A stretch of DNA of 64,000 nucleotides from Candidatus Woesearchaeota archaeon. Lineage in GTDB: Archaea; Nanobdellota; Nanobdellia; Woesearchaeales; UBA11576. Position 1 is the first letter of the stretch. Each line of letters begins with the position of its first letter. The position numbers and the translations under genes are program-made. The notes beneath the pieces are model-generated. The model had not been told where the DNA came from. It did no database searches and saw only the letters and a list, made by a program, of their open reading frames with translations. Positions 1-64,000 of this stretch are shown here, piece after piece. The stretch is taken from NCBI GenBank assembly GCA_018675335.1, contig JABGYH010000001.1:1-64000 (forward strand), written 5' to 3'.

Positions 1-57
<57 letters not shown>

Positions 58-112
58 GAACGCGTGCCTTCATCCTTTAAGTTGTTGGGGGTGGTTAAAA
101 AAATGAAGGCCA
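58..112 (-). ncRNA. Structured GC-rich element with C-rich loop (element A)
   Basis: The arms at 66-73 and 103-110 are perfectly complementary (8 bp). On the minus strand the loop carries CCACCCCCAACAACTT (complement of 79-94). The identical 16 nt occurs in another hairpin loop at 21104-21119. Segment 52-58 can instead pair with 67-73, so alternative structures with the downstream terminator hairpin are possible. The element lies in the ftsZ 3' region. It could be an attenuator, a processed 3'-UTR small RNA or an independent ncRNA. No known family recognised. Confidence 0.4.
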
Positions 113-253
113 GAAATAGAGCGTGAATTTGTGAAAAAAATGAATATGAATTTCAACGATCTATGATCTATTTAATAATTATCTGACCTGAAAATAAAAT
201 AAAATATTTACAGCCCACACAAAATCTTGAATAGGCTGCCATTCACCTCTTAT

Positions 254-1324
254 CTATCTTACGATATCTATCCCCAGCTCATTACTAACTTGTACTGAGT
301 TGTAACTAGGTTTTTTGTGGTCATTCTTTCCTAAAATCCAAGGAGAATTTACACCAGTAATAATGGTCATAACTGTTAATTTTCCTTTGAATTCATCAGC
401 AACTCTTGCACCCCAAATAACATTAGCATCTTGATCCATAGCTTCAGTAACTAATTCTCCAATTCTTGAGATTTCATCAAGAGTCATTTCAGGACCACCA
501 CTAATATGGATGATTGCTCCAGTTGCTCCGTCGTAATTAATATCCAATAATGGATTTGATAATGCTCCTCTTACTGCTTCATCAACTCTATTTGCAGTAT
601 CTGATGCACCAACACCAATTGCGGCAACACCACCATCAGTCATAATTGCTTTAACGTCCGCATAATCTAAGTTTACTAAACTTGGTATTGCAATTGTTTC
701 TACAATTCCTTTAATCATTGTTGAAATTAATTCATTTGCTACTGCGAAAGCTTGTTGTACAGGTAAATTTCCAGCTATTGCTACAAGTCGATTATTGTCA
801 ATTACAATTACAGTATCTGAAACTTGTCTAAGTTGTTGAAGTCCAAATTCTGCTTTATCTACTCTTGCTCTTTCAATTTTAAAAGGCATCGTAACTGTTC
901 CAATAACAATTGCACCTTGGTCTTTTGCTGCTTGAGCAATAACGTGTGCTGCCCCAGTTCCAGTTCCACCACCCATACCTGCGCAAACAAATACCATGTC
1001 CGCATCTTTTAATACTTCTTTAATTTTTTGCATACTTTCTTTAGCAGCTTCTGCGCCTCTTTCAGGAAATCCTCCACAGCCCAGACCTCTAGTTAAATCC
1101 TTACCAATTAAAAATTTCTTATCTGCATCAGTAATCTGTATATGTTGTTGGTCAGTATTACAAGCTAAAATTTCAGCACCTTGAATACCTTTTTTATATA
1201 ACCAATTAACCATATTATTTCCAGCACCACCAACTCCAAAAACTTTGATGTTTGCTTGGTTAACCTCAATTTCAGTGTTACATTGTTCTGCAGTTTTTAA
1301 TGCGTTTTGAACCAAAAAATCCAT
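254..1324 (-). CDS. ftsZ: Cell division protein FtsZ
   Basis: Tubulin-superfamily GTPase that polymerises into the cytokinetic ring at mid-cell. The 356 residues match the usual archaeal FtsZ length. Visible motifs are the N-terminal Rossmann loop GVGGAGNN (about 30-37), the tubulin signature GGGTGTG (118-124) and the T7 synergy loop NLDYAD (218-223) that completes the GTPase site of the next subunit. It is FtsZ rather than CetZ because the signature and T7 loop are canonical. It reads away from dph5. The start is preceded by a purine-rich stretch with GGGGGT on the coding strand, and a TATA-like box lies near 1409-1417. Structured sequence lies both upstream (1444-1491) and downstream (1-110). 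Confidence 0.97.
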
Positions 1325-1819
1325 TTTTCTATAACCCCCTTTATGTTTTCCTTTTTACCCTTTTTTTTGTTTTAAATTGTCAATTTGTACTCAGCAAACT
1401 AACGAAACATTTAAATAGTAGTTTACACTATATTCTAACTTAGAATTCGCCAAAATTCGATAATTAAATTAAGTTGAGTCGCCAAACTCGACTGATTTCT
1501 TATTTTTTTTTAAAAATAATAATCTTGTCTCTATAAAAGACATACTTCATTCTATTTAAATATTTCCCATTTTTATCATATACTTTACAAAATAATAATG
1601 CAATATACAATTTAGTATACTAATAGAAATGATAAATATACTCTAAAAATAACCTGAAATGTAACACACATCAATAAACCAGTATACTATTTTAGTAACT
1701 AGATTAAAAATAACCCACACCCAAATTTCGAAAAAATAAAAAATAATAAAAAAAATTCAAATAACTTCCAAACTCAAATTTTCAAAAACTTTTAATAGTA
1801 CATACGAACAATTAAGATT
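1325..1819. other. Divergent intergenic region ftsZ/dph5 with two hairpins sharing a CGCCAA loop
   Basis: This 495-bp, very AT-rich gap holds the two divergent promoters. Two short hairpins stand out: 1444-1459 (arms GAATT/AATTC around CGCCAA) and 1473-1493 (7-bp arms around CGCCAA, one G-U type pair). The six-base loop is identical and the arms differ but still pair. The rest is low-complexity A/T sequence with no gene that I can see. Confidence 0.4.
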
Positions 1820-2572
1820 ATGACACTATATTTTATTGGAATTGGACTAGATAATGAACAAGATATCACAGTAAAAGGACTTGAAATAATCAAAAAAAGC
1901 GACAAAATATTTCTTGAATCATACACATCTAAATTAAATTGTCCAATCGAAAACTTAGAAAAATTATATGGAAAAAAAGTAATTATTGCAAATAGAGAAT
2001 TAGTTGAAAAAACACCTGATGAAATTCTTGATTCCACCAAAGATATCGCATTTTTAGTTATAGGTGATGCGCTCGGAGCAACAACTCATCTTGATTTAAT
2101 GATCAGAGCAAAACAAAAAAACATACCAACAAAACTAATCCATAACACTTCAATAATAAATGCAGTAGGAGTTACAGGATTAGAATTATACAAATTTGGA
2201 AAAACTACTTCAATGCCATTCTTTGAACCAAACTTTATTCCACAAACCCCCTATAATATACTTAGTGAAAATTTATCCATTGGCGCACACACACTAATAC
2301 TATTAGATATAAAAACTGATCAAAATAGATTTATGACAATAAATCAAGCAATCAAACAATTATTAGAACTAGAAAACAAATTAGAAAAACACATTTTTTC
2401 TGAAAACACCATTTGTATTGGTTGTGCCAGATTAGGTGCGAATTCTCAAACACTCAAAGCAGGAACTGCAAAAGAACTTCTTAATTTTGATTTTGGAGCA
2501 CCACTTCATTCTTTAATAATTCCAGGAAAACTTCATTTCATGGAAGAAGAAGCAATCGAATTACTTAAATAA
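1820..2572 (+). CDS. dphB: Diphthine synthase (Dph5/DphB)
   Basis: SAM-dependent methyltransferase that methylates the 3-amino-3-carboxypropyl side chain on a histidine of elongation factor 2, the second step of diphthamide synthesis; cytoplasmic. The N-terminus (MTLYFIGIGL, then the DITVKGLE and LESYTS segments), the LVIGDALGATTH motif and the HNTSI segment are typical of this tetrapyrrole-methylase-fold family, and 250 residues is the normal length. The pathway is restricted to archaea and eukaryotes, so the gene supports the domain assignment. The start ATG begins the conserved first beta strand. Confidence 0.95.
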   Translation: MTLYFIGIGLDNEQDITVKGLEIIKKSDKIFLESYTSKLNCPIENLEKLYGKKVIIANRELVEKTPDEILDSTKDIAFLVIGDALGATTHLDLMIRAKQKNIPTKLIHNTSIINAVGVTGLELYKFGKTTSMPFFEPNFIPQTPYNILSENLSIGAHTLILLDIKTDQNRFMTINQAIKQLLELENKLEKHIFSENTICIGCARLGANSQTLKAGTAKELLNFDFGAPLHSLIIPGKLHFMEEEAIELLK

Positions 2573-2600
2573 GCATTAAAAACCCCCCACTAAATCATTC

Positions 2601-4550
2601 TCACCATATTAATTTAAAGAATTGTTGATATGATTGTGCTGCAAGAGGCTCTTCAATAAGAATTCCAAACGGAACATCCAACCAAACAATTATTGCAACT
2701 TTATTCCCACAAATTACAGTCTCAGTTAGTGCTTCAAACTTTTTCTCAGTAGTTTTAACAAAAGTGTGATTTAAATTTGATAACACCCCACCCCAATCAG
2801 CCAAAGAAGAATGAAATAATAATTTTGCATCAATTTTTTGTTTTACCCTACATCCATGAAACTTCTTCCAAAAATCCCACCCAAGTAAATCTCCTGCTTT
2901 TTTCGACCCACCATAAGAAAAATACTCATTCGACCCTGAATTTAATACAGAATTAAGTAAAATTTTTATCCCTTCAAGTCCCGAATATGTTTTTACTCTT
3001 TGTTCCCACAAATAATCAAAATATTTTCTATAATGATCTGCTATTTCTTTATTTTCGACAACATTCACAAGCGTTTTCTTCTTCCAAATAATAGTTGCCA
3101 CAACATTCCCGTAAATAAATAACACAGATGGACTAGTTACTTGTTCAGGCAAATATTTTCGCTCATAAAATTTTAAAGTATCAGGCTGTTCTTCTCTACC
3201 AATTAAAAAGTCAGAATCAACTAAATCAAACCATTTTACTTTATTCTCTTCCCGACGTTGATTCCATTCTTTAAAAAATTTTTCATAATATTTTATTATC
3301 CCCCAATTACCACCTATAAACTTAATCTCACCAAAATTTAAAGCATCATTAAACACTTTATGAACTCCTTTATCACCAATATAAGTCCTAGTATTTCGAT
3401 TCCACAATTCCTCAAATTGAACTTTACATGTTTTTACAAACTCTTTATCTTTAACAACTATTGATGTAGGCTCTTTACTCGAAGCAGTAGAAATAATTAC
3501 CCTATCAGGAAATATTTCATAAACACTAGGAGTCGATTCTTGTGGCATAATTTTAATTTCAGCCAAAGGATTTGTTTCTTTTCTAGAAGATCTTGTAGTT
3601 TTTGAATTAATTGCCTCTTCATTAAAAAGAATTTTTAATTTAATTCCCTTCTTTGCTCTTTTTTGATTATACTCAAACAAAACCGCATCCGTTTCTTTTG
3701 AAGTTTTTGTTGCGCCAAACACATACGTCCTAGCACCCACAGGAGTTGCGTCCAATGCTTCTGAAAATGCACTCCTCATACCCTCCAAACCACGATATGT
3801 TTGCACAGGTTGATTCCAAATCAAATGAAATTGATTTCTAAATGATTCAGCAATAACTTTATCTTTAATCAACACAGTCAAATATTCTTTTCCGCCAGAA
3901 GTAGAAATAATAGTATAATCACCATAAACACACATTTCCGCAGGAGAATAAGAACCTTTGCTCGATTCAACCCTAACATGAGTGAGAGGTAAATTTTTTA
4001 TTAACTCAGCTTCAGGAGATGCTTCACTATACAACAAATGTTGAACTACTCCTTTTTTAGAAACTGATTTGATAAAATTCTCAAAAAAAGGCAATAAATA
4101 ATCTACAACTGCAGGCAAAAACATAGCATAACAAACATCTCCTTTTTTTAAATCTTGAACAACTATGCTGTACGCATTCCTCAAACCTTTAGCACCCTTA
4201 AAAACAGTCGTTTCAGATTCTGCAGTTTTTAAATTTTTAAGTTCAGTTAAATCTTTTATCAAATCTTCTGCAGACTTTTTTTGCAGAGTTATCTTACTTT
4301 GTAATTTATCTAAATAAGAAATAATAGTAGTTGCAGGATTTGCAGAATAAAGAGTTTTTTTCCCCTCTTTAATATGCGAAACTAACCCTTTATCCATAAG
4401 TCTGTCAAGAATAAGATATACTTTTGATGCATGAACTTTTGAATTCTTAATTAATGGCCCAGTTGATGTCAAACCCAACTTGAAAAGCGCCAAATAGACT
4501 TTAATTTCCCCATCCGTTAATCCTATTTCTTTCAAGAGCTCTAAATTCAT
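2601..4550 (-). CDS. TrmB-family transcriptional regulator with four tandem effector repeats
   Basis: Residues 1-80 are a TrmB-type winged helix (MNLELLKEIGLTDGEIKVYL, then GPLIKNSKVHASKVYLILDRL), followed by a helical linker (80-110). The remainder is four copies of the module that normally occurs once in short TrmB proteins, at about 113-245, 250-384, 389-515 and 520-649. Each begins with a xGxxGxxxxxxxxxL helix (KGAKGLRNAY, RGLEGMRSAF, IGDKGVHKVF, SGLEGIKILL) and ends in an aromatic-rich F..LW segment. The 649-residue length is far above the 240-350 usual for the family. It presumably binds DNA near a promoter and responds to small molecules, with four potentially different pockets. The operator and ligand are unknown. 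Confidence 0.75.
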   Translation of the reverse strand: MNLELLKEIGLTDGEIKVYLALFKLGLTSTGPLIKNSKVHASKVYLILDRLMDKGLVSHIKEGKKTLYSANPATTIISYLDKLQSKITLQKKSAEDLIKDLTELKNLKTAESETTVFKGAKGLRNAYSIVVQDLKKGDVCYAMFLPAVVDYLLPFFENFIKSVSKKGVVQHLLYSEASPEAELIKNLPLTHVRVESSKGSYSPAEMCVYGDYTIISTSGGKEYLTVLIKDKVIAESFRNQFHLIWNQPVQTYRGLEGMRSAFSEALDATPVGARTYVFGATKTSKETDAVLFEYNQKRAKKGIKLKILFNEEAINSKTTRSSRKETNPLAEIKIMPQESTPSVYEIFPDRVIISTASSKEPTSIVVKDKEFVKTCKVQFEELWNRNTRTYIGDKGVHKVFNDALNFGEIKFIGGNWGIIKYYEKFFKEWNQRREENKVKWFDLVDSDFLIGREEQPDTLKFYERKYLPEQVTSPSVLFIYGNVVATIIWKKKTLVNVVENKEIADHYRKYFDYLWEQRVKTYSGLEGIKILLNSVLNSGSNEYFSYGGSKKAGDLLGWDFWKKFHGCRVKQKIDAKLLFHSSLADWGGVLSNLNHTFVKTTEKKFEALTETVICGNKVAIIVWLDVPFGILIEEPLAAQSYQQFFKLIW

Positions 4551-4704
4551 ATAAAATCAAAAAGAAAATGCACCTAATAAATCTTTCCATTTTTTCGCCC
4601 CTTAAAGGGGAGATACAATTTAAATACTTTCTCCGAACTTTTAATTACTAAGCAGTAGTAAGCAGTTGTCCTTTCTGTTTATTAAAAAAAAGGAGGAGAA
4701 AAAA

Positions 4705-5613
4705 ATGAGTAGCGAACAAAATAAACTAATAACCCCCCCTGAAATCATAACAACAGGAGGAAGCACATATTGGAGAACTGGAGGCGAACTTTATCTACCA
4801 GAAAATATAGATGAAGACCCTAAAACAGAAGAACCAAAGATTCTAACTGCTGAAGAAAGAGTTCTTGAAGAACTAGCAGGACCTGGAAAAGTAATTAGCG
4901 AACAAAATGGATTAGTTGTCGTACGAGAACCGACAAGATGGGAAAAATTTGTAACAGGTGCTAAAGACACATTAGAAAGACTAAAAGATCCAAAAATTGC
5001 AGCATATGCGACAGGAGTTGCATTAGTGGCTTTAACTGGATTGCCAACCACCGCACTAGCAGACGGTTCTGTGGAATTAACTACAGGACACGACTATGCA
5101 ACACTCGACACCAAAGTTTTCACAGAAGTAGCACCATTAACTAACTTATTTATGAGACAAATTACCACAATGGACTACGACGGAAATACAGATTTGTTTT
5201 TCTTAGCAGACTTAAGTGTTAACTTAGTAGATGGACTTGATGTCGTAATAGAAGGTCAAGCAATTCCAGGAGTAGGAGTAATTCCTCGTGCAGGATTGCA
5301 ATACTTCGGACAATTTGATGACTTTTCAATATATAGTTTAGCAACAGTTAAAACAATGGATCATCCTGACGGAGAAATTGTCATAAATTTAGGATACACC
5401 CCAGGATTAACTGGAGACGTAGATTTATTACTTAATCTAGAAGATCTAACTAGCGTAGGCGAAGACGGACATAATTTCAGTGTTCAAAAACTAAGAGCAG
5501 GAATAACACTATATGAAAGATACATGGTCGGTGCAGCACTAGATTTAACAGAAATTGGAAACCAAGGTGATTTATCCTATAACATTGGAGGATTTATTGG
5601 TTTAAAATTATAA
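4705..5613 (+). CDS. Secreted or membrane-anchored beta-rich protein, possibly barrel-like
   Basis: I chose the ATG at 4705 because a strong ribosome binding site (AAGGAGGAG, about 4690-4698) sits just before it. The 302-residue protein has a polar, probably cytoplasmic N-terminal region (1-95). A single hydrophobic segment follows at about 98-119, ending PTTALA-DGS like a signal-peptidase site. The remaining ~180 residues are rich in alternating hydrophobic/polar strands, Gly and Asp, and end in NIGGFIGLKL, which resembles the terminal strand of outer-membrane barrels. No family recognised. It could be a surface or pore-like protein; the long N-terminal extension before the export signal is odd. 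Confidence 0.6.
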   Translation: MSSEQNKLITPPEIITTGGSTYWRTGGELYLPENIDEDPKTEEPKILTAEERVLEELAGPGKVISEQNGLVVVREPTRWEKFVTGAKDTLERLKDPKIAAYATGVALVALTGLPTTALADGSVELTTGHDYATLDTKVFTEVAPLTNLFMRQITTMDYDGNTDLFFLADLSVNLVDGLDVVIEGQAIPGVGVIPRAGLQYFGQFDDFSIYSLATVKTMDHPDGEIVINLGYTPGLTGDVDLLLNLEDLTSVGEDGHNFSVQKLRAGITLYERYMVGAALDLTEIGNQGDLSYNIGGFIGLKL

Positions 5614-5773
5614 ACTAAATTAAAATTTTTATTAATTTTTTTTCTTTCTTATTTTAATAATTACCCCAAGTCTCAGTCATAACTAAATTTAAATACGAAT
5701 TTAACTAACCCAATCTCGAATTTAAGCGTTAATTTTATAAATGAGTCATTTTTCTAGAAACCATATAAAACAC

Positions 5774-5846
5774 AGTCCCGTAGTGTAGTGGCCAATCATC
5801 CATGCCTTTGGAGCCTGGGACCGCGGTTCAAATCCGCGCGGGACTA
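5774..5846 (+). tRNA. tRNA-Gln(UUG)
   Basis: The 73-nt gene has a perfect 7-bp acceptor stem (AGTCCCG with CGGGACT) and discriminator A; CCA is not encoded. The T arm is CGCGG-TTCAAAT-CCGCG. The anticodon loop CTTTGGA gives UUG, and overall it resembles archaeal tRNA-Gln. There is no intron. The anticodon stem CATGC/GCCTG contains one T-C mismatch (29/41), which is unusual. A TATA-like box is seen about 30 nt upstream. Confidence 0.93.
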
Positions 5847-5953
5847 TTATTTTACTTCTCACACAAATCAATCATAAAAAAAATATTTAACTAAATTAAC
5901 ACTCCTCAATTAAGACAAATATTTATATAATTAAAAATCAAGTCATTTACAAG

Positions 5954-7822
5954 ATGAAACACATAGTAATAACAATAGACGAAGAAAATCAAGAAAATTC
6001 TTTAAAAATAATAAGAGAATTACTAAAAGGTCCCACCACAAACTATTTTATAAAAAAACAAAGAACATTTTTATCACCAAAAAAAGGAATGACTGAATTT
6101 GAAGAATTTTTTACGTTAAATAGAATTACAATCGAAGGAATCAATAAATATGAATTTATTTATAGATTATTGCCTTTTTTATTATCAAATCATCTTTTTC
6201 GTTGCATCCCTTTACAGGATTTAGAATTAGTTTTAGAATTAGGAAATAATAGAACCAGCGAAAATGTGCTAGGTTTTGACGGGGTTCAAATCCATAAATT
6301 AAATCTTATACCTGAAAGATCTTTATTCGCAGGAATTAATACTGTGCACCCAGTCGAAGAATTTTCACATCATAAAGAAGGTTTTATTTTATTATGGTAC
6401 GATAAATTAAAATTCGACAGTTTTAATGAAAAAACTAACCACTCAGCATTATTTGGAGGAAGTCAACATTTATATTATCTGAAAGACGGAATTAAAGATT
6501 GCAAAGTTGCGTTAAAAGGAATAATTGAAGTTAGAGTTAAAAATATAAAAAAAGCAAAAGAAAAAGCAAAAGAATTAGAACTTGAATACCTAGAAATTGC
6601 TGAAACACTAGACGATCTAAAAGAAAAAATTTTAGCTCTTATGCAACTATTAACAAAAATATACAATAGTTTAAACGCTGAAGGCAGATTTAAAGCAATA
6701 AATTTTAAATGGAAGACTGGAAAAATACTAGGATATGCAGTTTTAGATCAAGGTTACGATTATGTTACAGTCCAACCTAATGAGTTATTAGTTTCAAATC
6801 TCAAATTAAGTTTAAAATATGAAAAAATCATCATCCAAACAATTGAAAAAATTGAAGAATTCATAGAACATCATGAAATTGATTTACATCCAAAAAACAT
6901 AAAAAACATATTGCATGAATTAACAAAGTTCAAAAAAATAATTCTATTCACACATGATAAGTATGTAGAGATCCACAGTAGAAAAGATTTATCCGAAAGA
7001 GATGCTGGAGGAGGAACAGTTATTGGACTTAGTTTAGACATATCATTTATTCATTCTGCATTATACTATTTAATTAATGGAGATAACGCAGGGGCCACCA
7101 ATAATGGAGAAACAATTAAAGCCGAAACTGGAATTATTAATGAAATAGATAGAGAAATCAAAGAAAAAGAAAGAAGATTAAAAAGTACTAAATTTCCAAT
7201 GCACCAAAAAAAGAAAGTAAGATATTCACAAAAAGAAATTAAACAATATGAAAAAAGAGCATTGCAAATTTTAAAAAGCATAAGAACAAAAACAGAAAAA
7301 ACAAATCAAGAAACATTAAGAAAAGAAAAAGAAGCACTAAAAGCTGCTAAAGAAATGAAAAAAAGACGAGCAAAATTATTAAGCGATGCTAACAAAAGTT
7401 ACAAAGACATCAGAGAGTTATTACAAAGTGAAGATCTACATAGAAGAATATCTCATTCGCCAATCGAAGCAAAAATTGGAGAACTGCATGAAGCAATTAA
7501 AGAAAAAAAATATGATAAGTTAAAAGACCATTCTAAAATATTAAATCAATTAATAGCATTAGAAAAAGCTCTTAGAATTAAAAAAGAATTAAATAAAATA
7601 ATAACAGAAAAAATTTATAACCACATAAGTAACGAGCTTGAAACTGAAGTTAATGAACTATATGGTGCAATCACAGATTTAGATCTTGAAACAATCGAAA
7701 AAAAGCTTGACGAATTTATCAAATTACCTAAAAAACTACAAAAAATAAAAGAAGAGCTAGAAGAAACAGACTCTAAAAAAGAAACGTCCAAGCATGAAAA
7801 AAAAGTTTCCATTTCAGAATAA
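5954..7822 (+). CDS. Large hypothetical coiled-coil protein
   Basis: The 622-residue protein is cytosolic, with no signal peptide or membrane segment. The N-terminal ~200 residues look globular (MKHIVITIDEE start). A first helical segment follows at about 200-230, and the C-terminal half (from about 400) is dominated by Lys/Glu/Arg-rich heptad-like sequence predicted to form long coiled coils. A Gly-rich patch near 352 (AGGGTVIGLS) may mark a second globular part. TATA-like sequence 25-30 nt before the ATG suggests a leaderless message. I recognise no family. The architecture would fit a scaffold, DNA-organising or membrane-tethering role, but this is speculation. Confidence 0.6.
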   Translation: MKHIVITIDEENQENSLKIIRELLKGPTTNYFIKKQRTFLSPKKGMTEFEEFFTLNRITIEGINKYEFIYRLLPFLLSNHLFRCIPLQDLELVLELGNNRTSENVLGFDGVQIHKLNLIPERSLFAGINTVHPVEEFSHHKEGFILLWYDKLKFDSFNEKTNHSALFGGSQHLYYLKDGIKDCKVALKGIIEVRVKNIKKAKEKAKELELEYLEIAETLDDLKEKILALMQLLTKIYNSLNAEGRFKAINFKWKTGKILGYAVLDQGYDYVTVQPNELLVSNLKLSLKYEKIIIQTIEKIEEFIEHHEIDLHPKNIKNILHELTKFKKIILFTHDKYVEIHSRKDLSERDAGGGTVIGLSLDISFIHSALYYLINGDNAGATNNGETIKAETGIINEIDREIKEKERRLKSTKFPMHQKKKVRYSQKEIKQYEKRALQILKSIRTKTEKTNQETLRKEKEALKAAKEMKKRRAKLLSDANKSYKDIRELLQSEDLHRRISHSPIEAKIGELHEAIKEKKYDKLKDHSKILNQLIALEKALRIKKELNKIITEKIYNHISNELETEVNELYGAITDLDLETIEKKLDEFIKLPKKLQKIKEELEETDSKKETSKHEKKVSISE

Positions 7823-7829
7823 ACCAAGT

Positions 7830-8135
7830 TCAATTTTTTTCGTATTGTCTCCTCACAAAATATTTTCTAACTCCCTCACCAAAATTAATTCCCATGTTTG
7901 CAATAAATAACGCATGAACATAAACTGGAAGATTCATAAAAACTGTTTTAGATGTAACATCTGCAAAATTAGTTCCTAAAACAACATCTGAAACTTGTCC
8001 AACAATTTCTACCAACCCATAATGTACTACCCCTGATGCTAATGCTACTGAAAGTCCCCCTTTAATTGGATTTTCAGACGCATTCACCATTTTAAGTGCA
8101 GGTTTCATAACATACCGAATTATAGGATTTTTCAT
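7830..8135 (-). CDS. Small hypothetical membrane protein
   Basis: The 101-residue protein has two moderately hydrophobic stretches (about 27-52, GGLSVALASGVVHYGLVEIV, and 68-85, NLPVYVHALFIANMG) and a basic C-terminus. It converges on the coiled-coil gene with only 7 bp between stop codons. No family is recognised; a two-pass membrane protein is the most likely reading. Confidence 0.5.
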   Translation of the reverse strand: MKNPIIRYVMKPALKMVNASENPIKGGLSVALASGVVHYGLVEIVGQVSDVVLGTNFADVTSKTVFMNLPVYVHALFIANMGINFGEGVRKYFVRRQYEKN

Positions 8136-8227
8136 TTATGTTCACCAAAAAAATTTAAGTCAAAATTAAAGCCAAAAAAATCTAAAAAAAAATAATAAAC
8201 CAACAATAAAACAAAAAAGCAAATAAG

Positions 8228-8863
8228 TTATTCATACAATTTTTCAAGTTGATCTGAAATAACACCACTAACTGCACTAAAAAATTCTTTAAATTCATAG
8301 AATTGTTCGCCCTCAAATAATAGTTGAGACTGTAAAGCTTTTGCTCTTTCAGATCCAATAAATTCAGTTATTGCATTTCTACAAGCTCGATATATTTCGA
8401 CATCCCCTCGATTAGATACGTCAATTTTCTGTCGATCTCCAACAACATATTCAGATTGAATTTTCACCTTAGAAGAAACTCTAAAGTTTTGTTTTTTATC
8501 ACCATTCAAACCAGAATCATCAGAATTAATTGAACTTCCATTTGCAAGCAAAGCCAAATCAGGCGCATCAACATTTCTAAATCCCCCCGAATATTTTGTA
8601 AAAGTCAAACAATAATCAAAATATGCGTGAATAGATTCATCTTCTGGATGATAGCCCAATAAAACCTCATACTTTGTTGCAAAAGGACCTTCATCTCTTG
8701 CAACTAACTGCAACTTAGGATCATCCAAAGTTGGACTTGTAAGAACATCAATAGATACAGATTTACCAGTAACAGAACAATCTTCTAAAATCGTTCCAAT
8801 ATTTTTTTTAATATGTTTTAATGCTTTTTCTACAAAATCATTTTTTAATTCTTGTATTGCCAT
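8228..8863 (-). CDS. Hypothetical protein, second gene of an orphan pair
   Basis: I set the start at the ATG at 8863 (MAIQELKNDF) because GAGGAG lies directly upstream, giving 211 residues. The protein is soluble, acidic and lacks recognisable motifs. It lies 28 bp downstream of the stop of the 283-residue gene (8892-9743) on the same strand, so the two form a likely operon. Function unknown. Confidence 0.6.
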   Translation of the reverse strand: MAIQELKNDFVEKALKHIKKNIGTILEDCSVTGKSVSIDVLTSPTLDDPKLQLVARDEGPFATKYEVLLGYHPEDESIHAYFDYCLTFTKYSGGFRNVDAPDLALLANGSSINSDDSGLNGDKKQNFRVSSKVKIQSEYVVGDRQKIDVSNRGDVEIYRACRNAITEFIGSERAKALQSQLLFEGEQFYEFKEFFSAVSGVISDQLEKLYE

Positions 8864-8891
8864 TTTTTTCTCCTCAATTAATCTCAATTTT

Positions 8892-9743
8892 TTAAAAATT
8901 AACAAATTCACCGTAGTGAGAATAAACCCACGGAGCTAATTCGAAATTATAATTAGATCTCTTTCTAGGATTATCTTGATTAAATTCATCAGTATTAAGA
9001 AAAACTAATTTATCATTAGAATTCATTTTTTTTACAATTCCGCCATAAACTTTAGGAAATTTCTCTTCAGGAAGAATTTGTTCTATAAATTCATTATATT
9101 GTCCAGGATTATTTGCTAAATACTTTACAATTTCCTGAGTTAATTCTTGTGTTCCAAAAAATGCAATTACAGGAACACCTGCAAAACCTGCATCATGAAA
9201 TCCTTCTCTAATTTTTGCAGGAATTGTTAATTGAACATAATGAGCATCCACAGTACTTTCTGTTTTTATTACATCACACAATTTTTGAACGCCTTCATAA
9301 AAAGTTCTTTCAACTGAATTCTTAACAGGTTTAATGTATTTCTGATAAGATAGCAAAATTCTTCCAAACGCTTCGACATATTTGGTAATATGATATCCCT
9401 GCGTTTCTTCTTCAACTATTTTTTTTGTAGCTCTGGGTAATTTACCATAAGCAACAACATTCAACTCTCTTTGATCTCTACTAATATGTCCCCCGATAGC
9501 GCCGTTCACTGCTTCTAATGAAAAAATATATCTTTCTCTAATTTTTCTATTATAAACTGCTTTAGTTTGATGATATCTTGGTTTTGATCTTGTAAAAAGA
9601 TCTGCGTCCCAATCATTGAGATCAGTTCTTCCCCTAGCATGCACTGAAACTTCAAATCCTGCTTCTTTCCTTATTTTTTCAACAAGTTCTGAAAGATTCA
9701 AATCATCTACTTGGGTTCCGTTTTTCAAATCGGCAAAAAGCAT
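8892..9743 (-). CDS. Hypothetical protein, first gene of an orphan pair
   Basis: The 283-residue soluble protein starts MLFADLKNGT, with GTAGGTGATAAAAA before the ATG serving as ribosome binding site. Some stretches look enzyme-like (NAIGGHISRDQRELNVVAYG is not in the sequence as such, but AIGGHISRDQRELNV near 82-96 and VPVIAFFGTQEL near 191-202 are visible), yet I do not recognise a family. It is transcribed with the next gene (8228-8863) and diverges from the AbrB-PhoU regulator; their TATA boxes sit back to back in 9775-9830. Confidence 0.55.
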   Translation of the reverse strand: MLFADLKNGTQVDDLNLSELVEKIRKEAGFEVSVHARGRTDLNDWDADLFTRSKPRYHQTKAVYNRKIRERYIFSLEAVNGAIGGHISRDQRELNVVAYGKLPRATKKIVEEETQGYHITKYVEAFGRILLSYQKYIKPVKNSVERTFYEGVQKLCDVIKTESTVDAHYVQLTIPAKIREGFHDAGFAGVPVIAFFGTQELTQEIVKYLANNPGQYNEFIEQILPEEKFPKVYGGIVKKMNSNDKLVFLNTDEFNQDNPRKRSNYNFELAPWVYSHYGEFVNF

Positions 9744-9847
9744 TTTTTATCACCTACTAGTAGCACAACCATCCACAACTATATATTTTACACATATAAA
9801 TATATACAAACACAAATTTTATATATTAAAACCCATTAACGCAACCT

Positions 9848-10705
9848 ATGAAGCGTAAATTAATACAATTAGGAAAATCAACATTAGTAGTTTCTATCCC
9901 CCAAAAATGGGCAAAGGAACAAGAATTAAATCCTGGAAGTGAATTAGATTTAGAAATTAAAGAAAATGCATTATTATTAACAAAAGAAGCAGAGATTATC
10001 GAAAAAAAAATAGAAATAAACGCACACCAAAACACTAATACTACCAAAAGAATAATTGCCACACTATATAGACAAGGGTTCACAGAAATAACAATTAAAA
10101 ATCCGAATGAAAATAATATTAAAGAAATTTATAACATAACTGAAAAAAGATTAATTGGTTTTGAAGTCGTAACTCATAAAGACAAAAAATGTATTTTACG
10201 ACAATTAGGAAAAATAGATAGTTATGATTTTGATAATGCATTAAGAAGATTATTTTTATTAATTCTAGATCTCGCAAATGAAACCGTCGAAGTTTTAGAA
10301 AAAAAACAAAAACAAGAAAGTGCTAAATTTATTGAAGACAACATAAATAAGTTCTCAACATACTGCGAAAGACTCCTCATAATTTTTAGAAATAAATTAA
10401 AAAAAAGTTATGACTATTATTATTTAGTTAAACAATTAGAAAATTTAGGAGACCACTATTATTATCTAACAAAAGAAACTTTTAAAAAAAATCCAATTAA
10501 CGAGCTTAAAGACGCAAATGAAAATTTAAGAGAACTTTACGAATTATTTTACAATTTTAATTTTGAAAAAATGGACGAATTATATACTAAATTAAGAAAA
10601 GAAGCAAAAGATGCAAAAAAAAGCAATAAAAATCAGCCTATCCTCGAAATTAAATTAAGAATTGATGAATTAATTTCTCCAGTAGTTGCAATCAACATAG
10701 AATAA
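9848..10705 (+). CDS. AbrB/PhoU-type regulator (archaeal PhoU-like)
   Basis: The N-terminus (MKRKLIQLGKSTLVVSIPQKW ... LNPGSELDLEI) is a SpoVT/AbrB swapped-hairpin DNA-binding domain (about 1-45). Residues from about 115 are a helical bundle like one PhoU repeat (LRRLFLLILDLANETVEVLE, KQLENLGDHYYYL). This pairing is known in archaeal phosphate-uptake regulators. At 285 residues it is close to the family norm. A TATA box (TTTATATATT near 9818-9828) lies about 25 nt before the ATG, so the mRNA is probably leaderless. No phosphate transporter genes are nearby, so the target is unknown. Confidence 0.75.
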   Translation: MKRKLIQLGKSTLVVSIPQKWAKEQELNPGSELDLEIKENALLLTKEAEIIEKKIEINAHQNTNTTKRIIATLYRQGFTEITIKNPNENNIKEIYNITEKRLIGFEVVTHKDKKCILRQLGKIDSYDFDNALRRLFLLILDLANETVEVLEKKQKQESAKFIEDNINKFSTYCERLLIIFRNKLKKSYDYYYLVKQLENLGDHYYYLTKETFKKNPINELKDANENLRELYELFYNFNFEKMDELYTKLRKEAKDAKKSNKNQPILEIKLRIDELISPVVAINIE

Positions 10706-10725
10706 ATAATACAAATTTAAAACTA

Positions 10726-11919
10726 CTAATTCAGATTACAAACATTTAGTTCATATTCAGATCGAATTTCTAATCGTTCCAAAACATCATCACAATCAAC
10801 TAAACGATATTCTCTAATTAATTCTTCTCCCAATCTATTCAATTGTAAACTCGCACGCCCACAAACAAATTCAGTTAATTTACCGACTGCATACATCGCT
10901 TTTTCTAAATCATTTTTGTAAGTAGCTAAAACTTTTGGATCAGAATTTAATGAATCGCCCCCATAAATTTTTTCACCCGCATGTCCAGAAAATCTCAATG
11001 TTCTATCAACCATCAATGCATAAAAAAGTTTATCATGTTCATCTGTTCGAGATTCACCATAAAATTGTTCTAAAAATTTTTCTTTAACAAATTCAATTTC
11101 ATCTAACTCTAATTCCAAACTCCCCTGAGTTGCAAAATAAACTGCCATCAACATAGGATTTTCATAAGAAGATTTATCACCATCAATAATAACATAATCC
11201 CCAGTAGAAGTTACACGAATATTTTTTGCAACAGTATCCCTACAAATCTGTTTATCAGGAGCTGCTGCTAAAATTTCAAAAATAATTCCGCACCCCTCAA
11301 AACCATAATTAGTTGAACTCACCAAATAAGAAGAAACATTAATTCTTGCACCATACATAATTAAATCATCAATATTTTTAAAATCACCAACTCTACTGCC
11401 AAGTCCCAATTTATCTAAAGTTCTTTTTTTCTCACCCACAATAACTTCGCCACCACAAGATAAATTTTTTAGTCTCAACGTTTCATCAACAAGAATAGTT
11501 GTTACATCTTCAAGAGCAACTTTTCGTTTAACAGGATCTGCTTGAATTGAGCTCCAATAAGCAGGAAAATCTTGTACTCCAACCTTTTCAGAATAAACAA
11601 AAGTTCCATCACTCAACGCATCAGGAAATAATAATGGTTCTAGTTCTGGCTCTCCAGTTTTAACAAAAACTTCTAATTCTCCAAAACCATCAGTTTTTGC
11701 ACTAACCCTTACAACTTCAGAGCTTTGAAAAGTATTATTAGAATTAGGATCATCAACACGCATCGTATTTAATAAAACCTGCTCCCCAGTTGCATTCGCT
11801 TGCATTTCAAGCTGAGAAACGCCTAATTCAACCAAAGAATCATGCAAATTACGTTCAGGCTCACTAGTCAAATCGTTTGACATCAATCCAACAACCCAAT
11901 TTAAAAGCATATTTTGCAT
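10726..11919 (-). CDS. Hypothetical protein with possible kinase-like (APH) fold
   Basis: The 397-residue soluble protein has no close family that I recognise. The segment around residues 225-255 (KNIRVTSTGDYVIIDGDKSSYENP) resembles the catalytic and metal-binding region of aminoglycoside-phosphotransferase-like kinases (an Asn followed by hydrophobic-D-x-D). An upstream Gly-rich loop and a Lys were not convincingly found. A TATA box (ATTTATATATG, about 11950) precedes the start. The kinase call is inference only. It converges on the AbrB-PhoU gene. Confidence 0.5.
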   Translation of the reverse strand: MQNMLLNWVVGLMSNDLTSEPERNLHDSLVELGVSQLEMQANATGEQVLLNTMRVDDPNSNNTFQSSEVVRVSAKTDGFGELEVFVKTGEPELEPLLFPDALSDGTFVYSEKVGVQDFPAYWSSIQADPVKRKVALEDVTTILVDETLRLKNLSCGGEVIVGEKKRTLDKLGLGSRVGDFKNIDDLIMYGARINVSSYLVSSTNYGFEGCGIIFEILAAAPDKQICRDTVAKNIRVTSTGDYVIIDGDKSSYENPMLMAVYFATQGSLELELDEIEFVKEKFLEQFYGESRTDEHDKLFYALMVDRTLRFSGHAGEKIYGGDSLNSDPKVLATYKNDLEKAMYAVGKLTEFVCGRASLQLNRLGEELIREYRLVDCDDVLERLEIRSEYELNVCNLN

Positions 11920-12189
11920 TTTTTAAACCTAGAAACACCCTTGTCGAACTCATATATAAATGTTTTCATTTAATAGTAACTTAATAGTGGTTAAAATAGA
12001 AATATATCGATAAAACCGTTAAAAAGTAATAACCTTTCAAAAAACTCAAAAACAAAAAAAACTCAACAAATTTTCAAAAATCCCATCAATCATAACTTCA
12101 ACATTCATTGCAACTACAACAATCTATTTAAAATTCAAGCACTTTCTATTAATTAATTAACAAAATATCAAACTTATGAGGTGTTCATT

Positions 12190-12963
12190 ATGAAACATGA
12201 AGAAAATAAATTACACAAAAATTTAGCACACTTAGTTGTTTTAGCACTTATCGTAGTAATTGTTGTATTGAGCTTTGGAAGATCGAGTATTGAAACTCTT
12301 TCAGTCACCCAAACCGATACAAACATAATTAAAGTTAGTTCTGACGGTGAAATAACTGTTGAACCTGACAAAGCAACCAGTTATGTTGAAATTACAACTC
12401 TAAAAACTACTGCTAACGCCGCACAAGAAGAAAATGCAAAATTATCTGATCAAGTAATTGCAGCATTAAAAGAAAAAGGAATTGATGAATCAGACATTGA
12501 AACCAACAGTTTTAATTTATATCCAAAACAAGAATGGAATCGAGACACTGAAAAAAGTGAATTAGTAGGTTACGAAGTAACTCATTCACTAAAAATTGAA
12601 ACTAAAAATATAGATCAGGTAGGAGATTATCTTGACACCGCAATTAAAGCAGGAGCGAATAGAGTTAATAGAATTAGTTTTGGTTTAAGTGATGAAAAAA
12701 GTAAAGAAGTAAAATCCCAAGCATTAGATTTAGCGGCAAAAAATGCAAAAACTAAAGCACAAAACTTAGCAAAAAGTCTTGACATAAATTTAGTTAAAAT
12801 TACTCAAGTCTACGAAAGTGAAACTAATTATTATCCGATTGAAAAATATCCTATGATGAGTGCAAGTTTTGCAGAGAGTAAAGTTATGGATTCTTCAGTA
12901 AATCTTCAACCCTCAGACGTAGAAGTAAGTGCTCAAGTAACTTTAGTTTATGAAATCGCTTGA
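12190..12963 (+). CDS. SIMPL-domain (DUF541) membrane-anchored protein
   Basis: I took the ATG at 12190 because GAGGTG sits 6 nt before it (an in-frame GTG at 12181 lies inside that site). Residues about 15-36 (LAHLVVLALIVVIVVLSFG) form a signal anchor, and the rest is an extracytoplasmic SIMPL domain. Visible signs are VSSDGEITVEPDKA, the long helix with AAQEENAKLSDQVIAALKEKGI, DIETNSFNLYP, and AKNAKTKAQNLAKSLDI. This domain is found in YggE/BP26-type proteins that oligomerise in the envelope; the role in archaea is unknown. 257 residues is typical. Confidence 0.85.
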   Translation: MKHEENKLHKNLAHLVVLALIVVIVVLSFGRSSIETLSVTQTDTNIIKVSSDGEITVEPDKATSYVEITTLKTTANAAQEENAKLSDQVIAALKEKGIDESDIETNSFNLYPKQEWNRDTEKSELVGYEVTHSLKIETKNIDQVGDYLDTAIKAGANRVNRISFGLSDEKSKEVKSQALDLAAKNAKTKAQNLAKSLDINLVKITQVYESETNYYPIEKYPMMSASFAESKVMDSSVNLQPSDVEVSAQVTLVYEIA

Positions 12964-13086
12964 ATTAGTTAAATATTAACAACATTTTTTATTTTATTTT
13001 TTTATTATTTATTACAGTAATTTACTCAAATAACAACTTAATTTCTCAAAACCTTTTTATACTTCAAATACCTAAATCATCAAATA

Positions 13087-13458
13087 ATGTCTTTTAAATC
13101 AAAACTAGGTGATCTTTTTGTATTTTGGAGTTTAGGCAGATTTCTAACCGAATCAGATAAACGATTTGCTAAAAGTCCTCTTTTAGTTACTGTTTCAAAA
13201 GCTGAATTTGTTGAATATTTATTAAACACAAATTTTTTTGACAAACAAGAAAGAGCACTTTACAAAGATTTAGTTAAATTTGAAAAAAGTAAACTTATAG
13301 CATATAAAGAAAAAGAATTAAGACTAACAAAAAAAGGTTTAACTCTTTTAATGAGAATCGCGTCAGAATATGATCAATTAACAGATATCAAAGTCAAAAC
13401 TACTTCGCAAAATATTGTTAAGTTTTCTCGTTCTAAACAAACTAAATTAAGCAAATAA
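13087..13458 (+). CDS. Small winged-helix-like protein
   Basis: The 123-residue basic protein begins MSFKSKLGDLFVFW. The middle contains helix-turn-helix-like segments followed by KLIAYKEKELRLTKKGLTLL, which looks like the wing and last helix of a winged helix. A DNA-binding role is plausible. No family recognised. The promoter TATA-like sequence lies near 13053-13063, giving a short or absent leader. Confidence 0.5.
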   Translation: MSFKSKLGDLFVFWSLGRFLTESDKRFAKSPLLVTVSKAEFVEYLLNTNFFDKQERALYKDLVKFEKSKLIAYKEKELRLTKKGLTLLMRIASEYDQLTDIKVKTTSQNIVKFSRSKQTKLSK

Positions 13459-13469
13459 AAAAAGAGAAT

Positions 13470-13925
13470 TTATTTTAAATATTGACAATTTTTTATGCAT
13501 TCCGTATTACCTGTCGCACCATCTATTTTTAATTCAGTTTCATAGGGTTTAGTTTTATCTTGAACAACAAGAATTGCTATGTAGTCTCCACCCACATATT
13601 CAGTTTCTTCATTTTTTTCAGTTAAATAAACAGTTATAACTTTTGCATTCGTATCAACTAAATTAGTATAAGCATTAACATATGTTTTTGCCATTTTTTC
13701 AGCATCATCACGCTCAATAGTAACTTCTTTTTCAAAACTACAATCAGATACTACACTTCTAACTTTACCATCAGGACACACATGTTGATCCTTACATAAA
13801 GTTGCGTCTTTTACCTTGCCAACCCCATTCGGACACACATAAGTTGTCCTACATCCAGTTAAAACTAACAATAACACAACTAAACACACAACCACCATAA
13901 TTTTTTTAAAATTCTGTTTCATCAA
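13470..13925 (-). CDS. Putative lipoprotein, paralogue 1
   Basis: A hydrophobic signal (KIMVVVCLVVLLLVLTGC) with lipobox LTGC suggests lipid anchoring on the outer face of the membrane. Behind it are two short Cys-containing repeats (YVCPNGVGKVKDATLC and HVCPDGKVRSVVSDC), then a domain ending GATGNTECIKNCQYLK. The next gene (13999-14445) has the same plan and ending, so they are tandem paralogues. The C-terminal half resembles a PepSY-like fold (AYTNLVDTNAKV...ELKIDGATG), but this is tentative. The start may be the second Met at 13922. Confidence 0.7.
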   Translation of the reverse strand: MMKQNFKKIMVVVCLVVLLLVLTGCRTTYVCPNGVGKVKDATLCKDQHVCPDGKVRSVVSDCSFEKEVTIERDDAEKMAKTYVNAYTNLVDTNAKVITVYLTEKNEETEYVGGDYIAILVVQDKTKPYETELKIDGATGNTECIKNCQYLK

Positions 13926-13998
13926 ATCACCAAGACTAAAATATTCAAATTAAACTGTTAATGTTAAAATATCAATGTTAAAAATAAACTTCATAAAA

Positions 13999-14445
13999 TT
14001 ATTTTGTATACTGACAATTTTCAGTACAGATTACTTCTCCTGTTTTTCCATTTATTTTAAGAGTTGTTTCATATGGACCCTCTTTTAATTGAACAACCAA
14101 TTTAGCAACATATCCTGCAGTTTCATTTTCACTAAATTCATATGAATTAATTAGTTTAGCATTAACTTTATCAAGTGCAGTATATGCATTAACATAAGAA
14201 AGTGCAATTTCATTTGCATCTTTTTGTACAATAGGTGCTATTTCAACAAATGAGCAACGTCGTTTGTCAGTCGCTTCTTTGCCATCAAAACAAAAATATT
14301 GTTTTTTGCATTTTTTAGGGTTAACTTGTTCACTACCATCTGCACAAATATATTTTACTTTACAACCTGCAATAAATATTGAACAAATTAAAATTAGTAG
14401 AATGAATATAATTTTTAAATTAACCCTGCCTCTTTTAAAACTCAT
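13999..14445 (-). CDS. Putative lipoprotein, paralogue 2
   Basis: A signal sequence with lipobox (FILLILICSIFIAGC) is followed by YICADGSEQVNPKKC and YFCFDGKEATDKRRC, then SYVNAYTALDKVNAKL and an ending KINGKTGEVICTENCQYTK. The order of Cys motifs and the C-terminus match the gene at 13470-13925, so a recent tandem duplication is likely. They are 73 bp apart and probably co-transcribed. Exported and lipid-anchored; ligand or function unknown. Confidence 0.7.
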   Translation of the reverse strand: MSFKRGRVNLKIIFILLILICSIFIAGCKVKYICADGSEQVNPKKCKKQYFCFDGKEATDKRRCSFVEIAPIVQKDANEIALSYVNAYTALDKVNAKLINSYEFSENETAGYVAKLVVQLKEGPYETTLKINGKTGEVICTENCQYTK

Positions 14446-14634
14446 TAAATCACCTAATTTTTAAATAAAATCTTTGTTTTTATTTAAATTTTCTCATTAA
14501 ATACTAAACTTAACTTATTTAATCACCCTAAAACATAAACAAAAACATAAACAAAAAAACCACAACCACAAAAAAAACACCTAAAAACCACCAATTTAAT
14601 TAAAAACATCCAAAACCCTCCAAAACCACCACAA

Positions 14635-14828
14635 TCTTTATAAATGACTCATAATTATTCAGATCTATTCAATGGATAAATTGGTCAATTATTGGCTCGT
14701 TTATACTGGAGACTAAGAGTTCATCAAATACTCACTTAAACTCAAATTTAGTTTAAAATGAGATTACTCGCAATTATTTCTCCGTTATTGAAAAATAAAC
14801 AAAAAAATAAGCTATTTAGGTGATAATT
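14635..14828 (+). promoter_or_regulatory. Promoter and long structured leader of the uS15 gene
   Basis: A TATA box (CTTTATAAATG, about 14635-14645) predicts transcription from about 14665, leaving a 5' leader of roughly 160 nt, long for this genome. It contains a stem-loop with arms 14730-14742 and 14750-14762 (mostly A/T pairs, 7-nt loop). uS15 represses its own translation through leader structures in bacteria; whether that happens here is inference. The upstream part of the gap (14446-14634) is low-complexity A/C-rich sequence with nothing obvious. Confidence 0.45.
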
Positions 14829-15284
14829 ATGGCTAGAATGCATTCAAGACGAAAAGGTAAATCTCAATCAACAAAACCTATCGAAAAAAAAGTTCCATCA
14901 TGGATGGGATACAAACCTAAAGAAATTGAATTATTAATTGGTAAACTTGCAAAAGAAGGAAAAACAACTTCTCAAATTGGTTTATTTTTAAGAGATAATT
15001 ATGGTATTCCTTGCGTAAAAACTGTTACAGGGAAAAAAATTACTGCAATTTTAAAGGAAAAAAAATTAACACACCCAATTCCCGAAGATCTGCGAGCTTT
15101 AATTCGTACAAGTTTAGCCCTAAGAACTCACTTAGCTGATAATCATAAAGATCAACCAGGTCGTAGAGGGCTTACTACAACTGAAAGTAAAATTAACAGA
15201 TTAATAAAATATTACAAGAAAACTGGCGAACTTGCTATTGAATGGAAATACAACTTTAAAAAAGCTAGTACTTATCTAGAATAA
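14829..15284 (+). CDS. rps15: 30S ribosomal protein uS15 (S15)
   Basis: Primary-binding small-subunit protein that contacts 16S rRNA helices 20-22. The 151 residues have the archaeal/eukaryotic N-terminal extension (MARMHSRRKGKSQSTKP, KVPSWMGYKPKEIELLI), the GIPCVKTVTGKKI linker and the LRTHLADNHKDQPGRRGLTTTESKINRLIKYYKK core. The ATG at 14829 is preceded by GGTGAT. The gene is followed 85 bp later by an archaeal RecJ-like gene, a neighbourhood conserved in many archaea. Confidence 0.96.
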   Translation: MARMHSRRKGKSQSTKPIEKKVPSWMGYKPKEIELLIGKLAKEGKTTSQIGLFLRDNYGIPCVKTVTGKKITAILKEKKLTHPIPEDLRALIRTSLALRTHLADNHKDQPGRRGLTTTESKINRLIKYYKKTGELAIEWKYNFKKASTYLE

Positions 15285-15369
15285 ATTAATTATTTGTTAA
15301 ATTTAATTTTTTCTTTTTTTTATATCTTATTTTTAACATGAACTTAAACAAACTAAATTTTATACCAAA

Positions 15370-16890
15370 ATGAAACTAGATCTTTTTTTTAATTCTTTAA
15401 AAATTGCAGTCAGCAAATTTAGAGAAATTTATAAAAATAAACGTATCAAAATAATTTCACATTTGGATGCAGATGGAATTAGTGCAGCTTCCATTTTAAT
15501 TAAAGCATTAGAGCGAGAAAATGTTATTCATTCCATTTCTATTGTTAGTACACTAGATTCTGATAATTTAGAAAATATTCTTAACGAAGAATTTGATATA
15601 ATTTTTTTTACAGATCTCGGTTCAGGTCAATTTAATCTTATAACAAAAAAAATTAAAGATTTAGAGACTAGTAAACAAACAAAAATTCCAGTATTTATTC
15701 TTGATCATCATAAACCAGAATCACAAGAAATAATTTCCTCAATCACACACATAAATCCTCACTTTCAAGAAATTGATGGTGGCAGCCAAGTAAGTGGTAG
15801 TGGAGTTGTTTATTTATTTTGTAAAGAACTCAATAAAAAAAATAAAGACTCAGCACATTTAGCAGTTATTGGCGCAATTGGCGATGCTCAAGAAATTAAT
15901 AAAAAAGGTTTTGTCGGATTAAACAAACAAATTCTAGAGGATGCCATTTCAAATAATACAATTGAGGTAATTACTGGATTAAATTTTTTTGGTGCGCAAA
16001 CAAAACCACTTTACAAATTATTAGATTATTGCACCGATCCATATATTCCAGGAGTTAGCGGAAATGAAAGTGGCGCAATTAAATTTTTACAAGATCTAGG
16101 CATCGAACCTAAAACTAATTCAAAAAATAGAGATGTTAATCCAAATCCTGATTGGAAAAAATTAAATGATTTATCCGCGCAAGAAATTCAAGATCTTAGA
16201 AAAGCAATAATTCTTAAAAGAAAAGATCAACCAAATCCAGAAAATATTTTTGGATTGAATTATATATTATTAAACGAAGAACCACAAACACCATTTAGAG
16301 ATGCAAGAGAATTTTCCACATTATTAAATTCTTGCGGAAGATTAAATAAAGCATCGTTAGGAATTGGTGCTTGCCTTAACAATACTAAAATTAAAAAAGA
16401 AGCATTACTAAATCTCGCTCAATATAAAAAAGAAATTCTCGGAGCAATTACTTGGTTTAACAATCACCGCAACGGTATTGATGTTATTGAAAAAGTATAT
16501 GATCCTCACACTAAAAAAACTCTTAAAACACCTTATATAATTATTAATGCTCAAGATAATATTATGCACACTATGATTGGAACTCTCGCATCAATCATTT
16601 CTCGAGGTAAATTTTTTCCGAAAGGAACATTTATTTTATCCATTGCTTGGAACAAAAAAGATTTTTCTAAAATTAGTTTACGCATTGCACAATCAAGAAA
16701 TAATAAGCAATTAAATTTAAGAAATACTCTACAATCAATTATTAAAAAAGTAGGTGGTGAATGTGGAGGGCACCAATATGCTGCAGGCGCTTTAATTGAA
16801 ACCAGCAAAGAAAAAGCGTTTATCGGAGCAGCAATTAAGTTCTTTAAACAATTAGAAAAAAATTCTAAAAAAGAAATTAAGAAAAAATAA
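15370..16890 (+). CDS. recJ: Archaeal RecJ-like DHH exonuclease/phosphoesterase
   Basis: DHH-family nuclease related to RecJ/Cdc45 and the GINS-associated nuclease. Motifs in order: HLDADGISAA (31-40), FFTDLGSGQ (79-87), LDHHKPE (111-117, the DHH triad), a central region, and the DHHA1 domain with GGECGGHQYAAGA near the C-terminus (about 463-475). It hydrolyses single-stranded nucleic acid or RNA primers and may work at the replication fork. 506 residues is normal. It follows rps15, so co-transcription is likely. No catalytic residue is obviously missing. Confidence 0.9.
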   Translation: MKLDLFFNSLKIAVSKFREIYKNKRIKIISHLDADGISAASILIKALERENVIHSISIVSTLDSDNLENILNEEFDIIFFTDLGSGQFNLITKKIKDLETSKQTKIPVFILDHHKPESQEIISSITHINPHFQEIDGGSQVSGSGVVYLFCKELNKKNKDSAHLAVIGAIGDAQEINKKGFVGLNKQILEDAISNNTIEVITGLNFFGAQTKPLYKLLDYCTDPYIPGVSGNESGAIKFLQDLGIEPKTNSKNRDVNPNPDWKKLNDLSAQEIQDLRKAIILKRKDQPNPENIFGLNYILLNEEPQTPFRDAREFSTLLNSCGRLNKASLGIGACLNNTKIKKEALLNLAQYKKEILGAITWFNNHRNGIDVIEKVYDPHTKKTLKTPYIIINAQDNIMHTMIGTLASIISRGKFFPKGTFILSIAWNKKDFSKISLRIAQSRNNKQLNLRNTLQSIIKKVGGECGGHQYAAGALIETSKEKAFIGAAIKFFKQLEKNSKKEIKKK

Positions 16891-16941
16891 ATCAAATAAA
16901 ACTTCAAAAAAAAAAGAATTAAAATATTAAAAAAAAATTAT

Positions 16942-17238
16942 TTATATCAAAGTTTTAATTTTATCGATATGTTCAGCAACTTCTTTTCCTTTCTTAGTTA
17001 AAGTTAAAAGTTTTAAACGTCCCTGTTTATCAAATTCTATAAGCTCTGCATCTTCCATTTGTTGTAATATTTTCACAACATGAGAATATGTACAATCTAT
17101 TTGTTTTGCCAAATTTGAAGCATAAATATCCTTCTTAGCATTATTAAGAGTAACCAATAATGATGCAGGTTTTTCTCTAAAAAATACATTAAATATCACG
17201 TCTTTTTTAGTTTTTAAACTACCTCTTAAATCATCCAT
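16942..17238 (-). CDS. Small winged-helix transcriptional regulator
   Basis: The 98-residue protein has a MarR/ArsR-like winged helix: ASNLAKQIDCTYSHVVKILQQMEDAEL (helices 2-3), a wing IEFDKQGRLKLLTLTKKGKEVAEHI, and a short C-terminal helix. Its upstream region carries a TATA box (complement of about 17364-17375), a small palindrome at 17311-17329 (AATCTC/GAGATT) and a wider inverted repeat GGTTATA/TATAACC (17331-17337 and 17381-17387). Autoregulation is plausible. The target is unknown. Confidence 0.75.
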   Translation of the reverse strand: MDDLRGSLKTKKDVIFNVFFREKPASLLVTLNNAKKDIYASNLAKQIDCTYSHVVKILQQMEDAELIEFDKQGRLKLLTLTKKGKEVAEHIDKIKTLI

Positions 17239-17310
17239 TTAAACTCCCCCAAAAATACAAGTTTTGTTTATCAACACTCTTTTTTTAATAATTGCAACTC
17301 AATTATTATG

Positions 17311-17387
17311 AATCTCCAATATAGAGATTTGGTTATAATTATTACAAAATAAGGTATTGAAGCTTATTTATATATCTTTCTATAACC
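17311..17387. promoter_or_regulatory. Inverted repeats around the promoter of the winged-helix gene
   Basis: AATCTC-7 nt-GAGATT (17311-17329) lies near the predicted transcription start of the small regulator. GGTTATA (17331-17337) and TATAACC (17381-17387) flank its TATA box. These are good candidates for operator sites of the regulator itself or of the divergent nucleotidase gene. Confidence 0.35.
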
Positions 17388-17501
17388 TAACTAAAAATAT
17401 TTACTTAAGTAACAGACGACTCCTGCCACCAATATTTGTCACTTAAAAAAGCGAATCATTTTTTGTAAAATTATATAAATCATCTCCAGTCCTGACCAAG
17501 C

Positions 17502-18356
17502 ATGGACGAAAATAATTCTTCAAACATATTAATCCCAAATCCAGATGAATTTGAAAAAAAAATTAAAATTCTCAAATCTAAAGGTAAAAATCACTTACAC
17601 ATAATCGCAGATTTTGATAAAACTCTAACCAAATTTACTGCAAATGGAAAAAAAAATAAAAGTTCTTATGCACACATAAGAGATGGAAATTATTTAACTA
17701 ACAATTATACTAAAAGAGCAACTGATTTAGTTAATATTTATTATCCTATTGAAATAGATCCAACCCTAGATCAAAATATTAAAAATAAAAAAATGGAAGA
17801 ATGGTGGGACAAACATTACGCTTTAATGGAAGAATGTAACATGAGTTTAGCAATCATTAACGATGTAATTGAAAAGAATTTAATTCAACTAAGAGATAAC
17901 TGTGACCAATTTTTCTCAATACTCATAAAAGAAGATATTCCTTGTTTAATTCTTTCAGCAGGATTTGGAAATTTAATTAAAGAATTTTTCAAATCAAAAA
18001 ATCTTTTTACAAACAATATTCATTTAATATCTAATTTTCTTATTTTTGATGATGGGGGAAAAGCGATCGATCACACAAAACCATTAATCCACACATTCAA
18101 TAAAAATGAAGCTCAAGTTTCCAAATCACCCCATTTCAAAGATGTAAAAAATAGAAAAAATGTTATTCTTCTTGGAGATTCTTTAGGTGATTTAAAAATG
18201 ACCGAAGGATTTGATTCTAATTTAGTATTAAAAATTGGTTTTTTAAATGATAAAGTAGAAGAACAACTTGATTTATTTAAAGCTCAGTTTGATTTAATAA
18301 TTCTTAATGATGGATCGTTTTGTGAAATTAATAAAATTCTGCGTTCAATACTTTAA
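17502..18356 (+). CDS. UMPH-1/cytosolic 5'-nucleotidase III-like HAD phosphatase
   Basis: HAD-superfamily pyrimidine 5'-nucleotidase that dephosphorylates UMP/CMP-type nucleotides in the cytosol. Evidence: HIIADFDKTLT with nucleophile D37 and D39, the family-specific TKF..NGKKNKSSYAHIRDG and EWWDKHYALM segments in the cap, ILSAGFGNLIKEF (motif II), NFLIFDDGGKA, and VILLGDSLGDLKM (motif III). The length, 284 residues, matches. The family is best known from animals and plants, which makes its presence in an archaeon notable. A TATA-like box about 25 nt upstream suggests a leaderless transcript. Confidence 0.85.
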   Translation: MDENNSSNILIPNPDEFEKKIKILKSKGKNHLHIIADFDKTLTKFTANGKKNKSSYAHIRDGNYLTNNYTKRATDLVNIYYPIEIDPTLDQNIKNKKMEEWWDKHYALMEECNMSLAIINDVIEKNLIQLRDNCDQFFSILIKEDIPCLILSAGFGNLIKEFFKSKNLFTNNIHLISNFLIFDDGGKAIDHTKPLIHTFNKNEAQVSKSPHFKDVKNRKNVILLGDSLGDLKMTEGFDSNLVLKIGFLNDKVEEQLDLFKAQFDLIILNDGSFCEINKILRSIL

Positions 18357-18466
18357 CACAAACGCAGACCAAAAACACATTAAAAATAACTCACAAATCA
18401 GCTGCCTAAACTTTCCTAGAAGCTTTCCACAACTTATTTAAAACATCTCTTAACCAACCAACCACA

Positions 18467-20377
18467 ATGACAAATAATAATGAAGATTTAGGTGAAAAAT
18501 TTCTTTTTCCATTCGATCAAGTAAGAGAAATCCAAATTGAACTTCTTGAAAAGATTAGTGAAACAATTAATACAGGAAATAATCTTATCGCGCATGCACC
18601 AACAGGTCTTGGTAAAAGTGCAGCAGCAATTGCTCCCGCATTAAAATATGCTCTAGATAATAATAAAAAAATATTTTTTTTGACATCAAGACATACCCAA
18701 CACACAATTGCAATCGATACTTTACGCGCAATAAAAAATAAATTCAATATTCCCTTTGTATCAGTAGACATGATTGGTAAAAAACACATGTGTTCTGTTG
18801 ATGGTATTGAAAACTTATATTCAAATGAATTTTCAGAATACTGCAAAAAACAACGAGAAGAAAATAAATGCGAATTTTATCTTAAAACTAAAAAAAATAA
18901 TAAATTAACTCCCGAAGCAACAGTAGTTCTTAATGAACTTAAACAAAGATCACCCTTACATGTTGAAGATTTCAAAGAATTTTGCAAAGATAATGAACTG
19001 TGCCCTTATGAACTTGCAGCAATAATGGCCAAAGATGCATCAGTAATAGTTTCAGATTATTATTATATTTTTAATCCAAAAGTAAGAGATTTATTTTTTG
19101 CAAGAGCTCAGATATCCCTAGAAGATTGCATAATTATTGTTGATGAAGCACATAACCTTCCCGATAGAATTAGAAGTTTATTAACTTCACAAATATCCAA
19201 CGTAGTTATTAAAAGATCAATTAAAGAAGCTAGAAAAATTGAATACTCAGACACAGTTAGGCGCTTAGTAAAAGTACAAGAAGCACTACTCAACGTATCT
19301 GAAAAACTTCACTCATCCGAAAAATTAGTTCCTAAAAATGATTTCATCTCCTTATTATCCTCATTAAATTCTGAAAGTGGAGAAATAGAAAATTATGAAA
19401 CATTAATTGAAGATTTTGAATCAACAGCAGAATTAGTTCGAGAAAAAGAAAAAAGAAGTTCTATTGGAACAGTGGCAAAATTTATTGATGCTTGGAGAGG
19501 AGAAGATGAAGGTTTTGTTCGTATTGCATCCCACAAATTTTTTAAAAATGAATCATTAATTTCCCTTTCATATAGGTGTCTTGATCCAAGTCTTGTTTCA
19601 AGAGAAGTTATTGAAAATGCACATTCAGTTATTTTAATGTCAGGAACTCTAAATCCAACTTCTATGTTTAAAAATATTCTCGGATTCCCAAAAGAAAGTT
19701 TCGAAGAAAGCTATCCATCTCCATTCCCCGAGGATAATCGATTAAATATGATCATTCCTGAAACCACAACAAAGTTTAGCATGAGAAGTGAAGCGCAGTT
19801 CGAAAGAATGGGTGAGATTTGTGCAGACATAACTAATTTAGTTAAAGGAAATTGTGCAATTTTTTTCCCAAGTTATAGTTTAAGAAATTCAGTTTACAAA
19901 ACATTCAATAAAATTTCTAAAAAAACAACATTTCTCGAAGATAGTTCTATGACTAAAGAAGATAAAAGCGATCTTTTAGAAAGATTTAAAGATTACAAAA
20001 ATATTGGCGCAGTTCTTTTAGGAGTTATGAGTGGAAGTTTTAGTGAAGGTATTGATTTACCCGGAGATTATCTTAAGTGCGTTATAGTAGTTGGTCTTCC
20101 TCTTGGACAACCAGATATTGAAACAAAAAAATTAATTGATTATTATGATCAAAAATTTGGACAAGGATGGGATTATGGATATGTAGCACCTGCATTTTCT
20201 AAATGTTTACAAAGTGCTGGAAGATGTATTCGTTCAGGAACTGATAGAGGATTAGTAGTATTTTTAGATGCAAGATATGTTTGGAGCAATTATGCAAAAC
20301 ATTTTCCCCGGGATTGGAATATTCAAGTTACTAGAGACTTTGAACCTCCAATTAAAGATTTCTTCAATCAAAAATAA
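18467..20377 (+). CDS. xpd: XPD/Rad3-family Fe-S DNA helicase
   Basis: 5'-3' superfamily 2 helicase of DNA repair. Walker A HAPTGLGKSA (43-52), Fe-S cluster cysteines among C109, C126, C135, C173 and C179, Walker B IIVDEAHN (224-230), the SGTLNP motif (motif IV region), and SFSEGIDLPGDYL and QSAGRCIRSGTDRG (motifs V/VI). The 636 residues fit archaeal XPD rather than the longer DinG. Five rather than four candidate Cys in the insert leaves the exact ligands open. Leaderless promoter likely (TATTTAAAA about 30 nt upstream). Confidence 0.92.
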   Translation: MTNNNEDLGEKFLFPFDQVREIQIELLEKISETINTGNNLIAHAPTGLGKSAAAIAPALKYALDNNKKIFFLTSRHTQHTIAIDTLRAIKNKFNIPFVSVDMIGKKHMCSVDGIENLYSNEFSEYCKKQREENKCEFYLKTKKNNKLTPEATVVLNELKQRSPLHVEDFKEFCKDNELCPYELAAIMAKDASVIVSDYYYIFNPKVRDLFFARAQISLEDCIIIVDEAHNLPDRIRSLLTSQISNVVIKRSIKEARKIEYSDTVRRLVKVQEALLNVSEKLHSSEKLVPKNDFISLLSSLNSESGEIENYETLIEDFESTAELVREKEKRSSIGTVAKFIDAWRGEDEGFVRIASHKFFKNESLISLSYRCLDPSLVSREVIENAHSVILMSGTLNPTSMFKNILGFPKESFEESYPSPFPEDNRLNMIIPETTTKFSMRSEAQFERMGEICADITNLVKGNCAIFFPSYSLRNSVYKTFNKISKKTTFLEDSSMTKEDKSDLLERFKDYKNIGAVLLGVMSGSFSEGIDLPGDYLKCVIVVGLPLGQPDIETKKLIDYYDQKFGQGWDYGYVAPAFSKCLQSAGRCIRSGTDRGLVVFLDARYVWSNYAKHFPRDWNIQVTRDFEPPIKDFFNQK

Positions 20378-20442
20378 ATAATCAGTAAAAATCACCAATA
20401 AAGTCCATAAATATTTATTAGTCCTAAAATCAAAATATTCTC

Positions 20443-20467
20443 AAAAAAAAAAAAAAAAAAAAAAAAA
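20443..20467. repeat. Homopolymer run A25
   Basis: Twenty-five uninterrupted A between the XPD gene and the next open frame. It resembles the A31 run at the window start. On the minus strand it would be a T25 termination signal. Long homopolymers are also prone to sequencing length error. Confidence 0.7.
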
Positions 20468-20581
20468 TTCAACCCAAATTTACTGATAAACTAAAATCTA
20501 AACCAAATTCTTAGTGTGGCAATAACCATACCAGTAGTAAAAAACATAACATTTATATATTAATTGTGCTTTGTATAACGA

Positions 20582-20986
20582 ATGGTACTTTTATTTGATC
20601 AATTTCATCTACCTGAGGACATATTTGAAATAGTGTTTGCAACAGAGCAGCAGAAAATTGTAGCTCGAATGTTAATAGATGAATTTAAAGAAAATAACGG
20701 AGTGCTAGGAAAAACAGAGATGTCCCTTTTTGCAAATCGAATGCATGATGGGACTTACGTTGAAATTGATGAACCAGTAGGGCCAATAAGCAGAAAGAAA
20801 AAAATTAGAATATCATACAATAAAAGACAATTTTATGACCGAATATTAACTCCCATGAAAGCAATGGGCTTAATTGATTACGACATGTATAAAAAAAAAT
20901 ATTTAATATCCAACCAATTTTGCGATTCATTAAAAAAAATAAGCCTACTATGGCAAAAAGAAATCACCCCAAAAAAATTAGAATAA
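20582..20986 (+). CDS. Hypothetical DNA-binding-like small protein
   Basis: The 134-residue soluble protein starts MVLLFDQFHLPEDIFEIV. Residues 60-115 (PISRKKKIRISYNKRQFYDRIL ... LIDYDMYKKKYLIS) look like a winged helix with a basic wing. A TATA box (ATTTATATATT, about 20550-20560) lies 25 nt before the ATG, suggesting a leaderless message. No family recognised. Confidence 0.5.
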   Translation: MVLLFDQFHLPEDIFEIVFATEQQKIVARMLIDEFKENNGVLGKTEMSLFANRMHDGTYVEIDEPVGPISRKKKIRISYNKRQFYDRILTPMKAMGLIDYDMYKKKYLISNQFCDSLKKISLLWQKEITPKKLE

Positions 20987-21070
20987 TACTCGCAAATACA
21001 AACAAAAAAATAACAAAATAATCAAATACATACCAAACACAACAAAAATCGAGAAAATAATTATCACATT

Positions 21071-21143
21071 AAAAAAGAGGCTTCTCGAATCTAAATTCTT
21101 CACCCACCCCCAACAACTTTTGCTCCGGGAAGCCTCCTTTTTT
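21071..21143 (+). ncRNA. GC-rich stem-loop with C-rich loop (element B), terminator-like
   Basis: Arms GAGGCTTC (21077-21084) and GAAGCCTC (21129-21136) pair perfectly, and an outer A6/T6 pairing (21071-21076 with 21138-21143) extends the stem. The 44-nt loop contains CCACCCCCAACAACTT (21104-21119), identical to the loop of element A near the window start. The 3' side runs into CCTTTTTTATTTATT. It stands out sharply from the A/T background. It could be a terminator or a small stable RNA; no known family. Confidence 0.45.
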
Positions 21144-21241
21144 ATTTATTCCACTTCTTAACACAAAATAAAACCCAAAAAAAATTCCAATCACTCAAAT
21201 TTTCAATAAGTTTTTATACTAATTAAGTCATAATACACTTC

Positions 21242-21676
21242 ATGGCAGCCAAAAAATCTAAAAAACCCATTTCTTCAAAAAGCGACAACGAAGAACTTCT
21301 CAATCTAAAAATTAAATTGATTGAAAGACGAATTAAAGAAGGAGAATCCCTGGTAAATTTTGACACAGGATATGTTCATTTTCTAGTCATACTTAACGCA
21401 AATGGAAAAAACATGGAATTTGAAAAAAGAATTAGATTAGATAAACCTGAAAAAATGACTAAAAAGTTTATTTCAAAAATGAAATTATTTGCGGAAACCA
21501 GATATAACGAACGAACTTATTTCATTGCTCAAAAAACAGCACCAGAAAAAACACTAACCAACCTAAGAAATTTAGAAGCAGTAGAAGAAGGTTTAATGCA
21601 AGTTTTTTCAGAAGTGAATCAATTTATGAAAACAAAAAAAGCAAGCATTGTTAAAACTACAATTCTTAAATTTTAA
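21242..21676 (+). CDS. Hypothetical soluble protein
   Basis: The 144-residue, lysine-rich protein starts MAAKKSKKPISSKSDNEE. The flexible basic N-terminus is followed by a compact region (LINLKIKLIERR-like helix, YVHFLVILNANGKNMEF strands, MKLFAETRYNERTYFI). It has no membrane segment and no recognised family. TATA-like sequence (TTTTTATACT, near 21213) suggests a leaderless transcript. Confidence 0.55.
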   Translation: MAAKKSKKPISSKSDNEELLNLKIKLIERRIKEGESLVNFDTGYVHFLVILNANGKNMEFEKRIRLDKPEKMTKKFISKMKLFAETRYNERTYFIAQKTAPEKTLTNLRNLEAVEEGLMQVFSEVNQFMKTKKASIVKTTILKF

Positions 21677-21751
21677 TTTATTTCTTTTTTTTATCACCCC
21701 ATAATAAACTATAACAAAAATAAACTAAATTAAAAAACCAATAAAAAAAAA

Positions 21752-22330
21752 ATGAATGAACAAATTACCCAAAAAATTCTCGAGGAATTAAATCAAACTA
21801 AAGAGGAATTTTGGAACATTAGTTCAGAAACATCAAATTTTCTTCAAATAATTATTAATACAATAAAACCTCAAAATATTTTAGAAATAGGAACGTCCAA
21901 TGGATTCTCCTCACTTCAAATGAATTTAACAGCCCACAAATTAAATCCCCCACCCCAAATAATAACCCTCGAAAAAAGACCCGATTGGGCGCCAATTGCA
22001 GAAAAAAACATTGCCAAATCAGAATCTACAAATATAACTTTAATTATAGGAAATGCCCTTGAAACTATTCCAAAATTAAAAGAAAAAATTAATCCAAATT
22101 TACAATTCAATCTTATTTTCATTGACGCAATGAAACGCCAGTATATAGAATATATCAAATTACTAGAGTCAAATAACCTTTTATCAAAAAAATGCATAAT
22201 CCTCGCCGATAATGTAATCTCACATTCAAAAAAAGTAGAAGAATATATTAATTATGTAAAACAAAATCCAGCTTATTTTTCAAAAACATTAAATATAGGC
22301 CCAGGACTAGAAATTACTATAAAAAAATAA
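21752..22330 (+). CDS. O-methyltransferase-like SAM-dependent methyltransferase
   Basis: Class I methyltransferase of the caffeoyl-CoA OMT/TrmR-like group. It has NILEIGTSNGFSSLQM (motif I, about 49-64), ITLEKRPDWAPIAEKNI (motif II acidic residue), IIGNALETIPKL, and NLIFIDAMKRQYIEYI (motif IV, metal-binding D), then LADNVISHSK. The 192 residues fit. In bacteria relatives modify tRNA wobble uridine or small catechols; the substrate here is unknown. The gene lies about 70 bp upstream of the PUA-domain gene, so a translation or RNA-related role is possible by context. Confidence 0.8.
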   Translation: MNEQITQKILEELNQTKEEFWNISSETSNFLQIIINTIKPQNILEIGTSNGFSSLQMNLTAHKLNPPPQIITLEKRPDWAPIAEKNIAKSESTNITLIIGNALETIPKLKEKINPNLQFNLIFIDAMKRQYIEYIKLLESNNLLSKKCIILADNVISHSKKVEEYINYVKQNPAYFSKTLNIGPGLEITIKK

Positions 22331-22402
22331 TCACACACTAAAAAAAACACAATAAATAAACAAAAAAAATAATAAAAAAAATCAATAAACAACATAAAAA
22401 AA

Positions 22403-22861
22403 ATGAAACGAAAACAAATAAATAACAAAGAAGTGAAAAAAATAATTAAAACACTAACAGAAAAATTCAAAATAGAAGGATTAATATCAAAAAAAGATAG
22501 ATTAGAACTCGTAGAAGATTATATTATAACCTGCAACCACAAACCCATATTTTTTTACTACCAAGAAATATTAATTCCAACTTTAAAATTGCTCATAGAA
22601 GATAATTTTCTTCCAAAAGTAGTCATCGATATGCCTGCAGTTAAATTTATTATTAATGGCGCAGACGTTATGCGACCAGGAATCAAAGAAATGGAACTTT
22701 TTGAAAAAAACCAACCAATAGTAATTATTGACGAAACTCACAAAAAACCTTTAGCAATAGGAATTCCAACTCTTAGTTCAGAAGATTTAGAAAAAAAAGA
22801 AAAAGGAAAATTAATTAAAAATATTCACCATGTAGGTGATGAAATTTGGTCGTTTAACTAA
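22403..22861 (+). CDS. PUA-domain RNA-binding protein (MCT-1-like)
   Basis: The 152 residues contain an N-terminal pre-PUA region and a C-terminal PUA domain: KVVIDMPAVKFIINGADVMRPGI, then QPIVIIDETHKKPLAIGI and GKLIKNIHHVGDEIWSF. That order matches archaeal MCT-1/Tma20-like proteins, which bind tRNA or rRNA and act near translation initiation or recycling. It follows the O-methyltransferase gene at short distance on the same strand. Confidence 0.85.
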   Translation: MKRKQINNKEVKKIIKTLTEKFKIEGLISKKDRLELVEDYIITCNHKPIFFYYQEILIPTLKLLIEDNFLPKVVIDMPAVKFIINGADVMRPGIKEMELFEKNQPIVIIDETHKKPLAIGIPTLSSEDLEKKEKGKLIKNIHHVGDEIWSFN

Positions 22862-22941
22862 CAAACTTATTCTTAAAAAAAATATGATAAAAAAATAATT
22901 AACCCACTCCAGCCTAAACAAAAAACATAAAATAAAAAAAA

Positions 22942-23640
22942 TTATAATTTTTTATATGCCCCTTCAACTGACTCCACAATTAGTTGTGCAACATAATCTA
23001 AATTATCAGATCTTCTAAGTTCTCTACAAATTTCTATTTGCATCGAATGATCAGGAGTTCCTTTGTGATATTGAATCCCATTATTTTTACTCCAGGCAGG
23101 ATATTTTTTACCAATCCAAGTTCTTAGTCCTTTGTCATTTTTTAATTTTTCATCCAAACTTAACCTCATATTTCTTGCAAGTTTAGTGTTTGTTCTAACA
23201 ACACCTGTATTTGATTTGCCCTTGGGATGTTTTTTTGGACCAACATAAGTTTTTGTTGCAGAATTATATTTCGCCCCAATACCTAAATCAATTCCAATGC
23301 GCCCATCATCCGAAACACCATGAATGTAAATCACCAATGCATGCTGCTCACCATCATGTTCTCCTTTCGAATGAATTCTCGCACCCATTGCCAATTCAGA
23401 AATATCTGAATAAAACTCATGTTTAAGTCCACCCATTCTAGCAGCAGCAATATCATTAAAATCAGACTGACTTCTTCTAATTTTATTATTAACAACTAAT
23501 GATGCACCCAATAATTCTGCAATTTTTTCTACCAACTTATCAGTTTGCAAATCATCTCCCGCACCATGAGGTGCTACAACAACATATTTACTAGCCCCCT
23601 CCTGCTTAAACCCATACTTGGTTTCAATTCTTTCTTTCAT
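22942..23640 (-). CDS. Possible N-formylglutamate amidohydrolase-like hydrolase
   Basis: I chose the ATG at 23640 (MKERIETKYGF) because GGAGGAC sits before it; the longer frame adds 13 unlikely residues. The 232-residue protein has KYVVVAPHGAGDDLQTDKL, a His-containing acidic motif near the N-terminus, a conserved-looking NKIRRSQSDFND, ARIHSKGEHDGEQHALVIYIHG with further His residues, and YHKGTPDHSMQIEICRELR. The pattern of PHG, E/D and late H..H is reminiscent of N-formylglutamate amidohydrolase or related zinc carboxypeptidase-like enzymes. The assignment is weak. Confidence 0.5.
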   Translation of the reverse strand: MKERIETKYGFKQEGASKYVVVAPHGAGDDLQTDKLVEKIAELLGASLVVNNKIRRSQSDFNDIAAARMGGLKHEFYSDISELAMGARIHSKGEHDGEQHALVIYIHGVSDDGRIGIDLGIGAKYNSATKTYVGPKKHPKGKSNTGVVRTNTKLARNMRLSLDEKLKNDKGLRTWIGKKYPAWSKNNGIQYHKGTPDHSMQIEICRELRRSDNLDYVAQLIVESVEGAYKKL

Positions 23641-24016
23641 TTTTGTCCTCCAACAACACATATTCACCCCAATTTTCATTCAAACTCGATAAACTCAAGT
23701 TTAAACAACAAATAAAGTGTTAAATACACACTAACTCGTTCGTAACTAACCGTGAACCTCGCTCTAACTAAAAAAAGAAAAACGACACTCACTCTAACTA
23801 ATTACAAACTAGTTTCACCTTTTTGAAAGCAAAATCTTGCTTTATTTCACTTCAACACACTAACATAATTAACACACCAAAGAGATATAAAAGTTACCCC
23901 AAAAATATCTATCAAAGTAAGAAAATAAAAACAAAAATTAATATACTTCAAAAATAACCAATAAATAAACTCAAAAATAAAAACAATAAAAATTTAAAAA
24001 AAAAAGGAAAAACAAA
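23641..24016. other. Intergenic gap, one weak hairpin
   Basis: This 376-bp gap between divergent genes is A-rich. The only structure I see is a 7-bp stem AAAGCAA/TTGCTTT (23826-23843) followed by ATTT. The TATA-like boxes for the divergent genes fall at each end. No RNA gene or coding frame found. Confidence 0.4.
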
Positions 24017-24625
24017 ATGAAACAAAAAATAATTCTTGCATCCACATCACCCAGAAGAAAAGGACTCCTGCAACAAATCAACATTAATTTTGATATAAAA
24101 CCAAGCAAATATGAAGAAGATATGACTCTTAAAATGTCCCACCACAAATTAGCAATGGTTTTAGCAGAAGGTAAAGCTTATGACGTTGCAAAAAATTTAA
24201 AAACTGGAATTGTTATTGGCGCAGACACATTTCTCGTACTCAAAAATAAAAGAATTGGCAAACCAAAAAACAAAAAAGAAGCATTCAAAACATTAAAACT
24301 TCTCTCCAAAAACACTTTAAACGTTTATTCAGGATTAGCAATATTTGATACACTTAACAATAAAAAAATTCTCGACTACGAATTAACAAAAATCAAATTT
24401 AGAAAAATTGAAGAATCAGAAATAAAGGAATATATCAAAACAAAAGAACCCCTAGATAAAGCAGGATCCATCGCAATCCAAGGAATAGGTGCAATTTTTA
24501 TTGAAAAAATTGAAGGCTGCCCATCAAATGTGATTGGCCTCCCACTCCAATGCCTTTGTAAAAATTTAAAAAAATTAGGAATTTCTGTTTTTGATTACAA
24601 AAAAACTAGCAATAAAAAAAAATAA
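24017..24625 (+). CDS. maf: Maf-family nucleoside triphosphate pyrophosphatase
   Basis: House-cleaning enzyme that hydrolyses non-canonical or excess NTPs such as dTTP/UTP to the monophosphate. Motifs: ILASTSPRRKGLL (6-18, substrate-binding), IVIGADTFLVL with the catalytic Asp, the KNKKEAFKTLKLLS helix, VYSGLAIFD, and EPLDKAGSIAIQGIGAIFIEKIEG near the C-terminus. 202 residues is normal. AAAGGAAA precedes the ATG. Confidence 0.93.
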   Translation: MKQKIILASTSPRRKGLLQQININFDIKPSKYEEDMTLKMSHHKLAMVLAEGKAYDVAKNLKTGIVIGADTFLVLKNKRIGKPKNKKEAFKTLKLLSKNTLNVYSGLAIFDTLNNKKILDYELTKIKFRKIEESEIKEYIKTKEPLDKAGSIAIQGIGAIFIEKIEGCPSNVIGLPLQCLCKNLKKLGISVFDYKKTSNKKK

Positions 24626-24662
24626 CAACAATAACAATCAAAGCTAACCAATCTACAACAAA

Positions 24663-24899
24663 TTAATCATAAAATTCTTTTAACTCACCCTCATAACAAC
24701 AACCACGCCACTCACCAAGAGATTGCACGGCTTGATTTTCACCACCATACAACCTAAAATAAACTTCCCTGCACACCCCAAGTTCAGTTCTCAACTCTTC
24801 TTCTGTCGGAATGATTTGCCCAACATTCAACAACAAAAATTCTAAACGTTGTTGTCTTGCCTCCAACAAAGTTTTCATATATTCATTATCTTCGCCCAT
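24663..24899 (-). CDS. Small hypothetical acidic protein
   Basis: The 78-residue protein (MGEDNEYMKTLLEARQQRL start) is mostly helical, with two Cys near the end (GCCYEGEL). A strong GGAGGAG lies 8 nt before the ATG. It directly follows another tiny frame (24926-25072), and the two look like an operon of small proteins reading away from the TrmB gene. Function unknown. Confidence 0.55.
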   Translation of the reverse strand: MGEDNEYMKTLLEARQQRLEFLLLNVGQIIPTEEELRTELGVCREVYFRLYGGENQAVQSLGEWRGCCYEGELKEFYD

Positions 24900-24925
24900 T
24901 TTAGTTACTCCTCCAATTTGTTAGA

Positions 24926-25072
24926 TTATCTTCGAGGCAGTTCACACAACATTCTCAAAGCCACAAATCTTACTTTTTCTTGCCCCCATTCAGGATGCTT
25001 AGATCTAATTAAGCCTTGCATTTGCTTCATCTCACTTACTTTATCAAGTTGTTTTTGGTTTATTTCATTCAT
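24926..25072 (-). CDS. Very small hypothetical protein (48 aa)
   Basis: The frame reads MNEINQKQLDKVSEMKQMQG, continues LIRSKHPEWGQEKVRF and ends MLCELPRR. It is helical with a typical coding composition (W, H, E, R rich, unlike background). No strong ribosome binding site, but a TATA-like TTTATAATAAT lies just upstream, so it could be a leaderless first gene of the 24663-25072 operon. Its translation is likely rather than proven. Confidence 0.45.
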   Translation of the reverse strand: MNEINQKQLDKVSEMKQMQGLIRSKHPEWGQEKVRFVALRMLCELPRR

Positions 25073-25187
25073 TTTATATTATTATAAAGTAGCAAAAATT
25101 TAAACATTTGTTGTAGAACATAAAACAACACAAAGTTATTTAAACATCAAAGAAAACCTAAAACAAAACAAATTAAGAGGCAATAAA

Positions 25188-25907
25188 ATGACAAAAATCC
25201 AAATCGTTCTTGAAAATATGGGATTTAGCCCAAATGAAATTAAAGTTTATCTCGCACTTAATGATCACGGATCATGCAAAGCAGGAACTATTGCTAAAAT
25301 ATCCAAAATAGATAGAAGCAGCTGCTATAATTCTCTTAAACACTTAATAGAAAAAGGTCTTGTTAGCTATGTTTCAATAGGAAAAATAAAATGGTTTCAA
25401 TCCGCAAATCCAAAAAGATTAATTGAATATCTAAAACAACAAGAAGATGATGTAAAAGACATCCTCCCCGATTTAGTAGCAAGATACAAAGCAAATAAAA
25501 TAACAGGACAAGTAAGATTATTTAAAGGATTTAAAGGAGTAAGAACGATTCTCCAAGACATATTATCAGATGAAAAAGAAAATTTGGTATTTGGTAATGA
25601 AAATCAATTAGAAGATAAAATGCCCGTTTATCACGGCCAATTTGTAAGGCAACTTAAAGAAAAAAAATTATCTGTTAGAGAAATTGTGCGGGTTGATCGT
25701 GCAGAGCCAACTTCTCACGCTCGCCAAACGAGATATGTTCCAAAATCAGTAGAATCTCCAGTCGTAACAAACATTTATGGTGATAAAATTGCTTTAATTA
25801 TTTGGACTGATGAACCTGAAGGAATAATTATTGAAAATTCTGCAGCAGCAAAAGCATATCGCCATTATTTTGAATTTATGTGGCAACACGCAGATAAGAA
25901 AAAGTAA
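25188..25907 (+). CDS. TrmB-family transcriptional regulator
   Basis: Standard-size (239 aa) TrmB protein with winged helix at 1-70 (LENMGFSPNEIKVYLALNDH, AKISKIDRSSCYNSLKHLIEKGL), a helical linker with QQEDDVKDILPDL, and an effector-binding module beginning RLFKGFKGVRTILQDIL and ending YRHYFEFMWQH. The ligand is typically a sugar or other small molecule. GAGGCAAT precedes the ATG. It is paralogous to 37797-38570 and to the four-repeat protein at 2601-4550. Confidence 0.88.
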   Translation: MTKIQIVLENMGFSPNEIKVYLALNDHGSCKAGTIAKISKIDRSSCYNSLKHLIEKGLVSYVSIGKIKWFQSANPKRLIEYLKQQEDDVKDILPDLVARYKANKITGQVRLFKGFKGVRTILQDILSDEKENLVFGNENQLEDKMPVYHGQFVRQLKEKKLSVREIVRVDRAEPTSHARQTRYVPKSVESPVVTNIYGDKIALIIWTDEPEGIIIENSAAAKAYRHYFEFMWQHADKKK

Positions 25908-26019
25908 AATAAAAATAACATAAAAAAATTACTAAAAAAATAAAACCAAATAATCACACAACACAATTCAACAATACACATTATATTAATATTAACAAGT
26001 CAGATTATTCATTAAACTT

Positions 26020-26184
26020 TTAATCCATCCCAGTTAAATTTATTTTAGTTATTTTTCTTTTTACATCAAGATGCAGTGTTTCGCCCGCACAATTTACCAA
26101 ATTTGTTTTTCCACCATATTGTATTTTATTAATTGCCGCGATAAGTTCGCAAGCAGTAGTTCCAAGATCTTTTGTTAAACCCAA
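26020..26184 (-). CDS. Small protein with TTG start and strong ribosome binding site
   Basis: On the minus strand a near-perfect GGAGGTGA sits 6-7 nt before a TTG codon. The frame runs 54 residues (MGLTKDLGTTACELIAAINK, then IQYGGKTNLVNCAGETL, ending INLTGMD). Composition looks coding. A TATA box (ATTATATATTAG, near 26222-26233) precedes it. There is no ATG alternative. No family recognised. Confidence 0.5.
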   Translation of the reverse strand: MGLTKDLGTTACELIAAINKIQYGGKTNLVNCAGETLHLDVKRKITKINLTGMD

Positions 26185-26376
26185 TTTCAGTCACCTCCTG
26201 TTACTACTTAGAAGAACTAACTAATATATAATTAGTTGTTGTAGAAAATTAAACAACAGAAGAACTAAAATATTAACATATATTAATTAAAAAATCAACC
26301 AAAATAAGAAAAAAACAAGAAAAAAAATGAATTTTAAGAAAACATTTATAAATAAAAAACACTCAAAACAGGTAAA

Positions 26377-27348
26377 ATGGACGATCTAACAAAAATCACA
26401 CTCAAAGACAAAAAAATTCTACGTGAACTAGACTTAAACGCCAGACAAAGTAACACCCAAATAGCAAAAAATACTCGTTTAAACAAAAACATAGTAAACT
26501 ACAGAATTAAAAAATTAGAAGAACTAGAAATAATAACCGGATATAAAACATTATTTGATTATTCCAAATTAGGTTATCTCATATTCAGAATATACCTTGA
26601 TTTTTACGAATTTGATTTAGAAAAAGAAAAAGAACTTATACAATATCTAACAAAAAATAAAAAAGCAGGTTCAGTTTTTACAACTACAGGAACATGGGAT
26701 TTAACTGCCAAAATTTATGTGAAATCAGTAAATGAATTCTGGGAAGAATGGACTAAATTCATTAATTTATTTAGGCCAATCATTAAAAAATACCACACAA
26801 GCACAATTGCTCACCAAATATATTTCAAAAAAAATTATTTAGTGCCCTCAAAAGTTAAAGATGATTTTTTATGGAAAACTGGAAGAAATGAACCTATCGA
26901 AATTGATAAAACTGATTTGATAATTATTAAAGAACTAACAGAAAATGCCAGAGTTCCAATTGAAACACTTTCAAAAATAACAAAACTTGGAAGCATGGGC
27001 ATAATTTATCGCATAAGACAATTGATAAAAAAAGAAATTATTCTAGGCTACCGCGCAAACCTTAATTTAAACCTATTAGGATATGAAAAATACCACATAG
27101 ATTTAGAACTAGAAGATACATCAATTACATCAAGTTTAATAACATTTTTACAACAACAAAATTCAATCGTTTCAATAACTCAAGCAATTAGCGACGGATC
27201 AGATTTTGAATTCAGCCTAGAAATTAGCAACTTTAAACAATTTTCAAATCTAATTAAAAAATTAAAAATTCAATTTAAAGGAAAAATACGCGACTTTAAA
27301 TATTTTAAATTTGATCATTCACATAAACTTAATTATCTCCCACTTTAA
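26377..27348 (+). CDS. Lrp/AsnC-type regulator with duplicated domains
   Basis: The 323 residues hold two Lrp-like halves. The first has a helix-turn-helix (LKDKKILRELDLNARQSNTQ, IAKNTRLNKNIVNYRIKKLEELEIITGYKT) and an RAM-like region. The second has another (KTDLIIIKELTENARVPIET, LSKITKLGSMGIIYRIRQL) with its own C-terminal part. Ordinary Lrp proteins have one of each (about 150 aa). The gene at 61383-62351 has the same duplicated plan, so they are paralogues. Targets unknown. Confidence 0.8.
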   Translation: MDDLTKITLKDKKILRELDLNARQSNTQIAKNTRLNKNIVNYRIKKLEELEIITGYKTLFDYSKLGYLIFRIYLDFYEFDLEKEKELIQYLTKNKKAGSVFTTTGTWDLTAKIYVKSVNEFWEEWTKFINLFRPIIKKYHTSTIAHQIYFKKNYLVPSKVKDDFLWKTGRNEPIEIDKTDLIIIKELTENARVPIETLSKITKLGSMGIIYRIRQLIKKEIILGYRANLNLNLLGYEKYHIDLELEDTSITSSLITFLQQQNSIVSITQAISDGSDFEFSLEISNFKQFSNLIKKLKIQFKGKIRDFKYFKFDHSHKLNYLPL

Positions 27349-27399
27349 CAACAAAAACAAACCACAAATAAAAATAACAAGAAACTAAAAAAGAAAAAA

Positions 27400-28026
27400 A
27401 TGTTAAAAAAAAGAGAATTAAAAAAAGAACAAGAAAAACTTGCCCAAAAAGTAATTGTTCAAGACACTTTTGAAAAAATCAAATTAGTGGCAGGAATTAA
27501 TCAAGCCCATTTTGGAGAAAAAATTATTTCAGCTATTGTTTTAATGGATATAAAAACTTTAAAAATTATTGAAAAACAATATTCTATAATGGAAACTAAT
27601 ACTCCCTATCTCCCAAATTATAGAGCATATCGTGAAGCTCCAATTATTGTTGAAACATTTAATAAATTAAAACAAAAACCAGATTTATTACTTCTTGAAG
27701 GCAATGGAATTCTTCATCCAAGAAGAATTGGTCTTGCATCCCATATAGGCATTTTAATTGACACTCCAACAATAGGAATTTCAAAAACAGTAACTTGCGG
27801 AGAAATTTTAGATAATTCAGTTTATATTGAAAAAGAAGCTCGCGCAAAAAAAATCATAACAAAAGAACATGCAAATCCAATATTTGTTAGTCCAGGACAT
27901 AAAATTAGTCTAAAAACATCAATTGAAATAATTAAAAAAATAATTCAAAAACATAAATTGCCAGAACCATTACATCAAGCGCACAATTTTGCAACAAAAA
28001 TAAAAAAAAATCTTAAAAAAAACTAG
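27400..28026 (+). CDS. nfi: Endonuclease V-like protein with altered active site
   Basis: The fold is clear: KLVAGINQAHFG (29-38), TPYLPNYRAYREAPII (68-83), LLLLEGNGILHPRRIGLASHIG (97-117), PTIGISKTV. Endonuclease V cuts DNA (or RNA) next to deoxyinosine/inosine using three acidic residues (D43, E89, D110 in Thermotoga). Here the first Asp is Asn (N34) and the third is Glu (E100), while the middle Glu (E79) is kept. Activity may be changed or lost. 208 residues is normal. It follows the Lrp gene by about 50 bp. Confidence 0.82.
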   Translation: MLKKRELKKEQEKLAQKVIVQDTFEKIKLVAGINQAHFGEKIISAIVLMDIKTLKIIEKQYSIMETNTPYLPNYRAYREAPIIVETFNKLKQKPDLLLLEGNGILHPRRIGLASHIGILIDTPTIGISKTVTCGEILDNSVYIEKEARAKKIITKEHANPIFVSPGHKISLKTSIEIIKKIIQKHKLPEPLHQAHNFATKIKKNLKKN

Positions 28027-28158
28027 TTAGTCACACTTCCAAAATTAATTCTCAACTAACCACTCAAAAAGCCAATAAAAGTAATATATATAAAGAATTA
28101 GCTGTTTTAAAAATACAAAATATTAATCAAAATAAATTTAATTAAAAAAGGTGATCAA

Positions 28159-28476
28159 ATGGCTCAAAACGAATTAAACAAAGAAGAAATTGAACAAGAA
28201 ATGGACACGGGAAAGCGTGAAGCAGATGTTTATGACAACGAAGGCCTTGAAAAATTAAGAGAAGATGATGAAATACAAACTTGGGAACAAGGATTTTCAG
28301 AAGGTGCAAATGAAGGAGGCCATCTTGGAAAATGCGCTAATTGTGGAACCATAATTAATAATTTAGATACAGTAATTGAAGAAGAACTCAATGGTGAAAA
28401 AATTTGGTGTTGTTCTGATGCTTGTGCTACAAAATATAAAGAAAAAAAATCAAGTGAAACTTCAACCGAAGAATAA
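28159..28476 (+). CDS. Small zinc-binding (TRASH/ribbon-like) protein
   Basis: The 105-residue acidic protein has a central-to-C-terminal metal site: GKCANCGTIINN (C53, C56) and WCCSDACATKYKEK with further Cys, as in TRASH or MYM-like zinc ribbons. AAAAGGTGATCAA precedes the ATG. It lies 42 bp upstream of alaS and is probably co-transcribed. Its function is unknown; a role in RNA or metal handling is only a guess. Confidence 0.65.
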   Translation: MAQNELNKEEIEQEMDTGKREADVYDNEGLEKLREDDEIQTWEQGFSEGANEGGHLGKCANCGTIINNLDTVIEEELNGEKIWCCSDACATKYKEKKSSETSTEE

Positions 28477-28518
28477 ATAATACCAATTAAACAATTATTA
28501 ATATTAGAGTGAAAAAAA

Positions 28519-31158
28519 ATGATTAAAACAGATAAAGAATTGAAAAAAGATTTTAAAATTAAAGCTAGTTTAGCGCCCGATAAATATTATGCTACCGAAA
28601 CATTAAAAGCAGAAGGATTTATCCGCAAACAATGTACTTGTAAAACTTTTTTCTGGACGACAAATCAAGATCAAATAATATGTGGAGATCCCGTTTGTCA
28701 AGGGGGAATAAAAATAGTTACTGGAACTCCTGCAAAAAATTCTTTATCTTATATTGAAACCTGGAAATTATTTGAAAAAATGTTCGTTAAGTTGAATTAC
28801 AAATCAGTAGCGAGATATCCCGTAATTGCTAGATGGAATCCAACAACTGAATTTACTAATGCTTCAATTGCAGCATTCCAACCTTTTGTTATTAGTGGTG
28901 AAGTAGAGCCTCCTGCAAGAAAATTAATAATTCCTCAATTTTGTTTAAGATTTGGAGATGTAGATAATGTAGGAATTACCGGATCTCACCTCACAGGATT
29001 TATAATGATTGGACAACACATGTTTGTTGAACCAAAAGACTGGAATCAAAATCAAGTATTCAAACATATTTATTCATTCCTCATAGACGGAGTAGGACTT
29101 GATAAAAGTGAATTAACCCTACACGAAGATAGTTGGGCAGGTGGCGGAAATTTCGGTCCTTGCATGGAATTTTTTTCTAGAGGTATTGAATTATTCAATC
29201 AAGTCTATATGATGTTTGAACAATTACCTGATGGCAGCACAAAAGAATTAGATATCAAAGTGTTAGATATGGGCCTTGGAATGGAACGTGTTGCTTGGTT
29301 TTCTCAAGGAGTTCCAAATATTTTTGAAGCTACATTTCCAAAAGTATTAGAAAAAATTAAATCACAAACAAATATTGAATATGATAGCGAATTATTTTCA
29401 AAATTTTCACTACATTCAGCACTATTAAATGTTGATGAAGTGGAAGATATGAAACAAGCATGGGCAGATGTCGCAAAAAAAGTTAATATTAATAGCGGAA
29501 ATGAATTAAAAAAGAAAATTTTACCAATGACTGCGATTTATTCTATCACAGAACATGCAAGAGCATTACTTTTTGCAATTGTGGATGGCGGACTCCCTTC
29601 TAATGTCGGAGGGGGATATAATTTAAGAGTAATTCTTAGACGAGCATTATCATTTATCGATCAATTTGAATGGGATATTGATTTTAAACAAGTATGTAAA
29701 TGGCATGCAGAAGAATTAAAAGAATTATTTCCCGAACTCTTAGATAATATCAAACAAGTAGAACAAATAATCATTGTTGAAACTGAAAAGTATAAAACAT
29801 CTAAAGAAAAAGCAAAAGGAGTTGTTAAAAGATTAATTACAGAAAAAGATGTCACCACAAAAGATTTAATTGAACTTTATGATTCTCAGGGAATTTCTCC
29901 TGAAACGATTAAAAAAGAAGCAGCTGAATTAAAAAAAATAATAACAATCCCTGATGATTTTTATACTCAAGTTGCATTAATTCATGAAAAAAAAGAACAA
30001 AAAACTGCAACTAAAAAAGAATTTGCAATCAATATTTCAAAAGATACAGAACCTACTACTGCAAAGTATTTTGATAATTATAAATTAACAGAATTTAGTG
30101 CAAAAATTTTACAAAAAATTGAAGTTGCATCAAAAGAGACTCCAACTCAGAATCCAAAAACATACTTTATTCTTGACGAGACTTATTTTTATCCAACATC
30201 AGGAGGACAATTATGTGATTTCGGTTCAATAAATAACATACCTGTTCAGGGTGCATCAAAACAAGGACAATTTATTTTGCATTTAATTGAGTCTCAAGAT
30301 AAAAACGCAAACAATGATCTTAAAAAAGGAGATATTGTTGATTGTAAAATTGATTTTGATCGTAGAAAAATCTTAACTCAACACCACACTGCAACACACA
30401 TAATTAATGGTGTTTGTAAACGCATTCTTGGAAATCATATTTGGCAAGCAGGCGCTGCAAAATCTACAACTAAAGCAAGATTGGATATAACCCATTATGA
30501 AAGTTTAACTAAAAACCAACTTGAATTAATTGAAGAAAAAGCAAATGATATAATTCATGAAAATCTCCCAGTTTACAAAAAATTTATGCCAAGAAATCTT
30601 GCAGAAGCAGAATATGGGTTTAGACTTTACCAAGGAGGTGCAGTTCCAGGAAGAGAAATTAGAATTGTTGAAATTCCAGGTTTGGATGTTGAAGCTTGTG
30701 GTGGAACTCATCTTGATCGTACAGGTGAAGTTGAAAAAATCAAAATTTTAAGATCAACTAAAGTTCAAGATGGAATTGTAAGAATTGAATTTGCAGTAGG
30801 AAGTGCCGCACTAAATGTTGAAGCAAATGTTGATGACCAAATAAGTAGCATTGCAAAGATTTTAAACGTATCACCAAATCAAATTCCGGGACGAGTAGAA
30901 GAAATTTTTAGTAAATGGAAAAAAGCTCGAAAAGCAGTTAAGAAAAAAAAATCTTTTTCTACAGATGAATTATTAAAACTTAATTTAGAATCAACTGTTG
31001 AATTTAATGGAGAGCACCATGACATCCTAAAAGAAGCAGGAACAATAATTAATACTCAACCTGATGTTATCACAAATACTATTCAAAGATTTTTAAAAGA
31101 ATTAAAAGAATTTAAAGAAAAAATTAAAGAAAATTCAACTGAATCAAAAAAAGAATAA
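28519..31158 (+). CDS. alaS: Alanyl-tRNA synthetase
   Basis: Charges tRNA-Ala in the cytoplasm. The N-terminal archaeal extension has a Cys cluster (CTCKTFFWTTNQDQIICGDPVC) and is followed by the class II catalytic core (RWNPTTEFTNAS, RFGDVDNVG, GPCMEFF, LGMGLERVAW-like LGLGMERVAWFS). The editing domain carries HHTATHI (about 621-630) and CGGTHL (about 725). The C-terminal dimerisation part is present. 879 residues fits archaeal AlaRS. Confidence 0.97.
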   Translation: MIKTDKELKKDFKIKASLAPDKYYATETLKAEGFIRKQCTCKTFFWTTNQDQIICGDPVCQGGIKIVTGTPAKNSLSYIETWKLFEKMFVKLNYKSVARYPVIARWNPTTEFTNASIAAFQPFVISGEVEPPARKLIIPQFCLRFGDVDNVGITGSHLTGFIMIGQHMFVEPKDWNQNQVFKHIYSFLIDGVGLDKSELTLHEDSWAGGGNFGPCMEFFSRGIELFNQVYMMFEQLPDGSTKELDIKVLDMGLGMERVAWFSQGVPNIFEATFPKVLEKIKSQTNIEYDSELFSKFSLHSALLNVDEVEDMKQAWADVAKKVNINSGNELKKKILPMTAIYSITEHARALLFAIVDGGLPSNVGGGYNLRVILRRALSFIDQFEWDIDFKQVCKWHAEELKELFPELLDNIKQVEQIIIVETEKYKTSKEKAKGVVKRLITEKDVTTKDLIELYDSQGISPETIKKEAAELKKIITIPDDFYTQVALIHEKKEQKTATKKEFAINISKDTEPTTAKYFDNYKLTEFSAKILQKIEVASKETPTQNPKTYFILDETYFYPTSGGQLCDFGSINNIPVQGASKQGQFILHLIESQDKNANNDLKKGDIVDCKIDFDRRKILTQHHTATHIINGVCKRILGNHIWQAGAAKSTTKARLDITHYESLTKNQLELIEEKANDIIHENLPVYKKFMPRNLAEAEYGFRLYQGGAVPGREIRIVEIPGLDVEACGGTHLDRTGEVEKIKILRSTKVQDGIVRIEFAVGSAALNVEANVDDQISSIAKILNVSPNQIPGRVEEIFSKWKKARKAVKKKKSFSTDELLKLNLESTVEFNGEHHDILKEAGTIINTQPDVITNTIQRFLKELKEFKEKIKENSTESKKE

Positions 31159-31280
31159 TTAATTAAAAATAATTTTAAAATCGTTTTTTATCTTATTTTT
31201 AAAAAGATTTATATATAAAAACACCAAATATTACTCATATTAGCTTAAATTAAGATATTTTATTCAATAGAGGTGATTTA

Positions 31281-31517
31281 ATGGCTACTAAAAGACGTGT
31301 AACAAAAAAAACTGCAACCAAATTGCATAAGACACATAAACCTGAAGTATGTGAAACAAAAAAAGACTGTAAATGTCATTGCTTCGGATGGGGAATCCTT
31401 ATTCTGGTATTAGGACTTTTATTCTTGGCTAAAGATTATGGTTTAGTTTCATGGTTTAAACCAAGTTGGTGGAGCGTAGTATTCGTTTTAGCAGGACTTA
31501 AGTGGGTTTTCAAATAA
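31281..31517 (+). CDS. Small two-pass membrane protein
   Basis: The 78 residues have a Lys/Thr-rich N-terminus (MATKRRVTKKTATKLHKTH), a CKCHC metal-like cluster, then two transmembrane segments (GWGILILVLGLLFLA and WWSVVFVLAGLKWV). The last part resembles the DUF5668/LiaF N-terminal transmembrane pair. GAGGTGATTTA precedes the ATG, and a TATA box (TTTATATATAAA, about 31208) gives a leader of about 45 nt. Confidence 0.6.
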   Translation: MATKRRVTKKTATKLHKTHKPEVCETKKDCKCHCFGWGILILVLGLLFLAKDYGLVSWFKPSWWSVVFVLAGLKWVFK

Positions 31518-31641
31518 AACCAAACTTAAAAAATTAAATTTTTTATTTTTCAATTTATTTTTATCATACATATTCTAGATTAACACATCATAAAATTTAT
31601 TTTTAAAAAAAGTAATAATAAGAAAATAATTTTGTTAAATT

Positions 31642-32862
31642 CTAAAACTCAAATAATTTCTTTTGAAGTTTAACCTCATTTAACAATTTACTTTGTCGCA
31701 AAATAGGTTCTAAATTAAAACTAAATTTTTTTCTAGCAAGTTTAATTGCATAATCAATCAATAATTCTCGACTTCCAAATTCAAGTCCCCCTCCGCCAAA
31801 AGAGTTAAGTGATTTCCTAGTGGCATTTCTACAAACCCAAACTCCTAAAGGTGCCCAATATTCATCAGTAATAAATCTTAAACAAAGAATACTTCCTTGT
31901 TTTTTTAATAATTTTAATTTTTCTAAAATTGCGATTCGCGCAGCATAATATCCCCCCGCAGTTGAATGAGCATATTCTCGCCGGCCACCATGATCTTCAT
32001 AATCAGTTGCAAAAGATAAATTAGCACCCACTCCCACAACTTGAGGTTGATTTGCCAACATTTCAAAAAGTTCATATCGCCAAACATCAGGAAAGGATAA
32101 AACCAAATAATAATTACCTAAATAACCTCCAAACCAAGCAAAATATCCCATTTGAGAATTATCTTTAATTTCACTAATTAATTTTTTTCCAATTATATCA
32201 TCAACAGCAGTAATGGACCATCTCGTCGGAACTAATTTTTTATTTTTATCAAAACCTAAATTTCCCACACTTAATATTTTTGTTAAGTAATGTTCATCAA
32301 AATTTTTTTTATATAATAAACTAACTGCATCAGTTGCACTAACACAATCATTAACTAATTTATCAACTGCCAAAGGTATTTTAGTATTTTCAGTTATTTT
32401 TATTTTATTTATTTTTACGTTAGGCCCATGAGGCATAGTATCCTGATTAAAGTTCAAATCAAATGAAGGTTTTTTGTTTAAATTAATTTCAACATCAACA
32501 GGTTTTGATGCTAGCGAAACTTCTTGCGATATTTCAACTAAACGATCATCAAATCCTTTAATATTTGCTTTAAACTGACTGTTTATAAGAGAAGTTCTCA
32601 AATCTATTATTTCATTAATTTGTTTATTTTCCAAACTCCATTTAAGAGGTGCATCATGATCTTCATATTGTTCAACGCTTAAAAAACCAACATTAACTTT
32701 AGGATATCCAAATTTACCAACAAAAACATTTGGAGATTCTCCAAAAAAATCTTGTTTTGCAGAAATATTAACCTTTTTTTGACTATTAAGTTTTGTTCTA
32801 ATAGGACAAACTGGACGATTACAAAAATTTCTACCCTTACATTTCAAACATTGCACATTCAT
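31642..32862 (-). CDS. nreA: DNA repair protein NreA
   Basis: Archaeal Nre family (DUF650/DUF651). I chose the Met that begins MNVQCLKCKGRNFC, because the family starts with this four-Cys zinc motif (C5, C8, C14, C19). Further signature segments are PNVFVGKFGYPKVNVG, LKWSLENKQINEIIDLRTSL, SATDAVSLL and FGGYLGNYYLVL. The last residues QKKLFEF form a PCNA-interacting (PIP) box, known to link NreA to the sliding clamp in haloarchaea. NreA works with UvrABC-type repair after DNA damage; no uvr genes are in this window. Confidence 0.9.
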   Translation of the reverse strand: MNVQCLKCKGRNFCNRPVCPIRTKLNSQKKVNISAKQDFFGESPNVFVGKFGYPKVNVGFLSVEQYEDHDAPLKWSLENKQINEIIDLRTSLINSQFKANIKGFDDRLVEISQEVSLASKPVDVEINLNKKPSFDLNFNQDTMPHGPNVKINKIKITENTKIPLAVDKLVNDCVSATDAVSLLYKKNFDEHYLTKILSVGNLGFDKNKKLVPTRWSITAVDDIIGKKLISEIKDNSQMGYFAWFGGYLGNYYLVLSFPDVWRYELFEMLANQPQVVGVGANLSFATDYEDHGGRREYAHSTAGGYYAARIAILEKLKLLKKQGSILCLRFITDEYWAPLGVWVCRNATRKSLNSFGGGGLEFGSRELLIDYAIKLARKKFSFNLEPILRQSKLLNEVKLQKKLFEF

Positions 32863-33269
32863 ACGAATCAAAAAGATAAAAAAGTTCAATCTATTTTATA
32901 GTTTTGGTACATAAAATAAAAACATTTAATCAGAAATACTAAGCTAAAATTTATAATAAATAAGAAAAAAAATATAAAGAAAAAAAATCGAGTTACGGGT
33001 AACAACCATTTTTCCATAATTATTAACTTCAAGGCAGGTTTTAGGGGGGGGTTTAGAAATCTAACCTCGAAGATAAAAAAGTCAATGATTGTTATCTGTT
33101 GTCTCTACATAGTAATGTATCGTTCTAATATATAAATATTTAGGTTGTAAAGAATATAAGTGTGACTCCATTTATAAATAAAAACGCAAAAAACCACCAA
33201 AAGAATAACGACTCCAAAGTAACAAAAAACACAACATTTATAAATAAATAATTAGTTTAAATAACCACT
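32863..33269. other. Intergenic region holding a structured GC-rich island
   Basis: The gap between nreA (minus) and the MBL gene (plus) is A/T-rich except for about 32988-33100. TATA-like boxes are visible at about 32973-32980 (plus) and 33134-33147 (minus), plus the MBL promoter near 33235-33245. Confidence 0.5.
32988..33110 (-). ncRNA. Candidate structured small RNA
   Basis: On the minus strand a TATA box (about 33134-33147) predicts a start near 33112, and a run of 8 T (complement of about 32980-32990) could terminate it. Between them lies an outer helix pairing 33005-33014 with 33089-33098 (9 of 10 bp), and an inner hairpin (CTTC/GAAG and AGGTT/AACCT arms, 33031-33078) with seven C in the loop. 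The loop recalls the C-rich loops of elements A and B. It could instead be a long nreA leader. Strand and ends are inferred. Confidence 0.4.
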
Positions 33270-34109
33270 ATGCGACAACTAGCAAATAACTTCTTCCAAA
33301 CAGGCACATCACTAATAATTGAAGGAACAACAGGACTAACAGTTATTGATCCAGGATGGGATGCAGTTGGTTCAACAAGAACAGATACATCCGTACATGA
33401 AACATATGCGCTTGCTAGGCACAAAGATAAACCCATAACAAGAGTTATTTTATCTCACAACCATCAAGATCATTGTGCGAATCTTCAAGTATATCTTAGA
33501 CAAACACCAGATTTAGAATTAATAGTAGGACCTCACTCTCCATTCAAAAAATTTGCAGACCAAGTAATAGATATAAATCCTGGCAAAGTAAAACAAGTAA
33601 TTGATGGAATTGAAGAAACTATTTTCGTAACACCCGGACATTCCAAACAAGGAGATGACATTTCAATTTATTTTCCTCAGCCTAAAATTTTATTTTGTGG
33701 AGATTTAGCTCAACCTCAAGGAGAGTCATATGCAAAAACAGATTTTGTAACACCTCTACCATTTTATTATGATGGAGACTTATACTTAGCATCATTAAGT
33801 CTTTTAAAATCAGTAGATTTTGACATATTAGTTACAGGACATGGACAAGTATTAGGAAACCAAAGAGGATATGAATGGTTAGATACTACTCAAAAAACAA
33901 TTAAAAGAACGCAAGAATTAGCAACGCAATTAGTTAGAGATCACCCAACAAAATCAGATTTAGAACTTGGAAGATGGATTTTAGAAACAATTGGATATGA
34001 AAGAAATACTCCGAAAAGCACAATACGTGCCAGAAGTAATTCAAAAGATTTTGAAGATTATGATTTTCAAGGAATTAAATTTTGGTTAGATTATGCAAAA
34101 AGAACATAA
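33270..34109 (+). CDS. Metallo-beta-lactamase-fold hydrolase
   Basis: The 279-residue protein has the MBL fold with LTVIDPGWD, the metal motif SHNHQDH (62-68, HxHxDH), the next His in TPGHSKQGDD, ILFCGDL with the bridging Asp, and TGHGQ. All main metal ligands are present. The C-terminus is helical (QELATQLVRDHPTK...). The N-terminus LIIEGTTGLTVIDPG suggests glyoxalase II or alkyl-hydrolase-like members, but the substrate cannot be read from sequence. Confidence 0.85.
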   Translation: MRQLANNFFQTGTSLIIEGTTGLTVIDPGWDAVGSTRTDTSVHETYALARHKDKPITRVILSHNHQDHCANLQVYLRQTPDLELIVGPHSPFKKFADQVIDINPGKVKQVIDGIEETIFVTPGHSKQGDDISIYFPQPKILFCGDLAQPQGESYAKTDFVTPLPFYYDGDLYLASLSLLKSVDFDILVTGHGQVLGNQRGYEWLDTTQKTIKRTQELATQLVRDHPTKSDLELGRWILETIGYERNTPKSTIRARSNSKDFEDYDFQGIKFWLDYAKRT

Positions 34110-34137
34110 TAATTAAACAACATCAAAATCAATTAAG

Positions 34138-35814
34138 TTAAGCGGCATCAGAATCAATTAAAACTTGATCAGATTCCTCTGCCAATGATTCCAATTTTTG
34201 AGCTTTTTCTAAATTAAACCAACTAAGTCCTGATTCATCACAAAAAAGAATTTTATCTAAAAGCAAATCATGCGTAAGATGCCATAACGAAAATACACCC
34301 CTTAAAAAATCTTTTCTCGCATCCGAACTCAATTCATTAAATAATTTTTTAGTATATCTACCAGTCGCACGTTTATTTCCCTTAAAATGATCAAGTGCCC
34401 ACTTGACATATCCTTCAATAACTTTTGATCCCGCATAATAATGAGTCCCATTAAAATCTCCTCGAACATGCGAAGGATTAGCCTCTAACAAATATATTTT
34501 ATGTTCTGCTTCATCTTTGAGTCTTCCAAAAACAAAATCAAGCGCATGGCCTCCCATAGGAGAAACTAAATTTAAAAATTGACCAAGTATTGCAAGTTCA
34601 TTTTTTTTATGCCCCATGTCCGACTTAAAAGTTCTTGCACCACTAATAACAGACATATCTGTTGACTTAAATTTTTTCCAACCAGAACTACGAACATAAT
34701 TTACATATTTGATTCCAACATCCCAAACAGACTCACCCACCACATTGTGTTTATGTGCCGCAATTCTTAAGTGTTGTTGGAAAGAATTATCACGAGGATG
34801 TAATTCATCATGTTCTGCAACCCATGCTTGAATCATTATTGCCGACTTAGCATTTTTACCTCCTGCAACATATTTTTTTTGATATAATTTTATTTTTTCA
34901 AACCATTCAACTTCCCAATTATGATGCCCAACATCCAAAATATAATAACTAAGTTCACCATTTCCCGAACAAGATGCCGCAGAATTACTCCCTTTAATTA
35001 TTACTTTTTGAATCCTATTTTTAAAAAAATCATGAACTTGTAAAATAAATGACTTTGTTAACCTCGCACTCGCAGGAAAAGTTATTAATGGGGGAACCAT
35101 ATCAACTAACTGAGTTCCATGTTGATTTCCAAAAGAGACTAATTCTTCATAATAAATTTTACCTTCTGATTTTTTATCCATCAGTTTTGATAAAAATTTT
35201 TCTGCTTGAGATATAACAAAGGGAAGAATCGAAATTTCAACTTTATCAAGTAACGAGTCCACCCCAAAAACAAATTTACCTTCTGAAACTAATACTTTAA
35301 GTAATCTTTCAGGATATTGAACAGGAGATTCTGATAAAATATGTAAATCATAGCTTAAAAAACTTTTCAATAACTCATCATCAGTTTTACCTAACACCTC
35401 AAATTTTTCTGCTTGCATTGCAGTCACAAAAACATCTTGATTAATTAATGAATCTAACCAGTCATAAAATCTTTGTTCACTAGGCATCAAAAAACGCGCA
35501 TAAAAATCATGTTTTGGTTGATGTCCAATCTTATCCTGATTGTATTCACCATAATAAATATGATCCAAAAAATCAGTTATTGATTTATAATATTCTTTAA
35601 GTAAATGAGGTCCAACAGGATATTTAAATGCAGTATCATAAATTGATTCTAAGCAATCAAGAATTCTTTTTTTTCTTTGAAGATCTTTTGAATCTAAAAC
35701 AAATTCTTGTTTATCTATTGCTTCAGTAAAATTACTTCTAAACAAAAAACAACTAATATAACTTTTATACACAATTAAAGCAGTTACTGGTTTTGATTTT
35801 CTAAATAACTTCAA
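34138..35814 (-). CDS. Large hypothetical protein with ATP-grasp-like C-terminal region
   Basis: The 558-residue soluble protein is not recognised as a whole. Residues about 260-500 carry ATP-grasp features: KVIIKGSNSAAS (phosphate/ATP-binding strand), SAIMIQAWVAEHDEL, GGHALDFVFGRL and IYLLEANPSHVRGDFNGT, the last resembling the metal-binding E-x-N signature of ATP-grasp ligases. The N-terminal ~200 residues look helical and specific to this protein. It might ligate an amino acid or peptide to a carboxylate; the substrate is unknown. A 69-aa gene lies just upstream on the same strand. Confidence 0.55.
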   Translation of the reverse strand: MKLFRKSKPVTALIVYKSYISCFLFRSNFTEAIDKQEFVLDSKDLQRKKRILDCLESIYDTAFKYPVGPHLLKEYYKSITDFLDHIYYGEYNQDKIGHQPKHDFYARFLMPSEQRFYDWLDSLINQDVFVTAMQAEKFEVLGKTDDELLKSFLSYDLHILSESPVQYPERLLKVLVSEGKFVFGVDSLLDKVEISILPFVISQAEKFLSKLMDKKSEGKIYYEELVSFGNQHGTQLVDMVPPLITFPASARLTKSFILQVHDFFKNRIQKVIIKGSNSAASCSGNGELSYYILDVGHHNWEVEWFEKIKLYQKKYVAGGKNAKSAIMIQAWVAEHDELHPRDNSFQQHLRIAAHKHNVVGESVWDVGIKYVNYVRSSGWKKFKSTDMSVISGARTFKSDMGHKKNELAILGQFLNLVSPMGGHALDFVFGRLKDEAEHKIYLLEANPSHVRGDFNGTHYYAGSKVIEGYVKWALDHFKGNKRATGRYTKKLFNELSSDARKDFLRGVFSLWHLTHDLLLDKILFCDESGLSWFNLEKAQKLESLAEESDQVLIDSDAA

Positions 35815-35882
35815 TTTTCACACTCTTTTTAAATTAATGAATATTTTATAAAATTTTAATAAATTTCACACAAATTTTTATT

Positions 35883-36092
35883 TCACACAGATTTTTTTTT
35901 ATCTGAAGCACCATGAGATTTAGTTTCATCGCGCTTTAAAACTCGCTGATAATTATCACCCAAATCTTGCGCAGTTAATGGTTTAACATGAAGGGCACAA
36001 TCACCCTTGCCCCCTTTCACAACACGCAAATAATCAGGTTTTTTATTACTAGTACCACCATATTTAGATCCCGTACCATATTTTTTAGTCAT
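35883..36092 (-). CDS. Small basic hypothetical protein
   Basis: The 69 residues are Lys/Gly rich (MTKKYGTGSKYGGTSNKKPD, then YLRVVKGGKGDCALHVKPL) with one Cys. The gene is upstream of, and on the same strand as, the ATP-grasp-like gene (68 bp gap), so the two may be co-expressed. A small lysine-rich protein beside an ATP-grasp-like enzyme could be a modification substrate, but that is speculation. Confidence 0.5.
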   Translation of the reverse strand: MTKKYGTGSKYGGTSNKKPDYLRVVKGGKGDCALHVKPLTAQDLGDNYQRVLKRDETKSHGASDKKKSV

Positions 36093-36269
36093 TACTTATT
36101 TAATCACCCTTAAAGAATATTTAAAGGTTTCTTATATAAATCAAATTTAACACACCCCAATTTCTGACTTAAAAACCACTAATCAATATAATAAACACAA
36201 AAATTTAAAAATACCTCTCAGTTTTTAACACTTAAATTTTCAGGTAAATAAATCCCTGAGGTGATATTA

Positions 36270-37706
36270 ATGAATAATAGTATGAACAATAACATAACTA
36301 ATATGAAAAGTACGTTACAAAAAGTAACAGATAATGAATGGATTTTACCAAAAACTTCTCGCGAAGGAATGCTCGTTGATGCAAAAATTTTTGGCAATCA
36401 ATTTATTGTAGATGGCCTTGAAGAAAATGCAATTAATCAATTAACCAATGTTGCAATGCTACCAGGAGTAGTAGGTCCAGTTTGTGCAATGCCTGATGCT
36501 CACGTAGGTTATGGACTCCCAATGGGTGCAATAGGTGCGTTTGATTCAGAAGAAGGAGTCATTAGTTGCGGGTGTACAGGATTTGACATTAATTGCGGAA
36601 TCAATCTTATTAGAACTAATCTAACCACTGACGAAGTTAAAGCAAAAATTCGACCTTTAATTGGAAAACTTTTTGAAAATGTTCCTTGCGGCGTTGGTAG
36701 CAAAGGACGACTAAGAGTTGCTCCAGAAAAATTCAATGATGTTCTTTTTGGCGGTGTCGATTGGTGTATCGAAAATGGATACGGCATTGATAAAGATAAA
36801 AAAAATACTGAAGAACTAGGAAGAATGAGCGGTGCTGATCCAACAAAAGTTAGCGATTTAGCATTAAAAAGAGGACGACCCCAGCTAGGAACTCTAGGAG
36901 CTGGAAATCATTTTTTAGAAATTCAACGAGTTGATCAAATTTTTAGTGATGAACATGCAAAAAAATATGGACTAGAAAAAGATAATGCCGCAATAATGTT
37001 ACATTGTGGAAGTAGAGGATTTGGTCATCAAGTAGCATCAGATTATTTAAAAATTCATGGAAAAGCTGCAGAAAAATATAACATTAAACTACCTGACAAA
37101 CAACTTGTTTGCGCACCAGTAAATTCTTCCGAAGGTCAAGATTATTTTAAAGCAATGCAATGCGCAGTTAATTATGCTTTTGCTAATCGTCTTGTTATGA
37201 CTCATTGGGTTCGTGAAACGTTTGAACAAATATTCAATAAAGATTGGGAAAGTATGGACATGCACACAGTTTATGCTCTAGCACATAACATTTGCAAATT
37301 AGAAGACCACACTGTTGATGGAAAAAAACGTAAATTGTATGTTCATAGAAAAGGAGCTACTAGAAGTTTCCCAAACACTCCTGTTTTAATCGCAGGAAGT
37401 ATGGGCACTGCATCATATGTTATGAGTGGAACTGAAGAATCAATGTTTAAATCATTTGGTTCAACTTGCCACGGTGCAGGAAGACTTATGTCAAGACATA
37501 AAGCAATTGATTCGTTTAAAGGTGAAGACATTAAAGCTAGTCTGTTAAAAAGAGGAATTGTTGCAAGATCTACAAGTCCAAAAGTTTTAGCTGAAGAAGC
37601 ACCTGATGCATACAAAGATATTGATCAAGTAATTGAATCAGTTCATAATGCAAATGTTTCAAGAAAAGTTGCAAGAATGACTCCTTTAGGCGTTGTTAAA
37701 GGATAA
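36270..37706 (+). CDS. rtcB: RNA-splicing ligase RtcB
   Basis: tRNA ligase that joins 2',3'-cyclic phosphate and 5'-OH ends, sealing exons after the splicing endonuclease removes archaeal tRNA introns. GAGGTGA precedes the ATG at 36270. Motifs: MPDAHVGYGLPMGAIGAF, CTGFDINCGI (metal-binding Asp and Cys), LGAGNHFLEIQ (His), HCGSRGFGHQ, GSMGTASYVMSG, and TCHGAGRLMSR with the guanylylated His. The length, 478, is normal. Three intron-containing tRNAs in this window are natural substrates. Confidence 0.97.
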   Translation: MNNSMNNNITNMKSTLQKVTDNEWILPKTSREGMLVDAKIFGNQFIVDGLEENAINQLTNVAMLPGVVGPVCAMPDAHVGYGLPMGAIGAFDSEEGVISCGCTGFDINCGINLIRTNLTTDEVKAKIRPLIGKLFENVPCGVGSKGRLRVAPEKFNDVLFGGVDWCIENGYGIDKDKKNTEELGRMSGADPTKVSDLALKRGRPQLGTLGAGNHFLEIQRVDQIFSDEHAKKYGLEKDNAAIMLHCGSRGFGHQVASDYLKIHGKAAEKYNIKLPDKQLVCAPVNSSEGQDYFKAMQCAVNYAFANRLVMTHWVRETFEQIFNKDWESMDMHTVYALAHNICKLEDHTVDGKKRKLYVHRKGATRSFPNTPVLIAGSMGTASYVMSGTEESMFKSFGSTCHGAGRLMSRHKAIDSFKGEDIKASLLKRGIVARSTSPKVLAEEAPDAYKDIDQVIESVHNANVSRKVARMTPLGVVKG

Positions 37707-37796
37707 ATCTAAACACAAAAAAATAAACAACTTAAATTTTTTATTTTTTTAAATTTTTTAAAACTCAAGTTAACTTATCCATTTTACTTTTTTATC

Positions 37797-38570
37797 TTAT
37801 TCTTCACAATGATCCCACATAAATTGAAAGAATTTTCGATATCCATCGGCAAGTTTTTTGCTTTTGAGTACAAACTGTAATGGCTCTTCATGTAAATGTC
37901 CAACGCCAACGCCAACACCAACAAAAGTTACAACATAGTCCCCAAATATATCAACTGCAGTTAGACTTGAATATTTTTTTGGTAAAAACTTATACGGCTT
38001 ACCTACCAGTTTCAAAATTTCTGGTTTTTGTGTTTTAACTTCATGATCAAATAAATGTTTAAATTTTATTCCTGCTTTTTTTCGTTCTCGTTCAAATCTA
38101 GGTAAAAAATGTTTCAATCTAGGATCTAACCAAAACGCTTTAGCACCAATAAAATAAACTGTTTCTTTAGTTTTTAGAATATCTTGTAAGTAATTTTTGA
38201 ATCCATCAACTCCCCGATAAAAATATGCTTCTTCTTTTTCTTGCACTAAATCATATTTTGCTTGCATTTCAGGCAAAACTACATTTATTCGTTCTTCTTT
38301 TTCTTTAATTAGTTCTAACAACCTGCGAGGATTTGATGCTTTGAATTGTTTTTCTCCTTTTACAAAAAGTTCTGAAGATAGACCTTTACCTATAAGTTTT
38401 GCAAGCGCATCATATACATTCCTCCTATGAACCCCAGATTTTAATGAAATTGTTTGTACAGAGGATTCTCCTAGTTGCAAAAGTGCCTCATAAACTCTGG
38501 ATTCATTCGGGCTAAGTCCCAATTCTCGCAATAGCTCTTCATACATAAAACCCACTCCATCTAACTTCAT
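37797..38570 (-). CDS. TrmB-family transcriptional regulator
   Basis: The 257-residue protein (249 if the second Met is used) has a winged helix (LLRELGLSPNESRVYEALLQ, ISLKSGVHRRNVYDALAKLIGKGL), a linker, and an effector module starting YFYRGVDGFKNYLQDIL and ending YRKFFQFMWDH. It is divergent from the sodium/solute symporter gene, and a near-perfect 16-bp palindrome lies between its TATA box and the start. It therefore probably represses itself and may control the transporter in response to its solute. Confidence 0.88.
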   Translation of the reverse strand: MKLDGVGFMYEELLRELGLSPNESRVYEALLQLGESSVQTISLKSGVHRRNVYDALAKLIGKGLSSELFVKGEKQFKASNPRRLLELIKEKEERINVVLPEMQAKYDLVQEKEEAYFYRGVDGFKNYLQDILKTKETVYFIGAKAFWLDPRLKHFLPRFERERKKAGIKFKHLFDHEVKTQKPEILKLVGKPYKFLPKKYSSLTAVDIFGDYVVTFVGVGVGVGHLHEEPLQFVLKSKKLADGYRKFFQFMWDHCEE

Positions 38571-38590
38571 TTATAAACATTTCGAATTTT

Positions 38591-38606
38591 GGTGGCGATC
38601 ACCACC
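38591..38606. promoter_or_regulatory. Palindromic operator candidate for the TrmB gene
   Basis: GGTGGCGATCACCACC is a 16-bp palindrome with one mismatched pair. On the minus strand it lies directly downstream of the TATA box (complement of 38611-38620), at the expected transcription start, a classic repressor position. GGTGG/CCACC half-sites recur at 38630-38636 and in the next palindrome. Confidence 0.55.
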
Positions 38607-38648
38607 GCCAATATTTAAATACATTCTCAACCACCAACAATACAGAGT

Positions 38649-38673
38649 AACCACTCAACAGTGGTTTAAATAA
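38649..38673. promoter_or_regulatory. Inverted repeat and TATA box before the symporter gene
   Basis: AACCACT-CAAC-AGTGGTT (38649-38666) is a perfect 7-bp inverted repeat overlapping the TATA-like box GTTTAAATAA (38664-38673) of the plus-strand symporter gene. Binding here would block transcription factor access. Its half-sites resemble those of the 38591-38606 palindrome, suggesting one regulator for both. Confidence 0.5.
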
Positions 38674-38751
38674 AAAAACTAACAAAAATACTCACAACAC
38701 ACATCACAAAAAAAAAGAAAAAAAAAGAAAAAAAACATAGAGGTAAAAAAA

Positions 38752-40209
38752 ATGAGTTATATATCACCAGAAAACGGATATTTATTCCTGGTATTATTTG
38801 GCCTAGGAATGATTGCAATTACATATTTTTTCACTAAACTAAAAACTAAACAAACAAAAGAAAGTTTTCTTGTTGCAAATAGACAAGTAGGCTGGTTTAT
38901 TGGAGGTGCAAGTATTGCAGCTTCTTGGATTTGGGCTCCCGCATTATTTGTATCAGTACAATTAGCATATCAAAAAGGAATTGCAGGAGTTTTTTGGTTT
39001 ACAGTTCCAAATATACTCGCATTAGCTATGTTTGCATTGCTAGCTCCAAAAATTAGAAAAAAATTACCAAAAGGTTTTACCCTACCCCAATTTATCAAAC
39101 ACAAATTAAAAAGTGAACGAGTTCATAAAATGTATTTGATCCCTTACTTTTTTTATCAAATTATGGCAATAACTGTTCAACTTTTTGCAGGCGGAGGATT
39201 ATTATCGTTGTTAACTGGAATACCCTTAATAATTACAATGCCCATTTTAGCAATAATTGCTTTGTCGTATACATTAATGTCAGGTCTTAAAGCATCAATC
39301 ATTACTGATTTTATTCAACTAACATTAATTTTTACAATTAGAGCAGCCCTACTTCCCTGGGTTTGGAGTCTTGCAGGAGGAACAAGTGCAATAAATCTTG
39401 GCCTAGGAGGACTAGCAAACATAAGAGATATGTTCAATCCAGGAATTGCATTTTCATTTGGAATTGTTACAGCAATAGGATTATTTGCAGGAGCAATATC
39501 AGATCAGCAATATTGGCAAAGAAGTTTTGCAATAAAAAAAGATCAGTTAAAAAAAGCATTTATTTTTGGAGCAATACTATTTGGAATTGTTCCCCTAGCT
39601 TTATCAACACTGGGATTTTTAGCTGCAAATCCCGAATTAGCAATCCAACTACCTGCAGGAATTGATGCATCAATGATTGGAGTTCAAACAGTTGCAACAT
39701 TTCTTCCTAGTTGGGCGACATTATTATTTGTAATTATGTTACTTGCAGGTTTAAGTTCAACTCTTGATTCAGGTCTTTCAGCAATAACTTCATTGTGGAT
39801 TACAGACATAAAACAATCAAACAATAAATTCAGTTTAACTGATTCAACAATAATTAAATCCGCAAGAAAAGCAATGATTGGATTTACAGTAGTTGGTTTA
39901 TCAATCGCGTTAGGCGTGTTATATATCCCAAGTTTTGGTCTTCAACATTTATGGTGGATATTTAACACAATCGCAGCATGCATTGCAACTCCCACCATAC
40001 TTAGTCTTTATTGGAATAACTTGAGTGAAAGAGGAGTTTTTTGGGGTGTTTTAGTAGCTTTTATTGTAGGGATTCCGTTTTTCATTTATGGAAACTTAAT
40101 AGATAACCCCATTTGGATTGTGATGTCCTCTTTATTCATAATTGGAATTAGTACCCTTTTTTGTGTCTTACTAAAAAAAAGAACACAGCTAAAACCAACA
40201 CCACAATAA
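38752..40209 (+). CDS. Sodium:solute symporter (SSS family)
   Basis: Integral membrane Na+-coupled transporter, 485 aa, with about 13 hydrophobic segments. Typical features: the early ANRQVGWFIGGASIAASWIWAPALF (substrate/sodium site region, TM2), a long helix with LIPYFFYQIMAITVQLFAGG, SGLKASIITDFIQL, SDQQYWQR (a strong family motif, found in PutP-like proteins as D-Q-W-Q), and LLAGLSSTLDSGLSAIT. Substrate may be proline, another amino acid or a sugar; it cannot be read. GAGGTAAA precedes the ATG. Likely controlled by the divergent TrmB. Confidence 0.92.
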   Translation: MSYISPENGYLFLVLFGLGMIAITYFFTKLKTKQTKESFLVANRQVGWFIGGASIAASWIWAPALFVSVQLAYQKGIAGVFWFTVPNILALAMFALLAPKIRKKLPKGFTLPQFIKHKLKSERVHKMYLIPYFFYQIMAITVQLFAGGGLLSLLTGIPLIITMPILAIIALSYTLMSGLKASIITDFIQLTLIFTIRAALLPWVWSLAGGTSAINLGLGGLANIRDMFNPGIAFSFGIVTAIGLFAGAISDQQYWQRSFAIKKDQLKKAFIFGAILFGIVPLALSTLGFLAANPELAIQLPAGIDASMIGVQTVATFLPSWATLLFVIMLLAGLSSTLDSGLSAITSLWITDIKQSNNKFSLTDSTIIKSARKAMIGFTVVGLSIALGVLYIPSFGLQHLWWIFNTIAACIATPTILSLYWNNLSERGVFWGVLVAFIVGIPFFIYGNLIDNPIWIVMSSLFIIGISTLFCVLLKKRTQLKPTPQ

Positions 40210-40370
40210 AATTTTTTCTTTTTTAATTATATTATTTGAGTTTTTTGTACTCCAACAATTATTGTACTCCCCAAATATTAGTTTTTTAAAACTAACCACT
40301 CCATTTTTAAATCATATTCTGTGTAAACTAAAAATCTTTATAAACTCAAATTCTTCTTGGAAGTAATACC

Positions 40371-41366
40371 ATGATATTAAACAAAAGAGTGGAAATTAAA
40401 GGATTAATGCTAGCAATTTTTGTGGCTATCATAATTATTGCAGTGGTTGCTTGCAAACCAATGGTTGTAGAGCAAATTAATGTTTCTGGAGAAAGTATTA
40501 ATTCCAATTTAAGTACAGAACCAAATCCAGGACCGATTATGACTCCTAAACAAAAAGCATTAGAATTATTACAATTAGATCCTACTGCAGAAATAGATGA
40601 TGCACTAATTCCTCTTTTGATAAAAATGAAATCTGCAAAATCTACAACATTCAATTATTCTCAAGATAATTCCGACCAAGATAGTTTTAAGTATTTTGTT
40701 GCAGGAAGAGATTTTAAAGTAGTACTTCCAGAAACAAGAAATCTTGCAGGAATTAATAATTCTGAATTTGATGTTGTTTTTTGCGATAGAGTAACTGAAA
40801 CTTGTTATACTTATTGTACTGAAGATATTTGTAGTGAAAAAGATTTAATGGCAAATAAAATTGATTATGAATATTTTGAAATTAAATTTCCTACAGAGTA
40901 TTTGAATTCATTAACTAAAGCAAAAATTGTTGAAGAAACAACTTATGGCAAATTTGATGTTGTGGTAGTTGAGTTTGAATCTCCCTCATCAAATGGACGA
41001 ATGTTCATGCAAAGTTATTCTGGTTTTCCTCTAAAAATATTTATTGAATCTCAAAACACAACAGATGTTATCGAATTTAAAGAATTCATGTTTGATAATG
41101 TTAAATTAAAAGATGTTTTAATTCCTTCAAAAGTTGTTTTAGAAGATTTTTATGGGAAAGGAGATTATATTACTTTACTGGGGAGCCAATTAAGCCAAGC
41201 AGATGAAAGAAATTTCGAAACAGTTGTTGCTAAAGCTAAAGGAATTAAATATTCTGAAGCACGCGAACTTTTAGAAGAAAAAGGAATTGATGTAGTTTGG
41301 GACGAAATAACTAAAATAGATCAAGAAGCAACAAATAAATTGACTCAAACACAAGTGATTCAATAA
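40371..41366 (+). CDS. Putative lipoprotein
   Basis: A signal sequence (GLMLAIFVAIIIIAVVAC) with lipobox VVAC is followed by a Ser/Asn-rich linker. A 270-residue beta-rich domain follows, with a CDRVTETCYTYCTEDIC cluster (possible disulfides). The C-terminal tail is helical and polar. It is likely anchored on the outer membrane face. The overall style (FKVVLPETRNLAGINNSEFDVVFC, later EEFMFDNVKLKDVLIPSKVV) recalls LolA/outer-membrane-carrier-like folds, but no family is recognised. Confidence 0.65.
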   Translation: MILNKRVEIKGLMLAIFVAIIIIAVVACKPMVVEQINVSGESINSNLSTEPNPGPIMTPKQKALELLQLDPTAEIDDALIPLLIKMKSAKSTTFNYSQDNSDQDSFKYFVAGRDFKVVLPETRNLAGINNSEFDVVFCDRVTETCYTYCTEDICSEKDLMANKIDYEYFEIKFPTEYLNSLTKAKIVEETTYGKFDVVVVEFESPSSNGRMFMQSYSGFPLKIFIESQNTTDVIEFKEFMFDNVKLKDVLIPSKVVLEDFYGKGDYITLLGSQLSQADERNFETVVAKAKGIKYSEARELLEEKGIDVVWDEITKIDQEATNKLTQTQVIQ

Positions 41367-41452
41367 ATTTTAAAAATATTTTTTATTTCTTCATTTAAAC
41401 TATTTTTTTTAAATTAATATTACCAAAATAACCTAAAAATAACAAGTAAAAT

Positions 41453-42085
41453 TTAAATCTCAAATATCTTCCCATGTTTTCCAACATTTATTACTCTGGT
41501 TTTTCCAACTTTCTCTTCAAGTCCTTCTGCTTCATGCACGTGACTACAAAGAACAATATCTGGTTGAAATTCATCTATTGCTTTTTTCAAACCTTTACTA
41601 CCAGGAATAAAATTTGATAATTTTTCCATTTTAGTATCTGAGGGATGTACATGTGAAACCAATATTGTTTTTGGCAAGTACTTTACTTTTTGAAATCCTT
41701 CTTTAAGCAAATCATGTATCTCTTTTTCATCTAATTGATGTAGTCCAATGTTTGCACCCCCACAACCAAATAATCCTACATCTTTATACCTGACACTATA
41801 TCCATGTAAATTTTTAACATCATATAATTCTGCTAAAAAATCAGCAGTAGCAACAGTTTCATGATTTCCAGGAATTAATAAAACTCGTTTTCCTTTTTTT
41901 ACAAATGGACCAACAATATTGTCAGTACTTTGTTCAGCCATAGTAAGATCACCACAAAGAACTACTAAATCCACATTTTCTTTCTCTGCTCTATCTGCTA
42001 ATTGTCGAACTAAAGTGATATCCCCATGAATATCTCCAGTTGCAAGTATTTTCAATTTTTTATGTTCTGATTTTTTTAAATCCAT
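41453..42085 (-). CDS. Calcineurin-like metallophosphoesterase
   Basis: The start at 42085 is supported by AGGTTGAT upstream; the longer frame adds nine residues. Metal motifs are all visible: ATGDIHGD (DxH), LVVLCGDLTM (GDxx), IPGNHE (GNHE), SHVHPSD and CSHVHEAEGL (final H-x-H). 210 residues fits small archaeal phosphoesterases of YfcE-like type acting on phosphodiesters. It is downstream of a 22-bp tandem repeat and Sua5. Confidence 0.88.
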   Translation of the reverse strand: MDLKKSEHKKLKILATGDIHGDITLVRQLADRAEKENVDLVVLCGDLTMAEQSTDNIVGPFVKKGKRVLLIPGNHETVATADFLAELYDVKNLHGYSVRYKDVGLFGCGGANIGLHQLDEKEIHDLLKEGFQKVKYLPKTILVSHVHPSDTKMEKLSNFIPGSKGLKKAIDEFQPDIVLCSHVHEAEGLEEKVGKTRVINVGKHGKIFEI

Positions 42086-42117
42086 AATTATCAACCTAAA
42101 AATTCTTATCATTAAGT

Positions 42118-42183
42118 AATATTAATCTTATCTCCACACAATATTAATCTTATCCCCACACAATATTAATCTAACCCTCATGC
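42118..42183. repeat. Tandem repeat, three 22-bp units
   Basis: Units at 42118-42139, 42140-42161 and 42162-42183 share AATATTAATCTTATCnCCACAC. The first two differ by one base and the third diverges in its second half. It lies upstream of the phosphoesterase start. It may be a regulatory array or a neutral slippage repeat. Confidence 0.75.
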
Positions 42184-42215
42184 AGCATCAATCAATATTA
42201 TTAAACTAATTATAA

Positions 42216-42809
42216 TTATCTTTTTATAATTACTTCTTTATCTGTTGTTAAATTTATTATTGTCGAAGGAGTTCCAGTTAAGATCCCGTCTGAAGCCACA
42301 AATCCAACTTTATCAAGCATGTCTGAAACTAATTTTGCAGGATCACTAACAACTTCTTGTCCAGATATATTTGCACTCGTTGTAACAATTGGATTCCCAT
42401 ACTCGCAAACAAACTCACTTATCCAATGATTAGGGATTCTAACACCCAATGTTCCAGGAAATTCTTTATTGACTTCAGGAGAAATAACTTCAAGTCCTTT
42501 TTGATTTAATTTAAATATTAAAGTATACGGTCCAGGTAACTTTTCTAACCAAACAAACCCACTACCACTAACTTCACAGTGATCTAAAATCCATTGTTTT
42601 GAAGGCGCTATAACTGAAAATGCCATACCTTGTCGATTTTTAGCAGTTTTAACATTCTCAACCGCAGATTTAATAGTTGCATCACAACCTAACCCATATA
42701 TTGTATCTGTAGGATATACAAATATAGCTCCTTTTGACAATACATTAAATAACTCTAATTTATTCTCAAAAACGGTTTGTTTTACATAAAAACTATCATT
42801 TAAAGCCAT
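42216..42809 (-). CDS. sua5: Threonylcarbamoyl-AMP synthase (Sua5/YrdC)
   Basis: Makes L-threonylcarbamoyl-AMP from threonine, bicarbonate and ATP, the first step of the universal t6A37 modification of ANN-decoding tRNAs. Motifs: FVYPTDTIYGLGCDA (28-42), TAKNRQGMAFSVIAPS, PGPYTLIFKL, LGVRIPNHW, and PIVTTSANISGQEVV. The length, 197, corresponds to the YrdC-domain-only form without the C-terminal Sua5 domain. TATA-like ATATTTAAATG lies upstream, so it may be leaderless. Confidence 0.94.
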   Translation of the reverse strand: MALNDSFYVKQTVFENKLELFNVLSKGAIFVYPTDTIYGLGCDATIKSAVENVKTAKNRQGMAFSVIAPSKQWILDHCEVSGSGFVWLEKLPGPYTLIFKLNQKGLEVISPEVNKEFPGTLGVRIPNHWISEFVCEYGNPIVTTSANISGQEVVSDPAKLVSDMLDKVGFVASDGILTGTPSTIINLTTDKEVIIKR

Positions 42810-42967
42810 ATATCAAGTTTTGACCTATCCATATTTAAATGTGTCCCTTATAAACTACGCTCCCCCTACAACCTAATTACGCATAACCTGCAACTTAATT
42901 CACTCAATAACTTAATCAACACAAGAACTTAATCATAATTAAATAACTAATAGAAATAAGAAAAAAA

Positions 42968-43180
42968 TTAATTGTTCATTACAACAACCTTTCTACCTGA
43001 GTTTCTACTACTCACCCTAAACCAAAGTTCTGAAGGTGAAATAAACTCTTTGTATACTTTAGGATCATGACCTCCCACAATATGTAGATGTTTACTGGAT
43101 TTATCAGCAAAGCTCTTTTCAAATTCCTGAAAAAATTGCGTTCTTTCAAAATCTTTTGATTTTTTAAATTTTTTTACCAT
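42968..43180 (-). CDS. Small basic hypothetical protein
   Basis: I chose the ATG at 43180 (MVKKFKKSKDFERTQFF) because GAGGGGTGAG stands before it, giving 70 residues. The protein is basic and ends RNSGRKVVVMNN. It sits just downstream of another tiny gene (43238-43378) on the same strand, a probable operon of small proteins reading away from cdc6. No family recognised. Confidence 0.5.
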   Translation of the reverse strand: MVKKFKKSKDFERTQFFQEFEKSFADKSSKHLHIVGGHDPKVYKEFISPSELWFRVSSRNSGRKVVVMNN

Positions 43181-43237
43181 ATACTCACCCCTCGCACATA
43201 ACTTAATTAAATACATTTTACTCACTCACACATTAAT

Positions 43238-43378
43238 TTATTCGCTAAATTGATTATCAAAACTATCTAATGGACGATCCATACAATTTGCAGATTTTTC
43301 AGTAATTTGTCTCCAAAATAGATCTTCTATAGTGCTTAATCTCACATCAGATGGATCATATTGTTGTGTTCCTATCAT
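43238..43378 (-). CDS. Very small hypothetical protein (46 aa)
   Basis: The frame starts MIGTQQYDPSDVRLSTIEDL, continues FWRQITEKSANCMDRP and ends NQFSE. GAGGTGAAATAA lies just before the ATG, a near-ideal ribosome binding site, which makes translation likely. It is acidic and helical, upstream of 42968-43180 and immediately next to the candidate origin region. Confidence 0.5.
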   Translation of the reverse strand: MIGTQQYDPSDVRLSTIEDLFWRQITEKSANCMDRPLDSFDNQFSE

Positions 43379-43449
43379 TTATTTCACCTCATTCATTTTT
43401 TTTAGATCAATTAAACCACAAAAAAATCTAAAAAATAATTTTTAAAAAA

Positions 43450-43600
43450 TTTGTTTGGCAACAATGTTCATAATTCATAATGTGCTAGAATCAGTTTATA
43501 TAGCTCACCCGCACCAATGTCCAGTGTCCAATGAAACTCGCACAGCACTAAAACATAAAATTCATTGTCCAGACACCAAATAACCACAGGACAACAAAAA
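43450..43600. other. Candidate replication-origin region beside cdc6
   Basis: The 343-bp gap before cdc6 contains a GC-richer patch with repeated TGTCCAG sequences: 43517-43536 (AATGTCCAGTGTCCAATGAA) and 43564-43577 (ATTGTCCAGACACC). CCAATGAA/TTCATTG also form an inverted repeat. TCCAATGAAAC resembles the mini-ORB core TCCAnTGGAAAC with one base missing. Archaeal origins usually lie next to cdc6 with an AT-rich unwinding element, which is present here at 43580-43700. The resemblance is partial. Confidence 0.4.
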
Positions 43601-43721
43601 TAAAATAAAAAATAAAATTAACTAAATATTATAAGAATTAATTAAATAACGCAACAAAAACTAATTACTAAATCAGATCTTTTCCCAAAACTATATAAAA
43701 AAGAAAAATTTCCATATTCCC

Positions 43722-44792
43722 ATGAGTTTATTTAAAGATACATTAGGTGCTTCTGAATCACTATTTAGAATGGAACAAGCCCTAGATTATGAGTTTTTAC
43801 CTAAACTATTACCATATAGAGAAAATGAACAATTTAGAATGGCCGCATGCATCAAGCCATTACTTCAAGGCCGTACAGGAAAAAATGTTTTTATTTATGG
43901 TGCTCCAGGAATTGGAAAAACCGCAGCTATGAAATTTGTTCTAAAAGAATTAGAAGAAGAAAGTGATGATGTTTATGTCATATATCTTAATTGTTGGCAA
44001 AAAAATACTACCTACAAAATCATTTTAGAAATTTGTGCTCAAATAGATTACAGATTTACTCAAAATAAAAAAACAGAAGAATTATTTAGAATTGTTAAAG
44101 ATGTTCTAAATAAAAAATCAGTAGTGTTTGCGTTTGATGAGATTGATAAAGTTGAAGATTTAGATTTTCTATATACTATTATTGAGGAGATTTTTAAAAA
44201 AACAATTTTTCTAATAACTAATTACAAAGAATGGTTAATTGATGCAGATCAAAGAGTAAAGTCAAGACTTATTCCTGAAATGATTGAATTTAAACAATAT
44301 AATGCGCAAGAAACATTCGGGATTTTAAAAGAAAGATTAGGCTATGCATTTGTTCCAGGAGTATGGGATGATGATGCATTTGTAGTTGCAGCAAATAAAG
44401 CAGGAGACTTAAAAGATATTCGCGCAGGATTAAATATTTTGAGAGAATCAGGTTTAACTGCAGAAAATTATTCTTCTAAAAAAATCACAAAAGAACATGT
44501 TCAAGAAACTTTAACTAAAATGGAAGAATTTTTTGTAAAAAAACCTGCAGATCTCGAAGATGACATGCAAACAATTTTAGCAATTATTCAAGATCACGAT
44601 GGGAAAAAAATTGGAGATATTTACAAAGTTTATCAAGAAAATGGCGGTAAAGCAATATACAAAACTTTTCAAAGAAGAATTCGAAAACTTTCAGATAATA
44701 AATATATCACTACTAAAACTATTTCAGGCGGTTCTGAAGGTAGAACAACTATTATCCACGTAAGTAAAATGAAAAAATTAACTGAGTTTTAA
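43722..44792 (+). CDS. cdc6: Orc1/Cdc6-type origin-binding AAA+ ATPase
   Basis: Replication initiator that binds origin recognition boxes and loads MCM. Motifs: Walker A GAPGIGKTA (60-68), Walker B VVFAFDEID (134-142), sensor 1 FLITNYKEW (163-171), then VKSRL with the arginine region (179-183), sensor 2-like AGDLKDIRAGLNIL, and a C-terminal winged helix (ILAIIQDHDGKKIGDIYKVY, FQRRIRKLSDNKYI). At 356 residues it is slightly short for Orc1/Cdc6 (about 380-410). Confidence 0.9.
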   Translation: MSLFKDTLGASESLFRMEQALDYEFLPKLLPYRENEQFRMAACIKPLLQGRTGKNVFIYGAPGIGKTAAMKFVLKELEEESDDVYVIYLNCWQKNTTYKIILEICAQIDYRFTQNKKTEELFRIVKDVLNKKSVVFAFDEIDKVEDLDFLYTIIEEIFKKTIFLITNYKEWLIDADQRVKSRLIPEMIEFKQYNAQETFGILKERLGYAFVPGVWDDDAFVVAANKAGDLKDIRAGLNILRESGLTAENYSSKKITKEHVQETLTKMEEFFVKKPADLEDDMQTILAIIQDHDGKKIGDIYKVYQENGGKAIYKTFQRRIRKLSDNKYITTKTISGGSEGRTTIIHVSKMKKLTEF

Positions 44793-44855
44793 AATTCAAA
44801 AAAATAACTCATTTCAAAAGATTTAAATATTACTTAAGCAACTTCTAAATTCATT

Positions 44856-44924
44856 ATGAAAACCGATTTAATTGAGGCTCAGGCGCAGTCAAGCGCTGAT
44901 TGTATTCATTGTTGGCCAAACTGA
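44856..44924 (+). CDS. Short ORF carrying the first copy of a 36-nt hairpin repeat
   Basis: A 22-codon frame (MKTDLIEAQAQSSADCIHCW then PN) lies about 26 nt after a TATA box (GATTTAAATATT, 44819-44830), so it could start a leaderless RNA. Its core DNA (44874-44909) recurs at 45445-45480 in another short ORF. A TTG at 44872 opens a +1 frame that gives RLRRSQALIVFIVG. The changes between copies suggest RNA rather than peptide conservation. Coding status is uncertain. Confidence 0.25.
   Translation: MKTDLIEAQAQSSADCIHCWPN
44874..44909 (+). repeat. 36-nt GC-rich hairpin repeat, copy 1
   Basis: 31 of 36 positions match 45445-45480. GCGC...GCGC arms enclose a six-base loop (AGTCAA here, AAGAAA in copy 2); the arms are identical and the loop varies. 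It stands out by GC content. Confidence 0.6.
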
Positions 44925-45024
44925 TTCTAATAGCATTGCGTTTCAAAAATTAAGTTCTAGCTTAAGCGCTCAAGTAAAAAATAAAACATACAAAATTCTA
45001 AATAAAGTTTCAAGCTCAAAAAAT

Positions 45025-45043
45025 GGCGGTAGTCGTATAACGG
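45025..45043 (+). pseudogene. tRNA-His 5' fragment
   Basis: This 19-nt stretch (GGCGGTAGTCGTATAACGG) is identical to the 5' acceptor and D-arm start of the intact tRNA-His gene at 45109 and shares three flanking A/T bases before it. It stops being tRNA-like after the D-loop GG and has no anticodon arm, so it is a remnant, not a working gene. Confidence 0.7.
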
Positions 45044-45108
45044 CAATTGGTTATGCTCAATTGATACGCAAAATAATTTTCTTCACTTCGTTCATCAAGA
45101 TTACAAAT

Positions 45109-45222
45109 GGCGGTAGTCGTATAACGGTTAGTATACAGGACTGTGGTAAACAAATAAATAAAAATTTTTGTAAATTTGTTTATAGATATCCTGAGACGCG
45201 AGTTCAATTCTCGCCTACCGCC
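45109..45222 (+). tRNA. tRNA-His(GUG) with intron
   Basis: Acceptor GCGGTAG/CTACCGC is complete, and the His-specific extra G at position -1 (45109) is encoded opposite C73 (45222). Anticodon stem CAGGA/TCCTG encloses CTGTGG-A, anticodon GUG. A 41-nt intron (45147-45187) splits positions 37 and 38; its ends pair (TAAACAAA with TTTGTTTA) as needed for the bulge-helix-bulge cut by the splicing endonuclease. T arm is GCGAG-TTCAATT-CTCGC. CCA is not encoded. The exons would be joined by RtcB, encoded at 36270. Confidence 0.93.
45147..45187 (+). other. Canonical 37/38 intron of tRNA-His
   Basis: 41 nt, almost only A and T, able to fold on itself by an 8-bp helix between its ends. Boundaries are set by restoring the loop CTGTGGA and the 5-bp anticodon stem. 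Confidence 0.85.
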
Positions 45223-45302
45223 CTACTTATTTTCGTTAGATCGAGGCTCACAAGATCTAACTGGAATGCTTTGTATCAAAACTTTGCAAAGTTTTGTTTA
45301 AC

Positions 45303-45325
45303 GATTCAATTCTCGCCTACTGCCC
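45303..45325 (+). pseudogene. tRNA-His 3' fragment
   Basis: ATTCAATTCTCGCCTACTGCCC repeats the T-loop, T-stem 3' arm and acceptor 3' arm of tRNA-His with one substitution in the acceptor, but the 5' T-stem arm is destroyed. With the 5' fragment at 45025 it flanks the intact gene on both sides. Confidence 0.65.
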
Positions 45326-45408
45326 TTTTTTCTCATCATAATTAAAGATCATTCTAGATCAAATTTCATTCTCACCTAAAAAAATAAACTATTTGGAGGA
45401 ATAAAAAA

Positions 45409-45492
45409 ATGAAAACAAACAAACAAACAAAACTAACACCCCTGGAGGCTAAGGCGCAAGAAAGCGCTGGTTGTATTCATCAGACCTTATGA
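45409..45492 (+). CDS. Short ORF leading into the GNAT gene, with hairpin repeat copy 2
   Basis: A strong GGAGGAAT stands before the ATG of a 27-codon frame (MKTNKQTKLTPLEAKAQESA, then GCIHQTL) that ends at a TGA overlapping the acetyltransferase coding sequence in the +1 frame. It may be the true 5' end of the GNAT gene read through a +1 shift (CCC-C at 45440-45443 or TTA-TGA at 45487-45492), a leader peptide, or debris. Which one cannot be decided from sequence. Confidence 0.35.
   Translation: MKTNKQTKLTPLEAKAQESAGCIHQTL
45445..45480 (+). repeat. 36-nt GC-rich hairpin repeat, copy 2
   Basis: Second copy of the 44874-44909 element, 571 bp away, with the same GCGC arms and a changed loop. 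The two copies bracket the tRNA-His gene and its fragments. Confidence 0.6.
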
Positions 45493-45562
45493 AGATTCGG
45501 ATTTAACTGGTTTAATTAGTGTTTACAAGTCAGCATTTGCAGAGCCTCCATGGAACGAGTAC

Positions 45563-46093
45563 ATGAAATGTACAAGTTGTGAAGTAAACTATGGACGTGA
45601 AGAAGCAGAAAAAATCAAAACAAGTAAAAAACCTAATTGCAAAAAATGTGATACTGAATTAGAACTAATTGAATTTTGGACGAGCGAAGATATAATTCAA
45701 GATTTAGAATTTGCATTAGATCAACAAAATCCAGTAGTTTTAGTTGCAGAAGCAGACATAGGAATTGTTGGATTTACTTGGGGATATAAACTGCCTTTAG
45801 AACAATTTGAATTTCTAAAACCTGTTGTTAATGGTCAAACAAATTATATGGATGAAATGGCAGTTAGAAATGATTCGAGAGTTAAAGGAATTGGAACTTT
45901 ATTGGGTTTGAAATACATTCAAGAAATAAGTGAACAAGGCTTAACAGAAGTTGCTCTAAGAACTGATGTTAGAAATGCTGCATCGATGACTTTATTTCAA
46001 AAATTAGGTTTTAAACCAATGCGGCTTGAATCTCAACTTCCGATTTATGACCCTGCCTGCGTAGAACGAATTTATTTAAGACGACCAGTATAA
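45563..46093 (+). CDS. GNAT acetyltransferase with zinc-ribbon insert
   Basis: The GNAT core is clear: VVLVAEADIGIVGFTWGY, MDEMAVRNDSRVKGIGTLL (acetyl-CoA pyrophosphate loop), LRTDVRNAASMTLFQKLGF. A zinc ribbon (C3, C6, C26, C29 from this ATG) interrupts the fold after the first helix. The reading frame continues upstream of the ATG with the expected GNAT start (FIRPYEDSDLTGLISVYKSAF from about 45476), back to a stop at 45434, but has no ATG, GTG or TTG there. So the annotated ATG gives an N-terminally incomplete protein; start loss or frameshifting is likely. The substrate (protein N-terminus, ribosomal protein or small amine) is unknown. Confidence 0.75.
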   Translation: MKCTSCEVNYGREEAEKIKTSKKPNCKKCDTELELIEFWTSEDIIQDLEFALDQQNPVVLVAEADIGIVGFTWGYKLPLEQFEFLKPVVNGQTNYMDEMAVRNDSRVKGIGTLLGLKYIQEISEQGLTEVALRTDVRNAASMTLFQKLGFKPMRLESQLPIYDPACVERIYLRRPV

Positions 46094-46107
46094 GTAAATT
46101 AACTAAA

Positions 46108-47304
46108 TTATTTTTTCTTTTTTATTTTTTTGACGGGTTTGATTTGATTCATTTCAAGTTTACCATGTGTGATTTGTAAAACAGGAAAATGAAGCATAAC
46201 ATATCGCATTGCTTCTTTTAACAAAAGTTTATCTTTATAGGTTTTAAGTTCTAAGAAAAAATAAGGTTTTTTCAAATTTTTAACTTTATCAACACAAACT
46301 AGTAATTCATCACCATAATTTAAAGTTCGTTCAAAATCTATTTCAACAGTTCTTTCATCAGTAACTGATTTCATAAATTTTTGAAGAAATTTATTCTCTA
46401 AATTATGCAATTGTAAAGAAGATTTATTTTTTAATTTATAATATAATTTTTCTTTATATTGTGGAAAAAAATTAAATTGCTCAGGCAAGTTTGATTCTAA
46501 TTGTGATGCTCGAGAATACACTATTTGAATTGTTCTAAAAAAAGTTCCAGATAATTTAGTTCTATTTCTAATTCTTATTTTAGAACTTCTCCCAGAATAT
46601 GAAGATAAAGAATCTGCATAATATTGATCAGAATATTTAAAAGTTTTAGAGTTAGTAAGATTAAATTCTTTTGATATTTTTTTTACAAGTTTTTGAGGAT
46701 TTCTTTTTGAACTTATTAAAAATCTTGATTCATAATAACTTTCTATTCCAAACCCAAATTTTTTTAATTTTTGTTTGAATAACCAATATTTCAATTCTTC
46801 CCAAAAAACATCTAAACCCGCAACTAAAAACACTGCAAAAACAAAACTTGACATCGCAAGTAACCAAGCAGGTGTTGTTGGTAATAATTTTTGACCTACA
46901 AACATGAGTATTACATAGATTGGATCATGAACTAATAAATCATAAATTAAACTTTTTGTACCACCCTTAACTGCCCGCTTAAAATAAAACAATCTACTTT
47001 TTCGTTCATTAACAGGAGTCGTTTTATAAATTTCACAAGCTTCTTTCACATGCCCAACAAAAAAACCAAATTTTTCAACAATTGGACCAATAAGTGATAA
47101 TGCTAAAACATGAGTTCCTTGTGACGCTCCAACAAGCACAAAATTCATACGAATTAGAATTTCAAAAACTATTGTTCCTATCGTATTAAAAACCCAGGCA
47201 AATGCTTCATCGCGACCAAATGTTTTCATAACATTCCAAAATGGACTTCCTGGAAGAATTATGGGCTTATTTACAAATTCTTTACCTAGCTGCTTATTAG
47301 ACAT
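46108..47304 (-). CDS. Membrane protein with CYTH/VTC-like C-terminal domain
   Basis: I chose MSNKQLGKEFVNKP (47304), because a TATA box (GTTTATAAATC) lies about 30 nt upstream, suggesting a leaderless mRNA. The N-terminal ~200 residues have several hydrophobic segments (TIGTIVFEILIRMNFVLVGA, IYVILMFVGQKL, WLLAMSSFVFAVFLVAGLDV). The C-terminal ~200 residues alternate charged strands: SYYESRFLIS, SKIRIRNRTKL, RTVEIDFERTL, FFLELKTYKDKLLLKEAM. These resemble CYTH/VTC polyphosphate-polymerase tunnels. The fusion and the call are inferred; the family is not recognised. Confidence 0.5.
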   Translation of the reverse strand: MSNKQLGKEFVNKPIILPGSPFWNVMKTFGRDEAFAWVFNTIGTIVFEILIRMNFVLVGASQGTHVLALSLIGPIVEKFGFFVGHVKEACEIYKTTPVNERKSRLFYFKRAVKGGTKSLIYDLLVHDPIYVILMFVGQKLLPTTPAWLLAMSSFVFAVFLVAGLDVFWEELKYWLFKQKLKKFGFGIESYYESRFLISSKRNPQKLVKKISKEFNLTNSKTFKYSDQYYADSLSSYSGRSSKIRIRNRTKLSGTFFRTIQIVYSRASQLESNLPEQFNFFPQYKEKLYYKLKNKSSLQLHNLENKFLQKFMKSVTDERTVEIDFERTLNYGDELLVCVDKVKNLKKPYFFLELKTYKDKLLLKEAMRYVMLHFPVLQITHGKLEMNQIKPVKKIKKKK

Positions 47305-47420
47305 ATCAATTAAAAAAAAAGTCTGATTTATAAACATTTCCAACTCAAATGGATACTTATTTGACCTAATCATTAAAAAACACAAAAAATTTTATTAATG
47401 AGTTCCAAATCTTGTGTTTT

Positions 47421-48041
47421 ATGAAATTAATTATTGTTAGACATGGAGAAACTAAAGACAATATTGAAGGAATTACTCAAGGACAATCAGATAGTCAATT
47501 AACACAAAAAGGGATTGACCAAGCAAAAAAAGTAGCAATAAGTTTAAAAGACGAAAAACTTGATTTTGCATATTCTAGTGATCTTTCCAGGACAATGAAT
47601 ACTGCTAAAGAAATTATTCAATTTCATCAAAACTTAGCATTAATTAAAAATTCTGAATTAAGAGAGCAAAACAAAGGAGTTTATGAACGACTACCTCGCT
47701 ATGTCATTAACGAAGCAGTTGAAAGTGTCGGACTCCCATATTATAAATTTAGACCCTTAGATGGAGAATCAGTTTTAGAAGTTAATGATCGCATTAAAAA
47801 ATTCTTAGAAGAACTCAAATCCAAACATGATAAAGAAACAATCTTAGTAGTGGGGCATGGAGTTCCAATTGCATGTATGCTCGTTAATTTATTAAATGAA
47901 AAAATTGTTAATTTTGCAAAATTTCTTCCAATAGAAAATACAGGAATTTTTGTTATCAATATTAATGGAATGGGAATTGGAGACTTAATTAAACAAAATT
48001 GTTCTAAACATTTAATTACAAGTCCAATCTATAATCCCTAA
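47421..48041 (+). CDS. Histidine phosphatase (phosphoglycerate-mutase-like)
   Basis: Catalytic RHGET motif (MKLIIVRHGETKDN) with the phospho-accepting His, GQSDSQLTQKGIDQA, AYSSDLSRTMNTAKEI (second Arg), LREQNKGVYERL (acid), and VVGHGVPIACMLV (second His). The start is the ATG beginning MKLII, in a short message after a TATA-like box. The 206 residues fit cofactor-independent-of-substrate-type GpmB/CobC/broad phosphatases. Whether it acts in glycolysis, cobamide or general phosphate metabolism is open. Confidence 0.88.
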   Translation: MKLIIVRHGETKDNIEGITQGQSDSQLTQKGIDQAKKVAISLKDEKLDFAYSSDLSRTMNTAKEIIQFHQNLALIKNSELREQNKGVYERLPRYVINEAVESVGLPYYKFRPLDGESVLEVNDRIKKFLEELKSKHDKETILVVGHGVPIACMLVNLLNEKIVNFAKFLPIENTGIFVININGMGIGDLIKQNCSKHLITSPIYNP

Positions 48042-48070
48042 AATTATTAACAAGTTTATCTTTAACACAA

Positions 48071-48418
48071 TTATTTAAATCTAGTTTTACATTTATGACA
48101 ATTAGAAACATGAGAGTGATTTACTGAGCCACAAGAATTACATTTAACATATTTTGTTTTATGAGGGTGTAATTGAGAGTGATGACCTGAAGTTTTATGC
48201 AAATGATGCTGATTATTTTTATGTTCTTTTTTTCCAGATTCAGAAATTTTTAATTTAAGGTATTTAATTAAAGCAAGTATGACAAATACAATGCCGCAGA
48301 AAATAAATAAACTCATTTTTTTCACATCAATAAGCGCAGAAAAAACAATAACAATTAGTCCTATTGCTAAATAAATATGCCAAGTTATCGAAACGTGTTT
48401 TTTTCCTTCAATTAACAA
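48071..48418 (-). CDS. Small membrane protein with His-rich linker and zinc ribbon
   Basis: The 115-residue protein has two hydrophobic segments (IYLAIGLIVIVFSALI and MSLFIFCGIVFVILALIKYL), a His/Lys-rich linker (HHLHKTSGHHSQLHPHKT) and a C-terminal ribbon CNSCGSVNHSHVSNCHKC. It probably binds Zn2+ on one side of the membrane. The linker is rich in His, as in metal-sensing tails. Family unknown. Confidence 0.6.
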   Translation of the reverse strand: MLIEGKKHVSITWHIYLAIGLIVIVFSALIDVKKMSLFIFCGIVFVILALIKYLKLKISESGKKEHKNNQHHLHKTSGHHSQLHPHKTKYVKCNSCGSVNHSHVSNCHKCKTRFK

Positions 48419-48610
48419 AAAATCACCTCTTAATCCAATAAATGAATTTTAAGTTTAAATTTTTAATAAATCTTTCGATAAAAATAGTTTAAAATAATAA
48501 AAAAATAACTTCCAATAAATAAACAAAACCAGAAATTAAAAAACTAAAAATAAACAAATAAGAATAAAAAAAATTATTTTAAAACAAAAAATACCCTCCT
48601 TCAATCAAAA

Positions 48611-49900
48611 TTAAAACTTTTTCAAAGGTTCTATTTTTTCTTTTCCAAACATAAATGGCCGCAGAGCTTCAGGAATAGTTATTGTTCCATCTTTGTTCTG
48701 ATAATTTTCAAGTATTGCAACCATTGCTCGAGATGTAGCTACCGCAGTATTGTTTAAAGTATGGAGTAGTCTTTTATCTCCACCTTCCTTACCACACCTA
48801 ATATTTAATCTTCGTGCTTGGTAATCTGTACAATTAGAGTTTGAACATACTTCTCTATATTGTTTTTGTCGTGGCATCCAAGCTTCAACATCATATTTCT
48901 TTGAGGCAACAATTCCAATGTCTCCCGTACAAATATTTACAACTCTGTATGGAATTCCTAGCGCTTGAAATATATCTTCAGAATTTTTTAATAATTCTTC
49001 ATGAAATTTCCAACTATCTTCAGGTTTACAAAAAATAAATTGTTCTACTTTGTTAAACTGATGTGTTCTAAAAAGACCTTTTTCATCTACTCCGCGAGTC
49101 CCAATTTCTCGTCTAAAAGACATAGAATAACCAACATATTTTAAAGGCAAATTTTCTTCATCAATTGTTTCATTCATAAATTGTGCTGCCATTGGATGTT
49201 CTGCAGTTGCAATCATATAGCGATCATCATCCTCAATTTTAAACATCACCGTTTCAAAATCAGCCAGATCAGTTACTCCCTCATACGCTTCTCGTCGCAA
49301 CATTAATGGAGGTTCAACATAAGTATATCCCCTCTTAACTAATAACTCCGTAGCAAGTCTAATTATTGCTTGATTTAACAGCGCAAGATCTCCTTTCAAA
49401 AAATAAAATCCTTTTCCAGCAATTTTTCTACTTCGTTCAAAATCTGCAACACCTAATTCTTCCGCAATTTCTGCATGAGTTTTAAGTTCAAAGTCAAAAG
49501 TTTTTGGAGTGCCCCATTTTTTTACTTCTACATTCTCATTATCATCCGCACCATACGGAACTGTTTCATGAAGTAAATTTGGAATTCGCATTAAAAGAAA
49601 ATCAATTCTTTCTTTCATTTGAACTACTTCTAATTCTGCTACTTCAATTTTTTGAGGAATTAGTTTAGCATCTGCAAGTTTTGCTGTTGCATTTTGACCT
49701 ATTTTTTTAAGCGCAGCAATTTCTTTATTAATTTCATTTTTGTCTTTTTTGAGTTTTTGCAATTCAAATTGTTTTTTTCGCCACTCACCATCTTTTTCAA
49801 AAACTTCTTCAACCATTTTGATAAATTCAGGTTCTTTTCTTCGCTCTAAATTTTTTATAACTTCTTCTTTATTTTCTCTTATTAGTTTGATATTGAACAT
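48611..49900 (-). CDS. serS: Seryl-tRNA synthetase
   Basis: Class II synthetase that charges tRNA-Ser, including the tRNA-Ser(GCU) at 59912. I chose the second ATG (49900, MFNIKLIREN) because GAGGTG sits 6 nt before it. The N-terminal coiled-coil arm (about 30-100), motif 2 (SFRREIGTRGVDEKGLFRTHQF) and motif 3-like TLNNTAVATSRAMVAILENY are visible. It is the common SerRS, not the rare methanogen type. Its end lies 30 bp from serB on the same strand. Confidence 0.96.
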   Translation of the reverse strand: MFNIKLIRENKEEVIKNLERRKEPEFIKMVEEVFEKDGEWRKKQFELQKLKKDKNEINKEIAALKKIGQNATAKLADAKLIPQKIEVAELEVVQMKERIDFLLMRIPNLLHETVPYGADDNENVEVKKWGTPKTFDFELKTHAEIAEELGVADFERSRKIAGKGFYFLKGDLALLNQAIIRLATELLVKRGYTYVEPPLMLRREAYEGVTDLADFETVMFKIEDDDRYMIATAEHPMAAQFMNETIDEENLPLKYVGYSMSFRREIGTRGVDEKGLFRTHQFNKVEQFIFCKPEDSWKFHEELLKNSEDIFQALGIPYRVVNICTGDIGIVASKKYDVEAWMPRQKQYREVCSNSNCTDYQARRLNIRCGKEGGDKRLLHTLNNTAVATSRAMVAILENYQNKDGTITIPEALRPFMFGKEKIEPLKKF

Positions 49901-49929
49901 TTCATGCACCTCGCATAGTATTTAATTAA

Positions 49930-50577
49930 TTATTTTACTTTATTTAAAAATTTTTGCACTATAGGGTCTATAATTGGCAATATATTTCTTAAGTCATTTT
50001 GTATATTTTTATTAGCTGCAGCCACAACAACTGGTTTCCCATTAAATCCTATACCCAAATCTGCTTCTTTTAACATAGGTATGTCATTTGCACCATCTCC
50101 AACTGCAACCGTTATTTTTGCACCCCAATGCAATGCAGCATTTCTTAACAACAAATCTTTATTTCCATTCACATTTAACTTAAATTCTCCAGTCAATACT
50201 CCACCCACTACTTCCAACTTATTTGCCACAAAAAAATCAACGCCCAATTTATCTGCTATAACTTCTGCAACTAGTTCAAATCCTCCAGTTATAATCCCAA
50301 TTTTAAATCCTTTTTTTTTCAAAACATTAATTGTTCTTTGTGCGCCCTGCATTAAAGGAAGTTCATGCGCGATCTCAACTATTTTTTCAACACCTATTCC
50401 TCGTAAAAGATTTAATCTCATTTTAACTGCTTCTTCAAAATCTAATTTACCATTCATTGCAGCATCAGTTATTTCTTTTACTTCTTTGACAACTCCAATC
50501 TCTTTTGCAATAACTTCTAATGTTTCACAGGCAAGCAAAGTCCCATCCATATCAAATATGACAAGAGGGACAACCAC
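49930..50577 (-). CDS. serB: Phosphoserine phosphatase (SerB-like HAD)
   Basis: HAD phosphatase that makes serine from phosphoserine. Motifs: IFDMDGTLLACET (nucleophile D9 and D11), IGIITGGFELVAEVIA (motif II, G-x-T/S-G-G), and VAVGDGANDIPMLKEADLGIGF (motif III/IV), plus the HELPLMQGA cap region. The 215-residue length is typical. It lies directly upstream of serS, 29 bp away on the same strand, so serine supply and tRNA-Ser charging are probably co-expressed. A related, less specific HAD phosphatase cannot be excluded. Confidence 0.88.
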   Translation of the reverse strand: MVVPLVIFDMDGTLLACETLEVIAKEIGVVKEVKEITDAAMNGKLDFEEAVKMRLNLLRGIGVEKIVEIAHELPLMQGAQRTINVLKKKGFKIGIITGGFELVAEVIADKLGVDFFVANKLEVVGGVLTGEFKLNVNGNKDLLLRNAALHWGAKITVAVGDGANDIPMLKEADLGIGFNGKPVVVAAANKNIQNDLRNILPIIDPIVQKFLNKVK

Positions 50578-50990
50578 CTTTTGTATTTTTTTCAGTTTTT
50601 ATATATCCATTTTTTTCATTTATTTTTATTTGTCTTATTTGTTTCATTTTTCATTTCCTCACATATTTTTTAATTTTTTAATAGAATTCTAACTAGCTCT
50701 TTACAATCAAAAACAAAATAAGAACAATCCAAATACAACATAGATTATTCTAACTTCTTAAACATAATTGCATTAAGAACTCTCAGAATTTTAAACAATG
50801 ATCAATCGCTTACTGCGAACTACTCGAACTAGAAACTAGATAAACCAATAGAAATTCAAAATAATTAACATAATTTTCTAAATTCATAAACAACTCATAC
50901 GCACTCATCATATTTAAATCTTTTGTTTTCATTACTCATCAATAGCTAAAAAACATAAAATTTATAACAAACATACCAAAAATTAGAACC
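50578..50990. other. Intergenic region, no gene seen
   Basis: This 413-bp gap between serB (minus) and the methyltransferase gene (plus) is AT-rich. Apart from TATA-like boxes near 50605 (minus) and 50960 (plus) I see no RNA gene, repeat or coding frame. Confidence 0.5.
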
Positions 50991-51767
50991 ATGCAAAATC
51001 CAACTATAGATTCTGGAATTCGAAAAGCATTTGAAACAAGAGCAGAAGATACACTATGGAGAATAGGATTACTACATGCACCAAATAGACCTGAATTACT
51101 AACAGAAGCACAAGCATATGTTTCTCAAGGACTAATTGATGAAACTCATTTAGAAACTGCAATTAAATTACATCACGACAGAAGAGAGCTAGTTTGGGGA
51201 AATAGAGATATTAAACTACATCCAGGACAAGATTTAGGCGCATTTACAGAAGAAACAGTCAGAGAAATGGATGGTTTTGATCAATTTTTTAAATCAACTC
51301 CACACATATGGACTGGCTCTGTTTTAGATATTGGATGTTGCAATACAGAAACAAGAACTAGACTTAGATCAATTTATCCACACACAACATACACAGGACT
51401 TGATTTATTTGAACAAGAAGGAGTTGACATAGTTCATGATGCCAGAAAAAAATTACCATTTCAAGATCAAGAATTTGACGTAATTTCTGTGCACAATATG
51501 ATGCTAATAGGATTATTTAATACAGGATTTTTTCCAAATCTATTCAGCGGAAATATTAATAATTGGACAAAACCGCTCAAAGATACAGGTTATTTTGTTG
51601 CTTCATGCACCATGCAAAATCCAAGCGTACAAAAAAAATGGTATGAAACAATAAAAAGAACATTTAAAATCACTGAAGAATTTAGATATTCGGGAATGCT
51701 TGATTTTAGAGATAGAGAGCACAAAACACCATATGTCAAAATATATGTTATTTGTGAAAAAAAATAA
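50991..51767 (+). CDS. SAM-dependent methyltransferase
   Basis: Class I methyltransferase, 258 aa. The core shows SVLDIGCCNTETRTRL (motif I), YTGLDLFEQEGVDIVHDARKKLPFQ (motif II and post-I), FDVISVHNMMLIG (motif IV). An N-terminal helical extension of about 80 residues (1-90) precedes it. The substrate cannot be inferred. It stands beside a hypothetical gene 70 bp downstream on the same strand. Confidence 0.75.
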   Translation: MQNPTIDSGIRKAFETRAEDTLWRIGLLHAPNRPELLTEAQAYVSQGLIDETHLETAIKLHHDRRELVWGNRDIKLHPGQDLGAFTEETVREMDGFDQFFKSTPHIWTGSVLDIGCCNTETRTRLRSIYPHTTYTGLDLFEQEGVDIVHDARKKLPFQDQEFDVISVHNMMLIGLFNTGFFPNLFSGNINNWTKPLKDTGYFVASCTMQNPSVQKKWYETIKRTFKITEEFRYSGMLDFRDREHKTPYVKIYVICEKK

Positions 51768-51838
51768 TTAATATCCAATCCAAAAAAAAGCTCCAAAATA
51801 AGAAAATTTAATAAACAAAAAACTTTCTTTTTAAAAAT

Positions 51839-52504
51839 ATGAAAAAACCACCTAAAAAGTTCTCTGAAAAAACTCAATTTTTTGCAAAATCTTTTGAGGA
51901 CGATTTTATTCTAAAAACGTTAAAAGAAAAAGAAAAAATTAATTATCAATCAATTCACAATATAATTAAAACAAACACAATAAAACCTAATACTAAAAGT
52001 TTTGGCAGGGAACGTCGATTAGCCTGTTCTTTTTTACACGAAAACTATCTAAAAACATATAGATCACAAGGTTTAATTTTTACTACAAATAAAAAACCAG
52101 ATTTCATTTATCCATTCGATTTAGTTCTTTTATCTGATGCTAAAAAAATAATTGTCCAATACTATCGAATTCAAAATAATCTCCACATTTATTATAACCA
52201 CAATTTAATCCCAGGATTCAAAAAGTTTGTATTCGAAAACATACCCAGTTTATTAAAAAAATTCCCAACTCTTAACATAGTATGGGATCAAGTAAATAAA
52301 TTTAGAACAACAAATAATCACAAAACACTTTCAAAACAAAAACACAAATTAATAGAATATAATGAGGTAATCCATCACACTCCAATCAAAATAACCCCCA
52401 TCGCAATTTTTGGTTATAAAAAAATAGCTAGAGAAATTGCAAAGCAACACTCCCTACCCCATTTTACTTCTGCAAAAAAGTTTTATGAGTCATTAAAAAA
52501 ATAA
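51839..52504 (+). CDS. Hypothetical basic protein
   Basis: The 221-residue, Lys-rich, soluble protein (MKKPPKKFSEKTQFFAKSFE start) contains DLVLLSDAKKIIVQYYRIQNN and KKFPTLNIVWDQVNKF segments that suggest an alpha/beta fold, with a long basic helical N-terminus. The theme KKIIVQYYRI near the middle recalls restriction-endonuclease-like strands, but no catalytic motif is convincing. It follows the methyltransferase. Confidence 0.5.
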   Translation: MKKPPKKFSEKTQFFAKSFEDDFILKTLKEKEKINYQSIHNIIKTNTIKPNTKSFGRERRLACSFLHENYLKTYRSQGLIFTTNKKPDFIYPFDLVLLSDAKKIIVQYYRIQNNLHIYYNHNLIPGFKKFVFENIPSLLKKFPTLNIVWDQVNKFRTTNNHKTLSKQKHKLIEYNEVIHHTPIKITPIAIFGYKKIAREIAKQHSLPHFTSAKKFYESLKK

Positions 52505-52537
52505 AAAAAATAAAAATCAAAAAATAAATTAATTTAA

Positions 52538-54424
52538 TCAAACATATAATTTGATCTCATCACCATTTTTAATATGCCTTAGAAGAACTTTACCAATATT
52601 GTTATCTTTTTTAATTTTAATTATTGCTTTTTTACTAACCTTTACTTCTAGCAAAAATTCTCCTTCAACATATACATCTACAAGTTCGTTTTGATACATC
52701 GAATCCAAAAATAATTGTATTGTTTTTTTGCTAACTTCCATATCAAAAGTTATTTCTTGTCCAAGATCTCTTTGCTCATCAACTTCGTCAGCCGCTAATG
52801 CTTGCACATCAATTTTCATACCTAATTTTTCTTCAAGTGCAATTACTGTTTTTCCTTGTTTGCCAATAACTGTTGCCATATCACTTTCAGGAACTTTAAT
52901 AGTGCATTTCCGATCAGATTTCATTTCTACAACAACTGACTTCGCATATTTTTGAACTGCTTTTTCTATTTCTTGTTTTGCAAGTGCTTGAACAGGCGAG
53001 TCTCCTGAATCTAAATCTTCTTCAGTTACGGGAACTACAACTGTTGATTCACCATAAGAATAAATTTCATACTCAAGTTTTCCAGTTAAAAAATCAAAAA
53101 CACAAACAATAGGTCGTGCAAGATCTGCTTCAGTCATCCCGCTTGGAACTTTAACTTTCATTTCAATCTCAAATACTTTTCCAATTCCCCCATCTTTGAT
53201 AAAAAGAACTGTATCTATTACTTGAGGAATCACACCAAGTTCTAATCGTCCAATAAATCTTTGAATTGCATCAATTGCATTAGTTGCATGAACAACACCT
53301 ACAAGTCCAACTCCTGCAAGTCTCATATCTGCAAATAGACTAAAATCTTGAGTATTTCGCATTTCATCAAATATTGTATAATCAGGCCTGCATAACAATA
53401 AAATATCATGAATTTCTTCTGGACTTCCATGACTTATTGCATATTGAGTTATTTCTTCAGGCAATACTAAATCTCGAGGAGCTTCTACAGTTTTAACAAT
53501 TTTTCCCAAGTTCGCATAAAATTCTGCCAAAGCTTGTGCAAAAGTAGATTTTCCTTGTCCGGGTGCTCCCGCAATAAGTATTCCTTCTGCTTGAGTTTCA
53601 ATTCGCTCCATTATTTTTTGAGGAACCTCATAATCTTCTAAACTCAATTTTTTTACTGGCCTTACTGCAGTTATCTCCCACCCATCAGAAAATGGAGGTT
53701 TTGTAATAACAATCCTATAATTACCTAATTGAATAATTAAACTTCCCTTTCGCTCTATTTCTAAAAACGAATCCTGCCTTCTTTCTGCTTCTTCAATTAT
53801 CTCATCACTAATTTCCTTAATTTCTTTATTAGTTAACTTAGTTTCTCGAACAGCTTCAAATGTCCAAGCACCAGGTCTTCCTTTTTTAGCATATGGAAGT
53901 ACTAATTCTCGCAAATGAACACTCATAGTTTGTTCATCAAAAAATTGATCTAATTTTAATTTGGTTATTTTTTGAGTTTTTGGAACATATTCGCAAAGTA
54001 TACCTTTTGATTCAGCAACTTTTGCTTGTATTTTATCAGAGGTTACCAAACAAGAATTTGTCTCCCACGCAAGATCTCGAATCATGGCATCGATTTCACC
54101 TAATTTTGCATCTTTAATTTGATATAATGTGGGACGAGAGCCAGTAAATTTTACTTCAAATCCTAATTCTAGTCCTAATTCACGTACTTTTTTTAGTTCT
54201 TCAAGTCCCAATATTCCCGTAGTTCTATTCTCGTTTGCTTGATGTTCAAGTTCAGCGAGAACTGCTTCATGAAATATAACTTCAACAGGACTTATTTTTT
54301 TAGTTCGAATTAATTTTGATAATATCCCATCAATAAGAACACTAGTGTCAGGAGTTATCTTCTCAAACTTAGGATCCATATTAACAGACACTTTTTGATT
54401 TATTTTTTTCATTTTTGTTGCCAT
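52538..54424 (-). CDS. PIN-domain/PilT-like ATPase/KH-domain protein
   Basis: The conserved archaeal three-part protein (PINc/VapC plus VirB11/PilT-like ATPase plus KH). Residues 20-145 form a PIN nuclease (PDTSVLIDGILS with Asp, the acidic EIDAMIRDLAW, LVTSDK). Residues 260-450 form the ATPase with Walker A GAPGQGKST (286-294), YTIFDEMRN (Walker B-like) and VGVVHATN. Residues about 495-550 form KH (VIGKQGKTVIALEEKL with the GxxG loop), and a last strand-rich part follows. It presumably acts on RNA, for example near the ribosome; the exact role is unknown. Confidence 0.88.
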   Translation of the reverse strand: MATKMKKINQKVSVNMDPKFEKITPDTSVLIDGILSKLIRTKKISPVEVIFHEAVLAELEHQANENRTTGILGLEELKKVRELGLELGFEVKFTGSRPTLYQIKDAKLGEIDAMIRDLAWETNSCLVTSDKIQAKVAESKGILCEYVPKTQKITKLKLDQFFDEQTMSVHLRELVLPYAKKGRPGAWTFEAVRETKLTNKEIKEISDEIIEEAERRQDSFLEIERKGSLIIQLGNYRIVITKPPFSDGWEITAVRPVKKLSLEDYEVPQKIMERIETQAEGILIAGAPGQGKSTFAQALAEFYANLGKIVKTVEAPRDLVLPEEITQYAISHGSPEEIHDILLLCRPDYTIFDEMRNTQDFSLFADMRLAGVGLVGVVHATNAIDAIQRFIGRLELGVIPQVIDTVLFIKDGGIGKVFEIEMKVKVPSGMTEADLARPIVCVFDFLTGKLEYEIYSYGESTVVVPVTEEDLDSGDSPVQALAKQEIEKAVQKYAKSVVVEMKSDRKCTIKVPESDMATVIGKQGKTVIALEEKLGMKIDVQALAADEVDEQRDLGQEITFDMEVSKKTIQLFLDSMYQNELVDVYVEGEFLLEVKVSKKAIIKIKKDNNIGKVLLRHIKNGDEIKLYV

Positions 54425-54574
54425 TTTTTATTAACATCCAATTTACAGTTCATAAATAAACTAATAATTAATCAAATAACAATTAATCAAACAATCACTC
54501 AATCGAACAACGCTTACAAAAAACACTCACAAACAATTGCTCAATCAAACAATAATTAATCAAATAATTAAAAT

Positions 54575-55120
54575 TTATTCCAAATGCAAATTTACTTTTT
54601 CTTCATAACATAAATTAAATTCTTTTGTTTTATCCCAATTACAAAAACCAGCATCACACCCACACTTAATTTGCGAGTAACAAGCATATTCAGGTTTTAC
54701 TTCACAAGTCGTAAATTCAGGAGGTAAATTTTTTGATTGACATATTTGTCCACTACACCCACCAACAATACAATCAGAATCCGCACTGCATTCTGTTTTT
54801 TTAACACCTGATGAAAGATCTAAATCAGGCAAACTCACACATGTTCGCACAACACATTTTGTTTTTGCTTGACAAAAGCCAGGACAATCCACACTTTTAT
54901 CTACAAAATTTTGTTGATATAACACATTACCTATAAAACACTGCCTCGAATCTATATCTACACCACCGCACGCACAATCAGAGTCTTGATTGCAAGAGTC
55001 TTTATTTTGTTTAATTAGATCTAATTCCACCTTTGTTGGTGCTTGACATCCCGCCAGAAATATACCTATCAAAATCAAAACAACTAATCCAATTAAATTA
55101 ATTTTTTTTGAATAATTCAT
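54575..55120 (-). CDS. Cysteine-rich lipoprotein
   Basis: The signal (INLIGLVVLILIGIFLAGC) with lipobox LAGC is followed by about 150 residues containing roughly 20 Cys (CNQDSDCACGGVD, CVVRTCVSLP, CSADSDCIVGGCSGQIC, CYSQIKCGCDAGFC), presumably disulfide-bonded outside the cell. The C-x(5)-C-x-C pattern resembles Kazal or EGF-like modules but matches no family confidently. Probably a surface protein. Confidence 0.65.
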   Translation of the reverse strand: MNYSKKINLIGLVVLILIGIFLAGCQAPTKVELDLIKQNKDSCNQDSDCACGGVDIDSRQCFIGNVLYQQNFVDKSVDCPGFCQAKTKCVVRTCVSLPDLDLSSGVKKTECSADSDCIVGGCSGQICQSKNLPPEFTTCEVKPEYACYSQIKCGCDAGFCNWDKTKEFNLCYEEKVNLHLE

Positions 55121-55266
55121 TTTTCACACACTAATTAATTTTCAATCAAACATAATAAACCAATTTCAAGTTAAACATAATACCCCGCCCAAAATTAAAC
55201 AGGATAACACTCACAAGGTCTAAAATGCTTAAAATAGTTAATTAAGTTTTATCTTTTTATATTTTA

Positions 55267-57390
55267 TTAAATTGCTGACGTAAATTGTGAAGTATTCTCA
55301 GTTTGCGCATCTTTCACAAACCAAGACCTTAATTTAAAATCAATTTGCCTTATCACCCTAGTTATTTTTTGCCAAATAGTTAAGGGTTTTAATTTGATCA
55401 TAAATTGTTCTTCGAGAGTATAATTTCTTTGATTATAATCTTGATAAGTAATATTTATAAAAAATTCAGTTGAGTCAGTTAATAAATCAATGCTATGAAG
55501 ATTAATAACATATTGTTTATTTTGATTAAAAGTTTGTTCAGTGATATTTTGTTTAATAACTCCTGCATCAATAAGTATTTGAACATTCGTAGCTTCAGAT
55601 AAACTTTCTTTTTTAAGTAAAAATTTAATTTGATAATCTGTATCGTATTCGACTTCAACAGGAAATTCGGTTTCGTCTAAAATTAATTCAGGTTTGTCAT
55701 TAACATGCAAATCAAAAAACAATTGTTTTGATACATCATCACTTTCAACAAAAAATATCAATTTATTTTTCCCAGGTTGGGGTTGAACTATTCTAAAGTC
55801 ATACACTTTCTCTTGATTAATTACTAAATCATCAAATTTACAATCCCCCTCTAAACAAAGCTTTAGTTCTGGTAAATTTACATTACCCACATTTTTTAGA
55901 GTACAAGAAATAATTGGTTCTTCATAAGAATAATATATTTGTTTTTCTGAAACGCAATTTAAGTTAAGTTCTTTATTGAATTTTTTTTCATCTTTTTTTG
56001 TTGAATCAATTAATTGCAATAATTGAGATTTTCCAAGTACAGTCTCACCATTAACTGAAATAAATAATGATTCAGCTAAATCATTTTGAGGAGTCCTAAC
56101 TTCTAAAGGGAATGAATAAATAAAATTTTCACCTAAACCTTCCTTAACTTTAACAAGCCAATATGTTTTTTTAAGTTCTTTAGGTTTTAGCGCAATTCGA
56201 CGAACATAGTCATCTTCTAAAATTCCACCTATTTCTTGAACTTTAGATAATAATAAAGTAGTTGAAATATAACTATCCACCAAATTGGATATACTCACTT
56301 CAATTAAATTGTAGGATCCCAAACCAACTCGCTTTTCAAAAGGTTTAATTTCTAATGAAACCAAAGGAGACATACTACCAGAATAACTAACTAATTTTGT
56401 TTTAACATCCAGTTCTTTTGCGACACCATTAATATTTCGTCCTTTCCACTCATATTTTGTAGCAGCATCAGAACTATCTGCAGATTCACTTAATTTAATA
56501 TGTGTTGGATTAATAAATCCATATTCACCATAAGTTACATCAAAATCAACCCACCCAACTCCTGGAAAATATACTTCTGCCCAACCATGCGCACCCCAAG
56601 ATTCAGAAAATCGAAGATCATCAGTATAACTTATTCCACTAACAAACTTTGCAGGAACTCCAACCGCTCGCATCATCGCAACAAACAAACTTGTTAATTC
56701 ATCACAAACTCCTTGCTTGTTTAGTAAGACCCAACTTGCTTTTTGACTAACATCTGCAGTTAACGTACTTAAGTCATATTCAACTTCATGACGCACCCAA
56801 TCTGCAATTTTATGAGTTAATATAAATAAATCATCTTCTCCCTCTGCAAGTTGTGTTGCAATATTTATTATTGCGTCATCATCAGAATCAATATTATCCG
56901 TACTAACAACATATTTAGAAACCTCTGAAGATAATTGTTGAGTTATTGGAAAAGTTACTTTTGTTGGAATCAGTTTGAATGCATTTAATGATTTTATTCT
57001 TGCTTGGATATCAAAATCATAATCTCCAAGTACTGGTGCGTCCCACCTAAATCGCATATATTCCGCGGTTTGTTGTTGAGGTTCTGGATTTTTAAGAAAA
57101 CTCTGAATTTTTTGTTTCCAGGTGGCTTTTGGAAAAAATAACAGATCAGTTGTTAAATAACTTATTTCCCAATCAGAATCAGTAGCTTGAATAGTAATTC
57201 CAGAATTAATATTTAAATCAACTATTACATTGTCACTAACATACACCCAAGAAGCATCTTCATTGCTTACTGCATCAACAATCATCTCTGAAGACTCAAT
57301 TTCAGAAATAACTGAATAACTGCAAATTATTAAAATAAGTAAAAAAATTAGAATATTTAGTTTATTTTTTTTCATATACTTATCAACCAA
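55267..57390 (-). CDS. Exported transglutaminase-like protein
   Basis: Signal peptide (KLNILIFLLILIICSYSVIS), beta-rich N-terminal domain, then a transglutaminase-like core at about 200-300. The catalytic Cys lies in GVCDELTSLFVAMMRAVGVPA, the His in SWGAHGWAEVYFPGVGW and the Asp in WVDFDVT. The 707-residue protein ends with beta-sandwich regions. It may cross-link or cleave proteins in the cell envelope. The next upstream gene (57446-58660) encodes a PGF-pre-PGF surface protein, so the two are probably one operon. Confidence 0.85.
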   Translation of the reverse strand: MVDKYMKKNKLNILIFLLILIICSYSVISEIESSEMIVDAVSNEDASWVYVSDNVIVDLNINSGITIQATDSDWEISYLTTDLLFFPKATWKQKIQSFLKNPEPQQQTAEYMRFRWDAPVLGDYDFDIQARIKSLNAFKLIPTKVTFPITQQLSSEVSKYVVSTDNIDSDDDAIINIATQLAEGEDDLFILTHKIADWVRHEVEYDLSTLTADVSQKASWVLLNKQGVCDELTSLFVAMMRAVGVPAKFVSGISYTDDLRFSESWGAHGWAEVYFPGVGWVDFDVTYGEYGFINPTHIKLSESADSSDAATKYEWKGRNINGVAKELDVKTKLVSYSGSMSPLVSLEIKPFEKRVGLGSYNLIEVSISNLVDSYISTTLLLSKVQEIGGILEDDYVRRIALKPKELKKTYWLVKVKEGLGENFIYSFPLEVRTPQNDLAESLFISVNGETVLGKSQLLQLIDSTKKDEKKFNKELNLNCVSEKQIYYSYEEPIISCTLKNVGNVNLPELKLCLEGDCKFDDLVINQEKVYDFRIVQPQPGKNKLIFFVESDDVSKQLFFDLHVNDKPELILDETEFPVEVEYDTDYQIKFLLKKESLSEATNVQILIDAGVIKQNITEQTFNQNKQYVINLHSIDLLTDSTEFFINITYQDYNQRNYTLEEQFMIKLKPLTIWQKITRVIRQIDFKLRSWFVKDAQTENTSQFTSAI

Positions 57391-57445
57391 TTAATTATGC
57401 AAATATTATTTAATAAAATAATAAAAAATTAAAAGAATAATTAAA

Positions 57446-58660
57446 CTATTTTTTAAAATGTCGACTTAAAATATCATCTATTCGTTTAGCATCCCACCCA
57501 ACAGTATGAAGCCTATTGTGGATTTCATTTCTTGTGCGACCCATTTTTTTACTATCTTTTACATATTTATGAAGTTCTTTATCAACTTTATTTGTAGAAA
57601 AAAGCGACGCCAATTTCATAAATGCCCTATGATTAAGCAAAACTAAAAGAATAACAAATGCCAGCAAGAAAAAACCAATTATCCAATAAATACCATTTTG
57701 AATTTCTGCAATTTCTTCGGGTGATTTTGATTCCGCAGGAAATTCAGTTAATTTTGGAATTTCAATAGATTCTAATACTGCCTCATTATCAGCGTTATAA
57801 TCATCTACTACCTGGTTTATCTTCTCTACAACTGCAGAGTTCTTAACTTGCGAAATAATAGAGGGCGTATCTAATTCAGATTTGTCAACACCCAAATCTT
57901 TTGAATCAGTAGAACTAACAATTGGTTCTTCAACAGAAAATATAGGATCACCTGAAACAGTTTCACCAACTTCTAAAGTTACTACTGGATCTTTATTTTG
58001 AGTATTTACTTGAGATTCTAAGTTCACGTCCAAAACTTCATCAACAGAAGACTCAACAACTGACGAATCAACAAGTTTTTGATTAGTTATTTTCATTGCA
58101 GTAATTAATAAATAATTACTAGGAATTAATTTTGAAGTATAATGGAAATAATTATCATCTTCCCCATTAAGAGATAAATAATCTATTCTATCCCACTCTT
58201 CATCACCATATCCTTTATGCACATAAAGTGCAATATCATGTTTAGTTAAATTTAAATTATTTAAAAATTCTTTAGAAACTCTAAATTTGATTGTTAACTT
58301 ATCAAAATCTTTATACGTAAATGCAGAATATTTAAATTGATTAATTTCGTAAGGAGTGCCAATTAATTCAGGGAGTTTATCAGGAATATTTAACATTTTA
58401 TAAACAGTTAAAACTCCTTGAGAAATATTTTTTTCAAAACTAAATGTTACAGATCTAATAGAAATATCATCAGATTCTATATCCATTGTTTCACTAACTC
58501 CTTCTTCAAGTAAAACCCACCCAAGTCCTTCTTGAGGATTAAATTCTGGATTTTTTAATTCAGCTTGAGAAAAACCAGTTTGTGCAACCACAAATCCTGA
58601 TAGCAATATTAGTATTAATGAAAATAATATTAATTGAGTTAAGCACCGCTTTTTAATCAT
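57446..58660 (-). CDS. PGF-pre-PGF-domain surface protein with C-terminal membrane anchor
   Basis: Signal peptide (LILFSLILILLSGFVVA, then QTG), then a domain with KNISQGVLTVYKML, YSAFTYKDFDKLTIKFRV and DNYFHYTSKL. This pattern (a central transmembrane-less barrel ending in tyrosines) matches PGF-pre-PGF domains of archaeal surface proteins. Then come a Ser/Val/Asp-rich linker, one transmembrane helix (IYWIIGFFLLAFVILLVLL) and a short basic cytoplasmic tail with a helical motif (RNEIHNRLHTVGWDAKRIDDIL). GGGGTGTTT precedes the ATG. Confidence 0.75.
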   Translation of the reverse strand: MIKKRCLTQLILFSLILILLSGFVVAQTGFSQAELKNPEFNPQEGLGWVLLEEGVSETMDIESDDISIRSVTFSFEKNISQGVLTVYKMLNIPDKLPELIGTPYEINQFKYSAFTYKDFDKLTIKFRVSKEFLNNLNLTKHDIALYVHKGYGDEEWDRIDYLSLNGEDDNYFHYTSKLIPSNYLLITAMKITNQKLVDSSVVESSVDEVLDVNLESQVNTQNKDPVVTLEVGETVSGDPIFSVEEPIVSSTDSKDLGVDKSELDTPSIISQVKNSAVVEKINQVVDDYNADNEAVLESIEIPKLTEFPAESKSPEEIAEIQNGIYWIIGFFLLAFVILLVLLNHRAFMKLASLFSTNKVDKELHKYVKDSKKMGRTRNEIHNRLHTVGWDAKRIDDILSRHFKK

Positions 58661-58825
58661 GTAAACACCCCGATTTAAAGAAATATACTCTATATATAAA
58701 CTTTTCTTTAAAATATAATATTAATAATATTTATAATATATTGCCAATAACAATGCAATACCTAATTTAACAATAAACTAAAAAATAATCAAACAACAAG
58801 CAATAAAATAATCTACCTATATTAT

Positions 58826-59470
58826 TTAAAAATCACCCAGACTTTTTTGAGTTTTTTGTTCAATAATATTTTTATAACATTGCCAACTTTTTCTAAATAT
58901 TTCAGGACATTTATCATAATTTTGTTCTAAGAATAATTTGGTTTTAGGATCAGACGGATAACCACTGCCAAGATCCCCATAAATTTCTTTTAATTTTTCA
59001 ATTTCGTCGTCACGAGTAACTTTCGCAATTATTGACGCAGCTCCCGCAACCAAATATTTCAAATCAGCTTTATGTTCACAAACAACTTCACAATCAACAT
59101 TCAAATGCTCTTTAATATATTTTCTATAATCCGGAATATTAGTACTAGGACAATCAACAAATACTTTTTTAGGTGCTAGATTATTAATTATTTTTGCAGA
59201 ACTTAACGCTTCTAACCAATTAAGATTTAAATTAGGATCAGTCAATGCAAAATCAATTTCTTGAGGTGATGAAATAACTACATGATGAGAATATTTTGTA
59301 AGATGCTCAAACATTGCTTTTCTTTTTTTAGGAGATATTAATTTTGAATCAGTCACACCTAACTTTTCTAACTCAGACAAGTTTTTTTCTTCAATCATAA
59401 ATCCACAAACAACTAAAGGTCCAAGAAGAGGCCCTCTTCCAGCTTCATCAATACCACAAATCATTGCCAT
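58826..59470 (-). CDS. rnhB: Ribonuclease HII
   Basis: Cleaves RNA in RNA/DNA hybrids and single ribonucleotides in DNA. The metal-binding motif is ICGIDEAGRGPLLGPLVVCG (first Asp and Glu), followed by VTDSKLISPKKR, FVDCPSTN, DLKYLVAGAASIIAKVTRDDEIEKL (third and fourth acidic residues) and GSGYPSDP. The 214 residues fit archaeal RNase HII. The start could be either Met of MAMICG. Confidence 0.96.
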   Translation of the reverse strand: MAMICGIDEAGRGPLLGPLVVCGFMIEEKNLSELEKLGVTDSKLISPKKRKAMFEHLTKYSHHVVISSPQEIDFALTDPNLNLNWLEALSSAKIINNLAPKKVFVDCPSTNIPDYRKYIKEHLNVDCEVVCEHKADLKYLVAGAASIIAKVTRDDEIEKLKEIYGDLGSGYPSDPKTKLFLEQNYDKCPEIFRKSWQCYKNIIEQKTQKSLGDF

Positions 59471-59613
59471 TTTTCAAGAAAGATTTTTTGGGATTTATTA
59501 ATTTGTTGGAAACTGATTAAACAAATAAGAGTTTAATATAATAAGTTTAGAAAAAAATCAAATATGCTTAATAAACAAATAAGAAAAATAATAAAACATA
59601 GCGAGGGGTGGAC

Positions 59614-59656
59614 TTTCACAAATATTAATATGTGACAAATATTATCAATATTTAAT
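59614..59656 (-). other. T-loop intron (58/59) of initiator tRNA-Met
   Basis: 43 nt, nearly all A/T, with self-complementary AAATATT/AATATTT segments. Removing it restores a 7-nt T-loop TTCAAGT. It ends with GAAA before GT, exactly as the T-loop intron of the neighbouring tRNA-Ser does. Confidence 0.8.
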
Positions 59657-59677
59657 TTGAACCACCGACCTCCGGGT

Positions 59678-59696
59678 TTCTTTCGACAAAAGCCGA
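59678..59696 (-). other. Canonical 37/38 intron of initiator tRNA-Met
   Basis: 19 nt (TCGGCTTTTGTCGAAAGAA on the minus strand), among the shorter tRNA introns, inserted between A37 and A38; removal restores CTCATAA. Confidence 0.8.
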
Positions 59697-59735
59697 TATG
59701 AGCCCGACGGGCACTCCTGACTGCCCTACCTCGCT

Positions 59736-59911
59736 ATTTTACAGGAATAATCTTAAGGAAATAGTGCTGGTTTATAAAGCATATGGTTCAAGAAATAGTT
59801 CATTTATAAATAAAACTAATCGAAACAACACAGAACAAATCAAAACAAATCAATACTAAAGATCATTTTCAGAAATGTTTAAAAAGGACTTGTTTTTCTC
59901 ACTGTAGTTAT
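59736..59911. promoter_or_regulatory. Divergent promoter region of tRNA-iMet and tRNA-Ser
   Basis: Both tRNA genes read outward from this 176-bp stretch. TATA-like boxes are at 59877-59883 (TTAAAAA, for tRNA-Ser) and about 59771-59782 (TTTATAAA, for iMet on the minus strand, 36-47 nt upstream). Nothing else seen. Confidence 0.45.
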
Positions 59912-59950
59912 GCCGCGGTCGCATAGTCTGGCCATTGCGGAGGATTGCTA

Positions 59951-60010
59951 CAGCCTGTAGCCATAATACCTACAGTGGTCATCAACCATAAAGGGGTTGG
60001 ATCTGCAAAG
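59951..60010 (+). other. Canonical 37/38 intron of tRNA-Ser, 60 nt
   Basis: It contains an internal hairpin (CTGTAG 59955-59960 with CTACAG 59970-59975) and a second weaker stem (ATCAACC/GGTTGGAT). Its GC content is higher than that of the other introns. Confidence 0.8.
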
Positions 60011-60040
60011 ATCCTCTGTCCTCTGGACACGAGGGTTCGA

Positions 60041-60084
60041 AACAAATTTTTGCAAATTAACATTAACTGCAAGAATTTACGAAA
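60041..60084 (+). other. T-loop intron (58/59) of tRNA-Ser
   Basis: 44 nt. AAATTTTTGCA (60044-60054) pairs with TGCAAGAATTT (60068-60078) with one T-G pair, an 11-bp central helix suited to a bulge-helix-bulge. Boundaries are inferred by restoring TTCGAGT. Confidence 0.8.
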
Positions 60085-60206
60085 GTCCCTCCCGTGGCGT
60101 TTGCCAAACGGAAGCTTAAGAAATACTATGCTTTTTTAATGATTCCTAAGGCGTTTTTTCTTTTTTTATTATTTTATTAATTTCAATTAACTACAAAATC
60201 AAATAT

Positions 60207-61289
60207 TTAATTTTCTTGGTAAACTTCAACAAGATTTCGTTGCACAACAGAAGATAAATCATATAGCCCACAGGTTTTATGGTTTAATGATTCATACACT
60301 CCCGCAAACATAAGCGACTGCGTTAAAATAATATTTTCTGTTGGAACTGCAACTCTCGAACCATCAAAAGTTAAAGGAAAACCTGAATTTAGCAAATAAA
60401 TCCCCCCAATATGATAATCTTGATGAGGGTTGGACGTTTTTGGAAATTTAACTCTAAACTTCACAGAATCAAACTCCCTGTCAGAACTTGAAATACTTGC
60501 AAGCACAGTTCCCTCTCGCAAATAAGAATAGTCATTCATTCTCAAGCTCATATTTCCAGATGCACCTACAATTAAATCAAAATTACAAAGAAATTCATGC
60601 AAATCATTTTGATTAATAGTTCTTTTTTGTAGATCAGTATCAAAAATACAAGTTTCGAAATTTAATTGTTTTTGAACTTCCACACCTATTGGGCCCCCAC
60701 CCAAAATTAACGCACGTTGAGGCACCAAACCATACTTATCCAAATAAAAATTCAATTTATTTAAAAAACAATCAACTATATGAGGAGTTTCCATAATAAG
60801 TTTTGTTTTAGATCTTGCCACATTAACTATAGGAAACGAAACATTATTTTTAATTATTGAATACCCCGAACTTGTTTGCTCCACTCCAGATAAGTTTTCA
60901 CAAAAATAATTTGAAGCGACACTAAGAAGTGCACCCCCATCATCAATCACAACAACATGTTTATCTTTAAGATTTGCTTTATTTTTTACCAATTGAATAA
61001 ATTGCAATATATGCTTAGAAAATTGATCATCAAAACTTAAGTGACTATTAAATTCATATGAATAAACTGATACACCTAACGCACTTAAATCTCGTTGCAC
61101 AGAGTTATTAAACGAATAACTTTTACCAATAAGATATGTATTTTCTGGCAATAACCCGCAACTAAATAACTGACTAAACAACAAGTACTGCCCTTCTAAA
61201 AAATGTTGGCAACCAACTATAATCACATCTTCAAGAGATCGATCATATAATTCGCCAACAACGCCAAACAAAGAGTTTTTATTCATCAC
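60207..61289 (-). CDS. SAHH-like NAD-binding protein
   Basis: The 360-residue protein resembles S-adenosylhomocysteine hydrolase-like proteins: VVVIDDGGALLSVASNYF, GVEQTSSGYSIIKNN, NVARSKTKLIMETPHIVDCFLNK, then a Rossmann nucleotide-binding loop RALILGGGPIGVEV and IFDTDLQKRTI, and FDLIVGASGNMSL. Lengths and several SAHH catalytic positions differ from genuine SAHH (about 430 residues), so it may act on another substrate or be a paralogue without hydrolase activity. It is divergent from the Lrp gene. Confidence 0.6.
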   Translation of the reverse strand: MMNKNSLFGVVGELYDRSLEDVIIVGCQHFLEGQYLLFSQLFSCGLLPENTYLIGKSYSFNNSVQRDLSALGVSVYSYEFNSHLSFDDQFSKHILQFIQLVKNKANLKDKHVVVIDDGGALLSVASNYFCENLSGVEQTSSGYSIIKNNVSFPIVNVARSKTKLIMETPHIVDCFLNKLNFYLDKYGLVPQRALILGGGPIGVEVQKQLNFETCIFDTDLQKRTINQNDLHEFLCNFDLIVGASGNMSLRMNDYSYLREGTVLASISSSDREFDSVKFRVKFPKTSNPHQDYHIGGIYLLNSGFPLTFDGSRVAVPTENIILTQSLMFAGVYESLNHKTCGLYDLSSVVQRNLVEVYQEN

Positions 61290-61382
61290 TTCAAAGAAAT
61301 AAATTCAACATTTAATTAAGATTCCATTAAAAAATAACTAATTATCGATAAATTTATATATCAAAAATAGATTAATAGTTAT

Positions 61383-62351
61383 ATGGATGCGATTGACAAA
61401 AAAATACTAATTGAACTAATGAAAAACTCAAAAGCACCTATTTCAAAAATAGCTAAAATTCCTAGATTGACTCGAGAAATTGTCAGACATAGAATTCCCA
61501 AATTAATAGAACTAGGATTTATCAAATCATTTATTGCCCGAATCCACCAACCTTACTTTTGTGCAGGCGTGGCAAATTTAACTCTAAAATTAATAAACTT
61601 TGATTCTAATAAACATCACGAAATTATCCAACAACTTAAACATCACAAAAAAATTAATTGGATTTCTGAACTTTGCGGAACTGTTGATTTAATGTGTACT
61701 ATTTTATACCAAAATCTTGATGATCTAAGCGATATAATAAGTGAAATAACAAACATTGCAGGAAAAAATTTACAAGATCACCAGTTATCAATGTATATTG
61801 GAGAAATTAAATTCAATAGAATTGGACTCATAACAGAAAATTCAACCCCAACTCAAACTGAAACTGAATTTTCAAAAAGTCAAAGCATAAATCTAAGTAA
61901 AGAAGATTTAATCATTTTACGAGAACTTGCAAAAAATTGTAGAATTAAAAATAACATTCTTAGCAGTCTTGCAAAAATAAGTGAAGATGCGGTAAGAATT
62001 AAAATAAAGCGATTGGAAAAAATAGGAGTTATTAGAGGTTACACAATATTATTAAATCCCGCGTCTCTTGGATATGAAAGCTATCAAGTTGGAATCCAAA
62101 TGGAAAAAATGAACAAAAAAACAATCACAAAAATAAAACATTACGTTAACCAAAATCCATACATAACATTTTGTGTCAGAACATCTGGAAAATACAATCT
62201 TATGTTAGCAATAGAAGTAAAAAACAGAACTCATTTTAAAGAATTATTACAAAATCTTCGGACTTCATTCTCAGAAGAAATTAGAAATTATGAATTTCAA
62301 ATGAGTTTAACAAATCATAAAGAAGTGTTTATACCCGAAGGATTTATCTAA
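61383..62351 (+). CDS. Lrp/AsnC-type regulator with duplicated domains
   Basis: The 322 residues again hold two Lrp-like halves: MDAIDKKILIELMKNSKAP, IAKIPRLTREIVRHRIPKLIELGF, with RAM-like continuation; then SKEDLIILRELAKNCRIKNN, LAKISEDAVRIKIKRLEKIGVIRGYTI and a second RAM-like part. It has the same plan as 26377-27348. The divergent SAHH-like gene is a likely target. A TATA box (AAATTTATATATC, about 61349-61361) lies about 25 nt upstream. Confidence 0.8.
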   Translation: MDAIDKKILIELMKNSKAPISKIAKIPRLTREIVRHRIPKLIELGFIKSFIARIHQPYFCAGVANLTLKLINFDSNKHHEIIQQLKHHKKINWISELCGTVDLMCTILYQNLDDLSDIISEITNIAGKNLQDHQLSMYIGEIKFNRIGLITENSTPTQTETEFSKSQSINLSKEDLIILRELAKNCRIKNNILSSLAKISEDAVRIKIKRLEKIGVIRGYTILLNPASLGYESYQVGIQMEKMNKKTITKIKHYVNQNPYITFCVRTSGKYNLMLAIEVKNRTHFKELLQNLRTSFSEEIRNYEFQMSLTNHKEVFIPEGFI

Positions 62352-62383
62352 CTTCTTTATGATAAACTACCTTTTTAAAACAA

Positions 62384-63523
62384 TCACAACCAATCTACAT
62401 CTTCAAAGAATTTCTTAAATCCAGATATTTGACAATCAACATAATGAAAATTTTTATTTTCTTCTTGTTCTGCCCAAGAACCATGTTTGGCCCAAATTGT
62501 TCGAAGTCCCATTTTTTTTGCAAGTTCTAAATCAACTTCAGGTTTATCACCCATCATCACACATTCAGATGCTTTAACTCCCATTTTCTTAAAAATATAA
62601 TTATAAAATTTAGTATTTGGTTTATTTTGGCCAATATCATCAGCAGTTACTATTAAATCAAACAAATCATATATGCCTAACAGTTTAATTCTTCGAATTT
62701 TTATTTTTCGTTCACCATCACTATCAGTCATAATTACTAGTTTATACTTTTTTTTCAATTTTGTAATAACGCTCAAAGCACCAGGCATGAGTTTTACTTT
62801 TGATTCAAACAATTCCCAGTATGTTTTTACCATAAAATCAATATCTTTTTTAGTCCATTTTATTCCAACATCATCAAATAATTTTTTAAACCAAGGAATT
62901 CTATTAAATTTTTGAGGATCTCCCGCCATACCATCATGAGAGAAAAAATAATCCACTTCATTTAACAATCTTATTGCAGTATCTTCATAAATCCCATATT
63001 TTTCACACATTATTTTTGCAAGTTCTTTTGTCATGTAATTTTTTGCTATTTGAAAATCTTCAATAGTATCATCAAGATCAGTTATTATACATTTAATTTG
63101 TGGCTCTAAATCACAATCAAATTTAACATTATTTTTCTGCAATTTCTTAACAAGTTTTCGATTCATCAATTTCGAACTTTTATCTGCTCGAACACCAAGC
63201 GTTCTTTCTGATTCAAAATCAGTAATACGAATCACAATCTCAGAATTACTACTAAATTTAGGATTAGTTTTAAACAAAATTTCTTCTTTTTCTCGACCAG
63301 ATTTCAAAGTTAATTTTAATAAAGGATATTTAAGTAATTTCTTTATTTTGTTAAGCTTAAAATCAGTTTTAATTCCAACAATACAATCACCCTGTTTTGA
63401 AAGTTCAGAATCTTTAGTGAGTTCTAAAGTATTACGATGCATAGCAAGTAAATTTTCATGCCCATAGGAATTAAATGAATATTTAATTGGTAAAACTTTT
63501 GATTGATTTAATTGATTAACCAT
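62384..63523 (-). CDS. DUF371 domain fused to HAD hydrolase
   Basis: I chose MVNQLNQSKVLPIKYSF (63523), because GAGGTGT sits before it; the longer open frame upstream is unlikely. Residues 1-130 match archaeal DUF371 (YGHENLLAMHRNTLELTKDSELSKQGDCIVGI). Residues about 150-379 form a HAD hydrolase: IITDLDDTIED (nucleophile), LVIMTDSDGERKIKI, DDIGQNKPNTKFYNYIF and CVMMGDKPEVDLELAKKMG. All HAD motifs look intact. DUF371 normally stands alone; the fusion suggests that the two act on related substrates. Confidence 0.8.
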   Translation of the reverse strand: MVNQLNQSKVLPIKYSFNSYGHENLLAMHRNTLELTKDSELSKQGDCIVGIKTDFKLNKIKKLLKYPLLKLTLKSGREKEEILFKTNPKFSSNSEIVIRITDFESERTLGVRADKSSKLMNRKLVKKLQKNNVKFDCDLEPQIKCIITDLDDTIEDFQIAKNYMTKELAKIMCEKYGIYEDTAIRLLNEVDYFFSHDGMAGDPQKFNRIPWFKKLFDDVGIKWTKKDIDFMVKTYWELFESKVKLMPGALSVITKLKKKYKLVIMTDSDGERKIKIRRIKLLGIYDLFDLIVTADDIGQNKPNTKFYNYIFKKMGVKASECVMMGDKPEVDLELAKKMGLRTIWAKHGSWAEQEENKNFHYVDCQISGFKKFFEDVDWL

Positions 63524-63634
63524 AAAAACACCTCTTGCTAAATTAAACTTAAAATATCTATTTAAATATTGCTGATTTGAATCTCTAGTTAACATACTAA
63601 AACTTAATAAACAATACTTTTTTCTTAAATAATC

Positions 63635-64000
63635 ATGATCCTTGGAAAAATTATAGGTAAAACAACAACAACTAAATTTAGTTTTATCGTAGAAAATCCA
63701 TTGAATGCAAAAAAGTTTGAATATATTCAAGTGTTTCATACTGATCAGTCCATTTCTGATGAACCAATTTCAGTTCTTGCTCAAATTTTAGAGCTTGTTC
63801 GCGATTCTGAAAAGACTCTTGCTTATTGTAGCGTGATTGGATTTAGAAATAATCAAAGAACACAAAGTTTAAGATCACCTCTAGAACCAGGTTGTGAAGT
63901 TTTAAAAGCAGAAGATGAGCTAATAAATGACATCATTAAACTTGATTCAAGTGCAGGCGCATACATTGGAAAAATTTTAAACAAAAACATCCCAGTTTAT
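63635..64000 (+). CDS. herA: HerA-like ATPase, N-terminal part (runs off window)
   Basis: The start ATG at 63635 gives MILGKIIGKTTTTKFSFIVE, resembling the HAS-barrel of archaeal HerA (I-G-x-I-x-G, then F.F.V). Continuing segments include EYIQVFHTDQSISDEPISVLAQILELV and AGAYIGKILNKNIPVY at the window edge (122 residues visible). HerA is a hexameric DNA translocase that works with NurA in end resection. The ATPase motifs lie beyond the window, so the call rests on the N-terminus only. It diverges from the DUF371-HAD gene. Confidence 0.7.
   Translation, partial: MILGKIIGKTTTTKFSFIVENPLNAKKFEYIQVFHTDQSISDEPISVLAQILELVRDSEKTLAYCSVIGFRNNQRTQSLRSPLEPGCEVLKAEDELINDIIKLDSSAGAYIGKILNKNIPVY

Follow-up and report, generated by a model that had tools for sequence, protein, structure and literature searches.

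Introns at positions 37/38 and 59/60 in divergent initiator tRNA-Met and tRNA-Ser(GCU) genes of an intron-rich archaeal genome

Results

The initiator tRNA-Met and tRNA-Ser(GCU) genes each carry two introns

We wanted to establish whether two divergent tRNA genes that neither ARAGORN nor Rfam detects are functional, where in the T-loop their second introns are inserted, and which enzyme could remove them. The genes lie in the window, that is, the whole stretch of 64,000 nucleotides analyzed here. A sequence-only reading had proposed a divergent initiator tRNA-Met(CAU) and tRNA-Ser(GCU) pair at 59599-60099, both genes with introns in the anticodon loop and the T-loop, and the structures and folds described below agree with that proposal. 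The two genes stand back to back on opposite strands with their 5' ends 176 bases apart (positions 59200-60500 were read). The initiator gene (59599..59735, minus strand) gives a precursor of 137 nt and a mature tRNA of 75 nt; the corresponding lengths for the tRNA-Ser(GCU) gene (59912..60099, plus strand) are 188 and 84 nt. TATA-like sequences precede both genes and, as read from the sequence, are possible promoter elements: TTTATAAA on the minus strand (59771..59778) lies 36-43 nt ahead of the 5' end of iMet, and TTTAAAAAGG on the plus strand (59878..59887) lies 25-34 nt ahead of that of Ser.

In the initiator gene, intron 1 (59678..59696, minus strand, 19 nt) lies at 37/38 between a 5-bp outer (anticodon) helix and a 4-bp inner helix, and intron 2 (59613..59655, minus strand, 43 nt) lies in the T-loop at 59/60, with 4/4 central and 5/5 outer (T-stem) pairs. 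In tRNA-Ser(GCU), intron 1 (59951..60010, plus strand, 60 nt) lies at 37/38 with 4/4 central pairs, and intron 2 (60042..60085, plus strand, 44 nt) at 59/60 with 4/4 central and 5/5 outer pairs. The 37/38 introns first read from the sequence are real in both genes, and a 4-bp central helix between 3-nt bulges is present in both T-loop introns and in the Ser 37/38 intron; the iMet 37/38 intron, with just 2/4 central pairs, has a relaxed BHB motif.

Once the BHB introns are removed, the acceptor, anticodon, and T stems are complete in both cloverleaves. Excision of 19 nt and 43 nt leaves a well-formed archaeal initiator with the anticodon loop CUCAUAA and the T-loop UUCAAAU (mature sequence AGCGAGGTAGGGCAGTCAGGAGTGCCCGTCGGGCTCATAACCCGGAGGTCGGTGGTTCAAATCCACCCCTCGCTA, 66.6 bits with model R1); this mature sequence was assembled manually, as the weak 37/38 motif fell outside the thresholds of the solver. 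Excision of 60 nt and 44 nt from the Ser precursor leaves a class II tRNA with a 14-nt variable arm and the T-loop UUCGAAU. The mature cloverleaf scores of the two genes, 31.2 and 30.7, fall in the range of the intron-free tRNAs of the genome. Both precursors fold far more stably than dinucleotide shuffles (z of -4.1 and -4.8, with 0/200 shuffles equaling the real precursors), and the minimum-energy folds contain the T-stem and intron hairpin in both cases, with the exact hBHBh' shape for Ser.

The T-loop introns lie at 59/60

Because several registers restore a 7-nt T-loop, a register test was needed, in which each candidate junction was scored by the BHB rule (a 4-bp central helix, two 3-nt bulges, and outer and inner helices). 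The test drew on all the tRNA genes in which a structural search of the genome for further T-loop introns had found one, 15 in all. In the 59/60 register these genes have on average 3.6/4 central, 5/5 outer, and 4.1/5 inner pairs, with the central helix fully paired over 4 bp and the 3-nt bulges in register in 9/15 and a 5-bp outer helix in 15/15. In the 58/59 register, by contrast, the outer helix is broken and the central pairs fall to 1.3/4; the remaining registers average 0.7-2.2 central pairs. The introns commonly end in (Y)GAAAG/U (the slash marks the junction), mainly because their 3' strand pairs with the T-loop: GAA pairs with the invariant U54-U55-C56, and the preceding base pairs with R57. 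The shared end recognized earlier (GAAA/GT) therefore stands in the form GAAAG/U, but the loop thought to be remade, TTCRAGT, is in fact UUCAAAU or UUCGAAU. R57 covaries with its intron partner in the genome (G57:C in 8, A57:U in 5, and mismatches in 2); at 25 other loci, including one on an Aenigmatarchaeota contig, G57 faces C in 11, U in 2, and A in 1, and A57 faces U in 6, G in 5, and C in 0, although preselection of these introns for ≥3/4 central pairs, together with the A57-G cases, limits the weight of this pairing.

Two other ways of reading the locus can be weighed against these results. The original placement of the T-loop junctions at 58/59, which would leave UUCRAGU loops, also restores a 7-nt T-loop, but the loss of central pairs and of the outer helix in that register makes it scarcely credible. 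It is also very improbable that the two loci are pseudogenes in decay, disrupted by insertions, with the intact tRNAs sited elsewhere. That standard tRNA finders overlook both genes would fit such decay; however, every stem is intact after excision, the same intron position and motif occur in 15 genes of the genome, and relatives have such introns too (see below). Further, a check for intron-free copies of iMet or Ser(GCU) found none, nor any second copy of either, in the draft assembly; as this is 97% complete and in 9 contigs, there is a small chance that a further copy, or a second endonuclease subunit, lies in the missing part. We conclude that the junctions are at 59/60 and that the two genes are very probably intact.

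tRNA introns are widespread in the genome

To place the two genes in context, the 1.706-Mb draft (9 contigs) was searched for combinations of acceptor, D-arm, and T-arm with up to three BHB introns. This revealed 35 tRNA genes, covering all 20 amino acids and the initiator, of which Rfam detects 18. At a mature cloverleaf score of ≥28, the structural search found 33 genes in the real genome, and a closely similar search at the same score found 0, 0, and 1 genes in one reversed and two Markov-shuffled genomes. T-arm BHB hairpins alone did little better than chance as a genome-wide count (73 compared with 58-62 in Markov sequence), which makes the context of acceptor and D-arm indispensable. Two ARAGORN calls (C5:42260 and C9:154908) form no tRNA.

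Introns interrupt 28/35 tRNA genes and total 49, with one in 12 genes, two in 11, and three in 5. They lie at 37/38 (24, or 25 with Thr-CGU, whose intron was placed there), 59/60 (15), the D-loop (6; weak outer helices make these junctions less certain than the others), 30/31 (2), and, for the rest, neighboring anticodon-loop sites; the Cys intron is at 36/37 or 37/38. The genes with three introns encode tRNA-Lys (C3:73815-74010), tRNA-Arg-CCU (C1:170569-170786, minus strand), tRNA-Arg-UCU (C7:351405-351613), tRNA-Leu-UAG (C7:82242-82498), and elongator tRNA-Met (C9:131133-131332). Within the window, tRNA-His(GUG) (45110..45222, plus strand) has a 41-nt 37/38 intron of the ordinary kind, and tRNA-Gln(UUG) (5774..5846, plus strand) provides an intron-free contrast. 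A few introns besides that of iMet, in Val-UAC, Leu-UAA, and Lys, likewise have just 2/4 central pairs. The intron sequences are hardly alike between genes, with a clear likeness only between two Leu T-loop introns, and no recent transposition of introns was seen inside the genome. The supposition that T-loop introns are rare and mark out two special genes thus does not hold here: 15/35 tRNA genes have one, and the habit extends to the genome and the order.

The census also turned up two further tRNAs of note. A tRNA-Ile gene with the anticodon UAU and two introns is located outside the window (C7:103980-104143, plus strand), and no tRNA-Ile(CAU) was found in the draft genome. NCBIfam TIGR03280, which we take to be the TiaS family, was detected in 4 archaeal controls but in none of 20 genomes examined from the order, which suggests that AUA may be read by the UAU tRNA in the host. 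A tRNA-Thr gene with the anticodon AGU (A34), atypical for archaea, is located outside the window (C1:86937-87009, plus strand), close to a Thr(GGU) gene.

T-loop introns recur across the order

The host order, probably Woesearchaeales, comprises at least 86 families in the genome collection and has small genomes. With the genome analyzed here set aside, the named records that neighbor its RNase HII come mostly from Woesearchaeota. Between 9 and 43 tRNAs per genome are visible to Rfam across 39 genomes of the order, a spread that fits hidden intron-rich tRNA genes. We searched relatives with a covariance model that includes the T-loop intron (R1) and scanned the loci found for introns; as the model also matches ordinary tRNAs, its per-genome counts are not counts of T-loop introns, and solved loci only are counted here. 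These contain 24 distinct 59/60 introns (≥3/4 central pairs and a full T-stem; the Aenigmatarchaeota locus excluded), which were found independently in many families. In one closed genome (G019; a 788-kb stretch, partly masked), 5/11 tRNA genes found have a 59/60 intron. The iMet gene could be solved in 29 cases in the order; a 59/60 intron is present in G035, G074, and G075, ~9 of the genes have a 37/38 intron, and ~13 have none; in related genera, the central helix of the iMet 37/38 intron is mostly weak too (2-3/4). The initiator T-loop intron is, then, recurrent yet sporadic in the order. When 371 genomes of the phylum were scanned with the pattern GTTCGAA...CGAAAGTC, the result was too noisy for any conclusion: by a hand count, ~69/200 genomes of the order matched, compared with ~50 in the reversed control, and 11/~171 in the rest of the class, compared with 17 in the reversed control. 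Separately, the Aenigmatarchaeota contig JAPLVB010000041.1 (locus L202), from a different DPANN lineage, carries a CAU-anticodon tRNA with a T-loop intron at 59/60.

A single endonuclease gene without an extra loop is detected

The genome encodes both an endonuclease and the RtcB ligase, as BHB splicing requires. The RtcB gene noted at the outset is indeed present in the window (36261..37706, plus strand; Pfam PF01139, 532.7 bits, E 1e-159), and an archease gene is located at C1:153072-. Examination of the endonuclease type, which the sequence-only reading had called for, revealed one alpha-type gene, EndA (C7:320846-, 176 aa), with PF02778 and PF01974 as its N- and C-terminal domains. EndA aligns with Methanocaldococcus jannaschii EndA (PDB 1A79), an alpha4 enzyme, over nearly its whole length with a one-residue gap and is collinear with it, so that the extra loop (CSL or ASL) that alpha4 enzymes lack is not present. 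The predicted active-site Tyr-to-His stretch has a constant length in 30 relatives (L142-L171), in which it is nearly fixed across the order as YDRG[VI]KPGEDHA with an invariant lysine. EndA is thus, as in alpha4 enzymes, a single short chain with both domains; neither a second structural subunit nor a fused three-unit chain, as in (alpha-beta)2 or epsilon2 enzymes, was found in the genome.

This enzyme has to be reconciled with the introns. According to reviews, the motifs cut by alpha4 and alpha2 enzymes are canonical BHBs, and the enzymes that accompany diverse introns are (alpha-beta)2 or epsilon2, mostly with a special loop (PMC4033280, PMC6379350, PMC12397907, PMC4090602). M. jannaschii alpha4 is listed as narrow in specificity (PMC6379350), whereas EndA here, although likewise the product of one gene, of similar length and without an inserted loop, must serve far more introns, some of them relaxed. 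The T-loop introns could be cut by an alpha4 enzyme: it had been argued that the endonuclease must accept non-canonical sites, but it is the position that is non-canonical, and the motifs are mostly strict. Motifs with 2/4 central pairs are not expected to be cut well by a narrow-specificity alpha4 enzyme, and the iMet 37/38 intron, weak in relatives too, is harder to square with alpha4 cutting; the Archaeoglobus fulgidus enzyme, however, is able to excise relaxed 37/38 introns from full-length pre-tRNA (PMC6379350). Alternatively, the introns are real but the cutter is a broad-specificity enzyme with a second (beta) subunit that has diverged beyond detection, as is the case in Nanoarchaeum equitans. 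The relaxed iMet motif, the published association between diverse introns and (alpha-beta)2 or epsilon2 enzymes (PMC4090602, PMC6379350, PMC12397907), and the fact that the N. equitans catalytic subunit is the best PDB match of EndA all favor such an enzyme. EndA lacks the six residues inserted ahead of the histidine in that subunit. However, each of the 39 genomes searched has exactly one gene with PF01974, the genome itself has no second Pfam match at E≤10 and none that is credible by phmmer or an order-specific HMM, and EndA retains both domains and its near full-length alignment to the alpha4 enzyme. We therefore regard a hidden beta subunit as unlikely and favor the single-gene EndA as the cutter.

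Discussion

We consider it highly probable that both genes are functional, single-copy, essential tRNA genes with two BHB introns each, cut by a one-gene EndA and joined by RtcB and archease. In the precursors, once transcribed, the 3' end of the T-loop intron would pair with U54-R57, with the T-stem stacked below, forming an hBHBh' motif in the T-arm. EndA, probably a homotetramer of the 176-aa chain, would cut both bulges at 37/38 and at 59/60, and RtcB, with the help of archease, would ligate the exons.

The two genes belong to a known class, as the literature already describes introns at 59/60, tRNAs with several introns, and an initiator processed both at 59/60 and at 37/38. Position 59/60 is a listed non-canonical intron position in Crenarchaeota/Thermoproteales and Nanoarchaeum (PMC4090602), and multi-intron tRNAs are already known in Crenarchaeota, Nanoarchaeum, ARMAN, and Asgard archaea. 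The genome resembles those of Crenarchaeota/Thermoproteales and Nanoarchaeum in having BHB introns at 59/60 and in the D-loop alongside 37/38 introns, with up to three per gene (PMC4090602), and its load of 1.4 introns per gene is near that of P. calidifontis (71 in 46 genes, PMC8450103). It differs in its lineage, probably Woesearchaeales (DPANN), in its single loop-less EndA gene and, from Thermoproteales, in that its introns hardly share sequence, whereas transposition is reported there. Asgard Atabeyarchaeia/Freyarchaeia, which belong to another phylum, similarly have introns in most tRNA genes, often non-canonical and multiple (PMC11291895). A T-loop intron in the initiator had been called striking; it is indeed present in the sole iMet gene found, but the strikingness is weakened by the initiators of Thermofilum pendens, permuted at 59/60 with a 37/38 intron, and N. 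equitans, split at 37/38 (PMC3218864). As in the T. pendens iMet/Tyr system, the initiator would be BHB-processed at 59/60 and has a canonical 37/38 intron (PMC3218864), but its gene is in normal order with a 43-nt intron inserted rather than circularly permuted. None of the open-licence papers searched was found to describe tRNA introns in Woesearchaeota.

The less expected part is a heavy intron load together with a single loop-less EndA across the order, the intron trait being a property of the genome and of much of its order, probably Woesearchaeales. We lean, by a modest degree, toward the view that the whole of this DPANN order manages Thermoproteales-like intron loads with an alpha4-type EndA that is encoded by one gene and has no extra loop, with diversity arising through mostly strict BHB motifs moved to new positions, the enzyme not being relaxed. 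The system allows a direct test of whether a broad-specificity endonuclease is, as the rule has it, required for diverse tRNA introns, and, if a single alpha4-type EndA does serve the order, intron diversity would no longer go hand in hand with (alpha-beta)2 or epsilon2 enzymes, as is accepted at present. Intron-hidden tRNAs are a possible reason why many genomes of the order appear short of tRNAs, and, if this is so, half or more of the tRNA genes in many genomes would escape standard annotation. Finally, as the one initiator tRNA that was found carries a T-loop intron, correct splicing at 59/60 would be a prerequisite for translation initiation in the host.
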